NCBI RefSeq assembly: GCF_014489555.1
Contig: NZ_CP060784.1
Span: 4,552,501-4,616,500 of the forward strand
Length of the DNA stretch: 64,000 bases
Direction: 5' to 3'
Source: Hymenobacter qilianensis
GTDB lineage: Bacteria > Bacteroidota > Bacteroidia > Cytophagales > Hymenobacteraceae
The first letter of the stretch is position 1. Each line of letters begins with the position of its first letter. Positions 1-64,000 of the stretch are shown here, one piece after another. The notes beneath the pieces are model-generated. The model had not been told where the DNA came from. It was given only the letters and a program-made list of their open reading frames with translations, and did no database searches. Position numbers and translations under genes: made by a program.

Positions 1-85
1 GACGATCAATTGGCTTTTGCTGAGCAACAAGCGGCAAGCTGACGCCAGTCAGTAGGCTGAGAAGTAGTTTCGGGAGAGGGTGCAT
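1..85 (-). CDS. 5' end of a secreted protein (partial)
   Basis: An ATG at 85-83 on the minus strand opens a frame that runs off the left edge. The 28 visible residues start MHPLPKLLLSLLTGVSLPLV and continue AQQKPIDR. A basic residue, a hydrophobic stretch and an AxA-like cleavage region make this a convincing Sec signal peptide. The gene lies downstream of, and in the same direction as, the DUF4450 gene, separated by a family A palindrome. It is probably another exported member of the pectin/rhamnose locus, but nothing visible identifies the family. Confidence 0.6.
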   Translation of the reverse strand, partial: MHPLPKLLLSLLTGVSLPLVAQQKPIDR

Positions 86-104
86 AGGCTAATTTGATAT
101 TAAA

Positions 105-206
105 AGAACGTTATGCAGAGCGCAGCGAAGCATCTTGCGTGCTGATGTAGGATTACTAATCTAACGGCGTGAGCGAGATGCTTCGCTGCGCTCTGCATGA
201 CGTTCT
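105..206. repeat. Family A dispersed palindrome, copy 1
   Basis: Long imperfect inverted repeat with outer arms AGAACGTTATGCAGAGCGCA and its complement. The centre contains GATTACTAATC, found in most family A copies. It fills the gap between two minus-strand genes. Confidence 0.85.
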
Positions 207-226
207 GTATTTGATATTTGTACTTA

Positions 227-3200
227 TTATTCCCGCACCAATGTCACGCTCATTAGACCGATGACCACGTCATTAGCTAGGGCTTTTAGCGTGAGGCTGC
301 GAAGCTTTTTCTTGGGATTGAGGGGCATGTCAAGCACAGTGGCAGCACCACCGTCGATGGCGCGGGTGCTGAAGCCTTTGATGCTGGTGTAATCCTTGAA
401 ATCGCGGGTGAGCAGGCCGGTTTTGAGATGCAGGCGAAAGGGTTTTGGGGCGCCTGTATCGAAGGCAAAACCATCCTGGAAGTAGTCCTGCTCGATAGGG
501 GCCCAATTGTCGGGGTTGCGCAGGGGCAGCGTATCGGTGGTGCCGTCGGTGTAGGTCACTACCACTTCGCCATTCACGAGCTGGCTTTGCATGGGGTTGG
601 TAGATCCGGCCATCAGCAGGTAAGCGTGGCTGGATTTGCCCCCCAGCGGCACCGTGGCCTGGTCGGCGTAGTTATCCCACTGCGACACGAACAAAATGTT
701 CTTCTCTCCGGCCGCGCCGGGCGTGCGCAAGGGCGTTCCCCAGGGCAGCGTGATTTCATTTTTGCCCCCGCCAGCTGGCGCAAACCGGTGTCGTCGATTA
801 CGGCTTGGGTGAGCGGGTAGCACCAGTTGCCGATGCCTTGGGTGGGCAGCTGAAGTGTGGGGCCTTCGGGGCGAGGCGAGAGGTATTCGTTTTGGAAAAT
901 TCGGGTTACCTGGTCGTTGAAGTGAGGCGCCAGATTGATGGTTTCGTAGCGGGTTTTGGCAGGCTTTGGCGAATCCCAGGTTATTACCTTCTCCACCACC
1001 CGGCCCTTGTCCCATTCCACCGTCACGACATTAGAGCCCGGCACCACCGAGGCAGCCGGCACTGTTACTTCGGCGGTAGTTCCGCGCGGAATTTTCACGT
1101 TTGTTATGTAGGGCTTGCGGCCGTTGCCTACGGTTACTTTCGCGGTTACATCGCTCGTATTGTTCTGGACCAAGAACCGCATTCCATTGGGCTGAGGGGC
1201 TTTTTCGGCAATGATTTCAACTGCTTCCCGAACCTCAATCGGCAGAGGTTTCCACCAGGTAAGTCCGCCCTGGCGGAGCTGCACGAAGGCAGTGCGGGCA
1301 CCCTTCTGCCCTGCTATCTGGGCTGTTAGCACCGAGCCATTTGGGGTGGCGTTGCGCAGCACTTGTTGGGGGTCGAATACCTTGGTGATGGTGGCGCGCG
1401 GAAAGCGTACTTCCAGCGGACTGCCTACGGTGTACACGGGAGCCAGCGTAGCCGTGTCGGGGGCCGCGCCTTGCCAGGTGATAACGACCTCGTGTTTGGC
1501 AGCAGGAGCGCTGCTGATTTCAACGACGGGTTGCCCCACGGCCGTATCAACTGACTGCCACGTAGCAACCTGCCCATTCACGATTACCGACTGAATATTT
1601 TCGGCGCGGGCCTGCGCCTGCAACCGGAGCTGTAGGGGCTTGGCAAAGCGGGGCGTAATGCTGTAGGCATCGCGTGGCCCTTGCCGTTTGAAGTCGAAGT
1701 CAATGTCGGGCACCGTCAGGGAGGCGTTGTTCCAGGCAGCTGGCAAGCCGGGGCGAATGGTCAAAATGCCCCCAGCGCGTCGGGCACAATGCCGAATAAG
1801 CCTTCCAGCAGGGTGCGGGCCGTCACGCCGATGGGGTCGGCAAAGTCGCGGTACAACTCGCCCCGGTGGGCATCGTAAAAAGAAACCTGCTGAATATTAC
1901 CCGGACTAGAGCCCAAATACATGCTTTCCAGTAAAGCACTTTTCCAGAGCTTAAACGCCTCTTCCGTGCGGCCGGCCTGCCAGTTGGCCAGCGTGGTGTG
2001 CAGCACTTCGGCCATGGCCACGTTGTTGATAGACCAATCGTAGGGCTGCCAGTTGGTGGTAGAAAGCAGATGATAGCCTTCATCCGGCAAGCCAGTGGCC
2101 CGCACCGGAATGTGCGGAATATTAGCATCCACGTAGCGCAAGGCCTGATAAGCCTGGAAAGCGTCGGGCACTTCAGAATCGAGGGCGTGATATACTGTCC
2201 AGAGGCCGGCGGCGGGGTGCAATTGCTTCAGCCCCAGCGCATCCTGATATTCGGCGTACCAGCCTTGAGTGGGCATCCACAGACGGGCGTTGAGGGCTTG
2301 GTGAATCTTAGCCGCTTCCTGTCGGTATGGCTGGGGGTTTTGACCTACGCGGGGGGCTAATTTTGCGGCCAGCTTATTGGCCCAGTAGTTATAAGCCGAT
2401 GAATGCGTGACCGCGCCGCCGCTGTACTGGAGCGCATCGCTGGCCCAGATGGCGGCGTAGGCATCATACAGGCCATCATTATCCTTGTCGAAGTTGCGCT
2501 TTTCCCAGGCCAGATGCCGCTCCAATACCGGCCACAGCTCGCGGGCCATAGTCAGGTCGCCGGTCCAGCGCAGATGCCGCAGCAGCGCGTCGATGTATAC
2601 CAGGTTCATATCGTAGTGGTGGGGGCGCAAATCGCCGCCGGGGTTGCGCGAAATGTAGCCGCTGCTGAACACTGCCGTACCCAGCTTTTCCTGATGACGC
2701 GCCAGGTGCAAGGCCGTATCCATGACCAACGGACCAACTTCCGGGCTGGTCAGCTGCGACTTCGCATAAGCCCGAAAATGAGTTTGGGCACGGTCGTGCC
2801 AGCCGAGCGGACTGGCGGTGTAAGCCCCGCGCCAGCCATTCAGAGGCATGCGCCAGGCAATAGCGCCGTGCAGATACGCGGGGTCCTGCCAGATGGCGTC
2901 GGCGGCAATGCTCAGCGCGCCGCCCAAGGTATTGATGTAGGGGTCAGGCGTTTGCACGCGCACGCGGCTGGCCAGCTTTTGGCGGGCAGCTTCGGTACGA
3001 GCCCAGGCCTGCGGCAAATCTGCGTAGCGCAACGCCGCTGCTTCCGGTTTTTGAATAGCGAAGTAAAGTACCTCCCCCGCTTTCACCTTAACGGCTCCCG
3101 TAAGAACCGGCGTGGCTGATGCTTGTGAAGCATAGAGTTGGGCAGGTGATGCCTGCTGAGCGGCATCAGCTACGTGGGTTTCGGAAGTTGGTGGCAGCAC

Positions 3201-3958
3201 GCCTGTCAGCGTCGGGCGCGCAGTGGTGCTGGGGGCATTTTTGCCGCTGCGTCTTCGTTTTTCGGGGGTTTCGGCGGGGAGCCGTAGGTTAGTCGGAAGG
3301 TGTTGTTTTTTAGCTCAAAAACGTTGCCTTGGCAATACTCCGGCTTAAGGTAGAAGTTGGATTCGGGGTCGGCACCGATGTCGCCGTCGCGGCTGAACTT
3401 CTTGCCGGTAGCGCCGCCGAAAGCCCACAGCAGGCGCACTTTGGTAGCGGGTACATTCTCGAAGCGGGCACGGATCAGCATGCCCTCGGCGTCGGCTTGG
3501 GCCAGTACTTCCAGGTATAGCTTGCCGGCTCCTAGCAACGGATCTTTCACTTCGTAGATCATCGCGCCAGGCCGGTAGCGCGCCTCGATGTTCTCGGCCT
3601 CGATCAGCCACTTGCTTTGACCTTCGATCATCAAACCGAGCTTAAAATTGCCCCCCATGCCCGGTAGGTAAAGCGCAAACTCCGGCAGGTCGCCGGCTTC
3701 TACTCGGAAGGCGGTGTTGGTGCCGTAGAGGGCGCGGGCAAAGCGCTTGTTGCCGTTGGTAATGACGAAGTCGGAGCCGTCGGGGCGGTAGCGCAGGGTG
3801 CGGGCCTGGTCGTGCCAAAGCGCCGGAGGAGCGGGCGGCCCCGACTGCGCCGGTGCGCCTATTGGCAGCAGACAGCTCATGCCTACCACCAGCCAGCCAG
3901 CTACCAGCGCCGGCAGCGAATTTCTTGTTAGGTTTTTTCTACTGTCGTACCTACTCAT
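227..3958 (-). CDS. DUF4450/six-hairpin glycosidase-like secreted protein, three frame breaks
   Basis: Three consecutive minus-strand frames join into one protein of about 1244 residues if one base is restored at each of three runs: G 3231-3235, C 1769-1773 and C 765-769. The N-terminus has a hydrophobic export segment (about residues 16-38) ending PIGAPAQS. An N-terminal beta-rich part resembling DUF4450 follows. A long central alpha-helical region of six-hairpin glycosidase type has WRGAYTASPLGWHDRAQTHF and HHYDMNLVYIDALLRHLRW. The C-terminus is beta-rich. Such proteins occur in Bacteroidota pectin loci, so I infer an exported enzyme acting on rhamnogalacturonan fragments; the exact reaction is unknown. 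The gene follows SusD1 by 107 bp, with a terminator-like hairpin between them. Three other six-base G/C runs in the gene (about 640, 2346, 3651) are intact and in frame, which argues against true decay. Confidence 0.7.
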
Positions 3959-3993
3959 TATGCTTCGTTATCCGTGAATTTGCCCCCAGGGCG

Positions 3994-4043
3994 CAAAAAA
4001 GCCCGACTCTGGCCAGGCTATATTCCTGGGAGAGCCGGGCTTT
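3994..4043 (-). terminator. Hairpin between susD1 and the DUF4450 gene
   Basis: On the minus strand AAAGCCCGGCTCTCCC pairs imperfectly with a copy followed by GGGCTTTTTT. It lies just after the SusD1 stop codon, so transcription may end partly here and lower expression of the DUF4450 gene. Confidence 0.65.
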
Positions 4044-4065
4044 ACTTACCTGCCTTTCAGCGACT

Positions 4066-5553
4066 TTAGTAGCCGGGGTTCTGATCGTAGAGGCCCGGCG
4101 TGGCGCTCAATTCGTTCAACGGCACGGCGTAGATAATGTCATTCGCGCCAATGTTGCGGCGCATCTTGCCCGACGCGTCTTCCTTGGCAATCCAGGCGTT
4201 CATGGTGGTCAGCACGGTGCCGGAGCGCACCAGATCGTGCCAGCGCAAACCTTCGCCGAGGAATTCGCGCCGCCGCTCATCCAGCAGCTGCGCCATAGTC
4301 AGGCTGGTAAGAGCCGGCTGTTTGGCGCGGGTACGAACCTCATTAACGGCCTTCAGAGCATCCGCCTGCGTGCCACCGCCGCCGCGCAGAATCGCTTCGG
4401 CTTTCATGAGCAGGATATCGGCGTAGCGCATCACAATAAAGTTGATAGGCCAATCAGTATTGCCCGTGCCGCGGCCGGCGGCACTGATGTATTTCTTCAG
4501 TACAGTACGATTTTCGGCCACGTTAGCCACCAGATAACCCGTCTGCACGCTGGCCGCGCGCCGGTCATCATTGGCTGCCAGGATGCTCAGGAAGTCATTT
4601 GAAACTGGCTTGATCTCAATCCCGCGCGAGCCGAACGGTATCTGTAGCGAAGTGAAGTAGTTATCGGGCACCATTACGCCCGGATGAGTGGCGCCATTGC
4701 CCACGATATACTGGACGTCAAACAACACTTCCGAATTGTTCTCATTGGTGTAGGAGAACACGTTAGCGTAGCTGGACACCAAAGAATAGCGCTTGCTATC
4801 AATTACTTCGTTGAGCAGCGCCAAAGCTTTGTTGTTCTCGTTGCTGGCCAAACCCGGACCATCGATGCCGTAAGTAGGACCCGAACGCGTGAGGTAAACC
4901 AACGCCAGTAAGCCCTTAGCGGCTCCCGACGTCACGCGGCCCACATTGGCGCCCGTGTAATTCAGGGGCAGATTATCCTTAGCGTATTCCAAGTCGCCGA
5001 TGATCAGGTTGTACACCTCTTCCACCGAGCCGCGCGGAATTTTGGCTACTTCCTGGGGCAGCAAGGCTTTATCGATAACGGGCACGCGGCCAAACATGCG
5101 CACCAGGTCGAAGTAGTGGAAAGCGCGCAGGAAGCGGGCTTCGCCCTCATAGCGCAACCGCAGACCCTCGCTTACCACCGAGCCGTTGGCTTTCAGTTGG
5201 TCGAGCATGGTATTGGCCCGAAAAATAGCGCCGAAGTCTGATGCCCAGGTATCCGACATGTAGGGGCTTACCGAGAGCGTGGTGTTGAAGTTGTTGATGG
5301 CGTCCCAGTCGCGCACACCCTGGCTGCTGACGCCGTAGAAGTTGTCGGAGCGCAGGTCTGAGAGAATCAGGACGCGGTCGGGGTAGCCCCGCAATTGGCT
5401 GTACACCGCGTTCATGGCTTGCTCGAAGTCAACGGCAGTTTTGAAGAAAGCCGGCACCGAGCCATTGGAAAGCGGTGTTTGATCGAGGTCATCTTCGCAG
5501 CTACCCAGGGTGAGCATGCAGGCGGTGGCCAGAAGGAGAGATATTCTTTTCAT
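4066..5553 (-). CDS. SusD/RagB-family glycan-binding lipoprotein (SusD1)
   Basis: A 495-residue protein with a lipoprotein signal peptide: MKRISLLLATACMLTLGSCE, with the lipobox cysteine at about residue 19. SusD-type TPR architecture is visible, including RFLRAFHYFDLVRMFGRVP near residue 140 and the C-terminal RREFLGEGLRWHDLVRSG, followed by the usual NPGY end. SusD proteins sit at the cell surface and bind glycan over their SusC channel. The gene lies 69 bp after susC1 on the same strand, the standard SusC-SusD order. Substrate is inferred from the neighbours as a rhamnose-rich pectin fragment. The frame is intact. Confidence 0.95.
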   Translation of the reverse strand: MKRISLLLATACMLTLGSCEDDLDQTPLSNGSVPAFFKTAVDFEQAMNAVYSQLRGYPDRVLILSDLRSDNFYGVSSQGVRDWDAINNFNTTLSVSPYMSDTWASDFGAIFRANTMLDQLKANGSVVSEGLRLRYEGEARFLRAFHYFDLVRMFGRVPVIDKALLPQEVAKIPRGSVEEVYNLIIGDLEYAKDNLPLNYTGANVGRVTSGAAKGLLALVYLTRSGPTYGIDGPGLASNENNKALALLNEVIDSKRYSLVSSYANVFSYTNENNSEVLFDVQYIVGNGATHPGVMVPDNYFTSLQIPFGSRGIEIKPVSNDFLSILAANDDRRAASVQTGYLVANVAENRTVLKKYISAAGRGTGNTDWPINFIVMRYADILLMKAEAILRGGGGTQADALKAVNEVRTRAKQPALTSLTMAQLLDERRREFLGEGLRWHDLVRSGTVLTTMNAWIAKEDASGKMRRNIGANDIIYAVPLNELSATPGLYDQNPGY

Positions 5554-5622
5554 GGGAAGTTGGAGCTAGGAGTTAGGAGCAGGCTACCGCTTGGCAGCCC
5601 GCAGCTGTCTTCTGGATGTAGC

Positions 5623-8600
5623 TTAGAAAGTAACGTTAAGGCCCAAAACCAACGATTTAGCCAAAGGCAGACCGCCGTAGTCAACACCCGAGGTAAAGGT
5701 GCTGCCGTTGTCGGTGTTCACGGCATCGGGGTTGAAGCCGCCGTAGTATTTGTCTTTGCCAAAGAAGTTTTCAGCCGTTACATACACACGGGCACCCTGC
5801 ATCACGCTCTTGCTGATAATGCGGCCCAGGTCGTAGCCCAGCGTGATGTTGCGCACGCGGTAGTAGTCGGAAGAGTACAGCCAGTCGGTGTTCTTGATAA
5901 AGCCAAAGCGAGCAGTAGCCTTGCCTTTCACGCCGTCGCCGGGGTCTTCCTCCGAGCGCCACCGGTCGCGGGAGCGGCCCAGGGCGTTTTCCTGGTAGCC
6001 CACGCTGGTGCGGTCGATGGCGCGGCCAAACATGGAGTAGATGTAACCACCATTCTGCCCCTGCACAAGGAAGCTCAAATCGAAGCCTTTGTACTTAAAG
6101 GTGTTCGTGATGCCCCAGGTGTATTTGGGGTTCGGCTGGCCCACAATCACGCGGTCGTTGGCGTCAATCTTACCGTCGCCGTTGGCATCTTCGTAGCGGG
6201 GGTCGCCGGCCGTCTGGTTGTTGTAGAGTGCGGCGCCGTTGTCGATATCAGCCTGGCTCAGGATGCCATTCTGGCGAATTACGAAGATGCTGTACATAGG
6301 CTTGCCTACTTGCAGCACGTTGCTGGGCAGGTCGGCTACTGAGGCTACTTCAATAGTGGCATCGCCGGGGCCGAGGTGCTTCACCTCGTTTTGGTTGTGG
6401 CTGAAGTTGAGCGAGGTAGTCCACTCCAGAGCGTTGTTCAGGTTGTTGGTGGTCAATTCCACTTCCCAACCGCGGTTTTCTACTTCCCCAATGTTTACGA
6501 GGTTGTTGCCGAAGCCCGAAGCCGTGTTAATCGGCACGTTCAGCAGCAGATCCTTGCTGGTTTTGGTGTAATAATCGAACGAGCCGAAGATGCGGTTTTG
6601 AAAGAAGCCTACATCCACACCGAAGTCGATAGTGCGGTTACGCTCCCATTGCAGCTCGGGGTTTTCTACCCGGTTAGGAGCCTGCCCTGTCGCCAAAGCA
6701 CCGCCGAAAGTGTAGTTATAGATGCCTAGCGTGGCAATGCTGTTGTAGTCGCCGATGCTGTTGTTGCCCGACAAGCCAATGCTGGCCCGCAGTTTCAGGT
6801 CGCTGAGCGGCGTAATGTTCTTCATGAACTCTTCCTGCGAAATGCGCCAGCCCACGGAGGCAGCCGGGAATACACCGAACTGATTTTGCCCCCCAAAGCG
6901 CGACGAGCCGTCGCGGCGGATGCTGGTAGACAACAAGTACTTGCCAGCGTAGCTATACTGCAAACGGCCGAAGTAGGAAATCAGGACGTTCTGGCTTTCG
7001 GTGGTGTTGTTGCTGCCGGTGCCGTTGATGTTGGTGGCCGCGTTCAGCGTGGTTACCTGGTTATTCACAAAGCCACCGGTGGCACCCAGGCGCACGTTAT
7101 CGATGCGGGAGATATTGTAGGCGTAGCCGGCCAGCGCCGTCAGGTCGTGCTTCTCGCCAAAAACCCGCGTGTAGGTGGCCGTATTTTCGTTAACGAATGT
7201 TTGACGACGGAAACCGCTGTAAGAGCCTGAAGCCTGCGACGTTGGCAGGTCTCGCACGGCCGGATTATACGACTTGCTGGTCACGTCGTTGTTGTCGAAG
7301 TTGATGCTGCTGCGCAGGCGCAGGCCGCTAATCACTTCATATTCAGCATACAGGGTGCTCAGGGTGCGGAAGGTCTTGGTTTCGCCGATGGCATTTTCCA
7401 TCACGCGCACCGGACTGGCCGTCGAAACGCCCCAGCGGTACACTTCGTTTTTGCCGTAGCCCGAAGCCACGCCGGCTGTATCCTCCACGATGGGCGCCAT
7501 AGATACGAGCTGGTGCAGACGGTTGTCTTTGCCTTCAATGCCAGGGTCATTGGTGACGGAGTAGGTTGGTGTCACGTTCAGGCCGAAGCGCAGCTTGTTG
7601 CTGGCTTTCACTTCCACGTTGGCACGCGCCGAATAGCGCTTGTAGCCCAGCCCAACCATCATGCCCTGCTGATCGGTGTAGTTACCTGATATGAAGTAGT
7701 TCACATTGTCGGTGGCGCCGCTGGCCCCTACCTGGTAGCTCTGGGTGCGGCCCGTGCGGAAAGCCTCATCCTGCCAGTCGATGTACTGCAAGCCGGGGTG
7801 ACCGGGCTGAAACCAGCGCTCATCAATCATCTGCGCAGGCACAATGTTGTTCACCTTTAGAATAGCCTGACGCTCGGCCGTGGTTTGGCTGGCGGTGCGG
7901 CCGGGGCCCGAACGCACCCAGTTATCATTGATGATTTCGGCGGCGCGCTCAGCCCACTCTTCGGCGCTCAGCACGTCCAGCTTTTTGGCGGCCTGCGAAA
8001 CACCCACGTAGGAATTGAAGGTAATCTGGGGCTTACCCGATTTGCCTTTCTTGGTAGTAATAAGTACTACTCCATTCGCAGCGCGCGAACCGTAGATGGC
8101 AGCCGCAGCGGCATCCTTCAACACCTGAATCGACTCAATATCATTGGGGTTGATGTTGTCCAAAGGGCTGCCGCTGGCAAAACGCCCCCACCATTCTGGG
8201 CCACGTTGTCGAGCGGGAAACCGTCGATTACGTACAGCGGCTCGTTGCCAGCGGTGATAGAGCCTGCGCCCCGCACCTGCACGCTAAAGCCGCGACCGGG
8301 TACGCCGGTGTTTTGCTTTACCTGCACGCCCGCCATCTGCCCCACCAGGGCCTGATCGACGCGGGCAATAGGACGCTCCTCTAAGCGGCTGGCGTCGAAG
8401 GTGGCAATGGCGCCGGTTACGTCGCCTTTCTTCTGCGTGCCGTAGCCTACTACTACTACTTCCTCCAGGCTCTTCACATCTTCAGCCATCTTGATGGTGA
8501 AGGCCTGGGAGCCGGTGAAGGGGCGCTCCTGGGTTGTAAAACCAATGAAGCTAAATACCAACGTGCCAGCCGTTTCGGGCACTGATAAGCTAAAGGCGCC

Positions 8601-8825
8601 ATCGGGGCCGGTAGTAGTGCCGTTGGTGGTGCCTTTAATAACGACCGTAACGCCGGGCAGGCCCTCGTTGTTTTGCGACACGACCTTACCGGTCAGCTGC
8701 CATTCGGCTACTTTGTTGGTGCTGCTGGTGTGTGCCTGCACGGCCGTGATGCCCGGTCCTGCTAGCAGTAGCATTGGCAGGCATACCGCTATTGGGTAGC
8801 GCCGCCATGTGTAACTTTTCTTCAT
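5623..8825 (-). CDS. SusC/RagA-family TonB-dependent outer-membrane transporter (SusC1), one frame break
   Basis: Two overlapping frames join into about 1067 residues when one base is restored at the C run 8185-8189. The join then reads [20 protein letters not shown], the normal SusC plug sequence. I take the start at 8825 ([11 protein letters not shown]), because it begins a clear signal peptide ending about ITAVQAH; an upstream in-frame extension is unlikely. Order: signal peptide, carboxypeptidase-regulatory-like domain (about 45-125), the [20 protein letters not shown] box, TonB plug with [18 protein letters not shown], then the beta barrel to the C-terminal phenylalanine. It imports oligosaccharides with SusD1. 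Its promoter (8883-8927) belongs to the shared CAGGAG set. Confidence 0.95.
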
Positions 8826-8882
8826 GAGTAGGTATGGGTAGGAAGGAGAGTGTAAAGACAAGACCGGGCCTTTTAAGCATGA

Positions 8883-8927
8883 CCAAATTATTACCTCCTC
8901 TAGCCGAAACACTCCTGTAGACTACCG
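8883..8927 (-). promoter_or_regulatory. CAGGAG-type promoter of susC1
   Basis: On the minus strand a CAGGAGTGTT half-site (CAGGAG at 8917-8912) is followed 24 bp later by TTTG (8887-8884) inside TAATTTGG, a Bacteroidota -7 box. The upstream half-site is poor here. The start codon is about 58 bp further on. Confidence 0.65.
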
Positions 8928-9065
8928 CCCCACCCCGATTACCCTGAAATTATTTTTCCAATAATGCTTTGGACTGCGTTTTTGGCACGCTACCAATAAC
9001 CGTGGAGCTTACAAATGCTGGCTTGGCTACGCATCTACCTAAATTTCAGCAACATGCCAGGCGGT

Positions 9066-9190
9066 TGCAGGGAAGCGTATTCACGTCTCATCGTCGCGGT
9101 TGTTGGTTCAGCTGCCTTGCTCACGATAACAAACGGAAGATGACCAAGCGAATATCGTTCAACGACCAGACGCGAATACGCGTCTCTACC
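9066..9190. repeat. Family B dispersed palindrome (degenerate copy)
   Basis: The left arm contains AGCGTATTCACGTCTCATCG, followed by a GTTGTTGG-type centre. The right arm is CGTTCAACGACCAGACGCG followed by AATACGCGTCTCTACC. It matches the other family B elements but its arms have drifted. Outside it, the 8928-9065 stretch shows no gene. Confidence 0.7.
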
Positions 9191-9199
9191 CATATCCCA

Positions 9200-9243
9200 C
9201 AAAAAGCCCCCCAGCTAACTTAAACCGTAGCTGGGGGCTTTTT
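9200..9243. terminator. Bidirectional terminator after rhaT, unequal arms
   Basis: AAAAAGCCCCCCAGCTA pairs with TAGCTGGGGGCTTTTTT. The left arm has six C and the right arm five G. It ends 19 bp beyond the rhaT stop codon, so it serves the minus-strand gene and could also stop rightward transcripts. Confidence 0.85.
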
Positions 9244-9262
9244 TCAAACTTCCATTCAAGCT

Positions 9263-10298
9263 TTAGGAGCCCAGGTAATTGCCAAAGCCGACAACCACGG
9301 TCGAAAACACCACGACCAGAATGCCGAGCGAAATCGTGCGCATGGTCAGGCGGTTGGAGCCGCGCCACTCGTGCAGAATCAGTCCCCACATGCTGCTGAA
9401 GGCAATGATGAAGGCCATGTGCAGCGTCCAGCCGGAGAAGCGATACTCGCCCATCTGGCTGTCGCCCATGCCGTAGAAAAAGAACTGGAAATACCAGGTG
9501 AAGCCAGCTAAAGCGCAGAAGATAATATTGCGCGCAATGGGCACCGACATATTCGTATAGTCGGTGTACGTGCGGTTCTTGATGTTCAGATAAATCGTCC
9601 AGATGGCGTTGGTGGTGAGGCCGCCGAGCAGGATGATAACTAAGATGGCATTGTTGGCATAAAGCGGATTCGTGCCGTTATCAGTAGCCAGCTCCGCAAT
9701 GGATTGGCCAGCCGTTAGGCCAAAGGAAAAACAAGCGCTCATCACGCCCGAAAATACAGCCACCAGCAAGCCCTTGCGCATGTCGAACTCGGCTACACCG
9801 GCTTGCTTTTCCTCCGTAGTCTGATGCTTTTCCTTCATCACGCCGGCCATGCCGCAAATCAGAATCCCCGCTACGCACACTACCAGTCCCATGATAATCA
9901 CCTTGCCAGACAGGGTGCTAATCAGGGTCGGAAAAGTGCCTTCCCAAATAGGGGCACCAGCGTACCAAAAACGGCGCATAAACCCAGCGTAACGGCCATA
10001 CCTAAAGACAAGCCCAAGTAGCGCATGGCCAAGCCAAAGGTAAGGCCACCAAAGCCCCACAAAATACCCCAGAAATACGTCCAAAGGACGGTTTCGGTAT
10101 CCGCCTGAGCTAGCACGCCAAACAGGTTAGGCACCGTAAGATAGCCGAGCAACAAGGGAGCCATAAGCCAGGAAAAAAGCCCCCAACAAGCCAGTAGCTT
10201 TCCCAGGCCCAGCCGTTTACTTTCTTGTAGGGCAGATAAAAGCTGCCGGAGGCGAAACCGCCTAGTGCGTGGAGCACCACTCCCAGAAAAACACTCAT
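9263..10298 (-). CDS. rhaT: L-rhamnose/H+ symporter RhaT, two frame breaks
   Basis: Three frames join into about 345 residues, the usual RhaT length, when one base is restored at C 10180-10184 and one at G 9951-9954. The joins give YWLVGGLFSWLMAPLLLGYL and LCAVFGTLVPPIWEGTFPTL, both typical of RhaT. I start at MSVFLGVVLHALGGFASGSF (10298); the longer in-frame start at 10331 adds only polar residues. About ten hydrophobic membrane segments are visible. It carries L-rhamnose across the inner membrane. It diverges from the rhaEW gene, and each has its own CAGGAG-type promoter. Confidence 0.93.
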
Positions 10299-10328
10299 AA
10301 GTCGAAGTTGTTGGTCGTGTTGTTTTAC

Positions 10329-10373
10329 CAAAGCTGCCTTAATCCTTTACGCAAACCCTCCTGTTCTCTCCTG
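10329..10373 (-). promoter_or_regulatory. CAGGAG-type promoter of rhaT
   Basis: The minus strand reads CAGGAGAGAACAGGAGGGTT (10373-10354), two half-sites exactly 10 bp apart. After 25 bp comes CAGCTTTG (10336-10329), a -7-like box. This is one of the best copies of the shared operator. Confidence 0.75.
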
Positions 10374-10431
10374 AAAGCAGGAAAGTACGGCAGGAAGCAA
10401 TGGTGAATCGGTTATTGGATATGTAGAGACG

Positions 10432-10513
10432 CGACACTTCGCGTCTCCTCGCTGCTGAGGTTGCTCAGTATCGGTTGTTCAACGCGGAGCCGCGAAGTGG
10501 CGCGTTTATACAT
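10432..10513. repeat. Family B dispersed palindrome
   Basis: Begins TGTAGAGACGCGACACTTCG and has a degraded right arm near CGCGAAGTGGCGCG. It lies in the 359-bp divergent gap between rhaT and rhaEW, between their two promoters. Confidence 0.75.
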
Positions 10514-10563
10514 CCGTATACTAAGTGAAAAATAGACTCTTGCAAAATTTATTCACGCCCGAA

Positions 10564-10608
10564 CAGGAGAGTGCAGGAGTTTTACCGCTTGCAGTTCCTA
10601 TTCTTTTG
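10564..10608 (+). promoter_or_regulatory. CAGGAG-type promoter of rhaEW
   Basis: CAGGAGAGTGCAGGAGTTTT (10564-10583) is a perfect 10-bp-period direct repeat. TTTG of the -7 region (10605-10608) follows 25 bp after the second CAGGAG. The chosen start codon is 50 bp beyond the box. Confidence 0.75.
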
Positions 10609-10657
10609 TGAGCAATCTAATTATCCGGTTTTCGGCCCTCAAATCAGTAGCCTCAAT

Positions 10658-12765
10658 ATGGAAAAAACGCTCACCTTTCAGCACGTCAGTTACTTGTGGG
10701 ACGAGGCCCAGGCGGCGGCACTAGCCGGCGATGAAGTAGCCTTATTTATTTATCGCTCCAACCTGCTGGGAGCGGATTTGCGCCTAACCAACTATGCGGG
10801 CGGCAACACCTCCGTCAAAATCACCGAAACCGACCCCGTAACCGGCGAGCAAGTGCCCGTGATGTGGGTAAAAGGCTCCGGCGGCGACATCGGCACCCTG
10901 ACCAAAGCCGGTTGCGCTAATCTCTACGTAGAGAAGCTGCACCAGCTCAAAAACCGCTACCGCGGCCTCGAGCACGAAGACGAGATGGTAGAGCTGTTCA
11001 ACCACTGCCTCTTCGACCCGAAGTGCGCAGCCCCTTCTATTGATACGCCCTTGCATGGCCTGCTGCCCTTCAAGCACATCGACCACTTGCACCCCGATGC
11101 CCTGATTGCTATTGCCGCCAGCCAGGACGGCGAGCAGATTATGCGCGACATCTGGGGTGACAGCATGGCGTGGCTGCCCTGGCAGCGCCCCGGCTTCGAC
11201 CTGGGTTTGCAACTCGAAAAGGTAGTGCAAGAAAATCCGGGCCTGCGCGGTGTCATTCTCGGCGGCCATGGCCTGTTTACCTGGGGCGACACCTCGTACG
11301 AGTCGTATATGAATACGCTGGAGGTAATTGAGCAGGCGGCTGCTTATCTGGCTAGCAACTATGGCAAGAACAAGCCCGTGTTTGGGGGCGTAAAGCTATC
11401 CAACGGCCCCGATGCCGCCACGCGTAAGCAGCAGGCGGCAGCCATCATGCCTACGCTTCGCGGTCTGGCTTCGGGCCACCGCCGCATGCTGGGTCACTTC
11501 ACCGACGATGCCCGCGTGCTGGAGTTCGTGAACTCGCATGATCTGGCTCGCTTGGCTCAAAAAGGCACCTCCTGCCCCGACCACTTCCTGCGTACTAAAA
11601 TTCGCCCCTTGGTGCTCGACCCGGCGGTGATGAGCCAGCCATTGGCCGAGGTGAAAACCTATTTGCAGGAGCAGTTTGAAGCGTATCGCCAGGATTATGC
11701 GGCGTATTACGAGCGCAGCAAGCACGCTAACAGCCCCGGCATGCGCGATGCCAATCCGGTGATTATTCTGTGGCCCGGCGTGGGCATGTTTGCCTTTGCC
11801 AAAGACAAGCAGACCGCCCGCGTAGCCGCTGAGTTTTATACCAACGCCATCAACGTGATGAAGGGCGCCGAGGCGGTAAGCACCTACGTAGGCCTACCGG
11901 AACAGGAAGCATTTGACATTGAATACTGGCTCTTGGAAGAAGCCAAGCTCCAGCGCATGGCGCCTCCCAAGTCGCTTTCGGGCAAGGTAGCCTTCGTCAC
12001 GGGTGGTACGGGCGGTATCGGCAAAGCAATCTGTGAGGCCCTGCTGCAACAGGGTGCTTGCGTAGTCGCTGCCGACCGTGCCGACCTGGACGAAACGCAA
12101 ACCGATTTGCGCAAGCAATTTGGCAAGGACAGCTCGCTGGCCGTGGGCATCGAAGTCACCAGCGCCGAAGGCATTGCGGAAGCGCTGCGCCAAAGCGTAC
12201 TGCAGTTCGGTGGCGTCGATATCATCGTCAACTGCGCCGGCCTGAGCATCTCCAAACCATTGGCCGAAACCACCCAGGCCGACTGGGATATTCTCAACGA
12301 CGTGCTCGTAAAAGGGCAGTTCCTGGTAAGCCAGGCCGCCGTGGAGATTTTGCGTCAGCAGGCGCTGGGGGCGATATTGTGAACATCGCCAGCAAAAACG
12401 GCCTTGTGGCCGGCCCGAATAACGTGGCTTACGGCACGGCCAAAGCGGCCCAGCTGCACATGTCGCGCCTGCTGGCCGCCGAGCTCGGCCCCGACAAGAT
12501 TCGCGTGAACACCGTGAACCCGGACGCTGTATTGCGCGGCTCCAAAATATGGGAAGGCGCCTGGGCACAAGGTCGGGCCAAAGCCTACGGTATTTCGGTG
12601 GAAGAGCTGCCCCAGCACTACGCCAAGCGCACCTTGCTGGGCGAGGAGCTGCTGGCCGAAGACATTGCCAAAGCCGTGCGCGTGTTCGTGGATGGCTCTC
12701 TGAGCAAATCCACAGGCAACGTGCTCAACGTGGATGGCGGCGTAGCAATGGCATTCGTGCGCTAA
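10658..12765 (+). CDS. rhaEW: Bifunctional L-rhamnulose-1-phosphate aldolase/L-lactaldehyde dehydrogenase, one frame break
   Basis: One base restored at G 12367-12371 joins two frames (ALGGDIVNIASKN) into about 702 residues, the usual length of this fusion. The N-terminal class II aldolase domain (about 20-420) has YAGGNTSVKI, KGSGGDIGTL, a metal-binding HIDHLHPDA and GHGLFTWG. The C-terminal short-chain dehydrogenase domain (from about 443) has the cofactor motif TGGTGGIG, NCAG and the catalytic YGTAK. It splits rhamnulose-1-phosphate into DHAP and L-lactaldehyde and oxidises the latter to L-lactate, which LutABC can use. Start chosen at MEKTLTFQHVSYLW, since the 29-residue upstream extension overlaps the promoter. 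Confidence 0.93.
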
Positions 12766-12786
12766 GCAAAAACCTGATTGAAAACG

Positions 12787-12820
12787 GAACGGGCCGGCTA
12801 CATAGCCGGCCCGTTTTTTT
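12787..12820 (+). terminator. Intrinsic terminator after rhaEW
   Basis: AACGGGCCGGCTA and TAGCCGGCCCG form a GC-rich stem with a 2-base loop region, followed by seven T. Confidence 0.93.
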
Positions 12821-12857
12821 GTGCGCTTCTCAAACTTCGTGGCGGGGCCGCACCTTT

Positions 12858-12869
12858 GGGAACGTTCCC
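12858..12869. promoter_or_regulatory. LacI-type palindromic operator candidate
   Basis: GGGAACGTTCCC is a perfect 12-bp palindrome with the central CG typical of LacI-family operators. It lies in the 307-bp gap before the GntR-type gene. A LacI-family gene begins at 63314, but any link is speculation. The rest of the gap shows a lone AAAAAAAGCCCCC tract near 12958 and no gene. Confidence 0.45.
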
Positions 12870-13052
12870 GGCAACGATGACGCAATGAAATTGGCCTTTT
12901 TACTTCCAACTGTATTTTTAAGTCCTTAATTTATGCTCTAACAAGTAGAAGTCTGCCCAAAAAAAGCCCCCGAAGCGGAAGAGAACTTCGTTGCTTCGGT
13001 GCCGGTGTTCTTAGCTCTAGTTTTCCCACCCAACTACTCGCTATGGCCGTTG

Positions 13053-13060
13053 TACTTTCG
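13053..13060 (+). promoter_or_regulatory. Bacteroidota -7 box of the GntR-type gene
   Basis: TACTTTCG matches the TAnnTTTG consensus at seven of eight positions and lies 12 bp before the ATG at 13073. It therefore favours that start over the ATG at 13043. Confidence 0.55.
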
Positions 13061-13072
13061 CCTAATCAGAGC

Positions 13073-14086
13073 ATGTATAAGTTGCAGTTCAAACCTTTCG
13101 ACAAAACCCCCAAGTACAAGCAGATTGTGCAGTCGGTGATTACCGATATTGAGCGGGGCACGTTGAAAAAAGGCGACCAACTGCCCTCCATCAGTGAGCT
13201 CAGCGCCGAATACTACCTGGCCCGCGACACTGTCGAAAAAGCGTATCGAGAGCTGCGGGAGCGGGGTTTTTGCACCTCTGTGCAAGGCAAAGGCTACTAC
13301 GTGCAGGCCACCGACGCCACCAAAATCAAGATTTTGCTGGTTTTCAATAAGCTCAGCTCTTATAAAAAGATCATTTATTACGCTTTCCTGCAAGCCCTCG
13401 GCGACCGGGCCACTGTTGACCTGCAAATTCATCACTACAGCGCCCATCTTTTTCAGGAAATTATCGAGAAGAATCTGGGCAAGTACAACTACTACGTGGT
13501 GATGCCGCACTTTGCGCTGGACTTGGATAAAGCCGACTACAAAAGCGTTCTTAACTCCATTCCCGCAAACGAATTAGTTCTGCTCGATAAAGACCTGCCC
13601 GACATGAAGCGCGACGTGCTGACCGTGTATCAGGACTTCGACAAGGACATTTTTACGGCTCTGGAAGGCGTGCAGGATTTGCTGGAAAAATACGAGCGTA
13701 TGGTGCTCGTGCTGCCCAGCGTAGGCAACAACTATCCGGTCGAAATTGCCTGGGGTTTTCGCACTTTCTGCATCAATTACAACAAGGGTTTTTCAGTTAA
13801 GGAAAACGCCATAAACGAAGTGCTGGAAGCCGGCACTGCCTACGTAGTTGTAGAAACCACCGACCTGGCTGAGCTGATGAAAAAAGTGCGCCAAACGCCT
13901 TACTTATTGGGGCGTGAAATCGGCATTTTATCCTTCAATGCCAGCACGCTGAAAGAGCTGCTGGGCATCACCGTTATCACCACCGATTTTGAGGCGATGG
14001 GCCGCACGGCGGCGGAGCTTTTACTGGAGAAGCAGCGCGTAAAAGTGAAGAATCCGTTTTACACGATTCGGCGCGGGTCGCTGTAG
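13073..14086 (+). CDS. GntR-family transcriptional regulator with LacI-like sensor domain
   Basis: A 337-residue protein from the preferred start MYKLQFKPFDKTPKYKQIVQ; an in-frame ATG at 13043 would add ten residues. The winged-helix GntR DNA-binding domain covers about residues 10-80: GDQLPSISELSAEYYLARDT, VEKAYRELRERGF and QGKGYYV. The rest resembles a periplasmic-binding/LacI sugar-sensing fold (KIKILLVFNKLSSYKK onward). It is the only regulator inside the rhamnose cluster, so it is the likely local controller, possibly through the shared CAGGAG element. That link is inference: the element is a direct repeat with fixed orientation, which fits an AraC-type activator equally well. The frame is intact. 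Confidence 0.85.
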   Translation: MYKLQFKPFDKTPKYKQIVQSVITDIERGTLKKGDQLPSISELSAEYYLARDTVEKAYRELRERGFCTSVQGKGYYVQATDATKIKILLVFNKLSSYKKIIYYAFLQALGDRATVDLQIHHYSAHLFQEIIEKNLGKYNYYVVMPHFALDLDKADYKSVLNSIPANELVLLDKDLPDMKRDVLTVYQDFDKDIFTALEGVQDLLEKYERMVLVLPSVGNNYPVEIAWGFRTFCINYNKGFSVKENAINEVLEAGTAYVVVETTDLAELMKKVRQTPYLLGREIGILSFNASTLKELLGITVITTDFEAMGRTAAELLLEKQRVKVKNPFYTIRRGSL

Positions 14087-14134
14087 TGGCGGCAGCCTCA
14101 GAAACAACCTTCTCTGATTATCTGGGGGCTTTTT

Positions 14135-14219
14135 TGTAGAGACACATACTTGTGTCTCATCGTTGTTTGTTGAGCGAAATACGTCGTTCAATCATAAGAC
14201 ACAAGTATGTGTCTCTACA
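14135..14219. repeat. Family B dispersed palindrome
   Basis: TGTAGAGACACATACTTGTG and its exact complement form the outer arms, with TCATCGTTGTT and CGTCGTTCAA in the centre. It follows the GntR gene and a GGGGGCTTTTTT tract. Confidence 0.88.
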
Positions 14220-14246
14220 CCGTAATGGCACCATGAAATAACAGGC

Positions 14247-14284
14247 GAGGAGAGGCAGAAAATTGTCTCTCCTCTTCTTTTTTC
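14247..14284 (+). terminator. Intrinsic terminator upstream of rhaI
   Basis: GAGGAGAGGCAG...CTCTCCTC forms an 8-bp stem followed by TTCTTTTTT. It would isolate rhaI from the GntR gene. Confidence 0.75.
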
Positions 14285-14343
14285 ACCTATCTGATCAGTT
14301 GATATTCGGCAGCTGATTTTTATCCAGGAAAAAAGCCCCCACA

Positions 14344-14388
14344 CAGGAGAGTTCAGAAGAGTTTGGGCGCGGGTTGGTGCTAGGTTGC
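14344..14388 (+). promoter_or_regulatory. CAGGAG-type promoter of rhaI-rhaB
   Basis: CAGGAGAGTTCAGAAGAGTT (14344-14363) is a direct repeat with 10-bp period and one mismatch in the second CAGGAG. TAGGTTGC (14381-14388) lies at the same 25-bp offset as in the other copies. Confidence 0.7.
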
Positions 14389-14483
14389 TTATCCTAATGA
14401 AGCTGTGTGTATCGTCTGCCTGGCCGACTTGCTAAAACGAAGCTGCCGGGCTCCATCTTCTCACCCTCGACCCCTACTCTACT

Positions 14484-15763
14484 ATGCTTTCCGACCAACA
14501 AATTCAGGACCTCAACCAACCGTTGTTGAGCGAGCACCAGCTGCGCTTCAGCTATCTGACCGATATGCTGGCCCGCCGCAGCCTCGACGCCCAGGATGTT
14601 ATCCGGCAGCTCATTGATTTTCAGGTAGCTATTCCGAGCTGGGCCCTGGGTACGGGGGGCACGCGCTTTGGGCGCTACCCATCGGGGGCGAGCCGCGCAG
14701 CCTTGAGGAGAAGATTGGCGATGTGACCTTGCTTAATCGTCTTAATCGCTCCTCCAACTCCATTTCCCTGCATATTCCGTGGGATATTCCGAAGGATATT
14801 CCAGCGCTTCAGCAGCAGCTGCAAGCGGAAGGACTGACGATTGATTCGATGAACTCGAATACGTTTCAGGATCAGAAAGATCAGGCGTATTCCTACAAGT
14901 TTGGCTCGCTCAGCCACACCGAAAAAGCGGTGCGTCAGCAGGCCATTCAGCACAACATTGAGTGCGTGGAATACGGCAAGCAACTGGGGGCCAAAATTCA
15001 TACGGTGTGGCTCGCCGACGGCTCCAACTTCCCCGGTCAGCAGCACCTGCGCCGCGCCTACCAGCGCACGGCCGAAGCCTTGGCCAGCATCTACGAGGCC
15101 ATGCCTTCCGACATGACCATGCTGATTGAATACAAGCCCTACGAGCCGCACTTCTACTCCATGGTTATTCCGGATTGGGGTACGTCGTACTCGCTGTGCC
15201 AATACCTGGGTGAGAATGCGCAGGTGCTGGTCGATTTAGGTCACCATTTGCCTAACACCAACATCGAGCAAATCGTGGGTCGCCTGTTGCATTTTGGGCG
15301 GCTGGGGGGCTTTCACTTCAACGGCTCCATGTACGGCGACGACGACTTGACCACGGGCAGCATCAAGCCCTATCAGCTCTTCCTGATTTTCAATGAGCTG
15401 GTCGATGGCGCTCAGGATTCCGCCGTTACCAACGCGGCCGTGGCTTACATGATCGATGCCAGCCACAACACCAAGGACCCGCTGGAAGACCTGCTCCAAT
15501 CGGTAGAAAGCATCCTCGGCGCCTACGCCAAAGCCCTGCTCGTCGACCGCGCCGCTTTGCAGGAAGCCCAGGAAAATAACGACGTGGTTCGGGCCGAAGA
15601 GATTCTGCGCGACGCCTTCCTCACCGATGTACGTCCGCTGGTGGCCGAAGCCTACCGCCAAAGTGGCGGAGCGCTCAACCCCATTGCGGCCTATCGCGCC
15701 GGCCAGATTCGGGAGCAGCTTATTCAGCAACGCGGCAAACTCAGTCTGTCTACTGGCTTATGA
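14484..15763 (+). CDS. rhaI: L-rhamnose isomerase (TIM-barrel type), one frame break
   Basis: One base restored at G 14684-14688 joins two frames (SGGEPRSLEEKIGDVTLLNR), giving about 426 residues, near the length of the RhaI type. A nearby six-G run (14654-14659) is intact and in frame. TIM-barrel isomerase segments are KIHTVWLADGSNFPGQ, EYKPYEPHFYS with a metal-ligand Glu, VDLGHHLPNTN with Asp and His ligands, and FHFNGSMYGDDDL. It converts L-rhamnose to L-rhamnulose in the cytoplasm. Its TGA overlaps the ATG of rhaB, so the two are translationally coupled. Confidence 0.93.
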
Positions 15764-17088
15764 AAAAGTCTATCTACGCTGTGTTCGATGTTGGCAAGAC
15801 CAACAAAAAAGTACTGCTCTTCGACGAGGATCGACAGATCATCGACGAGCACCAGCAAGTGTGTCTGGAAACCGTGGATGAGGAAGGTTTTCCGTGTGAA
15901 ACTCTCTCACGGCTTTCGCAGTGGGTGCAGGACCGCTGGCACACTTTACGGCACAATCCGCACTATAGTCTGAAGGGAGTGAATTTCACTTCCTACGGTG
16001 CCAGCTTTGTGCATTTGGGGGCCAATGGGCAGCCCATTTTGCCTCTCTACAACTATCTGAAGCCCATGCCGCCGGCCGTGAGCGCGCAGTTTTACGCTGA
16101 GCTGGACGAAGATCCCGTTGACTTTGCCACGGCTACCTGCTCGCCGCAGATGGGCATGCTCAACTCCGGTATGCAGCTGTACTGGCTTAAGCAAACCAAA
16201 CCGGAGCAATACGCCCGCATTCGCACGTCGCTGCATTTGCCGCAGTACTTGTCGTACCTGATTACGGGTGAGGCATTTAGCGACTACACATCCGTAGGCT
16301 GTCATACGGGTCTGTGGGATTTCAAGCGTAATCAATACCACGACTGGGTGTACCGCGAGGGCATCGACGACAAATTAGCCCCCCTGACCAAAGACTCAAT
16401 TGCGTCCGTGGTTGATGGCATTCTGGTCGGCGTTGGCTTGCATGATAGCTCGGCGGCGCTGTTGCCGTATATGCAGCAGGACGAGAAGCCTTTCCTGCTG
16501 ATTTCGACCGGCACGTGGGCCGTGACGCTGAGCCCCTTCAACCGGGAGCCGCTCAGCCCGGAGCTTCTGCGCCGCGACTGCCTGAGCTTTCTCTCGCCCA
16601 AAGGCGAAATGACCAAAGCATCGCGGGTATTTTTCGGCCGTGAGCACGACTTCCAGGTGCAGCGCATTGCCCACCACTTCCACGTAAAGCCCGATTTTTA
16701 CCACTCTCTCATGCTGGCCCGCCCCTACGATGAGGCCTCGCATGACTTTCAGCCCTGGTGCATGAGGGGCACGGGGCCCTTCCCAGAGCGGCAGGCCGGT
16801 GAGTGGGATCTATCCGGCTTCAATACGGCGGGAGATGCGTACCATCACCTCATGCACGGCCTCATGGACATCCTCACCGAATCCATTAACCTGATCCGGC
16901 GCGATGAGAAGCTGATCTACGTAGATGGCGGCTTCGCCCGTAACCCGTTGTTCATGCAGATTCTCAGTTGGAATTTCCCCGACGCGAAAATCAAGACTCT
17001 AGAGGTTCCTCAAGCTACCGCCCTTGGTGCCTTGATTCACTTAGAACAAGGGGAAGCTTGGAAGAAAACGCAGTTGTTGTTTTCGTAA
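15760..17088 (+). CDS. rhaB: L-rhamnulokinase (FGGY family)
   Basis: A 442-residue sugar kinase. The N-terminal phosphate-binding segment is VFDVGKTNKKVLLFDE, the central one is LISTGTWAVTLSPFN, and the C-terminal one is IYVDGGFARNPLFMQIL. This is the FGGY arrangement. It phosphorylates L-rhamnulose at C1 to give the RhaEW substrate. Substrate is assigned from the context (ATGA overlap with rhaI, rhaEW nearby). The frame is intact. Confidence 0.92.
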   Translation: MKKSIYAVFDVGKTNKKVLLFDEDRQIIDEHQQVCLETVDEEGFPCETLSRLSQWVQDRWHTLRHNPHYSLKGVNFTSYGASFVHLGANGQPILPLYNYLKPMPPAVSAQFYAELDEDPVDFATATCSPQMGMLNSGMQLYWLKQTKPEQYARIRTSLHLPQYLSYLITGEAFSDYTSVGCHTGLWDFKRNQYHDWVYREGIDDKLAPLTKDSIASVVDGILVGVGLHDSSAALLPYMQQDEKPFLLISTGTWAVTLSPFNREPLSPELLRRDCLSFLSPKGEMTKASRVFFGREHDFQVQRIAHHFHVKPDFYHSLMLARPYDEASHDFQPWCMRGTGPFPERQAGEWDLSGFNTAGDAYHHLMHGLMDILTESINLIRRDEKLIYVDGGFARNPLFMQILSWNFPDAKIKTLEVPQATALGALIHLEQGEAWKKTQLLFS

Positions 17089-17163
17089 GATTTTAGAGTT
17101 CCAAGCCTCGCTCGAATTTCACAGCAAATGGCCTGAGGTGCTTTTTTGGTTTTTTAAAAGGCC

Positions 17164-17255
17164 GTCATGCAGAGCAGAGCGAAGCATCTCGCGTGTTTAG
17201 TAAGATTACTAACCTCTCATCAGCACGCGAGATGCTTCGCTCTGCTCTGCATGAC
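17164..17255. repeat. Family A dispersed palindrome
   Basis: GTCATGCAGAGCAGAGCGAA pairs perfectly with its complement at the far end. The AGCAGAGC segment is matched in both arms but differs from other copies. It separates rhaB from lutA. Confidence 0.92.
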
Positions 17256-17324
17256 AGACGCGAGTCGTTTAACGATCATAAACAGAACTGGAAAACAGCT
17301 CTGGTCCAAGCTTTATAAACTTTA

Positions 17325-18065
17325 ATGAAAGTCGCTTTATTTATTCCCTGCTACGTTGATCAGTTTTACCCGCAGGTAGGTATTGCTACCTATCAGTTGC
17401 TGGAAAAGCTGGGCATACAGGCCGAATTTCCGCAGAAGCAAACCTGCTGCGGGCAGCCGATGGCCAATAGCGGCTGCGAGCAGGACGCCATTCCTGTGTA
17501 TCACCATTTTGTTGATACGTTTCAGGGATACGACTATGTGGTAGCGCCGGCGGGCAGCTGCGTGTATCACGTGCGCAAGCATTTCAATATCATTGAGCAG
17601 ACTCCGGCCGTGCAGCACGTGCGCGAAACGACTTACGATCTGATTGACTTTATCACCACTATTCTGGGCGTTACGAAAATACCGGGTGAGTTTCGGCACA
17701 AAGTGGGCCTGCATCTGAGCTGCCACGGACAGCGCGGCTTACATCAGGCCAACGAGTCGGAAATGACGCCCGTGCGGGATGGGCATTTGCGGCGGCTGTT
17801 GAAATCGTTAGAGGGCATTGAGCTAACGGAGCTTGACCGTAATGACGAGTGCTGTGGCTTTGGGGGGACATTTTGCGTGTCGGAGGCGGCTATTTCGGCG
17901 CGCATGGGTCAGGACAGAGTGCAGGACCATCTGCGCAACGGCACGCGGGTACTGACGGGCGGCGACATGTCGTGCCTGATGCACCTAGAGGGCATTGTAC
18001 GGCGCCAAAAACTACCCATGCGGGTGATGCACGCCGCCGAAATATTGAACGGCACCATCTTATGA
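17325..18065 (+). CDS. lutA: L-lactate utilisation protein LutA (CCG-domain Fe-S protein)
   Basis: A 246-residue protein with two cysteine-rich CCG domains: KQTCCGQPMANSGCEQD near residue 39 and RNDECCGFGGTFCVSEAA near residue 175. These bind an iron-sulfur cluster or link to quinone-type carriers. LutABC together oxidise L-lactate to pyruvate. Here the likely lactate source is lactaldehyde from rhamnose. Its TGA overlaps the ATG of lutB. The intact GGGGGG at about 17858 is in frame. Confidence 0.95.
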   Translation: MKVALFIPCYVDQFYPQVGIATYQLLEKLGIQAEFPQKQTCCGQPMANSGCEQDAIPVYHHFVDTFQGYDYVVAPAGSCVYHVRKHFNIIEQTPAVQHVRETTYDLIDFITTILGVTKIPGEFRHKVGLHLSCHGQRGLHQANESEMTPVRDGHLRRLLKSLEGIELTELDRNDECCGFGGTFCVSEAAISARMGQDRVQDHLRNGTRVLTGGDMSCLMHLEGIVRRQKLPMRVMHAAEILNGTIL

Positions 18066-19432
18066 GCCACCCCAAACGAGCTGAGATATTTACCCGCGAT
18101 GCGGAGCGCACCACCTGGCACGACGAAACCCTGTGGTTTGTGCGCCAGAAGCGCGACAAAGCCGTGTATGCGGTGCCCGAATTTCAGGAGCTGCGCGAGC
18201 TGGCTTCCCAGATCAAAACGCACACGCTAAGCCGCCTCGCTGATTACCTGGAACAGTTTGAAGCTCAGGCCAAGGCAAATGGTGTGCACGTGCACTGGGC
18301 CAGCAATGCGGAGGAGCACAACGCCATTGTGCTCGACATTATCCGTCAGCAAAACGCCACTAGCATCGTCAAAAGCAAGTCGATGCTGACGGAGGAGTGC
18401 CACCTGAACCCGTATCTGCTGCGCCACGGGGTGGAAATCGTAGATACGGACCTCGGGGAGCGGATTGTGCAGCTGCGGCAGGAGTCGCCGAGCCACCTGG
18501 TGCTGCCGGCCATTCACTTGAAAAAGGAAGACGTGGGTGCCACGTTTTTTAAGCATCTGGGCACGGCCGAGGGCGAAGTCGATCCGCAGGTTCTCACGGA
18601 AGCTGCGCGTCAGCACTTACGCGCCCGATTCCTGGCCGCGGAAGTGGCTATTTCGGGAGTTAATTTTGCTATTGCCGAAACGGGCAGCGTCGTGGTGTGT
18701 ACCAACGAAGGCAACGCCGACCTGGCCGTAAATCTGGCGCGGGTGCACATTGCCAGCATGGGCATCGAGAAGCTCATTCCGCGCCTCTCCGACCTAAGCG
18801 TATTCACGCGCCTGCTGGCTCGTAGCGCTACCGGGCAGCCTGCCACTACTTACACCTCGCACTTCAGCCGCCCCGCCGCGGGCAAAGAGCTGCACGTAAT
18901 TCTGGTAGATAATGGTCGCACCCAGCAGCTCGGCCGCCCCGATTTTCGGGCCTCGCTGAAGTGCATTCGGTGTGGCGCTTGCATGAACACCTGCCCTGTG
19001 TACCGGCGCAGCGGCGGCCACAGCTACGACTTCACGGTGCCGGGCCCGATTGGGGCAATTCTATCGCCCAACATCGACATGCGCCAGCACGCATCTTTGC
19101 CGTTTGCCTCCACGCTCTGCGGCTCCTGCACCGATGTGTGCCCGGTGAAGATTGATATTCACACCCAGCTCTATAAGTGGCGGCAGGTAATTGCCGCGGC
19201 CGATGAAATTCCGGCCAGCAAGAAGTGGAGCATGCGCCTGCTGAGTCGGGTGCTGGCCCGGCCGGCTATGTACGAGTTGGGGGGCAAATTTGCCCGCACC
19301 AGCCTGCGTTTTGTGCCCCACGCCCTCACCCACGCCCCCGGTTACAACCCGTGGGCCATTGCCCGCGAACTACCCGAGCCGCCGCCCCAAAGCTTCCGCG
19401 AATGGTTCAAGCAAACCAACCCCAAACCATGA
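18062..19432 (+). CDS. lutB: L-lactate utilisation protein LutB (iron-sulfur)
   Basis: A 456-residue protein. An N-terminal LUD-type domain covers roughly the first 300 residues (KSKSMLTEECHLNPYLLRHG). Two 4Fe-4S motifs follow: CIRCGACMNTCPVYRR and CGSCTDVCPVKIDIH, and a C-terminal YkgF-type region ends the protein. It passes electrons within LutABC. The start at 18062 overlaps the lutA stop codon (ATGA), and its own stop overlaps lutC in the same way. The frame is intact, including an in-frame GGGGGG near 19277. Confidence 0.96.
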   Translation: MSHPKRAEIFTRDAERTTWHDETLWFVRQKRDKAVYAVPEFQELRELASQIKTHTLSRLADYLEQFEAQAKANGVHVHWASNAEEHNAIVLDIIRQQNATSIVKSKSMLTEECHLNPYLLRHGVEIVDTDLGERIVQLRQESPSHLVLPAIHLKKEDVGATFFKHLGTAEGEVDPQVLTEAARQHLRARFLAAEVAISGVNFAIAETGSVVVCTNEGNADLAVNLARVHIASMGIEKLIPRLSDLSVFTRLLARSATGQPATTYTSHFSRPAAGKELHVILVDNGRTQQLGRPDFRASLKCIRCGACMNTCPVYRRSGGHSYDFTVPGPIGAILSPNIDMRQHASLPFASTLCGSCTDVCPVKIDIHTQLYKWRQVIAAADEIPASKKWSMRLLSRVLARPAMYELGGKFARTSLRFVPHALTHAPGYNPWAIARELPEPPPQSFREWFKQTNPKP

Positions 19433-20000
19433 CGGCCACTGCCCGCGAGCGAATTCTGGCCGCTACCCGCGCCAATCACTTCGAAGCAAACCCGCTGCCT
19501 ACGGTGCCTCAGTTCACCGGCAACGATTCGGTGGAGCGCTTTACGGAAGTGCTGCAAAGCATTGGGGGCAAATTGTGCGCGTACCAGCATGCCAGCCATT
19601 GGCCGAAGTAGTTCAGGAGCTTTTCCCAGCCGCTGGCTCTGTTGCTTCTCCCCTGCTGCCCGCCACCATCACTATCGATGAGCAAACACCAACCGCTGTG
19701 CTCGATACGGTGGACGTAGCCGTGCTGGGGGGCATTTTTGGCGTAGCCGAAAACGCCTGCATCTGGCTACCCGAAGTAAACATGCTGCACCGGGCTTTAC
19801 CGCTGATTACCCAGCATTTAGTGCTTGTGCTTTCCGAGCAAAATATCGTGGCCAACATGCACGAAGCGTATGCGCGGGTGCAAGATGTAGGCGGCTACGG
19901 CCTGTTCATCGCGGGCCCTTCCAAAACGGCTGACATTGAGCAGTCGTTGGTTATTGGAGCCCACGGCGCGCGCAGCCTCACGGTGCTACTCACGACGTAG
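19429..20000 (+). CDS. lutC: L-lactate utilisation protein LutC (LUD domain), one frame break
   Basis: One base restored at G 19564-19568 gives IGGQIVRVPACQPLAEVVQE and a 190-residue protein, the normal LutC size. The LUD-fold motifs VAVLGGIFGVAENACIW and GYGLFIAGPSKTADIEQSLV are visible. Third gene of the lutABC operon, coupled to lutB by an ATGA overlap. An intact GGGGGG at about 19726 lies in the same gene and is in frame. Confidence 0.92.
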
Positions 20001-20027
20001 TAGTTAGAAAGCATCGGTTCAACCACC

Positions 20028-20118
20028 GTCATGCAGAGTGGAGCGAAGCATCTCGCGTGTTTAGTGGGATTAGTACCCTTGATAAACACGCGAGATGCTT
20101 CGCTCCACTCTGCATGAC
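20028..20118. repeat. Family A dispersed palindrome
   Basis: GTCATGCAGAGTGGAGCGAA and its exact complement flank a GATTAGTACCC centre. The TGGAGC/GCTCCA pair is private to this copy. It lies between the convergent lutC and GH28 genes and may end both transcripts. Confidence 0.92.
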
Positions 20119-20208
20119 CGCCTTTAGTTTGAAAAACTCGTGAAAACAAACGCAAAAGATCCTGGATGCCAGCAGCTGTTGTCCGCGCTCTTTGCGTTTT
20201 CATAGCTT

Positions 20209-21636
20209 TTAGAATTTCACGCTCGTGCTATTCACCACTGCTACGGGCTCTTGGTCCTGGGCCGTGATGTTGATATTCTTGACAGTCCAGTTTTTCGCGT
20301 AGCTGATGTCGCCTGCAGTCTGGGCTGTTATGGTAATGTTGCTCAGGGTCATGTTTTCGAGCAAGGAATTGGGCTGACCTTCGGCCGAAACAGCTTTTTT
20401 GGCGTTGGTCACGCGCACGTTGCTGATGTGCACGTCGCGGAAGTATGGGAGGCCTTTTTCAGCAGGCTCGACTTTGGTCAGCATGGCTTTCCAATGAGCC
20501 GGCAATGTCTCCTGCGTGTAGCCTTCGGGCAGCGTGGAGTAGCTGTAGGACGGGTTCCAGTTCATCGTCATCTCGATGGCCGTACCTACGCCATCCATCT
20601 CGATATTATCAACCCGAATATCCTCTACCGTACCGCCCCGCGTAAGCGCCGATTTGATCCGGATACCAACCTTGGTTCCTTTCGCTTTCAGGTTGCGGGC
20701 AATGACATGACGAATGCCCCCGGAGGTTTCGCTACCGCAGGTAAAAAGCCCCCCACCGGCCCCGGCCACGCAGTTTTGGATGAGCACGTACTCCGTGGAC
20801 TTATTTACGCGCAGACCGTCGGCGTCGCGGCCCGACTTGAGGCAGAAGTTGTCGTCGTTGCAGTCGATGTCGCAGTTTTGCACCAGCACGTAGCTGCTGG
20901 AGTCGATGTCGATGCCGTCGGTGCTGGGGCCGTGGCCGCCGAGGTTGTTGCGGATGATAAGGCCGTCGGCGGTTACGTTTTTGGAGTAGAGCACGTGTAC
21001 CGTCCAGAAACCGGCCCGCTGCAACGTAATGTCTTTGATGGTTACGTTCGAGGAGTTTGACACAAGCAAGGTGCGCGGGCGCTTGGCGTCATAGTCCACA
21101 ATCCAGCGCAGGCCTTTGGCTTCGTAGTCTTTGCGCATGGCCCAATACAACTCCCAGAAGGGTTTGCCCTGACCATCTACAGTGCCTTGGCCGATGATGG
21201 CCACGTTGTCCTGATCCAGCACATTAATCAGCGCCGCGGGCCACACCATCTCGATGCCGGCAATACGGCTGGGCATTTCGGGATAATCCTTGATGTACTG
21301 GCTGCCGAGCAGAGTCACGCCTTTGTCAAGCTGTAGCGTGACGCCTTTCTTCAAAAAAATAGAGCCCGTCAGATACTGACCGGGCTCAAACGTGACAACC
21401 CCGCCTTCCCTGGCGGCCGCGTCGATGGCGTTTTGAATGGCTTTGGTGTTAAGCGTTTTGCCGTCGCCTACTACACCGTACTTGGCAGCCGCAAAGGTCG
21501 TTTTGGCCGTGGGTCGGGTTTTGGCGCCTACTTCTTTCACCCAGGCGGGATCATGGGCAGTGGGTGCCGCTGGCTCAATTACAAACAGGCTTAACCAAGT
21601 GATGAGCGGAAACAGAAAAGAGAGCAGCAGTTGCAT
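20209..21636 (-). CDS. GH28 polygalacturonase-type glycoside hydrolase, secreted
   Basis: A 475-residue protein with a signal peptide (MQLLLSFLFPLITWLSLFVI). It has the pectate-lyase-like N-terminus (FAAAKYGVVGDGKTLNTKAI) and a right-handed beta-helix. GH28 catalytic motifs are STDGIDIDSS, DCNDDNFCLKSGRDADG (paired acidic residues near residue 260), CGSETSGGIRHV and GIRIKSA. The loss of the usual GHG histidine is common in exo-acting and rhamnogalacturonan-active members. It hydrolyses alpha-galacturonosyl bonds outside the inner membrane. Own CAGGAG-type promoter. The frame is intact. Confidence 0.93.
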   Translation of the reverse strand: MQLLLSFLFPLITWLSLFVIEPAAPTAHDPAWVKEVGAKTRPTAKTTFAAAKYGVVGDGKTLNTKAIQNAIDAAAREGGVVTFEPGQYLTGSIFLKKGVTLQLDKGVTLLGSQYIKDYPEMPSRIAGIEMVWPAALINVLDQDNVAIIGQGTVDGQGKPFWELYWAMRKDYEAKGLRWIVDYDAKRPRTLLVSNSSNVTIKDITLQRAGFWTVHVLYSKNVTADGLIIRNNLGGHGPSTDGIDIDSSSYVLVQNCDIDCNDDNFCLKSGRDADGLRVNKSTEYVLIQNCVAGAGGGLFTCGSETSGGIRHVIARNLKAKGTKVGIRIKSALTRGGTVEDIRVDNIEMDGVGTAIEMTMNWNPSYSYSTLPEGYTQETLPAHWKAMLTKVEPAEKGLPYFRDVHISNVRVTNAKKAVSAEGQPNSLLENMTLSNITITAQTAGDISYAKNWTVKNINITAQDQEPVAVVNSTSVKF

Positions 21637-21777
21637 AGGAGGCAGGATTGACCGAATCAGGAAGAAACGGGAATTGTAACATGACGCGGGACTGAGCGGC
21701 GGAACAACAGATTCCCACCACCGCTGTATTTGCCCCCCAGCCCCACGTCAGTTAACACTCACTTTTGCTTACTCATC

Positions 21778-21822
21778 CAAATCTGCATTTTCTCACCCGC
21801 CGAACCCTCCCGCACCCTCCTG
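21778..21822 (-). promoter_or_regulatory. CAGGAG-type promoter of the GH28 gene
   Basis: The minus strand reads CAGGAGGGTGCGGGAGGGTT (21822-21803), half-sites 10 bp apart. After 25 bp comes TTTG (21781-21778) within CAGATTTG. It is about 140 bp from the GH28 start codon. Confidence 0.7.
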
Positions 21823-21920
21823 CTACTGAAAATTACCCTAGCAAAACGCAGCAGAAATCCGGGGCGGCTACACGTTGAAAGTTGCACATGCGTGCTGCGA
21901 GCTATTCATCCAGGGGCTAA

Positions 21921-21954
21921 AAAATAAGTCCGTCATGCTCAGCATGACGGACTT
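21921..21954. terminator. Terminator after susD2
   Basis: AAGTCCGTCATGCT and AGCATGACGGACTT form a perfect stem flanked by an A tract on the left, so it ends minus-strand transcription with a U run just after SusD2. Confidence 0.85.
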
Positions 21955-21977
21955 AAAAATGGACAATTAACAGCCGG

Positions 21978-23915
21978 TTAGTAGCCCGGATTCTGCTCGG
22001 TCTGGCGCTGTTCCTGGGTTAGTGATTGACCACCGCGGAATATCCGCTCCAAGTGCTCGCGCGGGATGGGCCGCAGCTTGTGATAGGGCTGTATTTCGGA
22101 CCGGGTATCAGGATTGAAGGTGCGGGCGCGCTCCAGCAGCGTTTCGGTGCGGGCCAGATCTTCCCAGCGGTGCAGCTCCCCGGCCAGCTCGCGGGTTCTT
22201 TCATTCAAGATGAAGGCGATAAAACGAGCCTGCGTGGTGGTGGCCGACGGCGGATACAACTCAGCTGGGTCGTTGGTGGTGAACTTGGTCATAGTAACCT
22301 GCAAGGCCGGAGCCGTGCTCGTCACGTCGCCGCGGGTGCCGCCTTCCACTAGTGAGAAAGCCGTGGGCTTTGCTTCGCCGGCCTTGTATGCTGCCCGGTT
22401 GCGCAGGGTGTTGATGTAGCCGATAGCCTTGGCGTAATCACCCTTACGACCATAAGCCTCGGCGGCAATCAGATACGTTTCAGCAAAGCGAGCCAGGATA
22501 CCGTCGCGCGTGCCAGCCTCTTCATTTACGCCAGAGCCGGCCCGAAACGGGTCGATATACTTCAGCAGCTGAGGATATTTGTTGCGCACGCCTACCGGGC
22601 CGGTTGGGTCATAAGCCGAAGACACAGCGTTGCTACCGTTGCGGAAGTAGCGCGCAAACGTAGCGTAGCGCGTCCGCGAAATCTGGTTGGCAGTGAGCGT
22701 GGTTTGCGGGGTATTTACTTGGATAAAAATGGCCGTATCGCCTATGGCAAATTTGTTTTGCCCTACCTGCGCGGGAGTAGGTGCATTGGCGGCCGTCCAT
22801 TTGGGAATGGTGGCGGCGTTATTAGCAATCCACACCGTTTTGAAGCTCTTATAAAACCGCGAGTCGTTGCGCCGGTCGTAGATATCCATGGTGTAGTTGG
22901 TGGGCATCAGGCGGCGGAAGGGCCGGTCGTTGAGCAGGTCGCGGGCCATGCCGGGGGTGTCTTCGTAGATCATGGTGAAATACGAGTGCACGCGGTTGCC
23001 AAAGCGGCCTGCCAGGGTAATGACGTTGTTGAACTGCGTGGAGAAAATGACTTCCCGGCTGGTTTGCCCGGCGCGGTTATTCGCATAGCTGGAAATATCC
23101 CAGAGTTTGGCAAAGTCGTTTTCCAGCACGTAACGGCCCGAGGTAATCACCTGGTCGGCGTAGTAAGCAGCGCTATCCACGTCGGTGGGCTTCTGGCCCC
23201 GCTCGTCGGTGATGGCGCTGCCGCGCGTCAGGTACACTTTGGCTAAGTAATGCTGAGCCGCGCCTTTGGTAGCGCGACCAAACTCCGCGCTTGTGGGGGA
23301 CAAATTTTCCTCCGCAAAGCGCAAATCCTTGATGATCTGCTGATACACCTGCGGCACGGGCGTGCGCTCGTATTCCAGCTGTATACTTTCGGTAGGCTTC
23401 AGCGAAACTGGGATGGCACCGTACTGCTGCACTAGCTGAAAATAGTAGTAAGCCCGCAGGAAATGCAGCTCGCCGAGGCGCTGGGCCTTCTGTGCCGCAG
23501 TAGCCAGCGTGGTAGTGCCGCCAGTGAAAGCCGGAATCTTATCGATGCCGATGTTGCAGCGGTTGATACCATCGTAGTCGGCCGTCCACACATCGTGCAC
23601 GAAGCTTTCGATGCCATTACCGGTATTCAGACGGCTACGGTCGTAGGTATTCCAGTAAACGTAGTTAACCTGATCGGCATGCGTAAACTCATCGGTGCCG
23701 AAGTTGAACATCGCGTAGCTGTGCTCGTTGGCGTACTTGAAGCGGGTCTGTTCGTAGGCCGCTTTTACAAGGTCTTCCAGCCCTTTTTCCGTAGTGTAAT
23801 AATCGTTGGTAAGGGTAGAGACGAGTTCTTCCTGCAGATAATCCTTGCAGGCCGTGGTAGTCAGGCCGAAGGTAGTAAGCAGGGCAATGGTTATGAGTCG
23901 ATATGAACGTTTCAT
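21978..23915 (-). CDS. SusD/RagB-family lipoprotein (SusD2)
   Basis: A 645-residue protein with a lipoprotein signal (LLTTFGLTTTACKDYL, cysteine near residue 23). It is longer than SusD1, with the family features LGELHFLRAYYYFQLVQQYG, RFAETYLIAAEAYGRKGDYA, LNERTRELAGELHRWEDLAR and a terminal NPGY. It is the surface glycan-binding partner of SusC2, 35 bp upstream. The frame is intact. Confidence 0.95.
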   Translation of the reverse strand: MKRSYRLITIALLTTFGLTTTACKDYLQEELVSTLTNDYYTTEKGLEDLVKAAYEQTRFKYANEHSYAMFNFGTDEFTHADQVNYVYWNTYDRSRLNTGNGIESFVHDVWTADYDGINRCNIGIDKIPAFTGGTTTLATAAQKAQRLGELHFLRAYYYFQLVQQYGAIPVSLKPTESIQLEYERTPVPQVYQQIIKDLRFAEENLSPTSAEFGRATKGAAQHYLAKVYLTRGSAITDERGQKPTDVDSAAYYADQVITSGRYVLENDFAKLWDISSYANNRAGQTSREVIFSTQFNNVITLAGRFGNRVHSYFTMIYEDTPGMARDLLNDRPFRRLMPTNYTMDIYDRRNDSRFYKSFKTVWIANNAATIPKWTAANAPTPAQVGQNKFAIGDTAIFIQVNTPQTTLTANQISRTRYATFARYFRNGSNAVSSAYDPTGPVGVRNKYPQLLKYIDPFRAGSGVNEEAGTRDGILARFAETYLIAAEAYGRKGDYAKAIGYINTLRNRAAYKAGEAKPTAFSLVEGGTRGDVTSTAPALQVTMTKFTTNDPAELYPPSATTTQARFIAFILNERTRELAGELHRWEDLARTETLLERARTFNPDTRSEIQPYHKLRPIPREHLERIFRGGQSLTQEQRQTEQNPGY

Positions 23916-23950
23916 GATACTAGGCTAGACGTGGGGAATTAGTCGTCAAA

Positions 23951-26900
23951 TCAGAAGCCAATGCGGAGGCCAAGCACCAAGCTTTTGGTGCTCAGGTTAC
24001 GCGCTTGCGCCAGTTCGCCAGAGGTAGTACCGATATCGGTGGCTTCGGGGTCCAGCCCCTTGAACTTGGTGATCAGGAAGGGGTTGACCGCATTCACGTA
24101 CACACTCAGGTTGCTGCTGTAGAACTTAGAGGCTAGCTCCTTAGGGAGGTTATAAGTGAGCGAGATGCTGCGCACTTTGGCGAAGCTGCCATCCTGGTAC
24201 CGCAAGGCGTCGCCAAAGGTGGCAATGTCCTGCTGGCTGTTTGGCCGGGGCTCCTCGGTGGTTGGATTGGCTGGTGTCCAGTAGTCGACTTTCTGACCTG
24301 GAAAACGCCCCCCAAGGCCGGGCCGGAAGCCCGTGGCCAGCATCTGGCCGACACGGGCATACACCAGGAAGCTCAAATCGAAGCCGCCGTAGGAGAAGCT
24401 GTTGCTTACGCTGCCGCTCCACTTGGGGCGGTTCGAGCCCAGCACAATCTGGTCCTGAGTGTTGATCTGGCCATCGTTGTTTACGTCCACAACTTTTATC
24501 GTACCTGGCCGCACGTTATAGCGAGTTAGGCCTTCGGTGTCGTAGCTCTGCCAGATGCCTTCGTACTTGTAGTCGTAGTACACGCCCAAGGGCTCGCCGA
24601 TAAACCAGCGGTTGCCAAGGTCGTCCTGCTTGCCCGAGGCCAGCTCCACGAACTCTTCCTTGTTCTTGGTGAAGACAAAGTCAGAGCCCCAGCGGAACTT
24701 GATGGTTTCCACGTTCACCGTCGACACAGTGGCTTCTACGCCGGTGTTGCGCGTGGCACCGATGTTTTGCAGCACGTTATTAAAGCCCGAAACCGTAGGC
24801 AGCGCGCGGGGCAGCAACAGGCCGGTGGTGTTGGCACGGTACACTTCCACCGAACCGTTGATGCGGTTTTTAAACAAACCAAAGTCCAGACCTACGTTTA
24901 CGGTGTTGGTCCGCTCCCACTCCAGCTCACTGTTGGGTAAGCCCCCCAGCGTATTGGGCAGCGTGCCGGGCGTGGGCGTGTAGCCATACGCTGGCGTCTC
25001 GTCCCACACGTAGGGAGTTTGCTGCAAGGTGCCGCCGGTGGTGTAAGGGTCTACGGACGCCTGGCCTACGGAGCCGTAGCCGCCGCGCAGCTTCAGCTCG
25101 CTCAGCATGGCTATGTCCTTAAAAAAGCCCTCCTCCTGGAGTTTCCAGGCTAGGGCTACGGAAGGGAAAAATGCCCATTTGCGGCCCTCAGCCAGCACGG
25201 AAGCACCATCGGCCCGTCCGGTAGCCGTCAACACGTACTTGTCGCGGAAGCTGTAGTTTACCCGTCCCATCCACGACATCAGCTGGCGCTGGATAAACGG
25301 ACCCGAGCCGAAACTTTGTGCCGCCGCGTTGTTGGTTGAGCCTAGGTTGTACCACTTCTGCGAGTCGTAGGGCAGGTTGGTGGCACTGATGGAGGAGCCT
25401 TCGCTGCGGTCCTGCTGAATACTTTGCAGGAGCGTCACGCCCAGGCTATGGTCTGCGGTGAGCTGCTTATCGTAGAAAAGCAGGTTTTCTACGACGTAAG
25501 TAAAGTTCTGATTCTGATCGTATTGCGCGAACGATACCGCGTTGGCACCGCCGCCCTGTCCCGTAGAGCGGGCCGACCGAAACTGACCATTGCGGGCGTT
25601 GCGGAAGTCGGGGCCTACGTTGAGGCGGTAGCGCAGGCCTTCCAGCAGCCGGGCCTCAGCGTAGAGGCTGGTAAAGAAACGGGCCACACGTCGCTCACTA
25701 AAGGTGTTTTCCGGGTCGAGCAGCGGGTTCAAAATGTTGGCGTCGGCACCGGGGTTGGTCTGGAATACGCCTTCCGCGTTGTAGGGCGTAGCATACGGCA
25801 GCTGCCCAACGGCTTTGCCGTAGATGTCGGGGCCGACGTTCTGAATACCCAGGCTGGCGTTGGTAGAGCCGCCCACCGAAATGATCTTATTGACTTTGAA
25901 ATCGAAGGTAGCGCGGGCTGTGTAGCGGGTGAAGTCCTGGCCAGGCTGAATACCTTCCTGATTCAGGTAGCCCACCGACAGCGACGCGCGCAGGTTCTCG
26001 GAGCCGCCACTAGCGCTAAGCTGGTGGTTTTGGGTGAAGGCGTTGCGCAAGGCGGCATCCTGCCAGTCGAAGCTCCTGATCTTGCTGGGGTCGTAAATCG
26101 GAATCTGGGTGACGTTCGGGAAGCCGTAGAGGGCATAACGGGCTTTCTCCTCCTCTGTCGCTTCGCGCGTTTCGGGAATGCGCGCGTCAAAATCCCGCCA
26201 AGTGTACGCCCCGGCGATGTTGGCCCACACGTTCGGGTCGGTGCCAAACAGCGTGAAATCGTTTACGGGATTAGGATAAGGCGTGGTATAAGAGCCCGAC
26301 GTACGGTACGCTTCGCGGCGCACATCGGCAAACTCTGCTGCGTCGAACAGTTCCGGCAGGCGCAAAGGCCGGTCGAAGCTGCCGTAGGTGTTGTAGCTGA
26401 TATTAAACTTGCCTTCCTTGCCGCGCTTGGTAGTCACGATGACCACGCCATTTGCCCCCGCGAACCGTAAATAGCGGTTGCCGAAGCATCTTTTAGCACT
26501 TCTACTGATTCGATATCATCGGGGTTGAAGTCATTCAGGCCCGTGCCTTGCGCCAGCGGAATGCCATCAACTACATAAAGCGGCTCGTTGGAAGCCCGCA
26601 CCGAGCGGTTGCCGCGAATACGGATAGCGGGCGTTTCACCGGGCCGAAAATTGCCCCCCGCCACGTCGACGCCGGCCGCGCGGCCTTGCAGGGCCTGGGT
26701 CAGGTTCTGAACCGGCACCTGCTTGATCTTCTCTTCCGACACCGACGACAGCGCGCCGGTTACGTCGCTCTTTTTCTGGGTGCCGTAGCCAACTACTACC
26801 ACGTCTGCCAGCTGCGTTACATCCTCGGCCAGCGCCACGCTTATCGGTGATGCGCTGGCGGGCACTTCCTGGGTTACATAGCCAATCGAGGAGATGGTGA

Positions 26901-27129
26901 GCGTGGCTCCGGCCGGGGCCGTCAGGGTGAAGCTGCCATCGGGGTTGGTGCTCGTGCCGGTGGTGGTGCCTTTCACGACTACCGTTACCCCTGGCAAACC
27001 ACTTTTGTCGGTGGCCGTAACGACCCGCCCTGTTACGGTTTGATCCGTCTGGGCAAAGACGCTGGCGGGCGCCAGACCAACTACTACTGTCAGGGGCAAC
27101 CAGCGGACTGAGTTGTAAAGTTGTAACAT
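23951..27129 (-). CDS. SusC/RagA-family TonB-dependent transporter (SusC2), one frame break
   Basis: One base restored at C 26455-26459 gives IYGSRGANGVVIVTTKRG, the invariant SusC plug motif, and about 1059 residues in total. Order: signal peptide (start MLQLYNSVRW, cleavage about ASVFAQ), carboxypeptidase-regulatory-like domain, [20 protein letters not shown], plug, barrel, and a C-terminal phenylalanine. Three in-frame six-base G/C runs in the gene (about 24308, 24935, 26652) are intact. It imports oligosaccharide with SusD2 and has a CAGGAG-type promoter. Confidence 0.95.
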
Positions 27130-27175
27130 AAAGGAGGAGTTGGAAGTGGGAATGCAAACAGGGAGTTTCTACCTA

Positions 27176-27220
27176 CCAAGTACCTGTCTTTCTTCCCCAA
27201 ATCTCTCCCGCACTCTCCTG
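27176..27220 (-). promoter_or_regulatory. CAGGAG-type promoter of susC2
   Basis: The minus strand reads CAGGAGAGTGCGGGAGAGAT (27220-27201), with 10-bp spacing. TTGG (27179-27176) of TACTTGG follows 25 bp after the second half-site. Confidence 0.72.
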
Positions 27221-27348
27221 CTGCCGTGCTAGTATTTCTTCGAAGTGATCAAAAATATCTCTTAAACATCCTGACGTGTATTCTGCGCCTTCAGCTGCGA
27301 CGAAGCTTTACGCATACTGATGTTTCTATACTACCTATTCACATCATT

Positions 27349-27451
27349 GTCATCCTTAATCTAGCGTACGGCACGAAGGACCTTCTCACGTTGAAACAAA
27401 TCGTTCTTCGGAGAGAAGGTCCTTCGTGCCGTACGCTAGATTAAGGATGAC
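27349..27451. repeat. Family C dispersed palindrome, variant arms
   Basis: Perfectly paired arms start GTCATCCTTAATCTAGCGTA and continue CGGCACGAAGGACCTTCTC. The TTAATCTAGCGTACG part is unlike other family C copies, yet both arms carry it. It fills the gap between RhaM and susC2. Confidence 0.92.
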
Positions 27452-27520
27452 AAACGGAGTGGTTAATAAGCTTCGGCTCAGTTCAGGATGACACGTTCAA
27501 TCATCTATCATACAAACTTT

Positions 27521-27835
27521 TTATGCTTGATAAAATACCCTTTCCAACGGCGTTACCACCGGCGAGTTATCCGGATTGGTCAGCATCAAATCAGCCATAT
27601 AAGCCCACCAGCGCTGCATGATTGGCAGCGACGGCAGCTGATCGGCGGTGTGCTCAGGCAGGCGACGCTGCACGGCAAATAGCGTGTCAGTAGCGGGGTT
27701 CAGGTAGATAGAATACTCGCGGATGCCGGCTTCGTGCAGGGCCGCAGTCAGTTCGGGCCAGATTTCGTCGTGGCGGCGCTGGTACTCGGCTTGCACGCCG
27801 GGGCGCAGCTGCATGGTGAAGGCTATTTCTTCCAT
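27521..27835 (-). CDS. rhaM: L-rhamnose mutarotase
   Basis: A 104-residue protein of the RhaM/YiiL family: [20 protein letters not shown] with the catalytic-region His, [20 protein letters not shown], and the C-terminal [17 protein letters not shown]. It interconverts alpha and beta anomers of L-rhamnose so that the isomerase gets its preferred form. It lies 7 bp after the esterase gene, so it is co-transcribed with it. The frame is intact. Confidence 0.96.
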
Positions 27836-27842
27836 AAAAGGC

Positions 27843-29375
27843 TTACAGTTTTCCTTGGGTGCTTACCCGCCATTGGTCGGTGCGAAAGGGCGAAGCGGGC
27901 AAGCCGGCCCCGTTGTATAAATTGGGCATGGGCGACTTACTCCAGCCAAAACGCACGGCCACCGGCTGCTTTACCTGCTCGCTCCACACCACCACCGAGT
28001 TGCCCTCAATACGAGCCTGGGCGGGCCGAAACACGCTGTCGGGGCCGGCAATGGTGAACTCGCGCAGATCGCCGTTTTGGGCAACTAGGCCACCGGAAGT
28101 ATAGTCGAATTGCAGGCGTGCTTTGCCATCTTTCACTTCCATCTTTTTGTAGATAGGCCCCGAATACGGCAGATTTTTCTGCCCGTATTCTTTTGCTAAG
28201 GCCCACAGTGCCAATCGGTGCCCCACGACTTGCTTGTTGCGCGGATGAATATCCAGCGAGTCGCCCACGTCGGTAATGACCACCATGCCCGTGTTCGGCA
28301 CGGTTTGCATACTTAGCAGCTGCGCTTCCCGAATTTCGGGATTCTGCTCCTTGTGGGGGTTATCTGGACGAAGTAAAACGGCAGATTCGGCTGCTGCCAG
28401 TCCTGGCGCCAGTTGGCTATCATGGCCGGAAATAGCTTGCGGTACTGATAGGCCCGCACGGCGTTGCTCTCGCCCTGATACCAGATTACACCCTTGAGCG
28501 TGTACGGAATCAGGGGCTTTATCATGCCGTTGTAGAGCTTGTAGGGCGACTTGTTGCTGGTTGCGCTGAGGGCTCGGCGGGCTTGGGCGTTTTGGTTTGG
28601 GGAGAGGCAGCCTGCTCTTGCTTCCAGGCGGTCAGGGCCGCTTCGTAGGCCGGGCGCTGGGTCAGCCCTTCGTCATAGCGGGTGAGGATGGGGCGCAGGT
28701 CGGGGTCTTTTTCCAGCACGTCTTTCCGCGTCCACGACTCGGCCGGGGTGCCACCCCAAGAGGAGTGAATCAGGCCCACCGGCACCTTGGTTTTCTCGTG
28801 AATTTCCTGGCCAAAAAAGTAGGCCACGGCCGAAAAGCTCCCCACTGTTTCGGGGCTGCACACCACCCAACTCCCCTCCGTATCCATCTGGGGCGTATCG
28901 GACACTTTCTGCGGCACCGTAAACATGCGGATGGCCGGATACGTGGCCTTGGGCACCACTTCCGCTTCGTTCACGACGCCCGTCATCCACTTAGATGCCC
29001 CTTTAGCCACCGGGAAATTCATGTTCGATTGCCCCGAGCACAGCCACACTTCCCCCAGCAGCACATTGCTGACCGTCAGCTTATTCTTGCCCTGAAAGGT
29101 GATGGTGTGTGGTCCGCCGGCTTTATCGGTGGGGATGCGAACCTGCCAGTTGCCCTGGGCATCGGCCGTGACTTTCTGGGGGCTTTTTGCCAGCTGGCAG
29201 TTACCGTTACGGCTTCGCCGGGGTCGGCCCAGCCCCAGAGGGCTACGGTGGTTTTTTGCTGAAGCACCATGTTGTCGGCCATCAAAGCGGGTAGCTTGAT
29301 GTTGGCCCAAGCAGGGCTGGCCAGTGCAAAAAGCAGCAGAAGCAGTAGGTGGCGCAAAGGAAGCCGGTGAGTCAT
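27843..29375 (-). CDS. Sialate O-acetylesterase-type SGNH esterase, three frame breaks
   Basis: Four frame segments join into about 511 residues. Breaks are at G 29178-29182 (restored [18 protein letters not shown]), at one base missing somewhere in about 28560-28605 (position not resolvable by eye), and at G 28355-28359 (restored [17 protein letters not shown]). A signal peptide ([20 protein letters not shown]) is followed by a beta-rich domain. SASA-family blocks are [13 protein letters not shown] with the nucleophile Ser, [12 protein letters not shown], and [11 protein letters not shown] with the catalytic Asp-x-x-His. Members remove O-acetyl groups from sugars. In this context pectin or rhamnose O-acetyl esters are the likely substrate. 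Confidence 0.87.
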
Positions 29376-29390
29376 GCTTGGGGGCTTTTT

Positions 29391-30473
29391 CTAGATTATT
29401 TTAAAGATAAAGGCAGAAGCGGTCATGGATTTACCGCCCTGGGAAGCACCAAATAAGTAGGCGGGCTTACCGTCGCGCAGCAGCAATTGCGGGCGCTCCA
29501 AGCGGCCGTAGCGTTTCAGGTTAGACGGAGCGGGCGGCTCCACCACACCGTACTCACGCAGCGGTAAATAGGCAATCTTAGGGAAGTCCCAGCGCTTGCC
29601 ATCCTCCGATTCGAGGTAAAGGCCGACTTCGTGGTTGTACACGCCCATGTCGCGGGCCAGGAGCCGAAATTTGCCCCCCTGCCGCCACACGAAAGCGTCT
29701 TCAAACTGCTTGTTGTGGCCCTGGTTGGAGAAATCAATAACGGGGTTGCCCGTGTACTTCACATAAGGGCCTTCCAGCTTATCGGCCACGGCCAAGCCGT
29801 ACTTGCGGTTGCCGCGAATGGTGGGGTCTTTGGCCGTGAGGTAGTCCTGGGTATTCCACGATTTGTAGTACAACCAATACTGCCCATTCGGGTGCTTAAT
29901 GAAAGCTGGATTGGTGGTGCAATGGTCGTCCCAGGCGCCTTCGGCGCCGGGCTCCAGCAAGGGTGCATCTGGTCGTTGCCAAGGACCATTTAATGAGTCA
30001 GCCGTGGCGAGGCCAATGCGCTTGGTGTTGGTTTTGCCGTTGCTGTTGCCCATGAAAAACAGGCAGTACTTGTCATCGACAAACTGAATGCTGGGATTGT
30101 GACAGGTAGTAGCGTCCCAGAAGCCAGGCCCGCGCGGGGCCAGCACTACGTCCACGAAGGTAAACGGGCCTTCGGGCGAGTCACCGACGGCGTGGGCTAT
30201 TTCAGAGCTGTTAATCCAGCCACCCATGCCCTTTTTAGCAGGCCACCGCGAGAAAAACACGTGCACTTTCCCATCGGGGTCTTCGATTGGGCTGGTGCAC
30301 CACACAAAGTAATCGGGCAGCTCCAGGGCGCGGCCCACGGGCTTCAGGTGTTTGCTGAATTTGGAGAGGCTACCCTTGGGATAATCAATCAGCCGGCCCG
30401 CAGAAAAGCCCCCCAGCGCCCGTGCTATAGGAGCCAGTGTCAGGGTAGCAAGAAAGGTGCGACGAGTAAGCAT
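29391..30473 (-). CDS. Secreted glycoside hydrolase, GH43-like five-bladed propeller
   Basis: A 360-residue protein from MLTRRTFLATLTLAPIARAL, which has a twin-arginine-type signal (RRTFLAT); an in-frame start 24 bp upstream is possible. Repeated propeller segments are FVWCTSPIEDPDGKVHVFFS, FWDATTCHNPSIQFVDDKYC, WDDHCTTNPAFIKHPNGQYW and FEDAFVWRQGGKFRLLARDM. Acidic residues at equivalent blade positions fit GH43/GH117-type chemistry, but I cannot name the exact family or substrate. It lies 15 bp before the esterase gene, in one operon with rhaM. The frame is intact. Confidence 0.7.
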   Translation of the reverse strand: MLTRRTFLATLTLAPIARALGGFSAGRLIDYPKGSLSKFSKHLKPVGRALELPDYFVWCTSPIEDPDGKVHVFFSRWPAKKGMGGWINSSEIAHAVGDSPEGPFTFVDVVLAPRGPGFWDATTCHNPSIQFVDDKYCLFFMGNSNGKTNTKRIGLATADSLNGPWQRPDAPLLEPGAEGAWDDHCTTNPAFIKHPNGQYWLYYKSWNTQDYLTAKDPTIRGNRKYGLAVADKLEGPYVKYTGNPVIDFSNQGHNKQFEDAFVWRQGGKFRLLARDMGVYNHEVGLYLESEDGKRWDFPKIAYLPLREYGVVEPPAPSNLKRYGRLERPQLLLRDGKPAYLFGASQGGKSMTASAFIFKII

Positions 30474-30484
30474 ATTGGTAACAC

Positions 30485-30540
30485 TGTAGAGACGCAATAT
30501 TTTTCGTCTCCTCGTTGCTGATGTTGTTTAGTCGCTTATA
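30485..30540. repeat. Family B half element
   Basis: TGTAGAGACGCAATATTTTT CGTCTC and TCGTTGCTGATGTTG match the left half of family B. The right half is absent and a family C element begins directly after it. Confidence 0.65.
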
Positions 30541-30545
30541 CGCCT

Positions 30546-30629
30546 GTCATCCTGAGCTTGCGAAGGACCTTATCGAAGAGGCACAGGTTGTTCAACGGTG
30601 AGAAGGTCCTTCGCAAGCTCAGGATGACA
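30546..30629. repeat. Family C dispersed palindrome
   Basis: GTCATCCTGAGCTTGCGAAG pairs with its exact complement, and AGGACCTT is mirrored near the centre. It lies between the GH106 and GH43-like genes. Confidence 0.92.
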
Positions 30630-30678
30630 GATGATTATTGTTCAAAGAGGAGACTCCAACTATTGCGTTTCTACCACC

Positions 30679-33545
30679 TTACAAACCTGGCGATGCTTTC
30701 CCCTGCTGGCCATTCGTGGTCGTGGGCGTCAGGGTCACGGGGCCTAGCAAGCCAGACTCTTTCGGGGTCCATTTCTCAGCTGTGAATAGGCCATCTGCAC
30801 CACGGTTTTCCTTGAGCTTGCTCGACATATTGATGTTGTAAGCATTCTTATAAGGCACCTTGTTGCGGTCCATGTGGATGATGCGGTTCGCCATGCTATT
30901 GCTGACGGTAACTACCAGCTTGTTTGTGGCTTGCATTTTCTCCTTGGGCACAAATACCTGATACGTCGGACCAACCAACGTGCCTAGCTCCTGCCCATTG
31001 AGCTGTACGCGGGCGCTTTCCGCCACGCGGCCCAGATCGAGCATAAATCCTTCGCCCGTACCCTGGGGTTTGGCAAATGAAATGGCGTAAGTGGCAGTGC
31101 CGGAGAAGTTTTTGACCGCCTCACCGTTCCAGCTGGTCCACGAGCTTAAGTCTTTCACCTGTGCTTTGGCCGGTAACTCTGGTCCACCCGACACAAAGCT
31201 CACGTCCCAAGTGCCCTGCACAGGCTGCGAAGCGCCGGTAGCTTTCAGATAAGCATAAGCAGGGCCAGTCAGGGCAGCATCGTTGGTTTCCAGGATGCAC
31301 GACTCGCCGGGGGCCAATTGTACATACACCTCCGTACCGGCCGACGACGTGCGCGAGGCGGCTAGGCCCAGCTTTTCGGTCATGGGGTTGTACAGGGCCA
31401 CCGATTTGCCCCCACGCGCAGCGGCACCCAGGCTTCCACTGGTTTTTCGCCCCAGTTAGCCACGAAGTAGTAGTGCCCTTTATCATGGCGACGACGCACG
31501 AACTCTAAGCCCTTATCCACCATCGTTTCGCGCTGCACGCCGGCAGCAGTCAGCGCCTGATCCACATCTTTACCAACCAGCACCGAGCCTTTGCCCACGG
31601 TAGCCTTTTGTACACCGCCGCTAGTGGTAAACTTGAGCGTGCCAACCAGCTTTTTGAAAGCAGCACGGCGAGTATCAAGTTTGCCTAAACCGGGTACGTC
31701 GGTGGGTAGTTGCTCCTGAAACACGATGGTAGCACCGTTTTGGGCCAGCTTCATGAGCTGCTCCATCGTGGCCAGGGGCATCACCTGAGCGGCCGGAACC
31801 AGAATGGTTTGGTAGGCCGAGCCACCGCCGGTTTGCAAGGTTTTGCCTGTGTTTTTTACCTGCTGAATTTGCAGATCGGAAATAAAATCGAAGCCGTAGC
31901 CTTTGGCCAGCAATGCTTCGCCGGTAGCTCCTACGGGTATGCCTTTAAAGCCGTGGTCAATGCCGTCGAAGTGCTGAAGCATTACCTTGCCGGGCTTGCC
32001 GTAAGAGTCATATATGGGCAAGTACACCAGCACGTCGTTGCTGGGCTGACCGGCCTGCATAAATGACTGCGCGTGCGCCACGTAGCGGTTTAGCTGGGCA
32101 AAATCCGTCCAGAACGTGTTATTGGGGTTGAAGTGAACCGCCGCGTAAAACAGCCAGCCCGGCCAGGCCGCAGCCTGGGGTGAGTAGTTAGTGCCGTGGT
32201 AAAACGTGTGATTTACGCCCCCCAGCAGCATGCGGTCCATCGCTTTTTTGATGTCGCTGAGCTTGGACAAGAAGTGGTCATTTTCCCACGTCGCCGTCTC
32301 CGAAGATGTAAGCTTCTTGCCTGTTACGTGCGCGGCCGAAGAAGCAAATTTGATTCGCAGCAAGTCCTCCCCTTCAATCTCGGGAATATCCGTGACGGCG
32401 TACAAATCGAGGATGTTGGCCGGCGAGCCGTGGGCCTGATTACGAATCAGGGCTTTGTGCGTTTTGGCCCAGTCGCTCCAGGTTTTGGTGTAGTTTTCCA
32501 GCAGCAGCTCCGACAAGGTTTCACGGTAATCAGTTAGTACGCGCTGGTTCTGATCTTCGCTGGCTTTACCGAACAAAGCAGGCAAATGCTGGCGCAAATC
32601 GTAGCCACGGCGCTTCTGAAATTCGGCAAACATCTGGGGCGTCCAGTTGCTCTCGCCCTGGGCGTCGTCTACCTCGTAGGAATCGTTGAAAAAAGCGCGA
32701 ATACCCGACACGTCTTTGCCTTTGAAGGCATCGTCGAAGCGCTGCAAATAGTGCTGGGTTGCGGTTTGGGAAAAGTGGTCAATTACGTCGCCTTCGCCAC
32801 CGGGGCCGGCCCGCTCTACCTGCTTGCCGTGCCAGCCCTGAAACACGCCAAACAAGGTCCAGTTGCCGGCGGGCGCAGTCCAGTTCAGCTTGCCGCTGGC
32901 ATCTACTTTACTGGTCAAATCCACCGTTTGGCCCTTATCCGAATAAGCCATCAGCGCCTGTAGCGGTAGCGGCTTCTCGAACCGAACCTGGTCGAACGCA
33001 TGGAGCTGCAAATCCTTGTTTTGGGCGACCGGCTCTACCAGCTGCTTGATGTCGATGGGTTGGCCCACCGTGCGTATCATAGGCTTCTGCATGTAGTTGA
33101 CAGCCTCCTTCAATTGCTCCCCGCCTTTCACAGTATAGGTCTGGTAAGCCACGTACTTACAAGCATCCTCAAGCGTCACCCACGGGCCACCAAACGGCCA
33201 CCCCGACGCCTGCGCCATATCCACACCCAGCCCTAAGCGCTTCGACTCGGTAAGCGTGTGCGTGAGCATATCCATCCACTTGGGCGACAGGAAATTAACA
33301 AACTGGTTTTCCGTGCCTTTCACCCCATAAATAGGCGTAATTTCGGTGCCGCCTAAGCCGGCTTGCTGGTACTGGGTAAGCAAGCGTGTTAAGTCCTGCT
33401 CGTTCACGGCGCTGCCCTGCCACCACCAGCGCGTCCATGGTTTGTTTTGCTGGGTGATTTCAGGCCATTTCAAGGCCTGGGCCGATGCAGTATTTTGATG
33501 AAGCGCCGCGGCAACCAGTAAGGAAAGAAACAGGGACTTTTTCAT
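30679..33545 (-). CDS. GH106-type alpha-L-rhamnosidase, one frame break
   Basis: One base restored at C 31409-31413 gives VPLRVGGKSVALYNPMTEKL and about 955 residues. The signal peptide is MKKSLFLSLLVAAALHQNTA. The N-terminal WTRWWWQGSAVNEQDLTRLL and GLGGTEITPIYGVKG are typical of GH106, followed by SKRLGLGVDMAQASGWPFGG. The C-terminus is beta-sandwich (FMLDLGRVAESARVQLNGQE). GH106 enzymes remove terminal alpha-L-rhamnose from pectic side chains. This fits the rhamnose pathway encoded around it. Confidence 0.88.
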
Positions 33546-33623
33546 GGGGAAAAGAAGAGCAAGAAAGCGTAGCTGGAAGCTGGTGCTAAGAAGAAAGCAA
33601 CGAAGCCTAAAGAATCTAAGACG

Positions 33624-33909
33624 AAAACTAGAACTAGCTCCCCTCCTCAGCTGAGGAGGGGTTGGAGGTGGTTGACCGGAGCGGTGTTTTGTTGCTTAAA
33701 AAAGGCGGTCATGCAGAGTGGAGCGAAGCATCTCGCGTGCTGATGTAGAATTACTAATCTGCCATCAGCACGCGAGATGCTTCGCTCCGCTCTGCATGAC
33801 GGCCTTGGGGGGCAATACTGCCGAAACAACATCAGCAACGAGGTCAATCACCCCAGCTTTGGCTTTGCCAAAGCGTCCCCTCCTCAACTGAGGAGGGGAG
33901 CTAGTTCTA
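33624..33909. repeat. Family D element with a family A palindrome inside
   Basis: Outer arms AACTAGCTCCCCTCCTCAGC and the matching CTCAACTGAGGAGGGGAGCT flank GTTGGAGGTGGTTGACC and a facing GGTCAATCACCCC. A complete family A hairpin lies between them. The right outer arm overlaps the GH105 stop codon. Confidence 0.75.
33708..33800. repeat. Family A dispersed palindrome (nested)
   Basis: GTCATGCAGAGTGGAGCGAA with a complementary right arm, except one T/C difference (TGGAGC against GCTCCG). The centre has GAATTACTAATC. It sits inside the family D element. Confidence 0.9.
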
Positions 33910-35091
33910 GTTTCCGGCGCTTACTGACTTTGATTTAATATCATTCATTTTGTAGATCTCGCTGCCGGCCAGCAGGAAGCAGCCGAGGCCGTAGTCCTCG
34001 AAGTCGGGTTTGCTGGTGTAGCTCACGGGCTGGCCGTCTTTGGGCTCTTTGCCGGTGCCTTGCACGTAGCCCAGGAAGCCATTGGGGTGCACGCACTCCT
34101 TGGCCATGGCGTTCCATGCTTTGGCGATGATGGGCTGGTATTGCTTGGCGTCGAGCAGACCGTTATTGATGCCCCAGGCCATGCCGTAGATGAAAAGGGA
34201 CGTGCCGGTTAGCTCTTTGCCGCCGAAGTTTGTGGGGTCGTGGAGGCTGACGTTCCAGTAGCCGTCGGGGCGCTGGAGGGCGGGTAGGGCCTTCATCATG
34301 TTCATGTACATTTGCTCGTACTCGGCACGGTGGGGGCATCTTGGGGCAGAATTTCGAGCGTCCGGACCATGGCGGCTACCACCCAGCCGTTGCCGCGGCT
34401 CCAGTAGCAATCCTCGCCGTTTGGCTCTTTGTATGGTGGCACAAAGTCCTTGTCGCGCCACCAAAGCTGGTCTTGGGGTTGTAGAGGCCGTTGGTGCCGT
34501 GCACCGTTTTGGAGTAGTTGTAGAGGCGGTACATCTTCTCGTAGTAGGCCGTATCCTTGGTCATCACGCCGAGCTTGGCGTACACGGGCATGGCCATTTG
34601 CAGGGCGTCAATCCACCACCAGTCGTCTACCTTCGGGCTGTTCACCATCAGGTCGATGCTGGCTTTAATGTCGCGGATGCGCTCGGGCTTGGGGTCTATT
34701 TCGTAGAGCGCAATGTAGGTCTGGCCGGCGGCCTGGTTGTCGGCGTTCCGCGTGGTGATGCCGTTATTCAGGCCCCATTGGTGCTTTTCGCCCCAGTCCA
34801 CGGCGTAGTCGTAGTACTGCTTCTGCTTATCGATGCCATAGAGTGCCATAAGGCCTTCGTAGTACACGGCCCGCGTCCAGATGTGGCTGGGACGGGTTTT
34901 GTTGGTCACGATTTCCTTGCCCGTATCCGGCCACTTCTTCATGAAGTAAGCGTTGGTCTTGCGCAGGGTTTTGAGCACGTCCTTCTGCTTGGGCATTTTC
35001 TGGGCCTCAGCCGAAGTTGCCAGACTGGTCAGCAGGCAAGCCGCCACCAATAATTTACAATAAAAAGCCCCCAGCGCTGCGTCATTGTCAT
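33907..35091 (-). CDS. GH105/GH88-type unsaturated uronyl hydrolase, three frame breaks
   Basis: Four frames join into about 395 residues, the usual length. Breaks: C 35068-35072 within the signal peptide (restored RWGAFYCKLLVAACLLTSLA), G 34469-34470 (restored NPKTQLWWRDKDFVPPYKEP) and G 34332-34336 (restored ILPQDAPHRAEYEQMY). Six-hairpin family features are WWWIDALQMAMPVYAKLG, with the catalytic-region Asp, and YWSRGNGWVVAAMVRTLE. These enzymes cleave the unsaturated uronyl residue left by pectin lyases. I place the start at MTMTQRW (35091), because restoring one base there yields a full signal peptide. Confidence 0.88.
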
Positions 35092-35145
35092 GGTATGTGG
35101 TGTCATAAGTGTTAGTGATTTTTGTTGTCGTTCGGGCACGTTTTG

Positions 35146-36366
35146 CTACGACGCCGCTTTGGCAATTTCTACCGCGTACACCTGCTCCTGGCCCTCAAAG
35201 TTGGCGCGGAAAATTATCCACTTGCCATCGGGTGAGAAATGGACGTTCGGCTCGAGCTTGTAGCCGTGGTGCTTCATGTTCACGAGCCGCTCCGATTTGA
35301 ATTTGTCGCCCTCCGGGCGGAACAGATAAATCCACATGCCGTCGGGCGCTTTGGCTACCTGGCCCGCGTCGCCGCCGTCACCGGCGAATAGCTTCTGATC
35401 GGGCGAGATGTTGAAGTGAATCGACCACTCGTTGCGGTCCATCTGGTAGAGCTTTTCCTTGCCGGTTTTCACCTCGGCACCGGCCAGATAGAAGGTCACG
35501 CTGCGGGGCTTCTGCAAGTCAAACCACACCGTTTTGCCATCGGGGCTGAAAAACTCGTGGCCGGCAATTTCGCCCTCCACAGTGCGCTTGTGCACCAGCT
35601 TGTTCTGCTTGGTTTTGATGTTGATATGCCAGATGCGGTCCACCTTGTGCCAGGGACCTTCGTGGCAATACATGAGCAAATCGGGGTCGGTGGGCGAAAA
35701 CTGCACATGACCCAGCCAAGTATTCTCCTTGTAGATATCCGTCCGCTTGCCGGTTTTGGCGTCGATGGTGAACAGAATGTGCTCCACCTTGGCATCGTAG
35801 ATGCGGTTGAAGAAGTCGCTCTTTGCGGGGTATTTGCGCAGGATTTCGCGGGCTTCTTTGCCGCCGAGCGCGCCGGCAATCGTGGTTTCGTTGGCGTTCA
35901 GGCTGGTGATATTGCCCGGAAAATCCTTGGGGAACACGTAGATGCGGCGGGTCTTTTTGGTGTCCACGTTGGTGGCGTACACCGTATCCTGGGCTTGGTA
36001 GAACACATCTCGACCTTTAGGAGCTACTATTTCGCCGCTCACTTTGGTAAAATAGCGGGTCAGCGGTTCCACCTGCCGCGTTTTCAGGTTTACCAACCGT
36101 AGCTGCTTGCCGCGCTCATCGGTGTGGTAATACACCATTTTGTCGCCTTCACCTGCCTTGCCTTTCAGGAAGGGGTTGTTGTGAAAATAGAAGCTGCCGT
36201 TGCCACCGTCGGTGGGCGTCAGGCGCATCACTTTGTGGCCCGTGTCCTGGTCTATCCAGTCGGCGGGCATGGGTTTACCGCCGGTTTCCTGCTTGGTTTG
36301 GGCCTGCGTACCAGTGGCCAGCAGCAGGCCGGCGCTGAGCAGGAGGTAAAGTCTGGTTGATTTCAT
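35146..36366 (-). CDS. PL22-type oligogalacturonate lyase
   Basis: A 406-residue protein with a signal peptide (MKSTRLYLLLSAGLLLATGT). It has the seven-bladed propeller of the oligogalacturonate lyase family: DQDTGHKVMRLTPTDGGNGS, HVQFSPTDPDLLMYCHEGPW, GHEFFSPDGKTVWFDLQKPR and HFSPDGKWIIFRANFEGQEQ. Conserved histidines occur in the CHEGPW and GHEFF segments. Members split short galacturonides by beta-elimination, producing unsaturated ends for the GH105 enzyme encoded 54 bp downstream. The frame is intact. Confidence 0.88.
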   Translation of the reverse strand: MKSTRLYLLLSAGLLLATGTQAQTKQETGGKPMPADWIDQDTGHKVMRLTPTDGGNGSFYFHNNPFLKGKAGEGDKMVYYHTDERGKQLRLVNLKTRQVEPLTRYFTKVSGEIVAPKGRDVFYQAQDTVYATNVDTKKTRRIYVFPKDFPGNITSLNANETTIAGALGGKEAREILRKYPAKSDFFNRIYDAKVEHILFTIDAKTGKRTDIYKENTWLGHVQFSPTDPDLLMYCHEGPWHKVDRIWHINIKTKQNKLVHKRTVEGEIAGHEFFSPDGKTVWFDLQKPRSVTFYLAGAEVKTGKEKLYQMDRNEWSIHFNISPDQKLFAGDGGDAGQVAKAPDGMWIYLFRPEGDKFKSERLVNMKHHGYKLEPNVHFSPDGKWIIFRANFEGQEQVYAVEIAKAAS

Positions 36367-36404
36367 AGTCGGGAGAGTGGGAGATTTGGGAGAGAATTCC
36401 GAAG

Positions 36405-37157
36405 TCAGGATTTGGGCGTGCTAGCGCCTGGCACGCGCACGTACTTTTTGAGGTCGCGCAGGGCAATGACTTTGTAGTGATTGTCGTGCAGATAGCGCAG
36501 GTATTCCTCAAATAGCGCGGGCGGCGTGGTTACCCAGTCGTGGGCATAATCGGGGACGCCGTGCACGGTGAGCACCACAATTTTGCCCCCCACGGCCTGC
36601 TGAATGGCTGTCAGCACGCGCTGCTTGTCGGTGCCGGTAGTGGTGAAGCTGGGGATGAGCAGGGGGTTATCGGTGGCGGGGTCGTAGGGCTTGTCGCCGC
36701 CTACGCGGGCAAACTGGTAGCCCTGCTGGGGCAGCACGGTGAAGGCTATCGGGTGCGTATCGTAAGCGGGATAAGCAAATGTGGTTGGCTTAGCAATACC
36801 ATTGTTGCGGCAGCGGCTTTCAATAGAATCCAGCTCGGCCACCAGTTCCGGCGCGCTCATCTTGTTCACGTGCTTATGTGTGAGCGTGTGGCTCCCGATT
36901 TCGAAACCCTGCCGGTGCAAGTCTCCAATCTGAGACCAGCTCATGTACTTGGTTTTGTCGGCGAAATCGGGGCGAAACTCGCAGACGTAGAAAGTGGCGC
37001 CGAAGCCGTATTTCCTGAGCAGAGGCGCTACGTAGGTGGCGTGCGTTACGGCCGCATCGTCGAAGGTGAGCACTACCAGCCTGTCGGGCACGGACCGGCG
37101 CAGCTGCTGGGCGTGGCTGCTGCCAACACGCAGGCCGAGCGCTACCAGAAGCAGCAT
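36405..37157 (-). CDS. Secreted polysaccharide deacetylase (NodB/CE4-like)
   Basis: A 250-residue protein if started at MLLLVALGLRVGSSHAQQ, which gives a clean signal peptide. A longer in-frame start at 37220 would overlap the promoter. NodB motifs: LVVLTFDDAAVTH with the metal and catalytic Asp pair, GFEIGSHTLTHKHVNK with the HxxxH metal site, and a C-terminal VVLTVHGVPDYAHDW. It removes acetyl groups from polysaccharides, here perhaps acetylated pectin. It is first in the run PL22-GH105-GH106 and has a CAGGAG-type promoter. Confidence 0.83.
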   Translation of the reverse strand: MLLLVALGLRVGSSHAQQLRRSVPDRLVVLTFDDAAVTHATYVAPLLRKYGFGATFYVCEFRPDFADKTKYMSWSQIGDLHRQGFEIGSHTLTHKHVNKMSAPELVAELDSIESRCRNNGIAKPTTFAYPAYDTHPIAFTVLPQQGYQFARVGGDKPYDPATDNPLLIPSFTTTGTDKQRVLTAIQQAVGGKIVVLTVHGVPDYAHDWVTTPPALFEEYLRYLHDNHYKVIALRDLKKYVRVPGASTPKS

Positions 37158-37209
37158 TCTAAGTAAGTGAAGCTCTGCGGTATGTACACGAATGGCGTGA
37201 AGCATGTGT

Positions 37210-37254
37210 ACAAGAAACACTCTTCCCTTGCCCCAACCCTCCTGTACTCTGGGG
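37210..37254 (-). promoter_or_regulatory. CAGGAG-type promoter of the deacetylase operon
   Basis: The minus strand reads CCCCAGAGTACAGGAGGGTT (37254-37235). The second half-site is good and the first is partial. TTGT (37213-37210) lies at the same 25-bp offset. Confidence 0.6.
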
Positions 37255-37810
37255 TGCAGTGAAATTCATTCGCTGTGAAATGCCCGATACTATAGCCTTT
37301 GGGTCTGTAGCTTCTGCGTTCGAAGTGTACCAATGGTTACTGTAGCTAGCACGATGTTACGATATGGCTTTGCGCTTTATTAGCACAGTTATCCTTTATA
37401 TTGTCATTCTCCCGCTGTCATCCTGAGGCACGAAGGACCTTCTCACTCAGGCACGGATCGTTGTTATGCTAGTCGTTCATCGGTGAAAAGATTCTTCGTG
37501 CCTCAGGATGACAGCGGGGAAATGTGGGTGAATACGGATGATTAGACAATTATATTCACGAGTCAGGGCGCTAAAGCACTTCTAGCCGCTATGCTCGACT
37601 AGGCAATAGCGCAAGCAATAGGAGTTGAAAGTATTCCTTAGCCTAGAGCTTGTACCTTAGCAAAGCCGCTGCCTGGTAAGCTGAACAATAGATTGGGCAC
37701 ATCAGCAGACAAGCCGCACGTTGAATATTTAGTAGAATAACAACTCCCGGTGAAGGCAAGGACACGGCCAGTTCTATCACTCATTTTTACCTGTACCCTC
37801 AGCCCAGATT
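37255..37810. other. Gene-poor gap between deacetylase and H-NOX genes
   Basis: About 550 bp between divergent genes. It contains the family C palindrome below and otherwise A/T-rich sequence without a convincing open frame. Confidence 0.6.
37411..37518. repeat. Family C dispersed palindrome
   Basis: CCCGCTGTCATCCTGAGGCA is paired with its complement near 37500-37518, and CGAAGGACCTTCTC faces AAAAGATTCTTCG with two changes. GATCGTTGTTATG lies in the centre. Confidence 0.88.
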
Positions 37811-38349
37811 ATGCATGGCACCGTTCTTATGCTGCTTAAGCGTTACGTTCAAACTCAGTACGACCACAGCACATGGCTCAAGCTCATGGAGCTTTCGGGC
37901 CTCGAAAACGTTGAATTCGACCACAAAACAGTATACCCTGACGAGAACATTTATGCCTTGGTAGGTCAGGCTGCCGAGATGACCGGCCTATCGGCGGGCG
38001 AATTGCACGAGAAGTTTGGTGAGTACCTGGTGCCTGATCTGATGTTTATGTATCAGAAATACGTGCAGCCCGAGTGGAAAACCCTCGACATGATAGAGCA
38101 TACCGAGCTTACCATGCACAAACAAGTACGGCGTGAGCACCCCGAAAATAGCCCCCAGTGCTTAATGTAAAGCGTTTGGGCGAAAACGAACTGATCATCG
38201 ACTACGTGTCGCCGCGCCGCATGAGTGGGCTAGCTGTGGGCATCGTGCGCGGCCTGGCTACTTACTTCGATGAGGCCGACCGCATCGATGTGATGCCCAC
38301 CACCAGCCACGACGGCGAGCGGGTGCGCATCCATGTGCGCCGGACCTGA
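37811..38349 (+). CDS. Stand-alone H-NOX (haem NO-binding) protein, one frame break
   Basis: One base restored at C 38152-38156 joins two frames (ENSPPVLNVKRLGENELIID) into 179 residues, the normal H-NOX length. The restored protein has the predicted proximal haem ligand His103 (TMHKQV, eight residues before the PxxxPP turn). It also has the YxSxR haem-propionate motif (YVSPR, Tyr132, Ser134, Arg136). H-NOX proteins sense NO or O2 and usually control a histidine kinase, diguanylate cyclase or chemoreceptor. Here no partner is fused or adjacent: the neighbours are a deacetylase and an SGNH lipoprotein. Confidence 0.85.
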
Positions 38350-38517
38350 GGGCATTTTGAGGGAAGCGGGGGGCAAAAAGATGGGTCTATTGGACATTTA
38401 AAGCCCGGCAGTAATATCTTTTTGCCCTCCACCAACGTTCTAGGGTCCTTGCCGGCCTGAGTGCACTTTTCCGCTAAAGCTTGTACTCTGGTTATTCCTG
38501 ATCCAAGAACCAACTTC

Positions 38518-39267
38518 ATGTCTATAAAAATCACCACCCGCAGCTTACTTATTGCCCTCTCTATTAGCGTGTTTGGCTGTAGCTCCAACAGCTCCGACCC
38601 GGAACCTACGCCTGCGCCAGCTCCTCCCCCTGCCCCGGCGGCTCCTATCACCTACAAAATCACGTATGCCGGCAACAGCCTGCTCTCCGGCTACCTGGGC
38701 TTCGTGATTGATACCAAGATCATGGCCGAGGTCAAGAGCCAAGGCGGAGCTGCTTTAGGCGCCGGCACCTCCGAAAATTTTGCGGTAGCCAACTACGTTA
38801 CCCCGCAGGTGATAGACCAGCTGCCGAAGATTAACGCGGCCTTCGACCCAACCAAGGACGTGAACGTGCTGGTGCTTTGGGAAGGCACCAATCATATTTA
38901 CTACGGAGCCACGGCCAAGCAAGCCGAAGAGTCGCTGCTTGAAGTGTGCCGCAAGGCGCGCGCCGCGCACCCCGAGTGGAAAATCGTGATGGGCACCTTG
39001 TTGCCCCGCTCCGAAGACGACTACCCCGCCACCCAGGAGCGCGACCGTCTGGCCGTAAACGTGGCCCTGCGCGCCGTAAAAGCCAGCGGCAACACGCTGT
39101 TCCATGAGCTAGCCGACGTAGCCCAGGACCCGCGCATCGGCCCAGGCGGCACCGAGAAAGACAAAACCTACTACCACGACCTCGTGCATCTCAACGACGC
39201 CGGCCAGCAGGTAGTAGCACCCATCTTCGCCAAGTCCATCGTGGCGGTTATCAAGGCAGGCAAGTAA
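38518..39267 (+). CDS. SGNH/GDSL-type lipoprotein hydrolase
   Basis: A 249-residue protein from MSIKITTRSLLIALSISVFG, with lipobox cysteine near residue 21, then a low-complexity linker rich in Pro and Ala. The SGNH fold shows YAGNSLLSGYLG (block I, GNS in place of GDS, with the nucleophile Ser), VLWEGTNHIYYG (block III) and YYHDLVHLNDAG (block V Asp-x-x-His). It is probably an esterase anchored in the outer or inner membrane. Substrate unknown. The frame is intact. Confidence 0.82.
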   Translation: MSIKITTRSLLIALSISVFGCSSNSSDPEPTPAPAPPPAPAAPITYKITYAGNSLLSGYLGFVIDTKIMAEVKSQGGAALGAGTSENFAVANYVTPQVIDQLPKINAAFDPTKDVNVLVLWEGTNHIYYGATAKQAEESLLEVCRKARAAHPEWKIVMGTLLPRSEDDYPATQERDRLAVNVALRAVKASGNTLFHELADVAQDPRIGPGGTEKDKTYYHDLVHLNDAGQQVVAPIFAKSIVAVIKAGK

Positions 39268-39285
39268 TACGATTTCATAAACTAG

Positions 39286-39384
39286 ACCGTCATGCAGAGC
39301 GGAGCGAAGCATCTGGCGTGCTGACGAGAGATTAGTAATCAAACGGCACGAGCGAGATGCTTCGCTCCGCTCTGCATGACGGTC
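39286..39384. repeat. Family A dispersed palindrome
   Basis: GACCGTCATGCAGAGCGGAG pairs with its complement. The inner part has CTGGCGTGCTGACGAG against GGCACGAGCGAGA, so only the outer 30 bp pair well. GATTAGTAATC is at the centre. Confidence 0.9.
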
Positions 39385-39457
39385 TTATGTGAGACGTTTT
39401 TATGTGAAAAAGCCCCCAGACTATCCAATAATCAAACAACCAAACACCTAAACAACG

Positions 39458-39520
39458 ACCTCAACCACCCCCGTTTGCGCTGCGCGAAACCATCCCCTCC
39501 TTGTTAAGGAGGGGAGCTTG
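39458..39520. repeat. Family D partial element and A/T-rich leader
   Basis: CTCAACCACCCCCG then CCCCTCCTTGTTAAGGAGGGG, a family D hairpin. From about 39535 to 39655 the sequence becomes strikingly A/T-rich up to the next gene, unlike its surroundings. Confidence 0.65.
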
Positions 39521-39659
39521 GACGTGTGTGGCGGCTCAGGACAATGAACGGAAGCCCGATAGCACAATTCAATTTGCATATAAACAACACAATATTCTTT
39601 TGTATTATTTCTAATATTAGTATACATTAATAGTTATTATCACCTCAGCTATCTTACCT

Positions 39660-40072
39660 ATGGCGCTCACCGAAGGAAATACAGACAGCATAGAGTTTCC
39701 AGTGCCATCCGACGAGTGGCAGCTTTACGTTGATGCATTCAGCGAGACCTCCAAGCGGCTCGAAGACCCGAATCCCTTTACTGCCGCTTTTCAGCTGGAA
39801 AATGGTGAGATACTGTACGTTATAAACACCGGCGATTCGATGATTGCCGGCACGGCCACTTACACCGACGTGCCCCATGCAGGCTTTGTGGATCTCATTT
39901 ATGAGGCCATGCCCCCAAGTACCAATTCAAAAAGCCCTACGACGTCAACGTTACGGCCCTGCGGGAAGGCAAAATAGTGGAAGCCACGCTTCGGTTCGCC
40001 GAATTCAAGTTTAGCAAAGCAGAAGAGCTTACCGAAAGAACAGGCGGCGTTATTCACAATCCGCCTTATTAA
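39660..40072 (+). CDS. Unknown 137-residue protein ending in a GGVIHNPPY motif, one frame break
   Basis: One base restored at C 39912-39916 gives AMPPKYQFKKPYDVNVTALR and a protein of 137 residues ending RTGGVIHNPPY. I do not recognise the family. It has no signal peptide or membrane segment and is mixed alpha/beta in composition. The last residues match GGVLHNPP in the small gene 9 bp downstream. Codons differ silently at several positions, so the peptide, not the DNA, looks conserved. The upstream 120 bp are very A/T-rich. Confidence 0.65.
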
Positions 40073-40081
40073 AAAAACAGC

Positions 40082-40267
40082 ATGTCAAAATCTCGCACAA
40101 CCGGCAAAGGCGACTCGGCTCCCGATGAGTCGAACCCTGATGCCCCCACCCCCATTGGCAGCAATCCGGATGAGCCCGTCGACCTCTCCACGCTGGAGGG
40201 CGGCGTATTGCACAACCCACCCCAGGCAAAGCAAAGCCAGGAGTCCAGCACTATCGACGAGGAATAG
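40082..40267 (+). CDS. Small acidic 61-residue protein with a GGVLHNPP motif
   Basis: A 61-residue frame starting 9 bp after the previous gene. It is rich in Ser, Pro, Asp and Glu (SNPDAPTPIGSNPDEPVD) and probably unstructured. LEGGVLHNPPQAKQ copies the C-terminal motif of the upstream protein. The pair may share a binding partner. No family recognised. It could be spurious, but tight spacing and the shared motif support it. Confidence 0.5.
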   Translation: MSKSRTTGKGDSAPDESNPDAPTPIGSNPDEPVDLSTLEGGVLHNPPQAKQSQESSTIDEE

Positions 40268-40318
40268 CGCGGCGGCTGTTTGCTAACCGCCTACCAGCCA
40301 GCACGCGCATCAACGTAT

Positions 40319-40329
40319 TTACCCTTTGT
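40319..40329 (+). promoter_or_regulatory. -7 box of the TPR kinase gene
   Basis: TTACCCTTTGT resembles TAnnTTTG with one extra base and lies 11 bp before the ATG at 40340, the short leader usual in this phylum. Confidence 0.4.
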
Positions 40330-40339
40330 GCCCGCCAGC

Positions 40340-42559
40340 ATGAAGCATGTAGTAGTCCTGCTTCTTTTGAGCGTTATTCTGCTCCCGCAGCCGGCTCTGG
40401 GCCAAACGCCGGCTGCCGCCGACAGCCTGCGCCAGCTGTTGCGCCAGCAGCCCCGCGCCGATACCGTCCGCGTGCAGCGCCTGCTGGCCCTGGCGCACGC
40501 GGTGCGTATAGCAGATATGCCCCAGGCCATGCAGCTGAATCGGCAGGCGCTCACGCTGGCCCGCAAGCTGGCCAATACCGACGGCCAGGCTGAGGCGCTG
40601 TTGGCCCTGAGCATCCTCTACCGCCGCCAGACCAATTACGACCTGGCCCGCCGCTACGCCCAGCAGGCCCAGAGCTTGTTTGCCAGGCCCAACGACCCGG
40701 AAGGACTGGGCAGAACCTGGCTGCAAATGAGCTGGATTGACTTATTACAAGGCAATTATCCGGGCGCCTTGTCTTCTGCCCTGAAAGGCTTGCCCCTGAC
40801 GGAGAAAAGCGGCGACCTGCTTACCCGCACGCGGCTGCAAATCAATATGGGCAATATCTACAGCCAGCTGGGCGACTACACGGAGGCGCTCTCGACGCTT
40901 CGGGCTGCGCTAAAGAACGCCCGGCGCCTCAATGACGAGCAGACGGTATTAATGGCCCTGAATGGATTGGGCACTACCTATCAAACGCTCAAAAACTGGC
41001 CGCAGGCTATTGCTTATCACCAGCGTTCCCTTAGCCTCAGCAAAAAGCTGGGCAACGTGGGGGGCGAAATTTCGGATGAAATCAACCTTGCGGAAGTATA
41101 TGGCCGGCAGGGAAACACAACCCAGGCGCTGGCCCACGGCCTACGGGCTCGCCAGCTGGTGCGCGCCACTCAGGATACGTACAACCTGCCCTCGGTGGAG
41201 CTGATGCTGGCCCGGGCCTATCTGCTCGCCAACCAGACCGATAGCGTGCTGGCCCTGGCCCATCATGCCCTGGAGCTTAGCCAGAAATCGGGCAGCAACG
41301 TCAATATTTTCATGGCCAGCGAGTTGCTGGCCGACGCCTACGGTCAGCGTCGGGATTTTGAGCAGGCTTACCGCTACCGCAATCTGCAGATAGCCTATGA
41401 CGATTCGCTCTCCGGGGAAGACATTCAGCGCCGCACCAGCGCCTTGCGCTATGGCTACGAGCTGGACCGCAAAAAGGCGCAGATTGACCTGCTCAGCAAA
41501 GACCGCCAGCTCCAGAAGCAGAAAGCTGAGCGCCAACGGCAGAAGTTCGTGGGCCTGCTGGCTGGCATTGCGGGGCTGTTGCTGCTGGCCGGGCTATTGC
41601 TGCGCAACGTCTTTTTAAAGCAGCGCGCCAACCGCCAGCTCAAGGAAAAGAACCTGGCCATCGCCGCCCACCGCGACGACCTCGACCAGGCCCTAACGGA
41701 GTTGCGCGCCACCCAGGCCCAGCTGGTGCAGCACGAGAAGCTGGCCTCGCTGGGGCAGCTGACGGCGGGCGTGGCCCACGAAATCCAGAACCCGCTGAAC
41801 TTCATTACCAACTTCTCCGACCTGGGCGTGGAGCTGACGACCGAATTGCAGGAGGAGCTGGCGAAAGAAAAGCTGTCGGAAAGGGGGCGGGCCACGATTG
41901 AGGAACTGCTGCACGATCTGTCGCATAACCAGCTGAGCATTCATCAGCACGGCCGCCGCGCCGACCGCATCGTGAAAAGCATGCTGGAGCACTCCAGGGC
42001 CAGCAGCGGCCAACCCCAGTCCACCGATCTGAACGTGCTGGCAGAGGAGTGTCTGCGCTTGGCGCACTACAGCTATCAGGCTGCCAACAAGGACTTTAAA
42101 GCCACGCTCACCACCGAATTTGCCCCCCAGCTTCCCAGCCTGCAAGTGGTGCCCCAGGATTTGAGCCGGGTGCTGATAAACCTGCTCACCAACGCGTTTT
42201 ACGCCGTAGCCGAAAAGCGCCGACAGTTGGGCGAAGCGTATCAGCCGGAAATAACCATCCGCACCCAGGAAACCGAAAAGGACGTTCGGATTGTGATTCG
42301 CGACAATGGCAACGGCATTCCGGCCGAGGTGCGCCAACGCATTTTCGAGCCCTTCTTTACGACCAAACCCACGGGCGAAGGCACGGGCTTAGGCCTGTCG
42401 CTGAGCTATGATATCATCACCAAAGGCCACCGCGGCACGCTGAGCGTAGAAACAAAGGAGGGCGAGTACACGGAGTTTACGATTTGCCTCCCACTAGCCG
42501 TCGCCCCACAACGCGCCGCCCGCACCGCCACACCGGAAATGACCAAGGCCGGTGTATAA
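40340..42559 (+). CDS. TPR-containing membrane sensor histidine kinase
   Basis: A 739-residue protein from MKHVVVLLLLSVILLPQPAL (signal peptide); an upstream in-frame extension is disfavoured by the promoter at 40319. Tetratricopeptide repeats fill about residues 60-370 (GRTWLQMSWIDLLQGNYPGA; LNGLGTTYQTLKNWPQAIAY). A membrane helix near 410-430 (LLAGIAGLLLLAGLLL) and a short coiled coil follow. The HisKA domain has His480 in LTAGVAHEIQNPLNFITNFS. The ATPase domain has DNGNGIP and GEGTGLGLSLSYDI. The TPRs lie outside the cytoplasm. No response regulator is adjacent, so it is an orphan. The frame is intact, with an in-frame CCCCCC near 42121. Confidence 0.92.
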   Translation: MKHVVVLLLLSVILLPQPALGQTPAAADSLRQLLRQQPRADTVRVQRLLALAHAVRIADMPQAMQLNRQALTLARKLANTDGQAEALLALSILYRRQTNYDLARRYAQQAQSLFARPNDPEGLGRTWLQMSWIDLLQGNYPGALSSALKGLPLTEKSGDLLTRTRLQINMGNIYSQLGDYTEALSTLRAALKNARRLNDEQTVLMALNGLGTTYQTLKNWPQAIAYHQRSLSLSKKLGNVGGEISDEINLAEVYGRQGNTTQALAHGLRARQLVRATQDTYNLPSVELMLARAYLLANQTDSVLALAHHALELSQKSGSNVNIFMASELLADAYGQRRDFEQAYRYRNLQIAYDDSLSGEDIQRRTSALRYGYELDRKKAQIDLLSKDRQLQKQKAERQRQKFVGLLAGIAGLLLLAGLLLRNVFLKQRANRQLKEKNLAIAAHRDDLDQALTELRATQAQLVQHEKLASLGQLTAGVAHEIQNPLNFITNFSDLGVELTTELQEELAKEKLSERGRATIEELLHDLSHNQLSIHQHGRRADRIVKSMLEHSRASSGQPQSTDLNVLAEECLRLAHYSYQAANKDFKATLTTEFAPQLPSLQVVPQDLSRVLINLLTNAFYAVAEKRRQLGEAYQPEITIRTQETEKDVRIVIRDNGNGIPAEVRQRIFEPFFTTKPTGEGTGLGLSLSYDIITKGHRGTLSVETKEGEYTEFTICLPLAVAPQRAARTATPEMTKAGV

Positions 42560-42564
42560 ACTCC

Positions 42565-42733
42565 TGTAGAGACGCGTATTGGCTGTGCCGACCTTCGGTT
42601 CACGTCTCATCGTCGCGGTCGTTGTTTAGGCGAATTATGCGAACGGCGCGATGCCCATCGTTCACCGACTAGACGCGAACCGAAGGTCGGCACAGCCAAT
42701 ACGCGTCTCTACATGGCGCTGGGGGCTTTTTTA
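42565..42733. repeat. Family B palindrome joined to a terminator
   Basis: TGTAGAGACGCGTATTGGCT pairs with its complement over about 35 bp per arm (to 42713), including a private GTGCCGACCTTCGG segment. GCGCTGGGGGCTTTTTT then follows. It separates the convergent kinase and methyltransferase genes. Confidence 0.9.
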
Positions 42734-43742
42734 CTTGCGTATGCCTTCGATAATGCTGAACGGCGACCTGGTCGGCAGGATGCGGGTCAGCTCTAGGCCG
42801 GCCTTCCCGAACAGCTGACGGTACTCCGCTTCGGTCCGCTCGCAGCCGCGCAGGTACAGCAGCATCTGCAGGTCCAGAAACTTGCCGAAGGAAGGCTCGT
42901 TGCCTTCGGGCAGCACCATTTCCACCACCAGCACCTTGCCTTCCGGGTTCATCGCCTCGCGGCAGTTATTCAGAATGGTCAGGCTCTGCTCATCGTTCCA
43001 GTCGTGGATGATGTGCTTCATGATGTACGCATCGGCCCCTGCCGGCACTGAATCGAAAAAACTGCCCCCACCCGCTCGCAGCGGTCGGCTACGCCCTGCG
43101 ATTGTATCAGGTCGGCGGCAGCTTCCACGATGGCCGGCATGTCGTAGAGAATGCCCGCAGCCGGGGGTATTTTTTCAGAATAGAAGCCAGCAGCAAACCA
43201 TGTCCGCCGCCTACATCCACGATGGTAGAAAAGGCCGAAAAATCGTAGGCTTCCAGCACGGCGGCGCTGCTAAAGGCGCTGTTGCTGGACATGGCATCGT
43301 TGAACACCTTGCCGGCCTTCTCATTCTTCCAGAAATAATCGAAGGACGAGGTACCAAATACCTTGTCGAAGGCCGGCTCGCCGGTTTGCACGCTGTAGAG
43401 CAGCTCGGCCCAGGTTTGGTACTGAAAGTCGTTGGTCATCAGGGTTACGAAGGACCGCAGGCTGCCGGGCACGTCGCTCAGCAGCGACTCGGCCGGCGGC
43501 GTCAGGCGAAAACGCTTGTCTTCGTCTTCGGAGAATACGCCCACGCTGGCACAGGCCCGCAGCACCCGATACAGGGAGCGCTCGTGCGTGCTGGTAAGGC
43601 GGGACAGCTCGCCGGCGCTCTTGGGGCCGTCCTGCAGCAGATCGGCAATACCCAGCTCGGCGGCAACCCCTATAGCGCGGGAGGGCGCAAACCCAAACAT
43701 AACCTGCATGAGCTGAAGGGAAGGAGGTAGCTCTTGCGACAT
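42731..43742 (-). CDS. SAM-dependent O-methyltransferase, two frame breaks
   Basis: Three frames join into about 337 residues when one base is restored at G 43163-43167 (KKYPPAAGILYDMPAIVEAA) and at C 43065-43069 (ERVGGSFFDSVPAGADAY). The N-terminal dimerisation winged helix (ELGIADLLQDGPKSAGELSR) and the SAM motif TIVDVGGGHGLLL are followed by KHIIHDWNDE with the catalytic-region His. This is the plant-type O-methyltransferase family, also seen in bacterial secondary metabolism. Substrate unknown; no biosynthetic partners are adjacent. Confidence 0.87.
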
Positions 43743-43840
43743 AGATAGTTTACTTAAAGCATATCAGATAGTTAAGCGCAGTTTATAGTTTACTGGAAGG
43801 CTATAGCTCGAATTTGCCCCCCCAGAACGCTACTCTAATA

Positions 43841-43957
43841 TATTCTATTTATTCTATTTATTCTATTTATTCTATTTATTCTATTTATTCTATTTATTCT
43901 ATTTATTCTATTTATTCTATTTATTCTATTTATTCTATTTATTCTATTTATTCTATT
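43841..43957. repeat. Tandem repeat, 13 copies of a 9-bp unit
   Basis: TATTCTATT is repeated 13 times without a change over 117 bp. It lies in the 343-bp gap between the divergent O-methyltransferase and superoxide dismutase genes, 128 bp before the latter. The frame it opens (a Tyr-Ser-Ile chain) is not a gene. Confidence 0.97.
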
Positions 43958-44085
43958 CTTATTTATAAAGCTTTAGTCGCAATTTTTGCCCGTACGTTCT
44001 CGTACAAGCTTCATTATTTATAGGAAAACCAACGTTTGAATCACCTCCACCAGATCAGTAAACCCTCACTTTATCTACCACTACT

Positions 44086-44832
<747 letters not shown>

Positions 44833-44877
44833 ACCCTAGAACACAGCGTAAGACCTCCTTGGATTTACAAACACGAG

Positions 44878-44977
44878 GCGGTCATGCAGAGCAGCGCGAA
44901 GCATCTCGCTCGCGGTAGTGAGGTTAGAAATCCAGCGTCAGCACGCGAGATGCTTCGCGCTGCTCTGCATGACCGCC
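44878..44977. repeat. Family A dispersed palindrome
   Basis: GCGGTCATGCAGAGCAGCGC pairs with its complement, with private AGCAGCGCG in both arms. The centre GGTTAGAAATCC has drifted. It lies between convergent genes. Confidence 0.9.
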
Positions 44978-45021
44978 TTATTTATTACTCTAAGACTCAG
45001 TCATCTGCTTTTCGTTCTTTG

Positions 45022-46268
45022 CTACGGCTTGTAGTGAATGTCGATAAACGCCAGCAGAGCCGTTTTAAACAGCTCAATTTCCTCCGGCGTGTTGTAAGGC
45101 GCCAGGCCGATGCGGAGCCAGCCGCCCAGCTCGTTTACTTGCAGCTTATCGGCCATGGTGGAAGCGTAAAAATGGCCGTGCGCTATGCACATATTGTAGT
45201 TATCGGCAAACCATGCCGCGGCATCCCGGGAGTTCACGCCGTCGAGCGTAAAGGCCAGGGTGGGCGTTTTGCGGGTGTCGGTCGGGGCGCGGTACAAGCG
45301 TACGGGGGGCAAATTTTGCAGAAATTCTTCCAGCATGAGCGCCTGCTCTACTTCCTGTTTCTCAATGGCTTCCATGGCCGTGCGCAGGCGCTGTTTGCGC
45401 GTGGCGCCCGTGCCCAGAGTTTGAATAAAATCCAGCGCGCCCAGCAGGCCGGCAATGGCTTCGTGGTTTTGGGTGCCGGTTTCCAGCTTATCGGGAATGT
45501 GGGCGGGCGCGGGGGCCAATTTGTAGACGGGCAGTTGCTCAAACAACGCCGCCGACACGACCGCAATGCCCAGGTGCGGCCCGAAGAATTTGTAAGCCGA
45601 GCAAAACAGAATATCGGCCCCCAGCGCCTGAAAGTCAATCGGCAGGTGCGGCGCGGCGTGCACGGCATCCAGCACGACGAGGGCATTTACCGCCTTGGCC
45701 CGCCGAATTATGTCCTCTACCGGCGTCACGGTGCCCGTCACGTTCGACGACATACTCACGGCCACGAGCTTGGTGCGGGTCGTTAGCAGCTTGTCGAGCT
45801 GGTTTAGTTCGAGGGTGAAGGTTTCGGGGTTTACGGGGATGAACTTCACCACCGCGCCCCGGTCTTTGGCCAGGGTCACCCACGGATCGACGTTGGCGCG
45901 GTGGTCGATTTCGGTGACGAGTATTTCGTCGCCGGGCTGAATAAAGCCCCCCAGACTGCGGGCAATGGCGAAGGCCAGCGAGGTCATGTTTTGCCCGAAG
46001 GCCACTTCCTGGGGCTGGCAGTTGAGAAAGTCGGCCATGCCGCGCCGGCCTTCTTCCAGCAGCTCATCGGTGGCTTGGCTGGTCCCGAACATGCCGTGCA
46101 GGTTGGCCATGCCGCCGCTGATGTAGTTTACCATCGCGTCCAGGGCCTGCTGGGCCATCTGGGTGCCGCCGGGCCATCGAAAAAGATATAAGGCTTGTGC
46201 TGAGAGCTGGGGCGAAGGGCCGGAAAATGGGCGCGAATGGAATCGACTGGCAGAGTTGTAAGCGACAT
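45022..46268 (-). CDS. Class V aminotransferase/cysteine desulfurase-like enzyme, one frame break
   Basis: I start at MSLTTLPVDSIRAHFPALRP (46268). The frame then changes near 46169-46173, where one extra base gives FFDGPGGTQMAQQALDAMVN, as in the family; total about 415 residues. A longer open frame upstream is not the real start. The PLP lysine is in CSAYKFFGPHLG, and the cofactor region has VVLDAVHAAPHLP. It probably acts on a sulfur- or selenium-containing amino acid, or transfers an amino group; the substrate is not visible. The break here is in a short G/C stretch (three to four bases), not a six-base run. Confidence 0.84.
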
Positions 46269-46341
46269 GCGAAGAGGGTGGAATGAGGGGAGGCTGCAGA
46301 TTGCTCGTAAGGTATAAAGCGGCGGGAACATGCGCTAGCCT

Positions 46342-46481
46342 ACGCAAAAAAGCCCCCAGGTCGTCATGCAGAGCGGCAGCGACGCATCTCGCTCGCGGTG
46401 GTGAGATTACTAATCAGACATCAGCACGCGAGATGCGTCGCTGCGCTCTGCATGACGGCCTGGGGGGCTTTCTAATGTTCC
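46342..46481. terminator. Terminator stem with a family A palindrome in its loop, unequal arms
   Basis: AAAAAAGCCCCCAGGTCG faces CGGCCTGGGGGGCTTTCT, with a complete family A hairpin (46363-46456) between. The left arm has five C, the right six G. It sits upstream of two divergent genes, unusual for a terminator. Confidence 0.75.
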
Positions 46482-46609
46482 GTGCTACTTTTAGAAACAA
46501 CAGTCACATACGCTGCGCTAAAGGTCATGGCAATTACCGCAAAACCGTAGCGTAGTCCTGTCGCTCCTGTACATTTACCGACCACTCCACCCGTCCACTT
46601 CCTGTTCCG

Positions 46610-48804
46610 ATGCGCCCTCTATTTACTCTGTTCCTTCTTTTCTCCTGCTTAGCGGCTCAAGCGCAGGCATTCAAACCCGAAGAAATTGCGCGCTGGCAGC
46701 GGCAAGCCAAGCAAGTAAATATCATCCGCGACCAGTGGGGCGTGCCGCACATCTATGGCAAAACTGACGCGGATGCCGTGTTCGGCCTGCTCTACGCCCA
46801 GTGCGAGGACGACTTCGCCCGCGTGGAGGAAAACTACCTCACCAACATCGGGCGCTTAGCAGAAGTAGAGGGCGAAACGGCTTTGTATAGTGATTTGCGC
46901 GCTAACCTCTTTTTGGACAGCACCCAGGCCATCAATATCTATAAAAAAAGCCCCCATGGATGAAGGAGCTGCTGAATGCCTTCGCCGACGGCACCAACTA
47001 TTACCTCTACACTCACCCCACCGTCAAGCCTAAGCTGCTCACGCGCTACCAGCCCTGGATGCCGCTTATGTTCAGCGAGGGCAGCATTGGTGGCAATATC
47101 AGCGTGGTGCCGCTGGAGCGTTTGAAAGCCTTTTATAGCCAGAAAAAATCAACTTCCTGGCAGCACCCTGATTTTGAGAAGCAAGACCGTGAACCCGTCG
47201 GCTCCAATGGATTTGCTATTGCTCCGGCCAAAAGTGCCAGCGGCCACGCCCTGCTGCTAATTAATCCGCACACGTCCTTCTACTTCCGGCCCGAAGTGCA
47301 GATGGTAAGCGAAGCCGGCCTGAATGCCTACGGTGCCGTTACGTGGGGGCAGTTTTTTGTATATCAGGGATTTAATCAGAACTGCGGCTGGATGCACACC
47401 TCCAGCCAGGCCGACTCCATGGATGAGTACCTGGAAACCATTGAGGAGAAAAATGGCAAGCTGTATTACAAGGTTGGCAAGAAGCGGCGCCCGGTGCAGG
47501 TCAAAAAGGTGTCGCTGGCTTATAAGCAGGGCAACCAGGTGCTGCGCAAGGAGTTCACTACTTACCGCACCCACCACGGCCCGGTCGTGGGTCAGCAGGC
47601 CGACAACCAATGGGTGACGGTGCGCATGATGGATACGCCGCTGGAAGCGCTGGAGCAGTCGTACCTGCGCACCAAAGCCACTGACTACGCCAGCTTCAAC
47701 GAGGTGATGAAGCTCAACGGCAACGCCACCAACAACACCGTTTTCGCCGATAGCAAGGGCAATATCGCCTACTGGCACGGCAACTTCATGCCCATCCGCG
47801 ACCCCCAGTTCGACTGGAGCCGCCCCGTTGATGGCAGCAATCCGCAAACTGAGTGGAAAGGCTTACACAAGGTAAACGAGCTAGTGCAGGTGCTCAACCC
47901 TGCCAGTGGCTGGATTCAAAACTGCAACTCCACCCCGTTTACCGTATCCGGCCCCAGCAGCCCGGCCAAGGATAAGTATGCCGCCTACATGGCTCCCGAC
48001 GCGGAAAACTACCGCGGCATCAATGCCGTGCGCGTGCTCAGCCGCCGGAAACTATACACGCTCGACACGCTCATTGCCGCCGCCAATGACCCATATCTGG
48101 CAGGGTTCGAGGAGTTAATTCCGGCCCTGGTAGCCGCTTATCAAACCCCGGCCGGCAAGGCCAGCACTGCCTCGAAGGCGGTGCCGGAAGCCATAGAGGT
48201 GCTGCGTACCTGGGACAAGAAATACGGCAAGACCTCCGTCGGGCAAACGCTGGCTATCTATTGGGCCGAGCGCATCCAGAAGCTAGCCCGCACCCGCGCC
48301 CTCCCCGACCAGCGCCTCGACAACCTGACCTTCACCGCCTTAGTCATTGAAAAAACGACGCCCCAGGAGAAGGTAGTCGCCCTGGCCGAAACCCTCGACG
48401 AGCTGACCCGCGACTTCGGCACCTGGAAAATGCCCTGGGGCGAAGTAAACCGCTTCCAACGCCTCACCGGCCAAATTCAGGAAGTGTACGATGACAGCAA
48501 GCCGAGCATTCCAGTGGCTTTCACCTCCTCGGCCTGGGGCTCCTTGGCCGCTTTCGGCGCGCGGGCCCAAACCGGCACCAAAAAGCGCTACGGCAACGTC
48601 GGCAACAGCTTCGTGGCTGTGGTAGAGTTCGGGCCGCGCATCAAGGCGCGCTCGGTGCTGGCGGGGGGTGAAAACAGCGACCCCAACTCGCCCCACTTCA
48701 CCGACCAAGCGACGATGTACGCGGAGCAGCGGTTCAAAGACGTGCTGTTTTATCCCGAAGATGTTCGCAAGAATGCCAAGAAGACCTATCACCCCGGCGA
48801 GTAG
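46610..48804 (+). CDS. Penicillin-acylase-family Ntn amidohydrolase, one frame break
   Basis: One base restored at C 46951-46955 gives INIYKKSPPWMKELLNAF and about 731 residues. The signal peptide is MRPLFTLFLLFSCLAAQAQA. The early NIIRDQWGVPHIYGKTDADA is the family N-terminus. The predicted autoprocessing nucleophile is the Ser of VGSNGFAIAP, as in related acylases, and GNATNNTVFADSKGNIAY follows. Such enzymes hydrolyse amide bonds of beta-lactam side chains, acyl-homoserine lactones or acyl peptides. The substrate cannot be told from sequence. Confidence 0.9.
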
Positions 48805-48825
48805 GCATTGCAGACGCAAGAACGA

Positions 48826-48929
48826 TGTAGAGACACATACTTGTGTCTTCTTATTGAACGACCAGCACCACGCAGTTTTACTGTAGAAACAACATTCGCA
48901 ACGACGAGACACAAGTATGTGTCTCTACA
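48826..48929. repeat. Family B dispersed palindrome
   Basis: TGTAGAGACACATACTTGTG and its exact complement. The centre has CTTATTGAACGACCAGCACC and CGCAACGACGAGAC. It is close in sequence to the copy at 14135. Confidence 0.9.
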
Positions 48930-48935
48930 CCCTGT

Positions 48936-48987
48936 AAAACAGCGAGGCCGCGCCGTCAATAATCAGACGGCGCGGCCTCGCTGTTTT
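48936..48987. terminator. Bidirectional terminator between acylase and GH3
   Basis: AAAACAGCGAGGCCGCGCC and its perfect complement, 22 bp per arm, with an 8-base loop and T tracts on both sides. Confidence 0.95.
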
Positions 48988-48998
48988 ACTCCGGCTGG

Positions 48999-51697
48999 TT
49001 AATCAATCATAACATTGGCACCCGTCAAAGCCACGTTGGCTTGCAATACTTGCTTCGCGGCCAGCGCCGATTTCAGCGGCTGTCCGCCACCCACGAAAAC
49101 CTGCACTTGGCCGGCCTGTTCCATGCGCTCGGCTTTGTCATTCAGCAAGGATAACTGCCGGGGAGTGAGCGTGAACTGAATCGTCTTTTTCTCGCCGGCT
49201 TTGAGGTTTATCCGCTGAAAGCCTTCGAGCGCGTGCAGTGCCACGCGTCCTTTGGCATTGGGGTGTTTTACGTAAAGCTGTACTACCTCGTCGCCGGCGC
49301 GCTTGCCGGTGTTTTGCACTTCTACGCTTACCGTTACGGGTTGGCCGGTGGGGGCACTGGGGGGCATTTTTAGGGCGCTGTACTTGAAGGTGGTGTAGCT
49401 CAGGCCGTGGCCGAACGGATACAGCGGCGTGTCGCGGAAGTAACGGTAGGTGCGGCCTTCCATGTCGTAGTTATCGAAGGCGGGCAGCTGCTTTTCTGAT
49501 TTGTAGAACGTGACGGGAAGGCGGCCGGCGGGGTTGTAGTCGCCGAACAGCACATCGGCCAGGGCAGTGCCGGTGGCTTGGCCGCCGTACCAAGTGTTGA
49601 TGATGGCGGGAATGTTGGCGGCTTCCCACGGCACACCCAGGGCGCTGCCGGTCATCATAGCAAATACCACCGGCTTGCCTGATGACTTCAGCACCTTCAG
49701 CAGTTCGGTCTGTACTTTGGGCAGGGCAATACTGGTGCGGTCGCCGCCGCTGAAGCCTTCCACATCTACCTTCATTTCCTCACCTTCCAGACGGGGAGAA
49801 ATGCCCCCACGAAAATAATCGCGTCGGCGTTGCGCACTTGAGCCAGAATGTTCTTGGCGTTCATGGGTACAATGTGGGCACCGGCAAACTTGAGAATGGT
49901 ACGGCGGTCGGCCTGAAAGTATTCGAGCCTGATTTCCATCTTTTGACCCGCCACTACTTTCTGTTTGTGCTGGGTGGTTGATACGCCGCGGCTTTTCCAG
50001 TTGTCGAGCACCAGCTTATTGTCGATGAACAAGCGGTAGCCGTCGTCGCCGGTGATTTGGAAAGCCAGCTCTTCCGACTTTTCCGGGGTAAACGTAGTGG
50101 TGTAGCGGGCCGAGAAGTTCTCGGCCGGCAAGCCCGGCACCACTTCAATCTTTACGTTGGCCAGATAGCGGTCGAGGCCGGCTTCCTGGGTAGTAACTAT
50201 AGGCTGACCTTGCAGCTCGGTGCCTTTGAAGTACTCAGCCTTAAAGCCGGGCTGGCCGTTGCTGGTCAGGTTTTTATTGATGTCGAAGGTTTCATACACG
50301 ATATTGCTGGCGTAGTCAACTCCCTGGATGAAAGTTACTTCGGTGCCTTTGCCCACCTTAGCCCGAATGCCTTCGAGCGGGGTTACATTATCGGTCGGGA
50401 AGCCGTTATAGTTGCCGAGCTGCACGGCGTCATTGTCGGCGTTGGGGCCGAGCACAACTAGCTTCTTGATGTCTTTGCGAAGCGGCAGCGTGTTCTTGTC
50501 GTTTTTCAAGAGCACCAACGATTCGTGCGCCATTTGCAGGGCATGGGCCTGGTGGGGGCACTTTCCACCACGCTCATCGGAATCTGGGCGTACTTCACGC
50601 GCTCCGTGGGGTCGAACATGCCCAGCTGAAAGCGAATCTTATACAGGCGCTTCACCGACACGTCCAACTGCTGCTCGGTGATGAGCTTGCGCTGCACCGA
50701 TTCGAGCAGAGAGTTATAAGTAAAGAGCTTGCCGGTGGCGCATTCGAGGTCTGTGCCGTGGAGCACGGCGTTGGCAGCAGCGGTGGCCGCGTCGGGGTCG
50801 GTTTTGTGGTTTTGCCAGAAGTCGTTGATGCCGTCGCAGTCGGAGGTGACGTAGCCTGTGAACTTCCACTTATCGTAGAGAATCTCGTTCATGAGCTTGT
50901 CGCTGCCGCAGCAGGGCTGCCCGGCGTAGGCGTTATAAGCGCACATCACGCTGGCCACTTTCGCATCTACAATCAGGTCGCGGAAAGCTGGCAAATACGT
51001 GTCCCACAAGTCGTAGTCGCTGATTTTAGCATCGAATACGTGGCGCAATTGCTCGGGGCCGCTGTGCACGGCAAAGTGCTTGGCGCAGGCCGTTACTTTC
51101 AGATACTTCGGGTCGTCGCCCTGAAAGCCTTTTACCAAAGCCGAACCCAGCTGCCCGGTCAGGTACGGATCTTCGCCGTAGGTTTCCTGCCCCCGCCCCA
51201 GCGCGGGTCGCGGAAGATGTTAATGTTAGGCGTCCAGAACGTGAGACCCTGATAGATGCCCCGCTCGCCACGGCGGGCGTACTCGTGGTGCACAGCACGG
51301 GCTTCGTCGGAGGTGATGGTGGCCATTTTGAGCATGGCCTCGGTGTTGAACGTGGCCGCCAAGCCGATGGCCTGCGGAAACACCGTTGTTTTCATGCTCG
51401 TGCGGGCTACGCCGTGCAGGGCTTCGTTCCACCAGTTGTAAGCCGGAATGCCCAGTCGGTCGATGGCGGGCGAGGCGTTCAGCATCTGACTCACTTTTTC
51501 CTCCAGCGTCAGGCGACCGACCAGGTCATCTACCCGCTGATCAACGGGCAGATCGGGATTGCGAAACGGGAAGTCTTCGGGCTTGCTGGGGGCATTTCCT
51601 GAGCAGTAGCGGAGGCTGGAACAGTAGCAGTTTGCTGGCTTCCTTTATTGCACCCAGCAAGGGCTACCAGCGATACAACGATTAAGAGTTTCTTCAT
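48999..51697 (-). CDS. GH3 beta-glycosidase with PA14 domain, four frame breaks
   Basis: Five frames join into about 900 residues. Restored joins: G 51588-51592 (EMPPSKPEDFPFRNPDLPVD), C 51190-51194 (RWGGGQETYGEDPYL), G 50554-50558 (ESAPHQAHALQMAHESLVLL) and C 49804-49808 (FVGGISPRLEGEEMKVDVEG). It starts with a lipoprotein-like signal (MKKLLIVVSLVALAGCNKGS). GH3 N domain: KHFAVHSGPE and nucleophile Asp in YVTSDCDGIND. The GH3 C domain is interrupted by a PA14 module (ITGDDGYRLFIDNKLVLDNW) and followed by a fibronectin-III-like end. Resembles beta-glucosidases/xylosidases. With four breaks it is the most affected gene here, while an in-frame six-G run near 49364 is intact. Confidence 0.88.
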
Positions 51698-52051
51698 CCT
51701 GAAGGTGGGGTTGGGTGAAACGATGGTCAGCGGTGGCTACTCCGGGTCGCTGACGACGCATAGTACATGGGCAAGGGCGCGTGACTGTAAGTGTTCGGTT
51801 CAGGCTGGTTTCAATCACAAAGACCCGCATCTAAAGTAGGCGGCTTACCACCCACGACCAGCGATTTTAAGCCAAATCTGCGCTGTAGCGCAAGAAATAA
51901 TCTATGTAAACGATTGTGATAGTATTTCTTACCGATATAAGTGCCTTCGTAACTCAGCCCTTTGCCCGCCTCTCTACGTTTATCTAGCTTCGAACCCAAG
52001 ACGCAGATCTTACCTCACCCCAACCTTATACTACTCTAGAAAAGCAAAATC
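51698..52051. other. Divergent promoter region, GH3 and SDR genes
   Basis: About 350 bp without a gene. On the minus strand TACTTTAG near 51830-51840 resembles a -7 box for GH3. On the plus strand TACGTTTA near 51977 could serve the SDR gene. Confidence 0.4.
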
Positions 52052-52786
52052 ATGGCAGGAAAACTCAATGGAAAAGTAGCTCTCATTACGGGTGCAAGTG
52101 CCGGCATCGGCGAAGCCTGCGCGCGGGCTTTGGCCGCCGAAGGAGCCAATTTGGTATTGACCGCCCGGCGCGACGAGCGGCTGGAATCACTAGCCGCGGA
52201 ACTGCGCCAATTGGGCGTGGAAGTAACGTTTGTAGCCGGCGACGCCCGCGACGAAGAAACTGCCCGCCGCACCGTGCAAGCCGCCACCGACTCGTTTGGC
52301 CGCCTCGACATCCTGATCAACAACGCCGGCGCTGGCAACTATAAAAACCTAGTTGACACGAGCGCCGACGAATACGACGAGCTCATGGACACGAACATGC
52401 GCACGACTTTCCTCTTCACCCGCCACGCCGTGCCCGTGATGCAAAGCCAGAAATCCGGCACCATTCTCATGCTCTCGTCGATGGCGGGCGTGTATGGTTT
52501 TGCGGGCGAAGCGGTGTACTGCGCCACCAAGTTTGCTCAGGTTGGCTTTGCTCAGGCCCTGGATAAAGAGCTGCGGCCCGACGGCATCAAAGTAGGCGCT
52601 ATCTGCCCCGGCGGCGTCAAAACGGAGTTTGCCCTGGGCAAAGGCCGCACCGAAGACAAAGTAGCCCAGTCGGGGATGCTGGAGCCCGAGGACGTGGCCG
52701 GCGCTGTGCTGCTGGCCTGCACGCAGTCGTCGAACTCGCGCATCATCGAGATTCAGATGCGCACCATGGACGAGGCGCTGACGTAA
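52052..52786 (+). CDS. Short-chain dehydrogenase/reductase
   Basis: A 244-residue classical SDR. It has the cofactor-binding TGASAGIGEA near the N-terminus, NNAGAGN, the active-site SSMAGVYGF and YCATKFAQVGFAQALDKELR. An Arg-rich segment after the second strand (TARRDERLESLA) suggests NADP(H) preference. It resembles 3-oxoacyl-ACP reductase- and YdfG-type enzymes; the substrate is unknown. The frame is intact. Confidence 0.9.
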   Translation: MAGKLNGKVALITGASAGIGEACARALAAEGANLVLTARRDERLESLAAELRQLGVEVTFVAGDARDEETARRTVQAATDSFGRLDILINNAGAGNYKNLVDTSADEYDELMDTNMRTTFLFTRHAVPVMQSQKSGTILMLSSMAGVYGFAGEAVYCATKFAQVGFAQALDKELRPDGIKVGAICPGGVKTEFALGKGRTEDKVAQSGMLEPEDVAGAVLLACTQSSNSRIIEIQMRTMDEALT

Positions 52787-52810
52787 GCCTTGGCTTTACA
52801 ACTAAATCAT

Positions 52811-52848
52811 AAAAAAGCCCCCAGCAGATACCTGGGGGGCTTTTTTGG
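52811..52848. terminator. Terminator after the SDR gene, unequal arms
   Basis: AAAAAAGCCCCCAG and CTGGGGGGCTTTTTT. Five C on the left, six G on the right. Confidence 0.9.
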
Positions 52849-52886
52849 TTCTTACGAAGCTATAAAACCTGCACTGTAGAAATCAG

Positions 52887-52995
52887 AACGATGTAGAGAC
52901 GCAACACTTTGCGTCTCGTCGTTGCTGATGTTTTTAACAGTGCAGTATGGGTCGTTCAACGACGAGACGCAAAGTGTTGCGTCTCTACATCGTTC
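52887..52995. repeat. Family B dispersed palindrome
   Basis: AACGATGTAGAGACGCAACA and its exact complement, private CAACACTTTG core in both arms, with GTCGTTGCTGATG and GGTCGTTCAACGACG in the centre. Confidence 0.93.
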
Positions 52996-53005
52996 AACCC
53001 GCTTC

Positions 53006-53733
53006 TTAAGTAGCTAATGCGGGCTGCCGCAGCAATTGATACAGGCTGGCTATATGGCTGAACAGCACCACCGGCACAATAAACGCGGGCAGCCACACAA
53101 ATGGAAAGCGCAGCACTCCCACATTTGGCTGCTCAAAAGCTAGCCGCTGAAGCGGAGTGGGGGCCGAGAGCAAAGCCAGCGTTACAATGATGCCAAGCAA
53201 TACCAAGGCAGCTATATTCCAGGCAATTAGCCCTCCCCTACCCAACCGCTTATTGCGCCACAAACTTGCCACCACCGGAGCCGTCAGGCCCGAGAGAACA
53301 TCGAAGTTGCGGCCGGAAAACGTCATCAGCTCGGGCACCAGATGAGCGGCTGCCAGTCCGTATAAGCCGATTTCCACGCCTATCCGCACTACGCTGATGG
53401 CAGCCAGATCGGCAAGGGGCAGGCGGGCCATCCAGCGGCGGCCTTGCGGGGAAATAACGATGGCCAGAATCACGGCTAGGGCCGGAAAAAGTGCGCCCAG
53501 CGCCAAGCGGGGCGGCAGCGCGTCCAAATCGGTTTGATAAAAGCCCCCAGCGCCAAGCCGGCCTGCGCGGTAAGCCACAGGCCAACGATCAGCCAGTAAT
53601 AGTTGACTGAGCTGCCAGCGCGTTGAATCGCCTGCGCCATCAGCCACGCGGTAAAAGAAGTACAGGCCACAAACAGCACGCTAAGCCAGGCGGGCGCTGG
53701 TGCGTTCAAGTAGTCCAGATTGACAGTAGGCAT
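53006..53733 (-). CDS. Unknown multi-pass membrane protein, one frame break
   Basis: One base restored at C 53544-53548 joins two frames (LGGFYQTDLDALPPRLALGA) into 242 residues. About seven hydrophobic segments are visible, for example LSVLFVACTSFTAWLM, IAALVLLGIIVTLALLS and WLPAFIVPVVLFSHIASLYQ. No catalytic motif is recognised. It is probably an inner-membrane protein without a known function, convergent with the SDR gene across a terminator and a family B repeat. Confidence 0.72.
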
Positions 53734-53911
53734 GAAAAGCAGGTGTTAGTAGTGGCTTACTAGATAATAATATAGCCATAATTGAATAAAAGTACTAGCG
53801 CGTCTTTTCGCATCCTTACCTGCCAGGAATGCGCGCTAATTCACTGAGCTAATATCCTATTTCATTGCGTCTACATCCGGCTTCATCAGAATCTGATTCC
53901 GGGCCGGAAAG

Positions 53912-53930
53912 ATGCTCGTGACCTTTGTAC
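53912..53930 (+). promoter_or_regulatory. -7-like box of the OMP receptor gene
   Basis: GTGACCTTTGTAC: GACCTTTG matches TAnnTTTG except the first base, about 55 bp before the start codon. Confidence 0.35.
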
Positions 53931-53979
53931 CACGCCAGCCATCAAGGCTGCTTAGCACAACCAGTCACGCACTTAGACC

Positions 53980-56411
53980 ATGAAAAACGCTGTTAAATTT
54001 CTCCTGCTGGTGTTTGCCAGTCTTTCTTTCAAGAGCTTCGCACAGGATAGCACGTCGCTCTCCGGAACCGTACTCGACCAGGAGCACGCCGCAGTGCCTT
54101 TTGTGAATGTAACGCTCGTCAAAGCCGCCGACACCGCTCTTATAGTCGGCACGGTAACGGACGTTAACGGCGGCTTCAAACTAAATGCCCCCCAGCCAGG
54201 ATTTTTCCGCCTGCAAGTGATGGGCCTCGGCTATATGCAATGGACATCAGCAGCGTTTGAGGTCAGCGCAGAAGCCGGCGGACGTGATTTCGGCGCTATC
54301 GTGCTGGCGCCCAGCACGCAGTTGCTCAAGGAAGTAAAAGTGCAAGCCATGAAGCCTACGGTGGTGCAGCTCGCAGACCGCACGGTGGTCAACGTGGAAG
54401 GCACGGCACTGGCGGCCGGCAACACTGCCTTCGACGTGCTAGCCCGAGCGCCCGGCGTATTTGTGGACCAGGACGGCAGCATTCAATTGAATGGCAAGGC
54501 CGGTGTGCAAATTATGCTGGATGGCAAGCGGGTGTACCTCACGGGCAAAGAATTACAGACCGTGCTGCAAAGCATGCCCGCAGAACAGGTTCGCACCTTG
54601 GAGCTCATTTCCAACCCCTCCGCCCGATTCGATGCCGAGGGCACGGCCGGTGTCATCAACCTGACGCTCAAGAAAAATCAGCAGGCAGGTCTCAACGGCA
54701 GCGTGTATGCTGGAGCTCAATACAATGGTCGGGCCGGCTACTCAGGCGGTGGCACACTGAATGTAAAACACGGCGCTTGGAACTCGTTTGGCAGCCTGGA
54801 TATGGCCCAGCGTCCTAACCTGCACACTATTGCGGCAAATCGCACCTTCGATGCCTCAGGTCCCGGTGTTCAGTTTCGACAAGACAGTCGGCAGACCGGA
54901 ACGCGCAAGACGCCTTCCTTGCGGGTAGGCACTGATTATGACTTCAACGCCAAGCACAATGTAGGAGTCACGGCTAACGTGGTGTTGGCTGATGAATCAA
55001 ATGTGTTCAGAACCGAAACGCTACTCGGCGCTGACGCGGACACCAGCCGGCAGCAGGTGGAGGCGCGCAATACTCTTAACAACCGCCTGACTAGCGGCAC
55101 TTTCAACCTGCACTACCTCGGCAAACTGGACACCCTAGGCACCACATTATCGGCCGATGCCGACTACGTAACCCTGACCGATGACACGCGCAGCACTTTC
55201 CTAAACCGGTATCTGCCCGTGAATGCGGTCGAGGAAGGAAGGACGCAAACGCTGGCCAGCGACAACCCCGTGAACTACGATATCTACGCGGCCAAAATGG
55301 ACTACACTAAAGCGCTGGGGGCAATTCTGAGCTTGAGTTGGGGGGCAAAATAAGCCAAGTTCGCTCCGACAATGAGCTGGCATTCTACACGAACTCCGCG
55401 AGTGAGCGTATCCTGGATATAACGCGCAGCAACCACTTCGTGTATCGGGAAAATATCGTGGCGGGCTACACCAACTTCAGCACCAGCCTGGGCGATAAGT
55501 GGAAGCTGCAAGCCGGCCTGAGGGCTGAGCAAACCCGCAGCAAAGGCAACTCCCGCACCCTGGGCACCACTACGGCCCGCCGCTACCTCGATCTGTTCCC
55601 GAGCATGTTTGTGCAGCAAAATGTGAGTAAGGAGTACCAGGTCAGCTACCAGTACAGCCGCCGCATCAGCCGGCCACGCTACGAAGACCTCAACCCTTTC
55701 GTGTTCTTCCTCGACCCGTACACCTTCGCCCAGGGCAACCCACAGTTGCGCCCACAATACACGAATTCCTGGCAGGTATCGCAGACGCTAAAGTCGACTT
55801 ACAATCTCACGCTGGGCTTTGCCCGAACTGCCGATTACATCGCGGAAATCCCCACGCAGAATGCTCAGGATACCTTGACCCTAATGCAGCAGCGCAACGT
55901 GGACCGCTTCGACCAACTGAATGGAACCCTTTCGGTGCCTGTAAAGCTCGGCTCGAAGTGGCAAATGAACAACGTGCTTAGCGTGGCTTACCAACACTTT
56001 CAGACGGAGCTGCAAGGTCAGAAAGTAAATAACCGCCAGCTGCATTACTTCCTGCAATCCAGCCAGCAGGTACAGCTGCCCGGCCAGCTTAAGCTGGAAG
56101 TGAGCGGCATGTATCTGGGACCGCAGGCCTACGGGATTTACCAAGTGAAGCCTATCTGGTGGGTAGATGCTGGCCTGAAGCGCTCCTTCCTGGGCGACAA
56201 GCTGGACGTGAGCCTGAACGTGGTGGATATCTTCCGCTCGCGCCAGCTGCGGGGCTCTTTCCAGACGGCCAGCAACCGCACCGCCTTCGACGTATATCGT
56301 GGTACCCAAAGCGTGGGGCTGCAAGTGCGCTATTCGTTCAGCAAAGGCGCGGCGTTTAAAGCCAAAACCCGTACCACCAACCTGGATGAGCTGAATCGCG
56401 CCAAAGACTAG
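53980..56411 (+). CDS. Outer-membrane beta-barrel receptor with carboxypeptidase-like domain, one frame break
   Basis: One base restored at G 55317-55321 gives ALGGNSELELGGKISQVR and about 810 residues. Just 22 bp further, the six-G run at 55344 is intact and in the correct frame, so one of two adjacent runs is short. Order: signal peptide (KNAVKFLLLVFASLSFKSFA), carboxypeptidase-regulatory-like domain (about 25-105), a TonB plug-like region (AFDVLARAPGVFVDQDGSI) and a C-terminal barrel of the OMP_b-brl type (YQVSYQYSRRISRPRYEDLN). Ligand unknown. The sensor kinase and LytTR regulator immediately downstream suggest it reports to them. Confidence 0.88.
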
Positions 56412-56458
56412 CCTTGCCCTAGCAGCTGTCCTTAGTACCTTCCTTGAAGACACCACGC

Positions 56459-57481
56459 ATGCTCCGACGAATTATCACCGCTGCGCTTACGGCCATAGCT
56501 TGGTTTTACATCATCGTATTTATCAAGATGGGCACCGTGTGGTTTTTCAACCTACGGGGCATGATAGAGCTGCCGTTTATCTTTCTCTTTATGCTCAGCT
56601 CGTTTTGGGTGCATGAGAAAATAGCCTTGCTCTTCACCTCTGCCCGGCTCGATTGGCTACCTAACTGGGCTAAACGGCTGCTGGAAGGCGCGGCCGTATT
56701 TGCTACCGCCATGCTCCTGTGCTGCCTCTTTGTTTTCGTCCCTGCTTCCTTATTGATTCCAACTGCCAAATTTCCGGCTCAAGACCTGCGGCTTTGGTTG
56801 GTGTTTACGGCATTCCTGTTCCTGTTCTTTTACTATTTCGTGGAGCGGGAAAGGGTGCAGAAAAAGCTACAACTGGAGTTTCTGCGAGCGGAGCAACTGC
56901 AGAAAGAAAGCTTTCAGGCTCAATTGGAAGCCCTAAAAAACCAGGTAAACCCGCACTTCCTGTTTAATAGCCTGAACGTACTTGGGTCCTTGATTTACAA
57001 AGACCAGGACCAAGCCGTTACGTTTCTGCACCGACTCTCGGGTGTGTACCGCTCGGTGCTTACCCACAGCGACCGGCTTACAGTGCCGTTGCGGGCTGAG
57101 CTAGAGCTAGCCGACGCCTACATCTACTTAATGAAAACCCGCTTTGGCGATACCCTGGATTTTCAGATAGATGTACCCGCCGACAAGCAAGTTTGCGAGG
57201 TACCTCCCGCGGTGCTGCAACTGCTCATTGAGAATGCTATCAAGCACAACGGAGCCACGACCAACAAGCCTTTGCGCGTGCGGATTTGTGTTGATCAAGA
57301 TCAGCTAGTAGTAGAAAACAACCGTCAGCCGCGCTTGGATGCAGCACCGTCAACGGGACTGGGCCTGCAAAATATTATCAACCGCTATGAGCACCTGACG
57401 CCGAAACCCGTGCAGATTGTCCCGACTGACGAGACCTTTACCGTGCGGCTTCCCTTGCTGTCTGCCTCCCCCACCGTATGA
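56459..57481 (+). CDS. LytS-type sensor histidine kinase
   Basis: A 340-residue protein from MLRRIITAALTAIAWFYIIV. Four membrane segments occur in the first 130 residues. Then comes the His_kinase domain with His166 in NQVNPHFLFNSLNVLGS and the ATP-binding N-box LLIENAIKHNG, followed by GLGLQNIINRYEHL. It lacks a periplasmic sensor of note. Its stop codon overlaps the regulator's ATG (ATGA), so the two are coupled. Confidence 0.9.
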   Translation: MLRRIITAALTAIAWFYIIVFIKMGTVWFFNLRGMIELPFIFLFMLSSFWVHEKIALLFTSARLDWLPNWAKRLLEGAAVFATAMLLCCLFVFVPASLLIPTAKFPAQDLRLWLVFTAFLFLFFYYFVERERVQKKLQLEFLRAEQLQKESFQAQLEALKNQVNPHFLFNSLNVLGSLIYKDQDQAVTFLHRLSGVYRSVLTHSDRLTVPLRAELELADAYIYLMKTRFGDTLDFQIDVPADKQVCEVPPAVLQLLIENAIKHNGATTNKPLRVRICVDQDQLVVENNRQPRLDAAPSTGLGLQNIINRYEHLTPKPVQIVPTDETFTVRLPLLSASPTV

Positions 57482-58235
57482 ACGTACTCATTATTGAAGA
57501 TGAGCAGCTGGCCGCCGAGGTGCTAGCGAGCATAATTACCCGCCTGCGCCCCCAAGCTACTATTATGGCTTCCCTCGGCTCGGTGGCAGAGGCAGTGGAA
57601 TGGCTGACACTGCACCAAGCTCCCGACCTGATTTTCTGCGACATCCATCTTTCCGACGGCAATAGCTTCAGCATATTTCAGCAGGTGGATGTGCGGAGCC
57701 CGGTCATCTTCACCACTGCCTATAACGAGTATGCCATTGAAGCTTTTAAGGTAAATAGTATCGATTATCTGCTCAAACCTATTGAAGCCGGGGAGGTGGC
57801 TAAGGCCCTGAAAAAGTACGAGGAGTTGCAGCGTCACCATTTGCCTTATGGTTTGGAAAACCTGCAGCGCCTAGTGCATACGCCGGCGCCGGCTACTTTC
57901 CGCACTCGGTTTTTGGTAAAGCAAGGCCAGGGGTTGAAGTCGGTAGGGGCCGATGAGGTGGCGTATTTTTTCGCGGAAGAAGGCGTTGTGTTTTTGGTTA
58001 CGAAGCAGGGGCGCGGTTTATAATCAATCTCACGCTAGATCAGCTGGAAGAACAGCTGGACGGCAGCCAGTTTTTCCGGGCAAATCGGCAATTCATCGTG
58101 CACATTGGGGCCGTGCAGGAGGTCCGGCCTTACTTCAAGGGGCGCTTGTCGTTGGTTGTGAAGCCGCCAATAACCGAGGAGCAGGTAGTGACTAGCAGCC
58201 GGGCGGCCGCCTTCCGACAGTGGCTGGATATGTAG
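57478..58235 (+). CDS. LytTR-family response regulator, one frame break
   Basis: One base restored at G 58008-58011 (four G to five) gives VTKQGARFIINLTLDQLEEQ and 252 residues. The receiver domain has acidic IEDEQ, phospho-acceptor Asp55 in FCDIHLSDG, TTAYNEY and LLKPIEAG. The LytTR DNA-binding domain follows (RFLVKQGQGLKSVGADEVAY to FRQWLDM). It is phosphorylated by the kinase just upstream and probably controls a nearby envelope function. Confidence 0.88.
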
Positions 58236-58260
58236 TGCGTGAGGAGGTCTGCGTGAGCCT

Positions 58261-59252
58261 TCACATTTGCTGCACTTGCTGCCAGATGTCTTCCTCCACT
58301 GGAATACCATGCTTCAGATTATCCTGGCGGGTAGCATACGACTGCTCGCCGGGGTAGTACACCTGCTCGCCGGTTTCCGACGGCGCGCCGCTTTTGGTGT
58401 AGCTAATAATTTCCTCAATCAGGCTCGCGTGCATGTTGGGCTGATGCAAGGCAATAAAGCACTGCGACACGCCCGCCTCAGTGCCCGACCGCGTGATGGC
58501 CGCCGTGGAACGGCCACCGCTGAGGGCGGTCAACAGCACGTCGAGTACCAACGACAGGCCCGACCCTTTCCAAAAGCCAATAGGCAGGGCCCGCTCTGAG
58601 GCCAGAATATCGGCGGCGTTGGTAGTGAGCTTACCGTCTTGGTCGTAGCCGCCGGGCACAGGTAGAGGTTCCTGCCGGGTGGCGTAGGTATTGAGCTTGC
58701 CATAAGAGAACTGCGAAATTGCCATATCCAGCACGATGGGGGCTTTTCGGCGCGCGGCACGGCAATTACTAGTGGATTGTTGCCCAGCCGTGCGTCGGTG
58801 CCGCCCCAGGGCGTGACGTTGGCAATGGTATTGGTAAAGCAAATGCCGATACAGCCGGCTTCGGCGGCCTGCCAGCCGTAGGTGCCGCCGCGCATCCAGT
58901 GGTTGGTGTTGCGGAGCGCCACGCAGCCAATGCCATGCTCCTTGGCCAAAGCAATAGCCCGATCCATGCAGACGCTGGCGCTGTACATGCCGGGGGCTAA
59001 GTTGCCATCCCAGCGCTCCAGTGCGCCATTTTGCTCCATACATTCGGGCTCGGCGGCTGGATGAATCAAGCCTTGCTGCACGACCTGCACAAACGTGGGA
59101 AACCGGTTGAGGCCATGGGTATACACGCCGTCGCGGCTATTCTGGGCAAAAATGGTGGCACAGTGCTCGGCTCTTTCTTCCGAAAAGGAAAGCGACAATA
59201 GCACTCGCATTAACTCTTGCTGTAATTGTGGGTAAGGGATGCGAAGGCTCAT
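58261..59252 (-). CDS. yiaK: YiaK-type 3-dehydro-L-gulonate 2-dehydrogenase, one frame break
   Basis: One base restored at G 58738-58742 gives AEKPPIVLDMAISQFSYGKL and 330 residues. It closely follows the E. coli YiaK layout: GVYTHGLNRFPTFVQ, ALRNTNHWMRGGTYGWQAAE, CIGICFTNTIANVTPWGG, and a C-terminal FWKGSGLSLVLDVLLTAL. It uses NAD(P)H to reduce a 2-keto sugar acid or the reverse, so it may act on uronate or ascorbate-type breakdown products. The exact substrate here is inferred. Confidence 0.85.
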
Positions 59253-59702
59253 GGGGGGCTTTTTTGTTGATGATTAGCAGCTACTTGTGGTTGTCCGCTA
59301 GAAAGCAGCTTACTCTTGTGCATTCGGGCCAGCATTACGCTGCCTGCTTCCGGTTTCATCTAGCATACTCAAGTTTGCAATACGCGATTTTTCAAATTTC
59401 TACCTGCTTTTTCGCCACTGTCATCTATTCGGGCAGCGCATCTACGGGTTGCCCAACGGCATTTTCAGATCTTAAGGAGAGAAATTAGCCCCCCACATGG
59501 TAGCAAGGCTCGTGAGCAAGCGGATGGGTTTTGGCTTGGGTCATAGCTCCTCCGTAGTAATACGGACAAAAAACGAAGCTGAAGTGTCGTAAAATCCGTA
59601 GTAGCTAACTGTCCCCGCTGTAGCGCCGACACGTTATACACAACAGATTTACGAGCAGGCACCATTGTCCCTGTGCGTCTGAGGCTTTATACATTTCGAT
59701 TG
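59253..59702. other. Divergent region, yiaK and trehalose genes
   Basis: 450 bp with no convincing gene. A GGGGGGCTTTTTT tract directly precedes the yiaK ATG. On the plus strand TACATTTC (59690-59697) is a -7-like box just before the trehalose gene start at 59703, which implies a very short or leaderless mRNA. Confidence 0.45.
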
Positions 59703-61928
59703 ATGGCCAGAACCATTATTGTTTCCAACCGCTTGCCGACCAAAGTGCAGCGCACCGCCGACGGGCTTACTTTTCAACCCAGCGAAGGCGGGCTGGCAAC
59801 TGGCTTGGGCTCCATTTACAGGGCCGATGACAACATTTGGGTGGGCTGGCCGGGCTTATTCGTAGATAATCCCGCCGAACAACAGCACGTAGCCGACCAG
59901 CTCCGCAACGACAGCATGGCGCCCGTATTCCTGACCGAAACCGAAATCCGGGATTTTTACGAAGGCTTCAGCAACTCCACGCTCTGGCCTATTTTTCACT
60001 ATTTCAACGAATACGCCAGCTTTGAAGAAGCTCATTGGGAAGCCTACGTAGCGGCCAATCAGAAATTCTGCGACGCCGTACTGGAGCTGGCCGGCCCCGA
60101 CGATACCATCTGGGTGCACGACTACCAGCTGCTGCTCTTGCCCCAGATGCTGCGCCGCGCGCGACCCAATGCCACCATTGGCTTCTTCCTGCACATTCCG
60201 TTTCCTTCATATGAGCTGCTGCGGGTGCTGCCCTGGAGCAAGGAGCTGCTGGAAGGCATGCTGGGCGCCGATCTGATTGGCTTCCACACCTTCTACTACA
60301 TGCGCCATTTCCTGAGCGCGGTGTCCAACCTGCTGGGTCTGCCCAATCAGAACGGCCAGATTGAAACGCCCAGCCGCATGGTGCTCGTCGATGCCTTCCC
60401 GATGGGCATCGACTATGAGCGCTACGCCTCGGCCGCCGCGTCTGAAGCTGCGCTGGCGCATATCGAAACCTTCCGCGAAGCCCTGCGCGGGGTGCGCATG
60501 ATCCTGTCCATCGACCGCCTCGACTATACCAAGGGCATTGCCCAGCGTCTGCGGGCCTTTGAAGAACTGCTAAAGCGCTATCCCGAGTGGCGCGAGCAGG
60601 TGAGCCTGCTCATGCTGGTGGTGCCCTCCCGCGACCAGGTAACGCAGTATCAGGCCCTGAAAGTAGAGGTAGATGAGCTGGTAGGCCGCATCAACGCCCA
60701 GTACGGCACTATTGCCTGGACTCCCATTCTGTACTTCTACCGCTCGCTGCCCTTCGACCAGCTGGTGGCGCTCTACCGGCTAGCCGACGTGGCGCTGGTA
60801 ACGCCTGTGCGCGATGGTATGAACCTGGTAGCCAAGGAATTCATTGCCTGCAAAGCCGACCAGCGCGGCGTGCTCATCCTCAGCGAACGGGCCGGCGCGG
60901 CCCAAGAGCTCTCCGATGCGCTGCTCATCAACCCCACCGCCACCGGCAAAGTGGCCGACGTACTGCACCAGGCCCTGACCATGCCGGAGGAAGAGCAAAA
61001 AAGCCGCATGAGCAGCTTGCAGGCTTTGGTGCGGCAATACGACGTGTTTGCCTGGACGGAGCTGTTCATGAATCGGTTGGCGTACAGCAAGATCAAGCAG
61101 CTGACGTTGGGCACCGATTTACTGGATGACGATGCCAGCGCCCAATTGCGGCGCGACTATCAAAAAGCCCCCCATCGCCTGTTATTGCTCGATTATGGCG
61201 GCACCTTGGTCGGTTTTCACAACAACCCCGAGCACGCGAAGCCCGACGAAGAGCTGCTCCATCTGCTGCGCGCCCTCACGGCCAACCCGCAGAACCGCGT
61301 CGTTATTATCAGCGGCCACGACCGCCCAACGCTGGAAAAATGGCTGGGCCACCTCCGCCTCGATTTTATTGCCGAGCATGGCGTTTGGCTGCGGCGGGCG
61401 GGCGAAGAATGGTACCTTTTTCGGCCAATGGAGTCGGTATGGAAGCAGGCATTCCGACCTTTGCTGGAGCAGTATGTCAGCCGCACCGCCGGCGCGTTCA
61501 TTGAAGAGAAAGATTACTCCCTGGTGTGGCACTACCGCCGCGCCGACGCTGCCCTGGGCGAAGTACGCTCGCGCGAGTTGCTAAACCATCTCAATTTTAT
61601 GACTTCCAACACCGATTTGCAGGTTCTGGAGGGCAATAAAGCGCTGGAAATAAAGACTATCGGTATTACGAAAGGCACCGCCGCCCAGCGCTGGCTCACG
61701 CCTGATTCTTCCGACTTTATCCTGGCCATCGGCGACGACCGCAGCGACGAAGACATCTTCCGGGCTTTGCCCGCCCACGCCTACAGCGTGAAGGTTGGCA
61801 GCGCCATCCACTCAGCGGCCCGCTACGCGGTGGGCGGCGTTTCGGACGTGCGCAAGCTGCTTACCGAGCTTACCGAGGTAGAAGCCAACCGCCCAGATGT
61901 ACACATAGCGCAGTCCACTCCTACCTAG
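59703..61928 (+). CDS. Fused trehalose-6-phosphate synthase/phosphatase, atypical phosphatase motif
   Basis: A 741-residue fusion from [20 protein letters not shown]; a longer in-frame start at 59673 overlaps the promoter. The GT20 synthase occupies about residues 1-470 ([61 protein letters not shown]). A HAD phosphatase follows. Its motif I is [10 protein letters not shown] (Asp497), where the usual second Asp is Gly499; later motifs [11 protein letters not shown] and ISGHDRPTL look normal. The synthase makes trehalose-6-phosphate from UDP-glucose and glucose-6-phosphate; the phosphatase may be weak or altered. The frame is intact. Confidence 0.9.
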
Positions 61929-61947
61929 TGTCGCGCTGTTAGCCATT

Positions 61948-61994
61948 GAATGCAAAAAAGCCCCCAGCGAAGTTCTGGGGGCTTTTTTGCATTC
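61948..61994. terminator. Bidirectional terminator between trehalose and SDR genes
   Basis: GAATGCAAAAAAGCCCCCAG faces CTGGGGGCTTTTTTGCATTC across a short loop. Both arms have five G/C. Confidence 0.95.
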
Positions 61995-62003
61995 AACTGT
62001 TTC

Positions 62004-62749
62004 CTAATGGCTGTTAATCTGCTCAAATCGAGCATCAAGCTCGGCGCGCGAGGCCTGTCGGATCTTCTCGGAGGTGCCATAGCCTATTTCCTGCTCCCCC
62101 GCTGCTAGTCGGGCCACGATACTGTCCGCAAACTCATCGACAGGTACGGCCCAGGTGTGCAAGCCGGGTCCGCCCAGGTCGGTATTGACGCCGGGCGGCA
62201 CAATTTCCAGCACGCTCACCCCAACGGACACAAGCTGCTGCCGGAGCGAGAGTGTAAAGGAGTGCAGCGCCGCCTTAGTAGCGCTATAAATAGGCGCCGC
62301 CGCCATCGGCGCAAAAGCCAGCCCCGACGATACATTGATAACCACGGGATTAGGTTGCTGCCGCAGGTGGGGCAGCAGCAAAGCCGTCAGGTGAATGGGC
62401 GCTTCAAAGTTGATAGCAATTTCCTGGCGCTGCTCTTCCCAAGCCTCCAGGCTGGGGGCAAATCGGCGAGCTGGAAACGGTTTTGGATGCCAGCGTTATT
62501 GATCAGCACATTCAGGGCTGGGAAGTCGGCTTGTACTTGGCGGGCCAGTTCAGCGCGGTCGGTGGCCTGCGCAAGGTCGCACTCGTAGATGTGCAAACCG
62601 GAAACTTTGTCTTGAGCTTCGCGCAGCTTATCGGCGCGGCGTCCGCAGATAATTACGTCGCTGCCCGCCTCACGCAGGCGCTGGGCCAGTGCGAACCCAA
62701 TACCGGAAGCGCCACCCGTTATCAGAATCGTGTTGTTTTGAAGGTTCAT
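62004..62749 (-). CDS. Short-chain dehydrogenase/reductase (DltE-like), one frame break
   Basis: One base restored at G 62454-62458 gives ADLPPSLEAWEEQRQEIAIN and 248 residues. Motifs: LITGGASGIGFALAQRLREA, NNAGIQ, VINVSSGLAFAPM and YSATKAALHSFTLSLRQQL. This is a classical SDR with likely NADP(H) use. Substrate unknown. Confidence 0.87.
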
Positions 62750-62904
62750 AGAATAGCTGCGACTAATGGTTGAGGTAGAAATATCTTCTCCTAAACGCAG
62801 ACGAAGCGTGTGAGAACGAAAACCATGAACCCTGACCCAACCTTTTTTGCCAGCGGCAATGCTAGCGGCTTACACAACCACAGAAACGGACAGGAAAAGG
62901 CATA

Positions 62905-62934
62905 AAAAAAGGCATCCCACCCGGAATGCCCTTT
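62905..62934 (-). terminator. Intrinsic terminator upstream of the SDR gene, minus strand
   Basis: On the minus strand GGCATTCC, loop GGGT, GGGATGCC (one G-T pair) then seven T. It lies about 155 bp before the SDR start codon and so ends a separate upstream transcript or attenuates the SDR gene. Confidence 0.6.
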
Positions 62935-63110
62935 TCAAATCCCAAAGTTGAAGACAAAGTCCCACCCCTACTTCAACTTGGGTTAGCCTCCCAGAATCGG
63001 CGCCACAACTGACAGTATTGGCACCATTCCAGAGACTAAGACTGTTGGTGAAAGCCAGCTAAACAGCTTATCACGAATATCTTCATTAAGGTGTAAGCCT
63101 CAATTATGAT
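62935..63110 (-). ncRNA. Candidate small transcript with hairpin and possible 14-residue peptide
   Basis: Upstream of the terminator the minus strand has a perfect 9-bp stem, AAGTTGAAG (62979-62971) with CTTCAACTT (62953-62945). Before it lies a short open frame (63027-62983) coding MVPILSVVAPILGG. The frame is open further upstream without an ATG. No family is recognised. The rest of the 62750-63313 gap, including 63111-63313, shows no gene. Confidence 0.3.
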
Positions 63111-63313
63111 GGCAATTTAGAAAAAAGTTGGTAATACCTAATGTATCTACCTTGAAAATTTATAGGGCGAATGTAAAAAACCTGTACTTTTATTAAAACA
63201 GCCCCATAGAATAGAGGCTATTATCATAACACCACACAATTAATAAGGAACTTTGCATTGTGTCGCCGCTCCACATCCTAGTTTCCTTTTTCTCCTTCTA
63301 CAGAACCTAAAGC

Positions 63314-64000
63314 ATGGCACCTACTCCGAAGCGTGTTTCCATAATCGACATAGCCAAGGCGCTAAACCTGTCGGTAGCGACGGTATCGAGGGCATTAGCC
63401 GATAAAAAAGATATTGGCGAGGCCACCAAAGCGCGCGTGCGCCAGTTGGCCCAAGAGCTAAACTATCGGCCCAACCAACTGGCCTCGGCGCTGCGCAAAG
63501 GCCGGAGCGGCACTTTGGGCGTGATTGTACCGCACATAAAAGGCTATTTCTTTCCGGCCGTAATGCACGGCATCGAAACCATAGCCAGCAAAGCAGGCTA
63601 CAACGTGCTCCTATGCGAATCGAACGAAGACGTGCGGCGCGAGCGGCGCAACGTCGAAACGCTGCTGTCGGCGCAGGTGGAGGGCATTCTGATGTCGGTA
63701 TCGGCCACTACCCTCGACCAAACGGACCACTTTGAGCAAGTGCGTAAGCAAGGCACGCCGCTGGTGTTTTTCGACCGCATGCCCGAGCTGGTTGGCAGCA
63801 CCGGCGTCGTTCTCGACGACTTTTCGGGCGCCTACCAGGTGGTCACTCACCTGATTGAGCAGGGCTGCACCCGAATTGCGCACTTAGCTGGTCCTCAGCA
63901 CCTAAACACCAGCCGCAACCGCTACCTGGGCTACGCGCAGGCCATGCGGGCCCACGGTCTGCCCCTCGACGATGAGAACCTGGTGTTTGCGTTGCCGGCG
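63314..64000 (+). CDS. LacI-family transcriptional regulator (partial)
   Basis: The frame runs off the right edge after 229 codons. The N-terminal HTH is typical: RVSIIDIAKALNLSVATVSR, the hinge region ELNYRPNQLASALRKGRSG, and the periplasmic-binding-like core GVIVPHIKGYFFPAVMHGIE and VFFDRMPELVGSTGVVLDDF. It represses or activates a sugar-use gene set in response to an unknown ligand. Only the start is visible. Confidence 0.95.
   Translation, partial: MAPTPKRVSIIDIAKALNLSVATVSRALADKKDIGEATKARVRQLAQELNYRPNQLASALRKGRSGTLGVIVPHIKGYFFPAVMHGIETIASKAGYNVLLCESNEDVRRERRNVETLLSAQVEGILMSVSATTLDQTDHFEQVRKQGTPLVFFDRMPELVGSTGVVLDDFSGAYQVVTHLIEQGCTRIAHLAGPQHLNTSRNRYLGYAQAMRAHGLPLDDENLVFALPA

Follow-up and report, generated by a model that had tools for sequence, protein, structure and literature searches.

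A perfect 9-bp tandem array between divergent O-methyltransferase and superoxide dismutase genes, most likely a young and tolerated spacer

A short repeat unit, present in many perfect head-to-tail copies between two divergent genes, raises the question of whether a change in the number of units alters the expression of either gene, or whether the array is simply tolerated by the region in which it is found. One such array is present in the 64-kb window (the whole stretch of DNA that was analysed). Comparison with related genomes suggests that it is a young array, grown by slippage in a conserved stretch, and that it is most likely a tolerated spacer and no true on/off switch (a probability of roughly 0.62). 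A role in switching either gene is possible but unproven.

The array and its flanking genes

The array consists of 13 error-free TATTCTATT units, each with 8 of its 9 bases A or T. Tandem Repeats Finder shows a period of 9, 13.0 copies, 100% matches and 0% indels, and the array is its sole row for the whole window at a score of 50 or more. The program and the sequence itself thus bear out the first-pass annotation, which had described a perfect 13 × 9-bp repeat. The same annotation placed the array between an O-methyltransferase (MTase) and a superoxide dismutase (SOD) in divergent orientation, and this agrees with the Pfam matches and the strands. The locus is composed of the following features:

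42731–43742, − strand (start at 43742): MTase, with Pfam matches to Dimerisation and Methyltransf_2; split in this assembly
43841–43957, no strand assigned: perfect tandem array, 13 × TATTCTATT; the − strand reads AATAGAATA
44086–44832, + strand: Fe/Mn SOD of 248 aa, with Pfam matches to Sod_Fe_N (1.1e-30) and Sod_Fe_C (4.8e-41)

The matches of the SOD to the NCBIfam Mn and Fe SOD models are below the cut-offs of these models. In our own reading, the N-terminal extension of the SOD looks like a putative export signal. A long inverted repeat is visible by eye just 3′ of the SOD gene (positions 44876–44978 of the window). G085, one of the related genomes described below, has a similar one after its SOD gene.

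The array is found within a TTG-started open frame at positions 43814–44023, and on the + strand it would be translated as (YSI)n. That the array is coding is nevertheless extremely improbable. The open frame has 69 codons, but a stop-free 9-base unit by itself keeps frames open, the frame over the array has no Pfam match, and in-frame stops are found between the array and both neighbour genes, 8 codons upstream of SOD and 7 upstream of MTase. Because of these stops, the array extends neither the SOD nor the MTase protein.

No hairpin or strand folding is predicted for the array (minimum free energy 0 on both strands), and a search of Rfam with positions 43500–44300 gave no match at gathering score. 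The lone Rfam match in this segment with an E-value of 1 or less, mir-589, has 22.6 bits versus a gathering score of 54.8 and is taken as a chance match.

The three-unit word has no second place in the genome, and a search with two units, allowing up to 2 mismatches, gave the array as the sole match in the genome. Three consecutive units are present in 1 of 120 genus genomes and in 1 of 204 family genomes, both times the genome analysed here. Of the viral contigs in the collection, 5 also contain them, in 3.4 to 7 copies. A repeat family shared with these contigs was considered, and the viral copies are taken to have grown independently, in AT-rich DNA.

All 120 genus genomes have an SOD match of some kind, and 57 have a strong one (E ≤2e-115, a cut that we chose; the next value is 1e-94). 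The upstream regions of all 57 were read. An array of at least 3 perfect copies that starts no more than 800 bp upstream of SOD is present in 1 of the 57, the genome of the window; the remaining 63 of the 120, with a more distant SOD match, are outside this count. At a Tandem Repeats Finder score of 40, repeats of about two copies (periods 12–21) are seen upstream of the 57 SOD genes at 5 other loci, and these were not counted as arrays. A scan of named genomes kept 80 relatives at 47–64% identity, none of them close, and was left out of the analysis.

Perfect arrays of any unit (at least 3 copies and at least 24 bp, periods 2–60) were sought in 800 kb of the same genome, sampled as 40 stretches of 20 kb, and one other was found. 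With the same criteria, none was found in 400 kb each of the relatives G061 and G085. The other array is an 11-mer, TTTGCGTTCAC, in 5.9 copies (L127:14962–15026; G000:C1:1264962–1265026). It begins 72 bases past a 335-codon frame that appears to be MoaA-like, judging by our own reading of its first residues. Three TTTGCGTTCAC units are found in 1 of 120 genus genomes, again the genome analysed here. In another species, two short perfect arrays, AGGCT × 6 and GGCTTAG × 4.3, adjoin one another right at the end of the SOD gene (L027:2244–2299).

The array site in related species

The MTase gene is next to SOD in 4 of the 57 strong-SOD genomes (tblastn, up to 1,500 bp upstream). The three relatives with this gene pair, G061, G085 and G063, display two imperfect 9-mers exactly at the place of the array. 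Each of these differs from TATTCTATT by one to three bases:

G061, array site: TATACAATT-AATTCTATT
G085, array site: TATACAAGT-TATTCTATC
G063, array site: TATACAATT-TATTCTTTT

In the relatives the 9-mers are followed by a conserved TTATTTATAAA-like word; in the window the 13 TATTCTATT units are followed by CTTATTTATAAA. The distance between the start codons of MTase and SOD is 343 bases in the window versus 225 in G061, 232 in G085 and 224 in G063. It should be noted that G032 (L016), whose SOD is 89% identical, has no MTase match upstream and was excluded from the four-species alignment.

The two 9-mers in the relatives make it most likely that slippage enlarged the array at its present site. 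Two adjacent imperfect 9-mers would have been the seed, already situated inside a conserved AT-rich stretch between MTase and SOD, and replication slippage on this seed may have produced a young array of the VNTR/minisatellite type. The simplest reading of the sequences would be that such a pair of 9-mers expanded where it stood, with a gain of 11 units (99 bp). From the four species on which this origin rests, we infer slippage as the mechanism, the direction of the change, and continued change in length.

The site of the array is well conserved. In an alignment of three or four related species only, of DNA that aligns easily where it is AT-rich, up to 27 of 36 columns around the array are identical in the three relatives when 11 units are left out (about 6 are predicted from composition alone), and 22 of 36 columns are identical at a separate peak that encompasses the SOD promoter candidate and leader (about 3 to 4 predicted). 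The stretch at the array site is the highest of the 36-column segments examined in the intergenic region; relative to expectation, the two peaks are nearly equal. The array appears to have opened inside one of these two conserved elements, parting its halves by 99 bp. In the three relatives the halves are directly continuous. In the window they are:

43830–43849, no strand assigned: left part of the conserved AT-rich block (CTACTCTAATATA...), which runs into the first unit; from the alignment with G061, G085 and G063
43949–43969, no strand assigned: right part of the block (the last unit and CTTATTTATAAA); from the alignment with the relatives

The block that is split by the array is probably regulatory. 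That the array is found where conservation in the region is highest speaks for a functional effect of some kind over pure neutrality.

The quality of the assembly bears on the copy number. In comparison with G061, 14 of the 36 window genes are split into different frames (e.g. 42731–43742, 46610–48804 and 48999–51697). The 49,306 aligned bases contain 96 one-base indels, a count that takes in true species differences and non-coding DNA, and 64 of these are losses in the window. Only 21 of the 96 are in runs of four or more, and assembly error is therefore a likely, not a proven, explanation. The completeness of the genome is 93.94, versus 99–100 in most relatives. Because the assembly is rich in indels, 13 is the assembly's count and may differ from the true number.

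The MTase gene is intact in G061, G085 and G063, with 337 codons, and is split in this assembly by two 1-bp losses in C runs, which are probable sequencing errors. The possibility that MTase is a pseudogene and that its promoter is relaxed for this reason was set aside in view of the many other split genes, which point to assembly errors.

An assembly of this kind might suggest an artefact in the number of copies or in a portion of the array itself. This is very unlikely, since small indel errors cannot make 13 identical 9-mers, and errors within the array would have left its units imperfect. In addition, the two-unit state in the relatives represents a natural seed for growth.

Promoter candidates and the effect of copy number

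The sequence TATAAT shows no enrichment upstream of G061 genes (10 sense versus 12 antisense), and therefore the Bacteroidota motif TAnnTTTG was used; according to the available text of PMC9723704, this is the sigma-A box described for Flavobacterium psychrophilum. TAnnTTTG occurs upstream of genes in G061 30 times in sense versus 13 times in antisense orientation (209 upstream stretches). Together with the gene content, the promoter motif agrees with an origin of the window in the Bacteroidota, possibly in Hymenobacter or a genus close to it. TTG-N17-23-TAnnTTTG occurs 6 versus 2 times, with no clear preferred spacing to TTG, and the −33 part is therefore weak. A search for E. coli-type sigma-70 promoters yielded 2 matches versus 1.3 expected from shuffles, which is not above chance; one of the matches is on the − strand at 43969–43941, over the right edge of the array. 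The candidates with the Bacteroidota motif are:

44031–44038, + strand: best SOD −7 candidate, AACGTTTG, 55 bases before the SOD start, with a weak −33; predicted
43981–43988, + strand: weaker −7-like word, AATTTTTG, whose −33 would adjoin the array edge; predicted
43842–43835, − strand: weak MTase −7 candidate, TATATTAG, with 5 of the 6 defined positions of TAnnTTTG; predicted

All 4 species compared have the SOD −7 candidate 54–55 bases ahead of the start codon. The word is AACGTTTG in the window, G085 and G063, and CACGTTTG in G061, each with 5 of 6 defined positions. Its score of 7/9 is tied by other words in the scan, and the case for it therefore rests on its conserved place. Counterparts of AATTTTTG are TAATTTTT in G085 and TAATTTTC in G063, at 105–106 bases before the start; none is listed for G061.

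The MTase −7 candidate touches the first unit, and two of its bases are part of the array. Among the − strand words of the window it has the top score, which two others share. TATATTAG is also found in G061, with a lower score, and is readable in G085; G063 has TATATTAA at this place. In G085 and G063 the candidate does not reach the top lists.

Immediately 5′ of the SOD −7 candidate, at positions 44016–44029 and at the same place in G061, G085 and G063, an inverted-repeat-like word, GTTT-N6-AAAC, is seen by eye. It is a perfect palindrome in G063 and degenerate in the window, and is a possible operator candidate.

It had been proposed in the first-pass annotation that a change in copy number would rotate promoter elements relative to each other. 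This does not apply to the best SOD promoter candidate, which is 73 bp away from the array and has all of its parts on one side of it, so that its own elements cannot rotate mutually. All units are identical, and thus a gain or loss of units leaves the sequence adjoining either promoter unchanged. Copy number would therefore have consequences only where elements on either side of the array interact, through distance and phase. Any effect would come from the separation and helical phasing of the two block halves, or would fall on the MTase promoter at the array edge; an effect on the core SOD promoter would be less likely than either. By arithmetic, at 10.5 bp per turn, one unit is 0.86 turn (a phase change of about −0.14 turn) and the phase returns every 7 units. 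With 11 extra units the halves are about 0.43 turn off the phase in the relatives.

Two readings give copy number a role. In one, which is possible though rather unlikely, the array would tune spacing in the manner of the nadA gene of Neisseria meningitidis: a regulator or the RNA polymerase alpha subunit would bind on both sides of the array, copy number would set their distance and phase, and graded or switching expression of MTase, SOD or both would follow. The division of a block whose halves adjoin in three relatives is in keeping with this, and with the phase shift per unit, effects should recur every 7 units. A precedent is given in the available text of PMC2791445, where TAAA repeats located distal to its promoter give nadA quasi-periodic transcript levels, via differential spacing of NadR operators. 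At the present locus, however, the operator and regulator are only hypothetical, and the core SOD promoter candidate does not span the array. The latter is found in one species only, so that no long-term selection is visible, and variation in copy number within the species is only supposed, with one genome per species.

A doubtful alternative is that the units are repeated AT-rich sites, i.e. an UP-like element or sites for nucleoid proteins, with an effect that is graded by the number of sites and independent of phase. The base composition of the unit and the position of the array next to the weak MTase promoter candidate are consistent with this, as is the contact of the alpha subunit and IHF with the AT-rich repeat region of nadA (available text of PMC2791445). 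For an UP element, however, only the sites near the promoter would count, and these would remain unchanged while several units remain.

A wider proposal is equally doubtful. The array may have made a conserved control element, shared by MTase and SOD, tunable in length, with its halves in or out of phase at a period of 7 units; clone-mates of the host, probably an environmental member of the Bacteroidota, would then differ in oxidative-stress or methyltransferase expression. Among open-licence PMC papers, none was found on phase variation in Hymenobacter or on a phase-variable promoter VNTR in Bacteroidetes. A young array that is tolerated as a spacer is retained as the preferred reading.

Relation to known repeat loci

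The array has the short, near-perfect unit and the many head-to-tail copies of a VNTR, or simple sequence repeat. Copy number differs among relatives, between species only (13 versus two imperfect units in three relatives). VNTRs with 9-bp units are known from Francisella typing. Like the VNTR/SSR loci used for bacterial typing, this is a perfect short tandem array, intergenic and in one species, here from a single genome. The kind of locus, a VNTR-type repeat in a regulatory region, is already known, and the present array is a new example.

The array resembles the nadA repeats as described in the available text cited above in that perfect short AT-rich repeats are situated upstream of a core promoter (the SOD promoter here being a candidate), and in that the unit is not a whole helical turn, so that flanking elements would move with copy number. 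Unlike the TAAA repeats of nadA, the present array has a 9-bp unit and is flanked by two genes in divergent orientation. The NadR operators of nadA are known, whereas the present locus is known from the sequence of one genome alone.

In the hmwA genes of Haemophilus influenzae, ATCTTTC repeats are situated downstream of the functional P2, between it and P1, and more copies lead to lower expression (available text of PMC8262952). A pyrimidine-rich short unit and a large number of copies are shared with the present array, and so would be a place in a promoter region if the predicted promoters are real, but the array is upstream of the SOD promoter candidate, in contrast to the location of the hmwA repeats downstream of P2.

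The array shows the birth of a repeat locus, with its likely seed, two imperfect 9-mers, directly readable in related species. If it is invariant or without effect, it is an ordinary young minisatellite. If it varies, it would provide a clean natural test of helical phasing, in which each unit shifts the phase by one seventh of a turn inside a conserved and probably regulatory block, and the array-free state is kept in three relatives.
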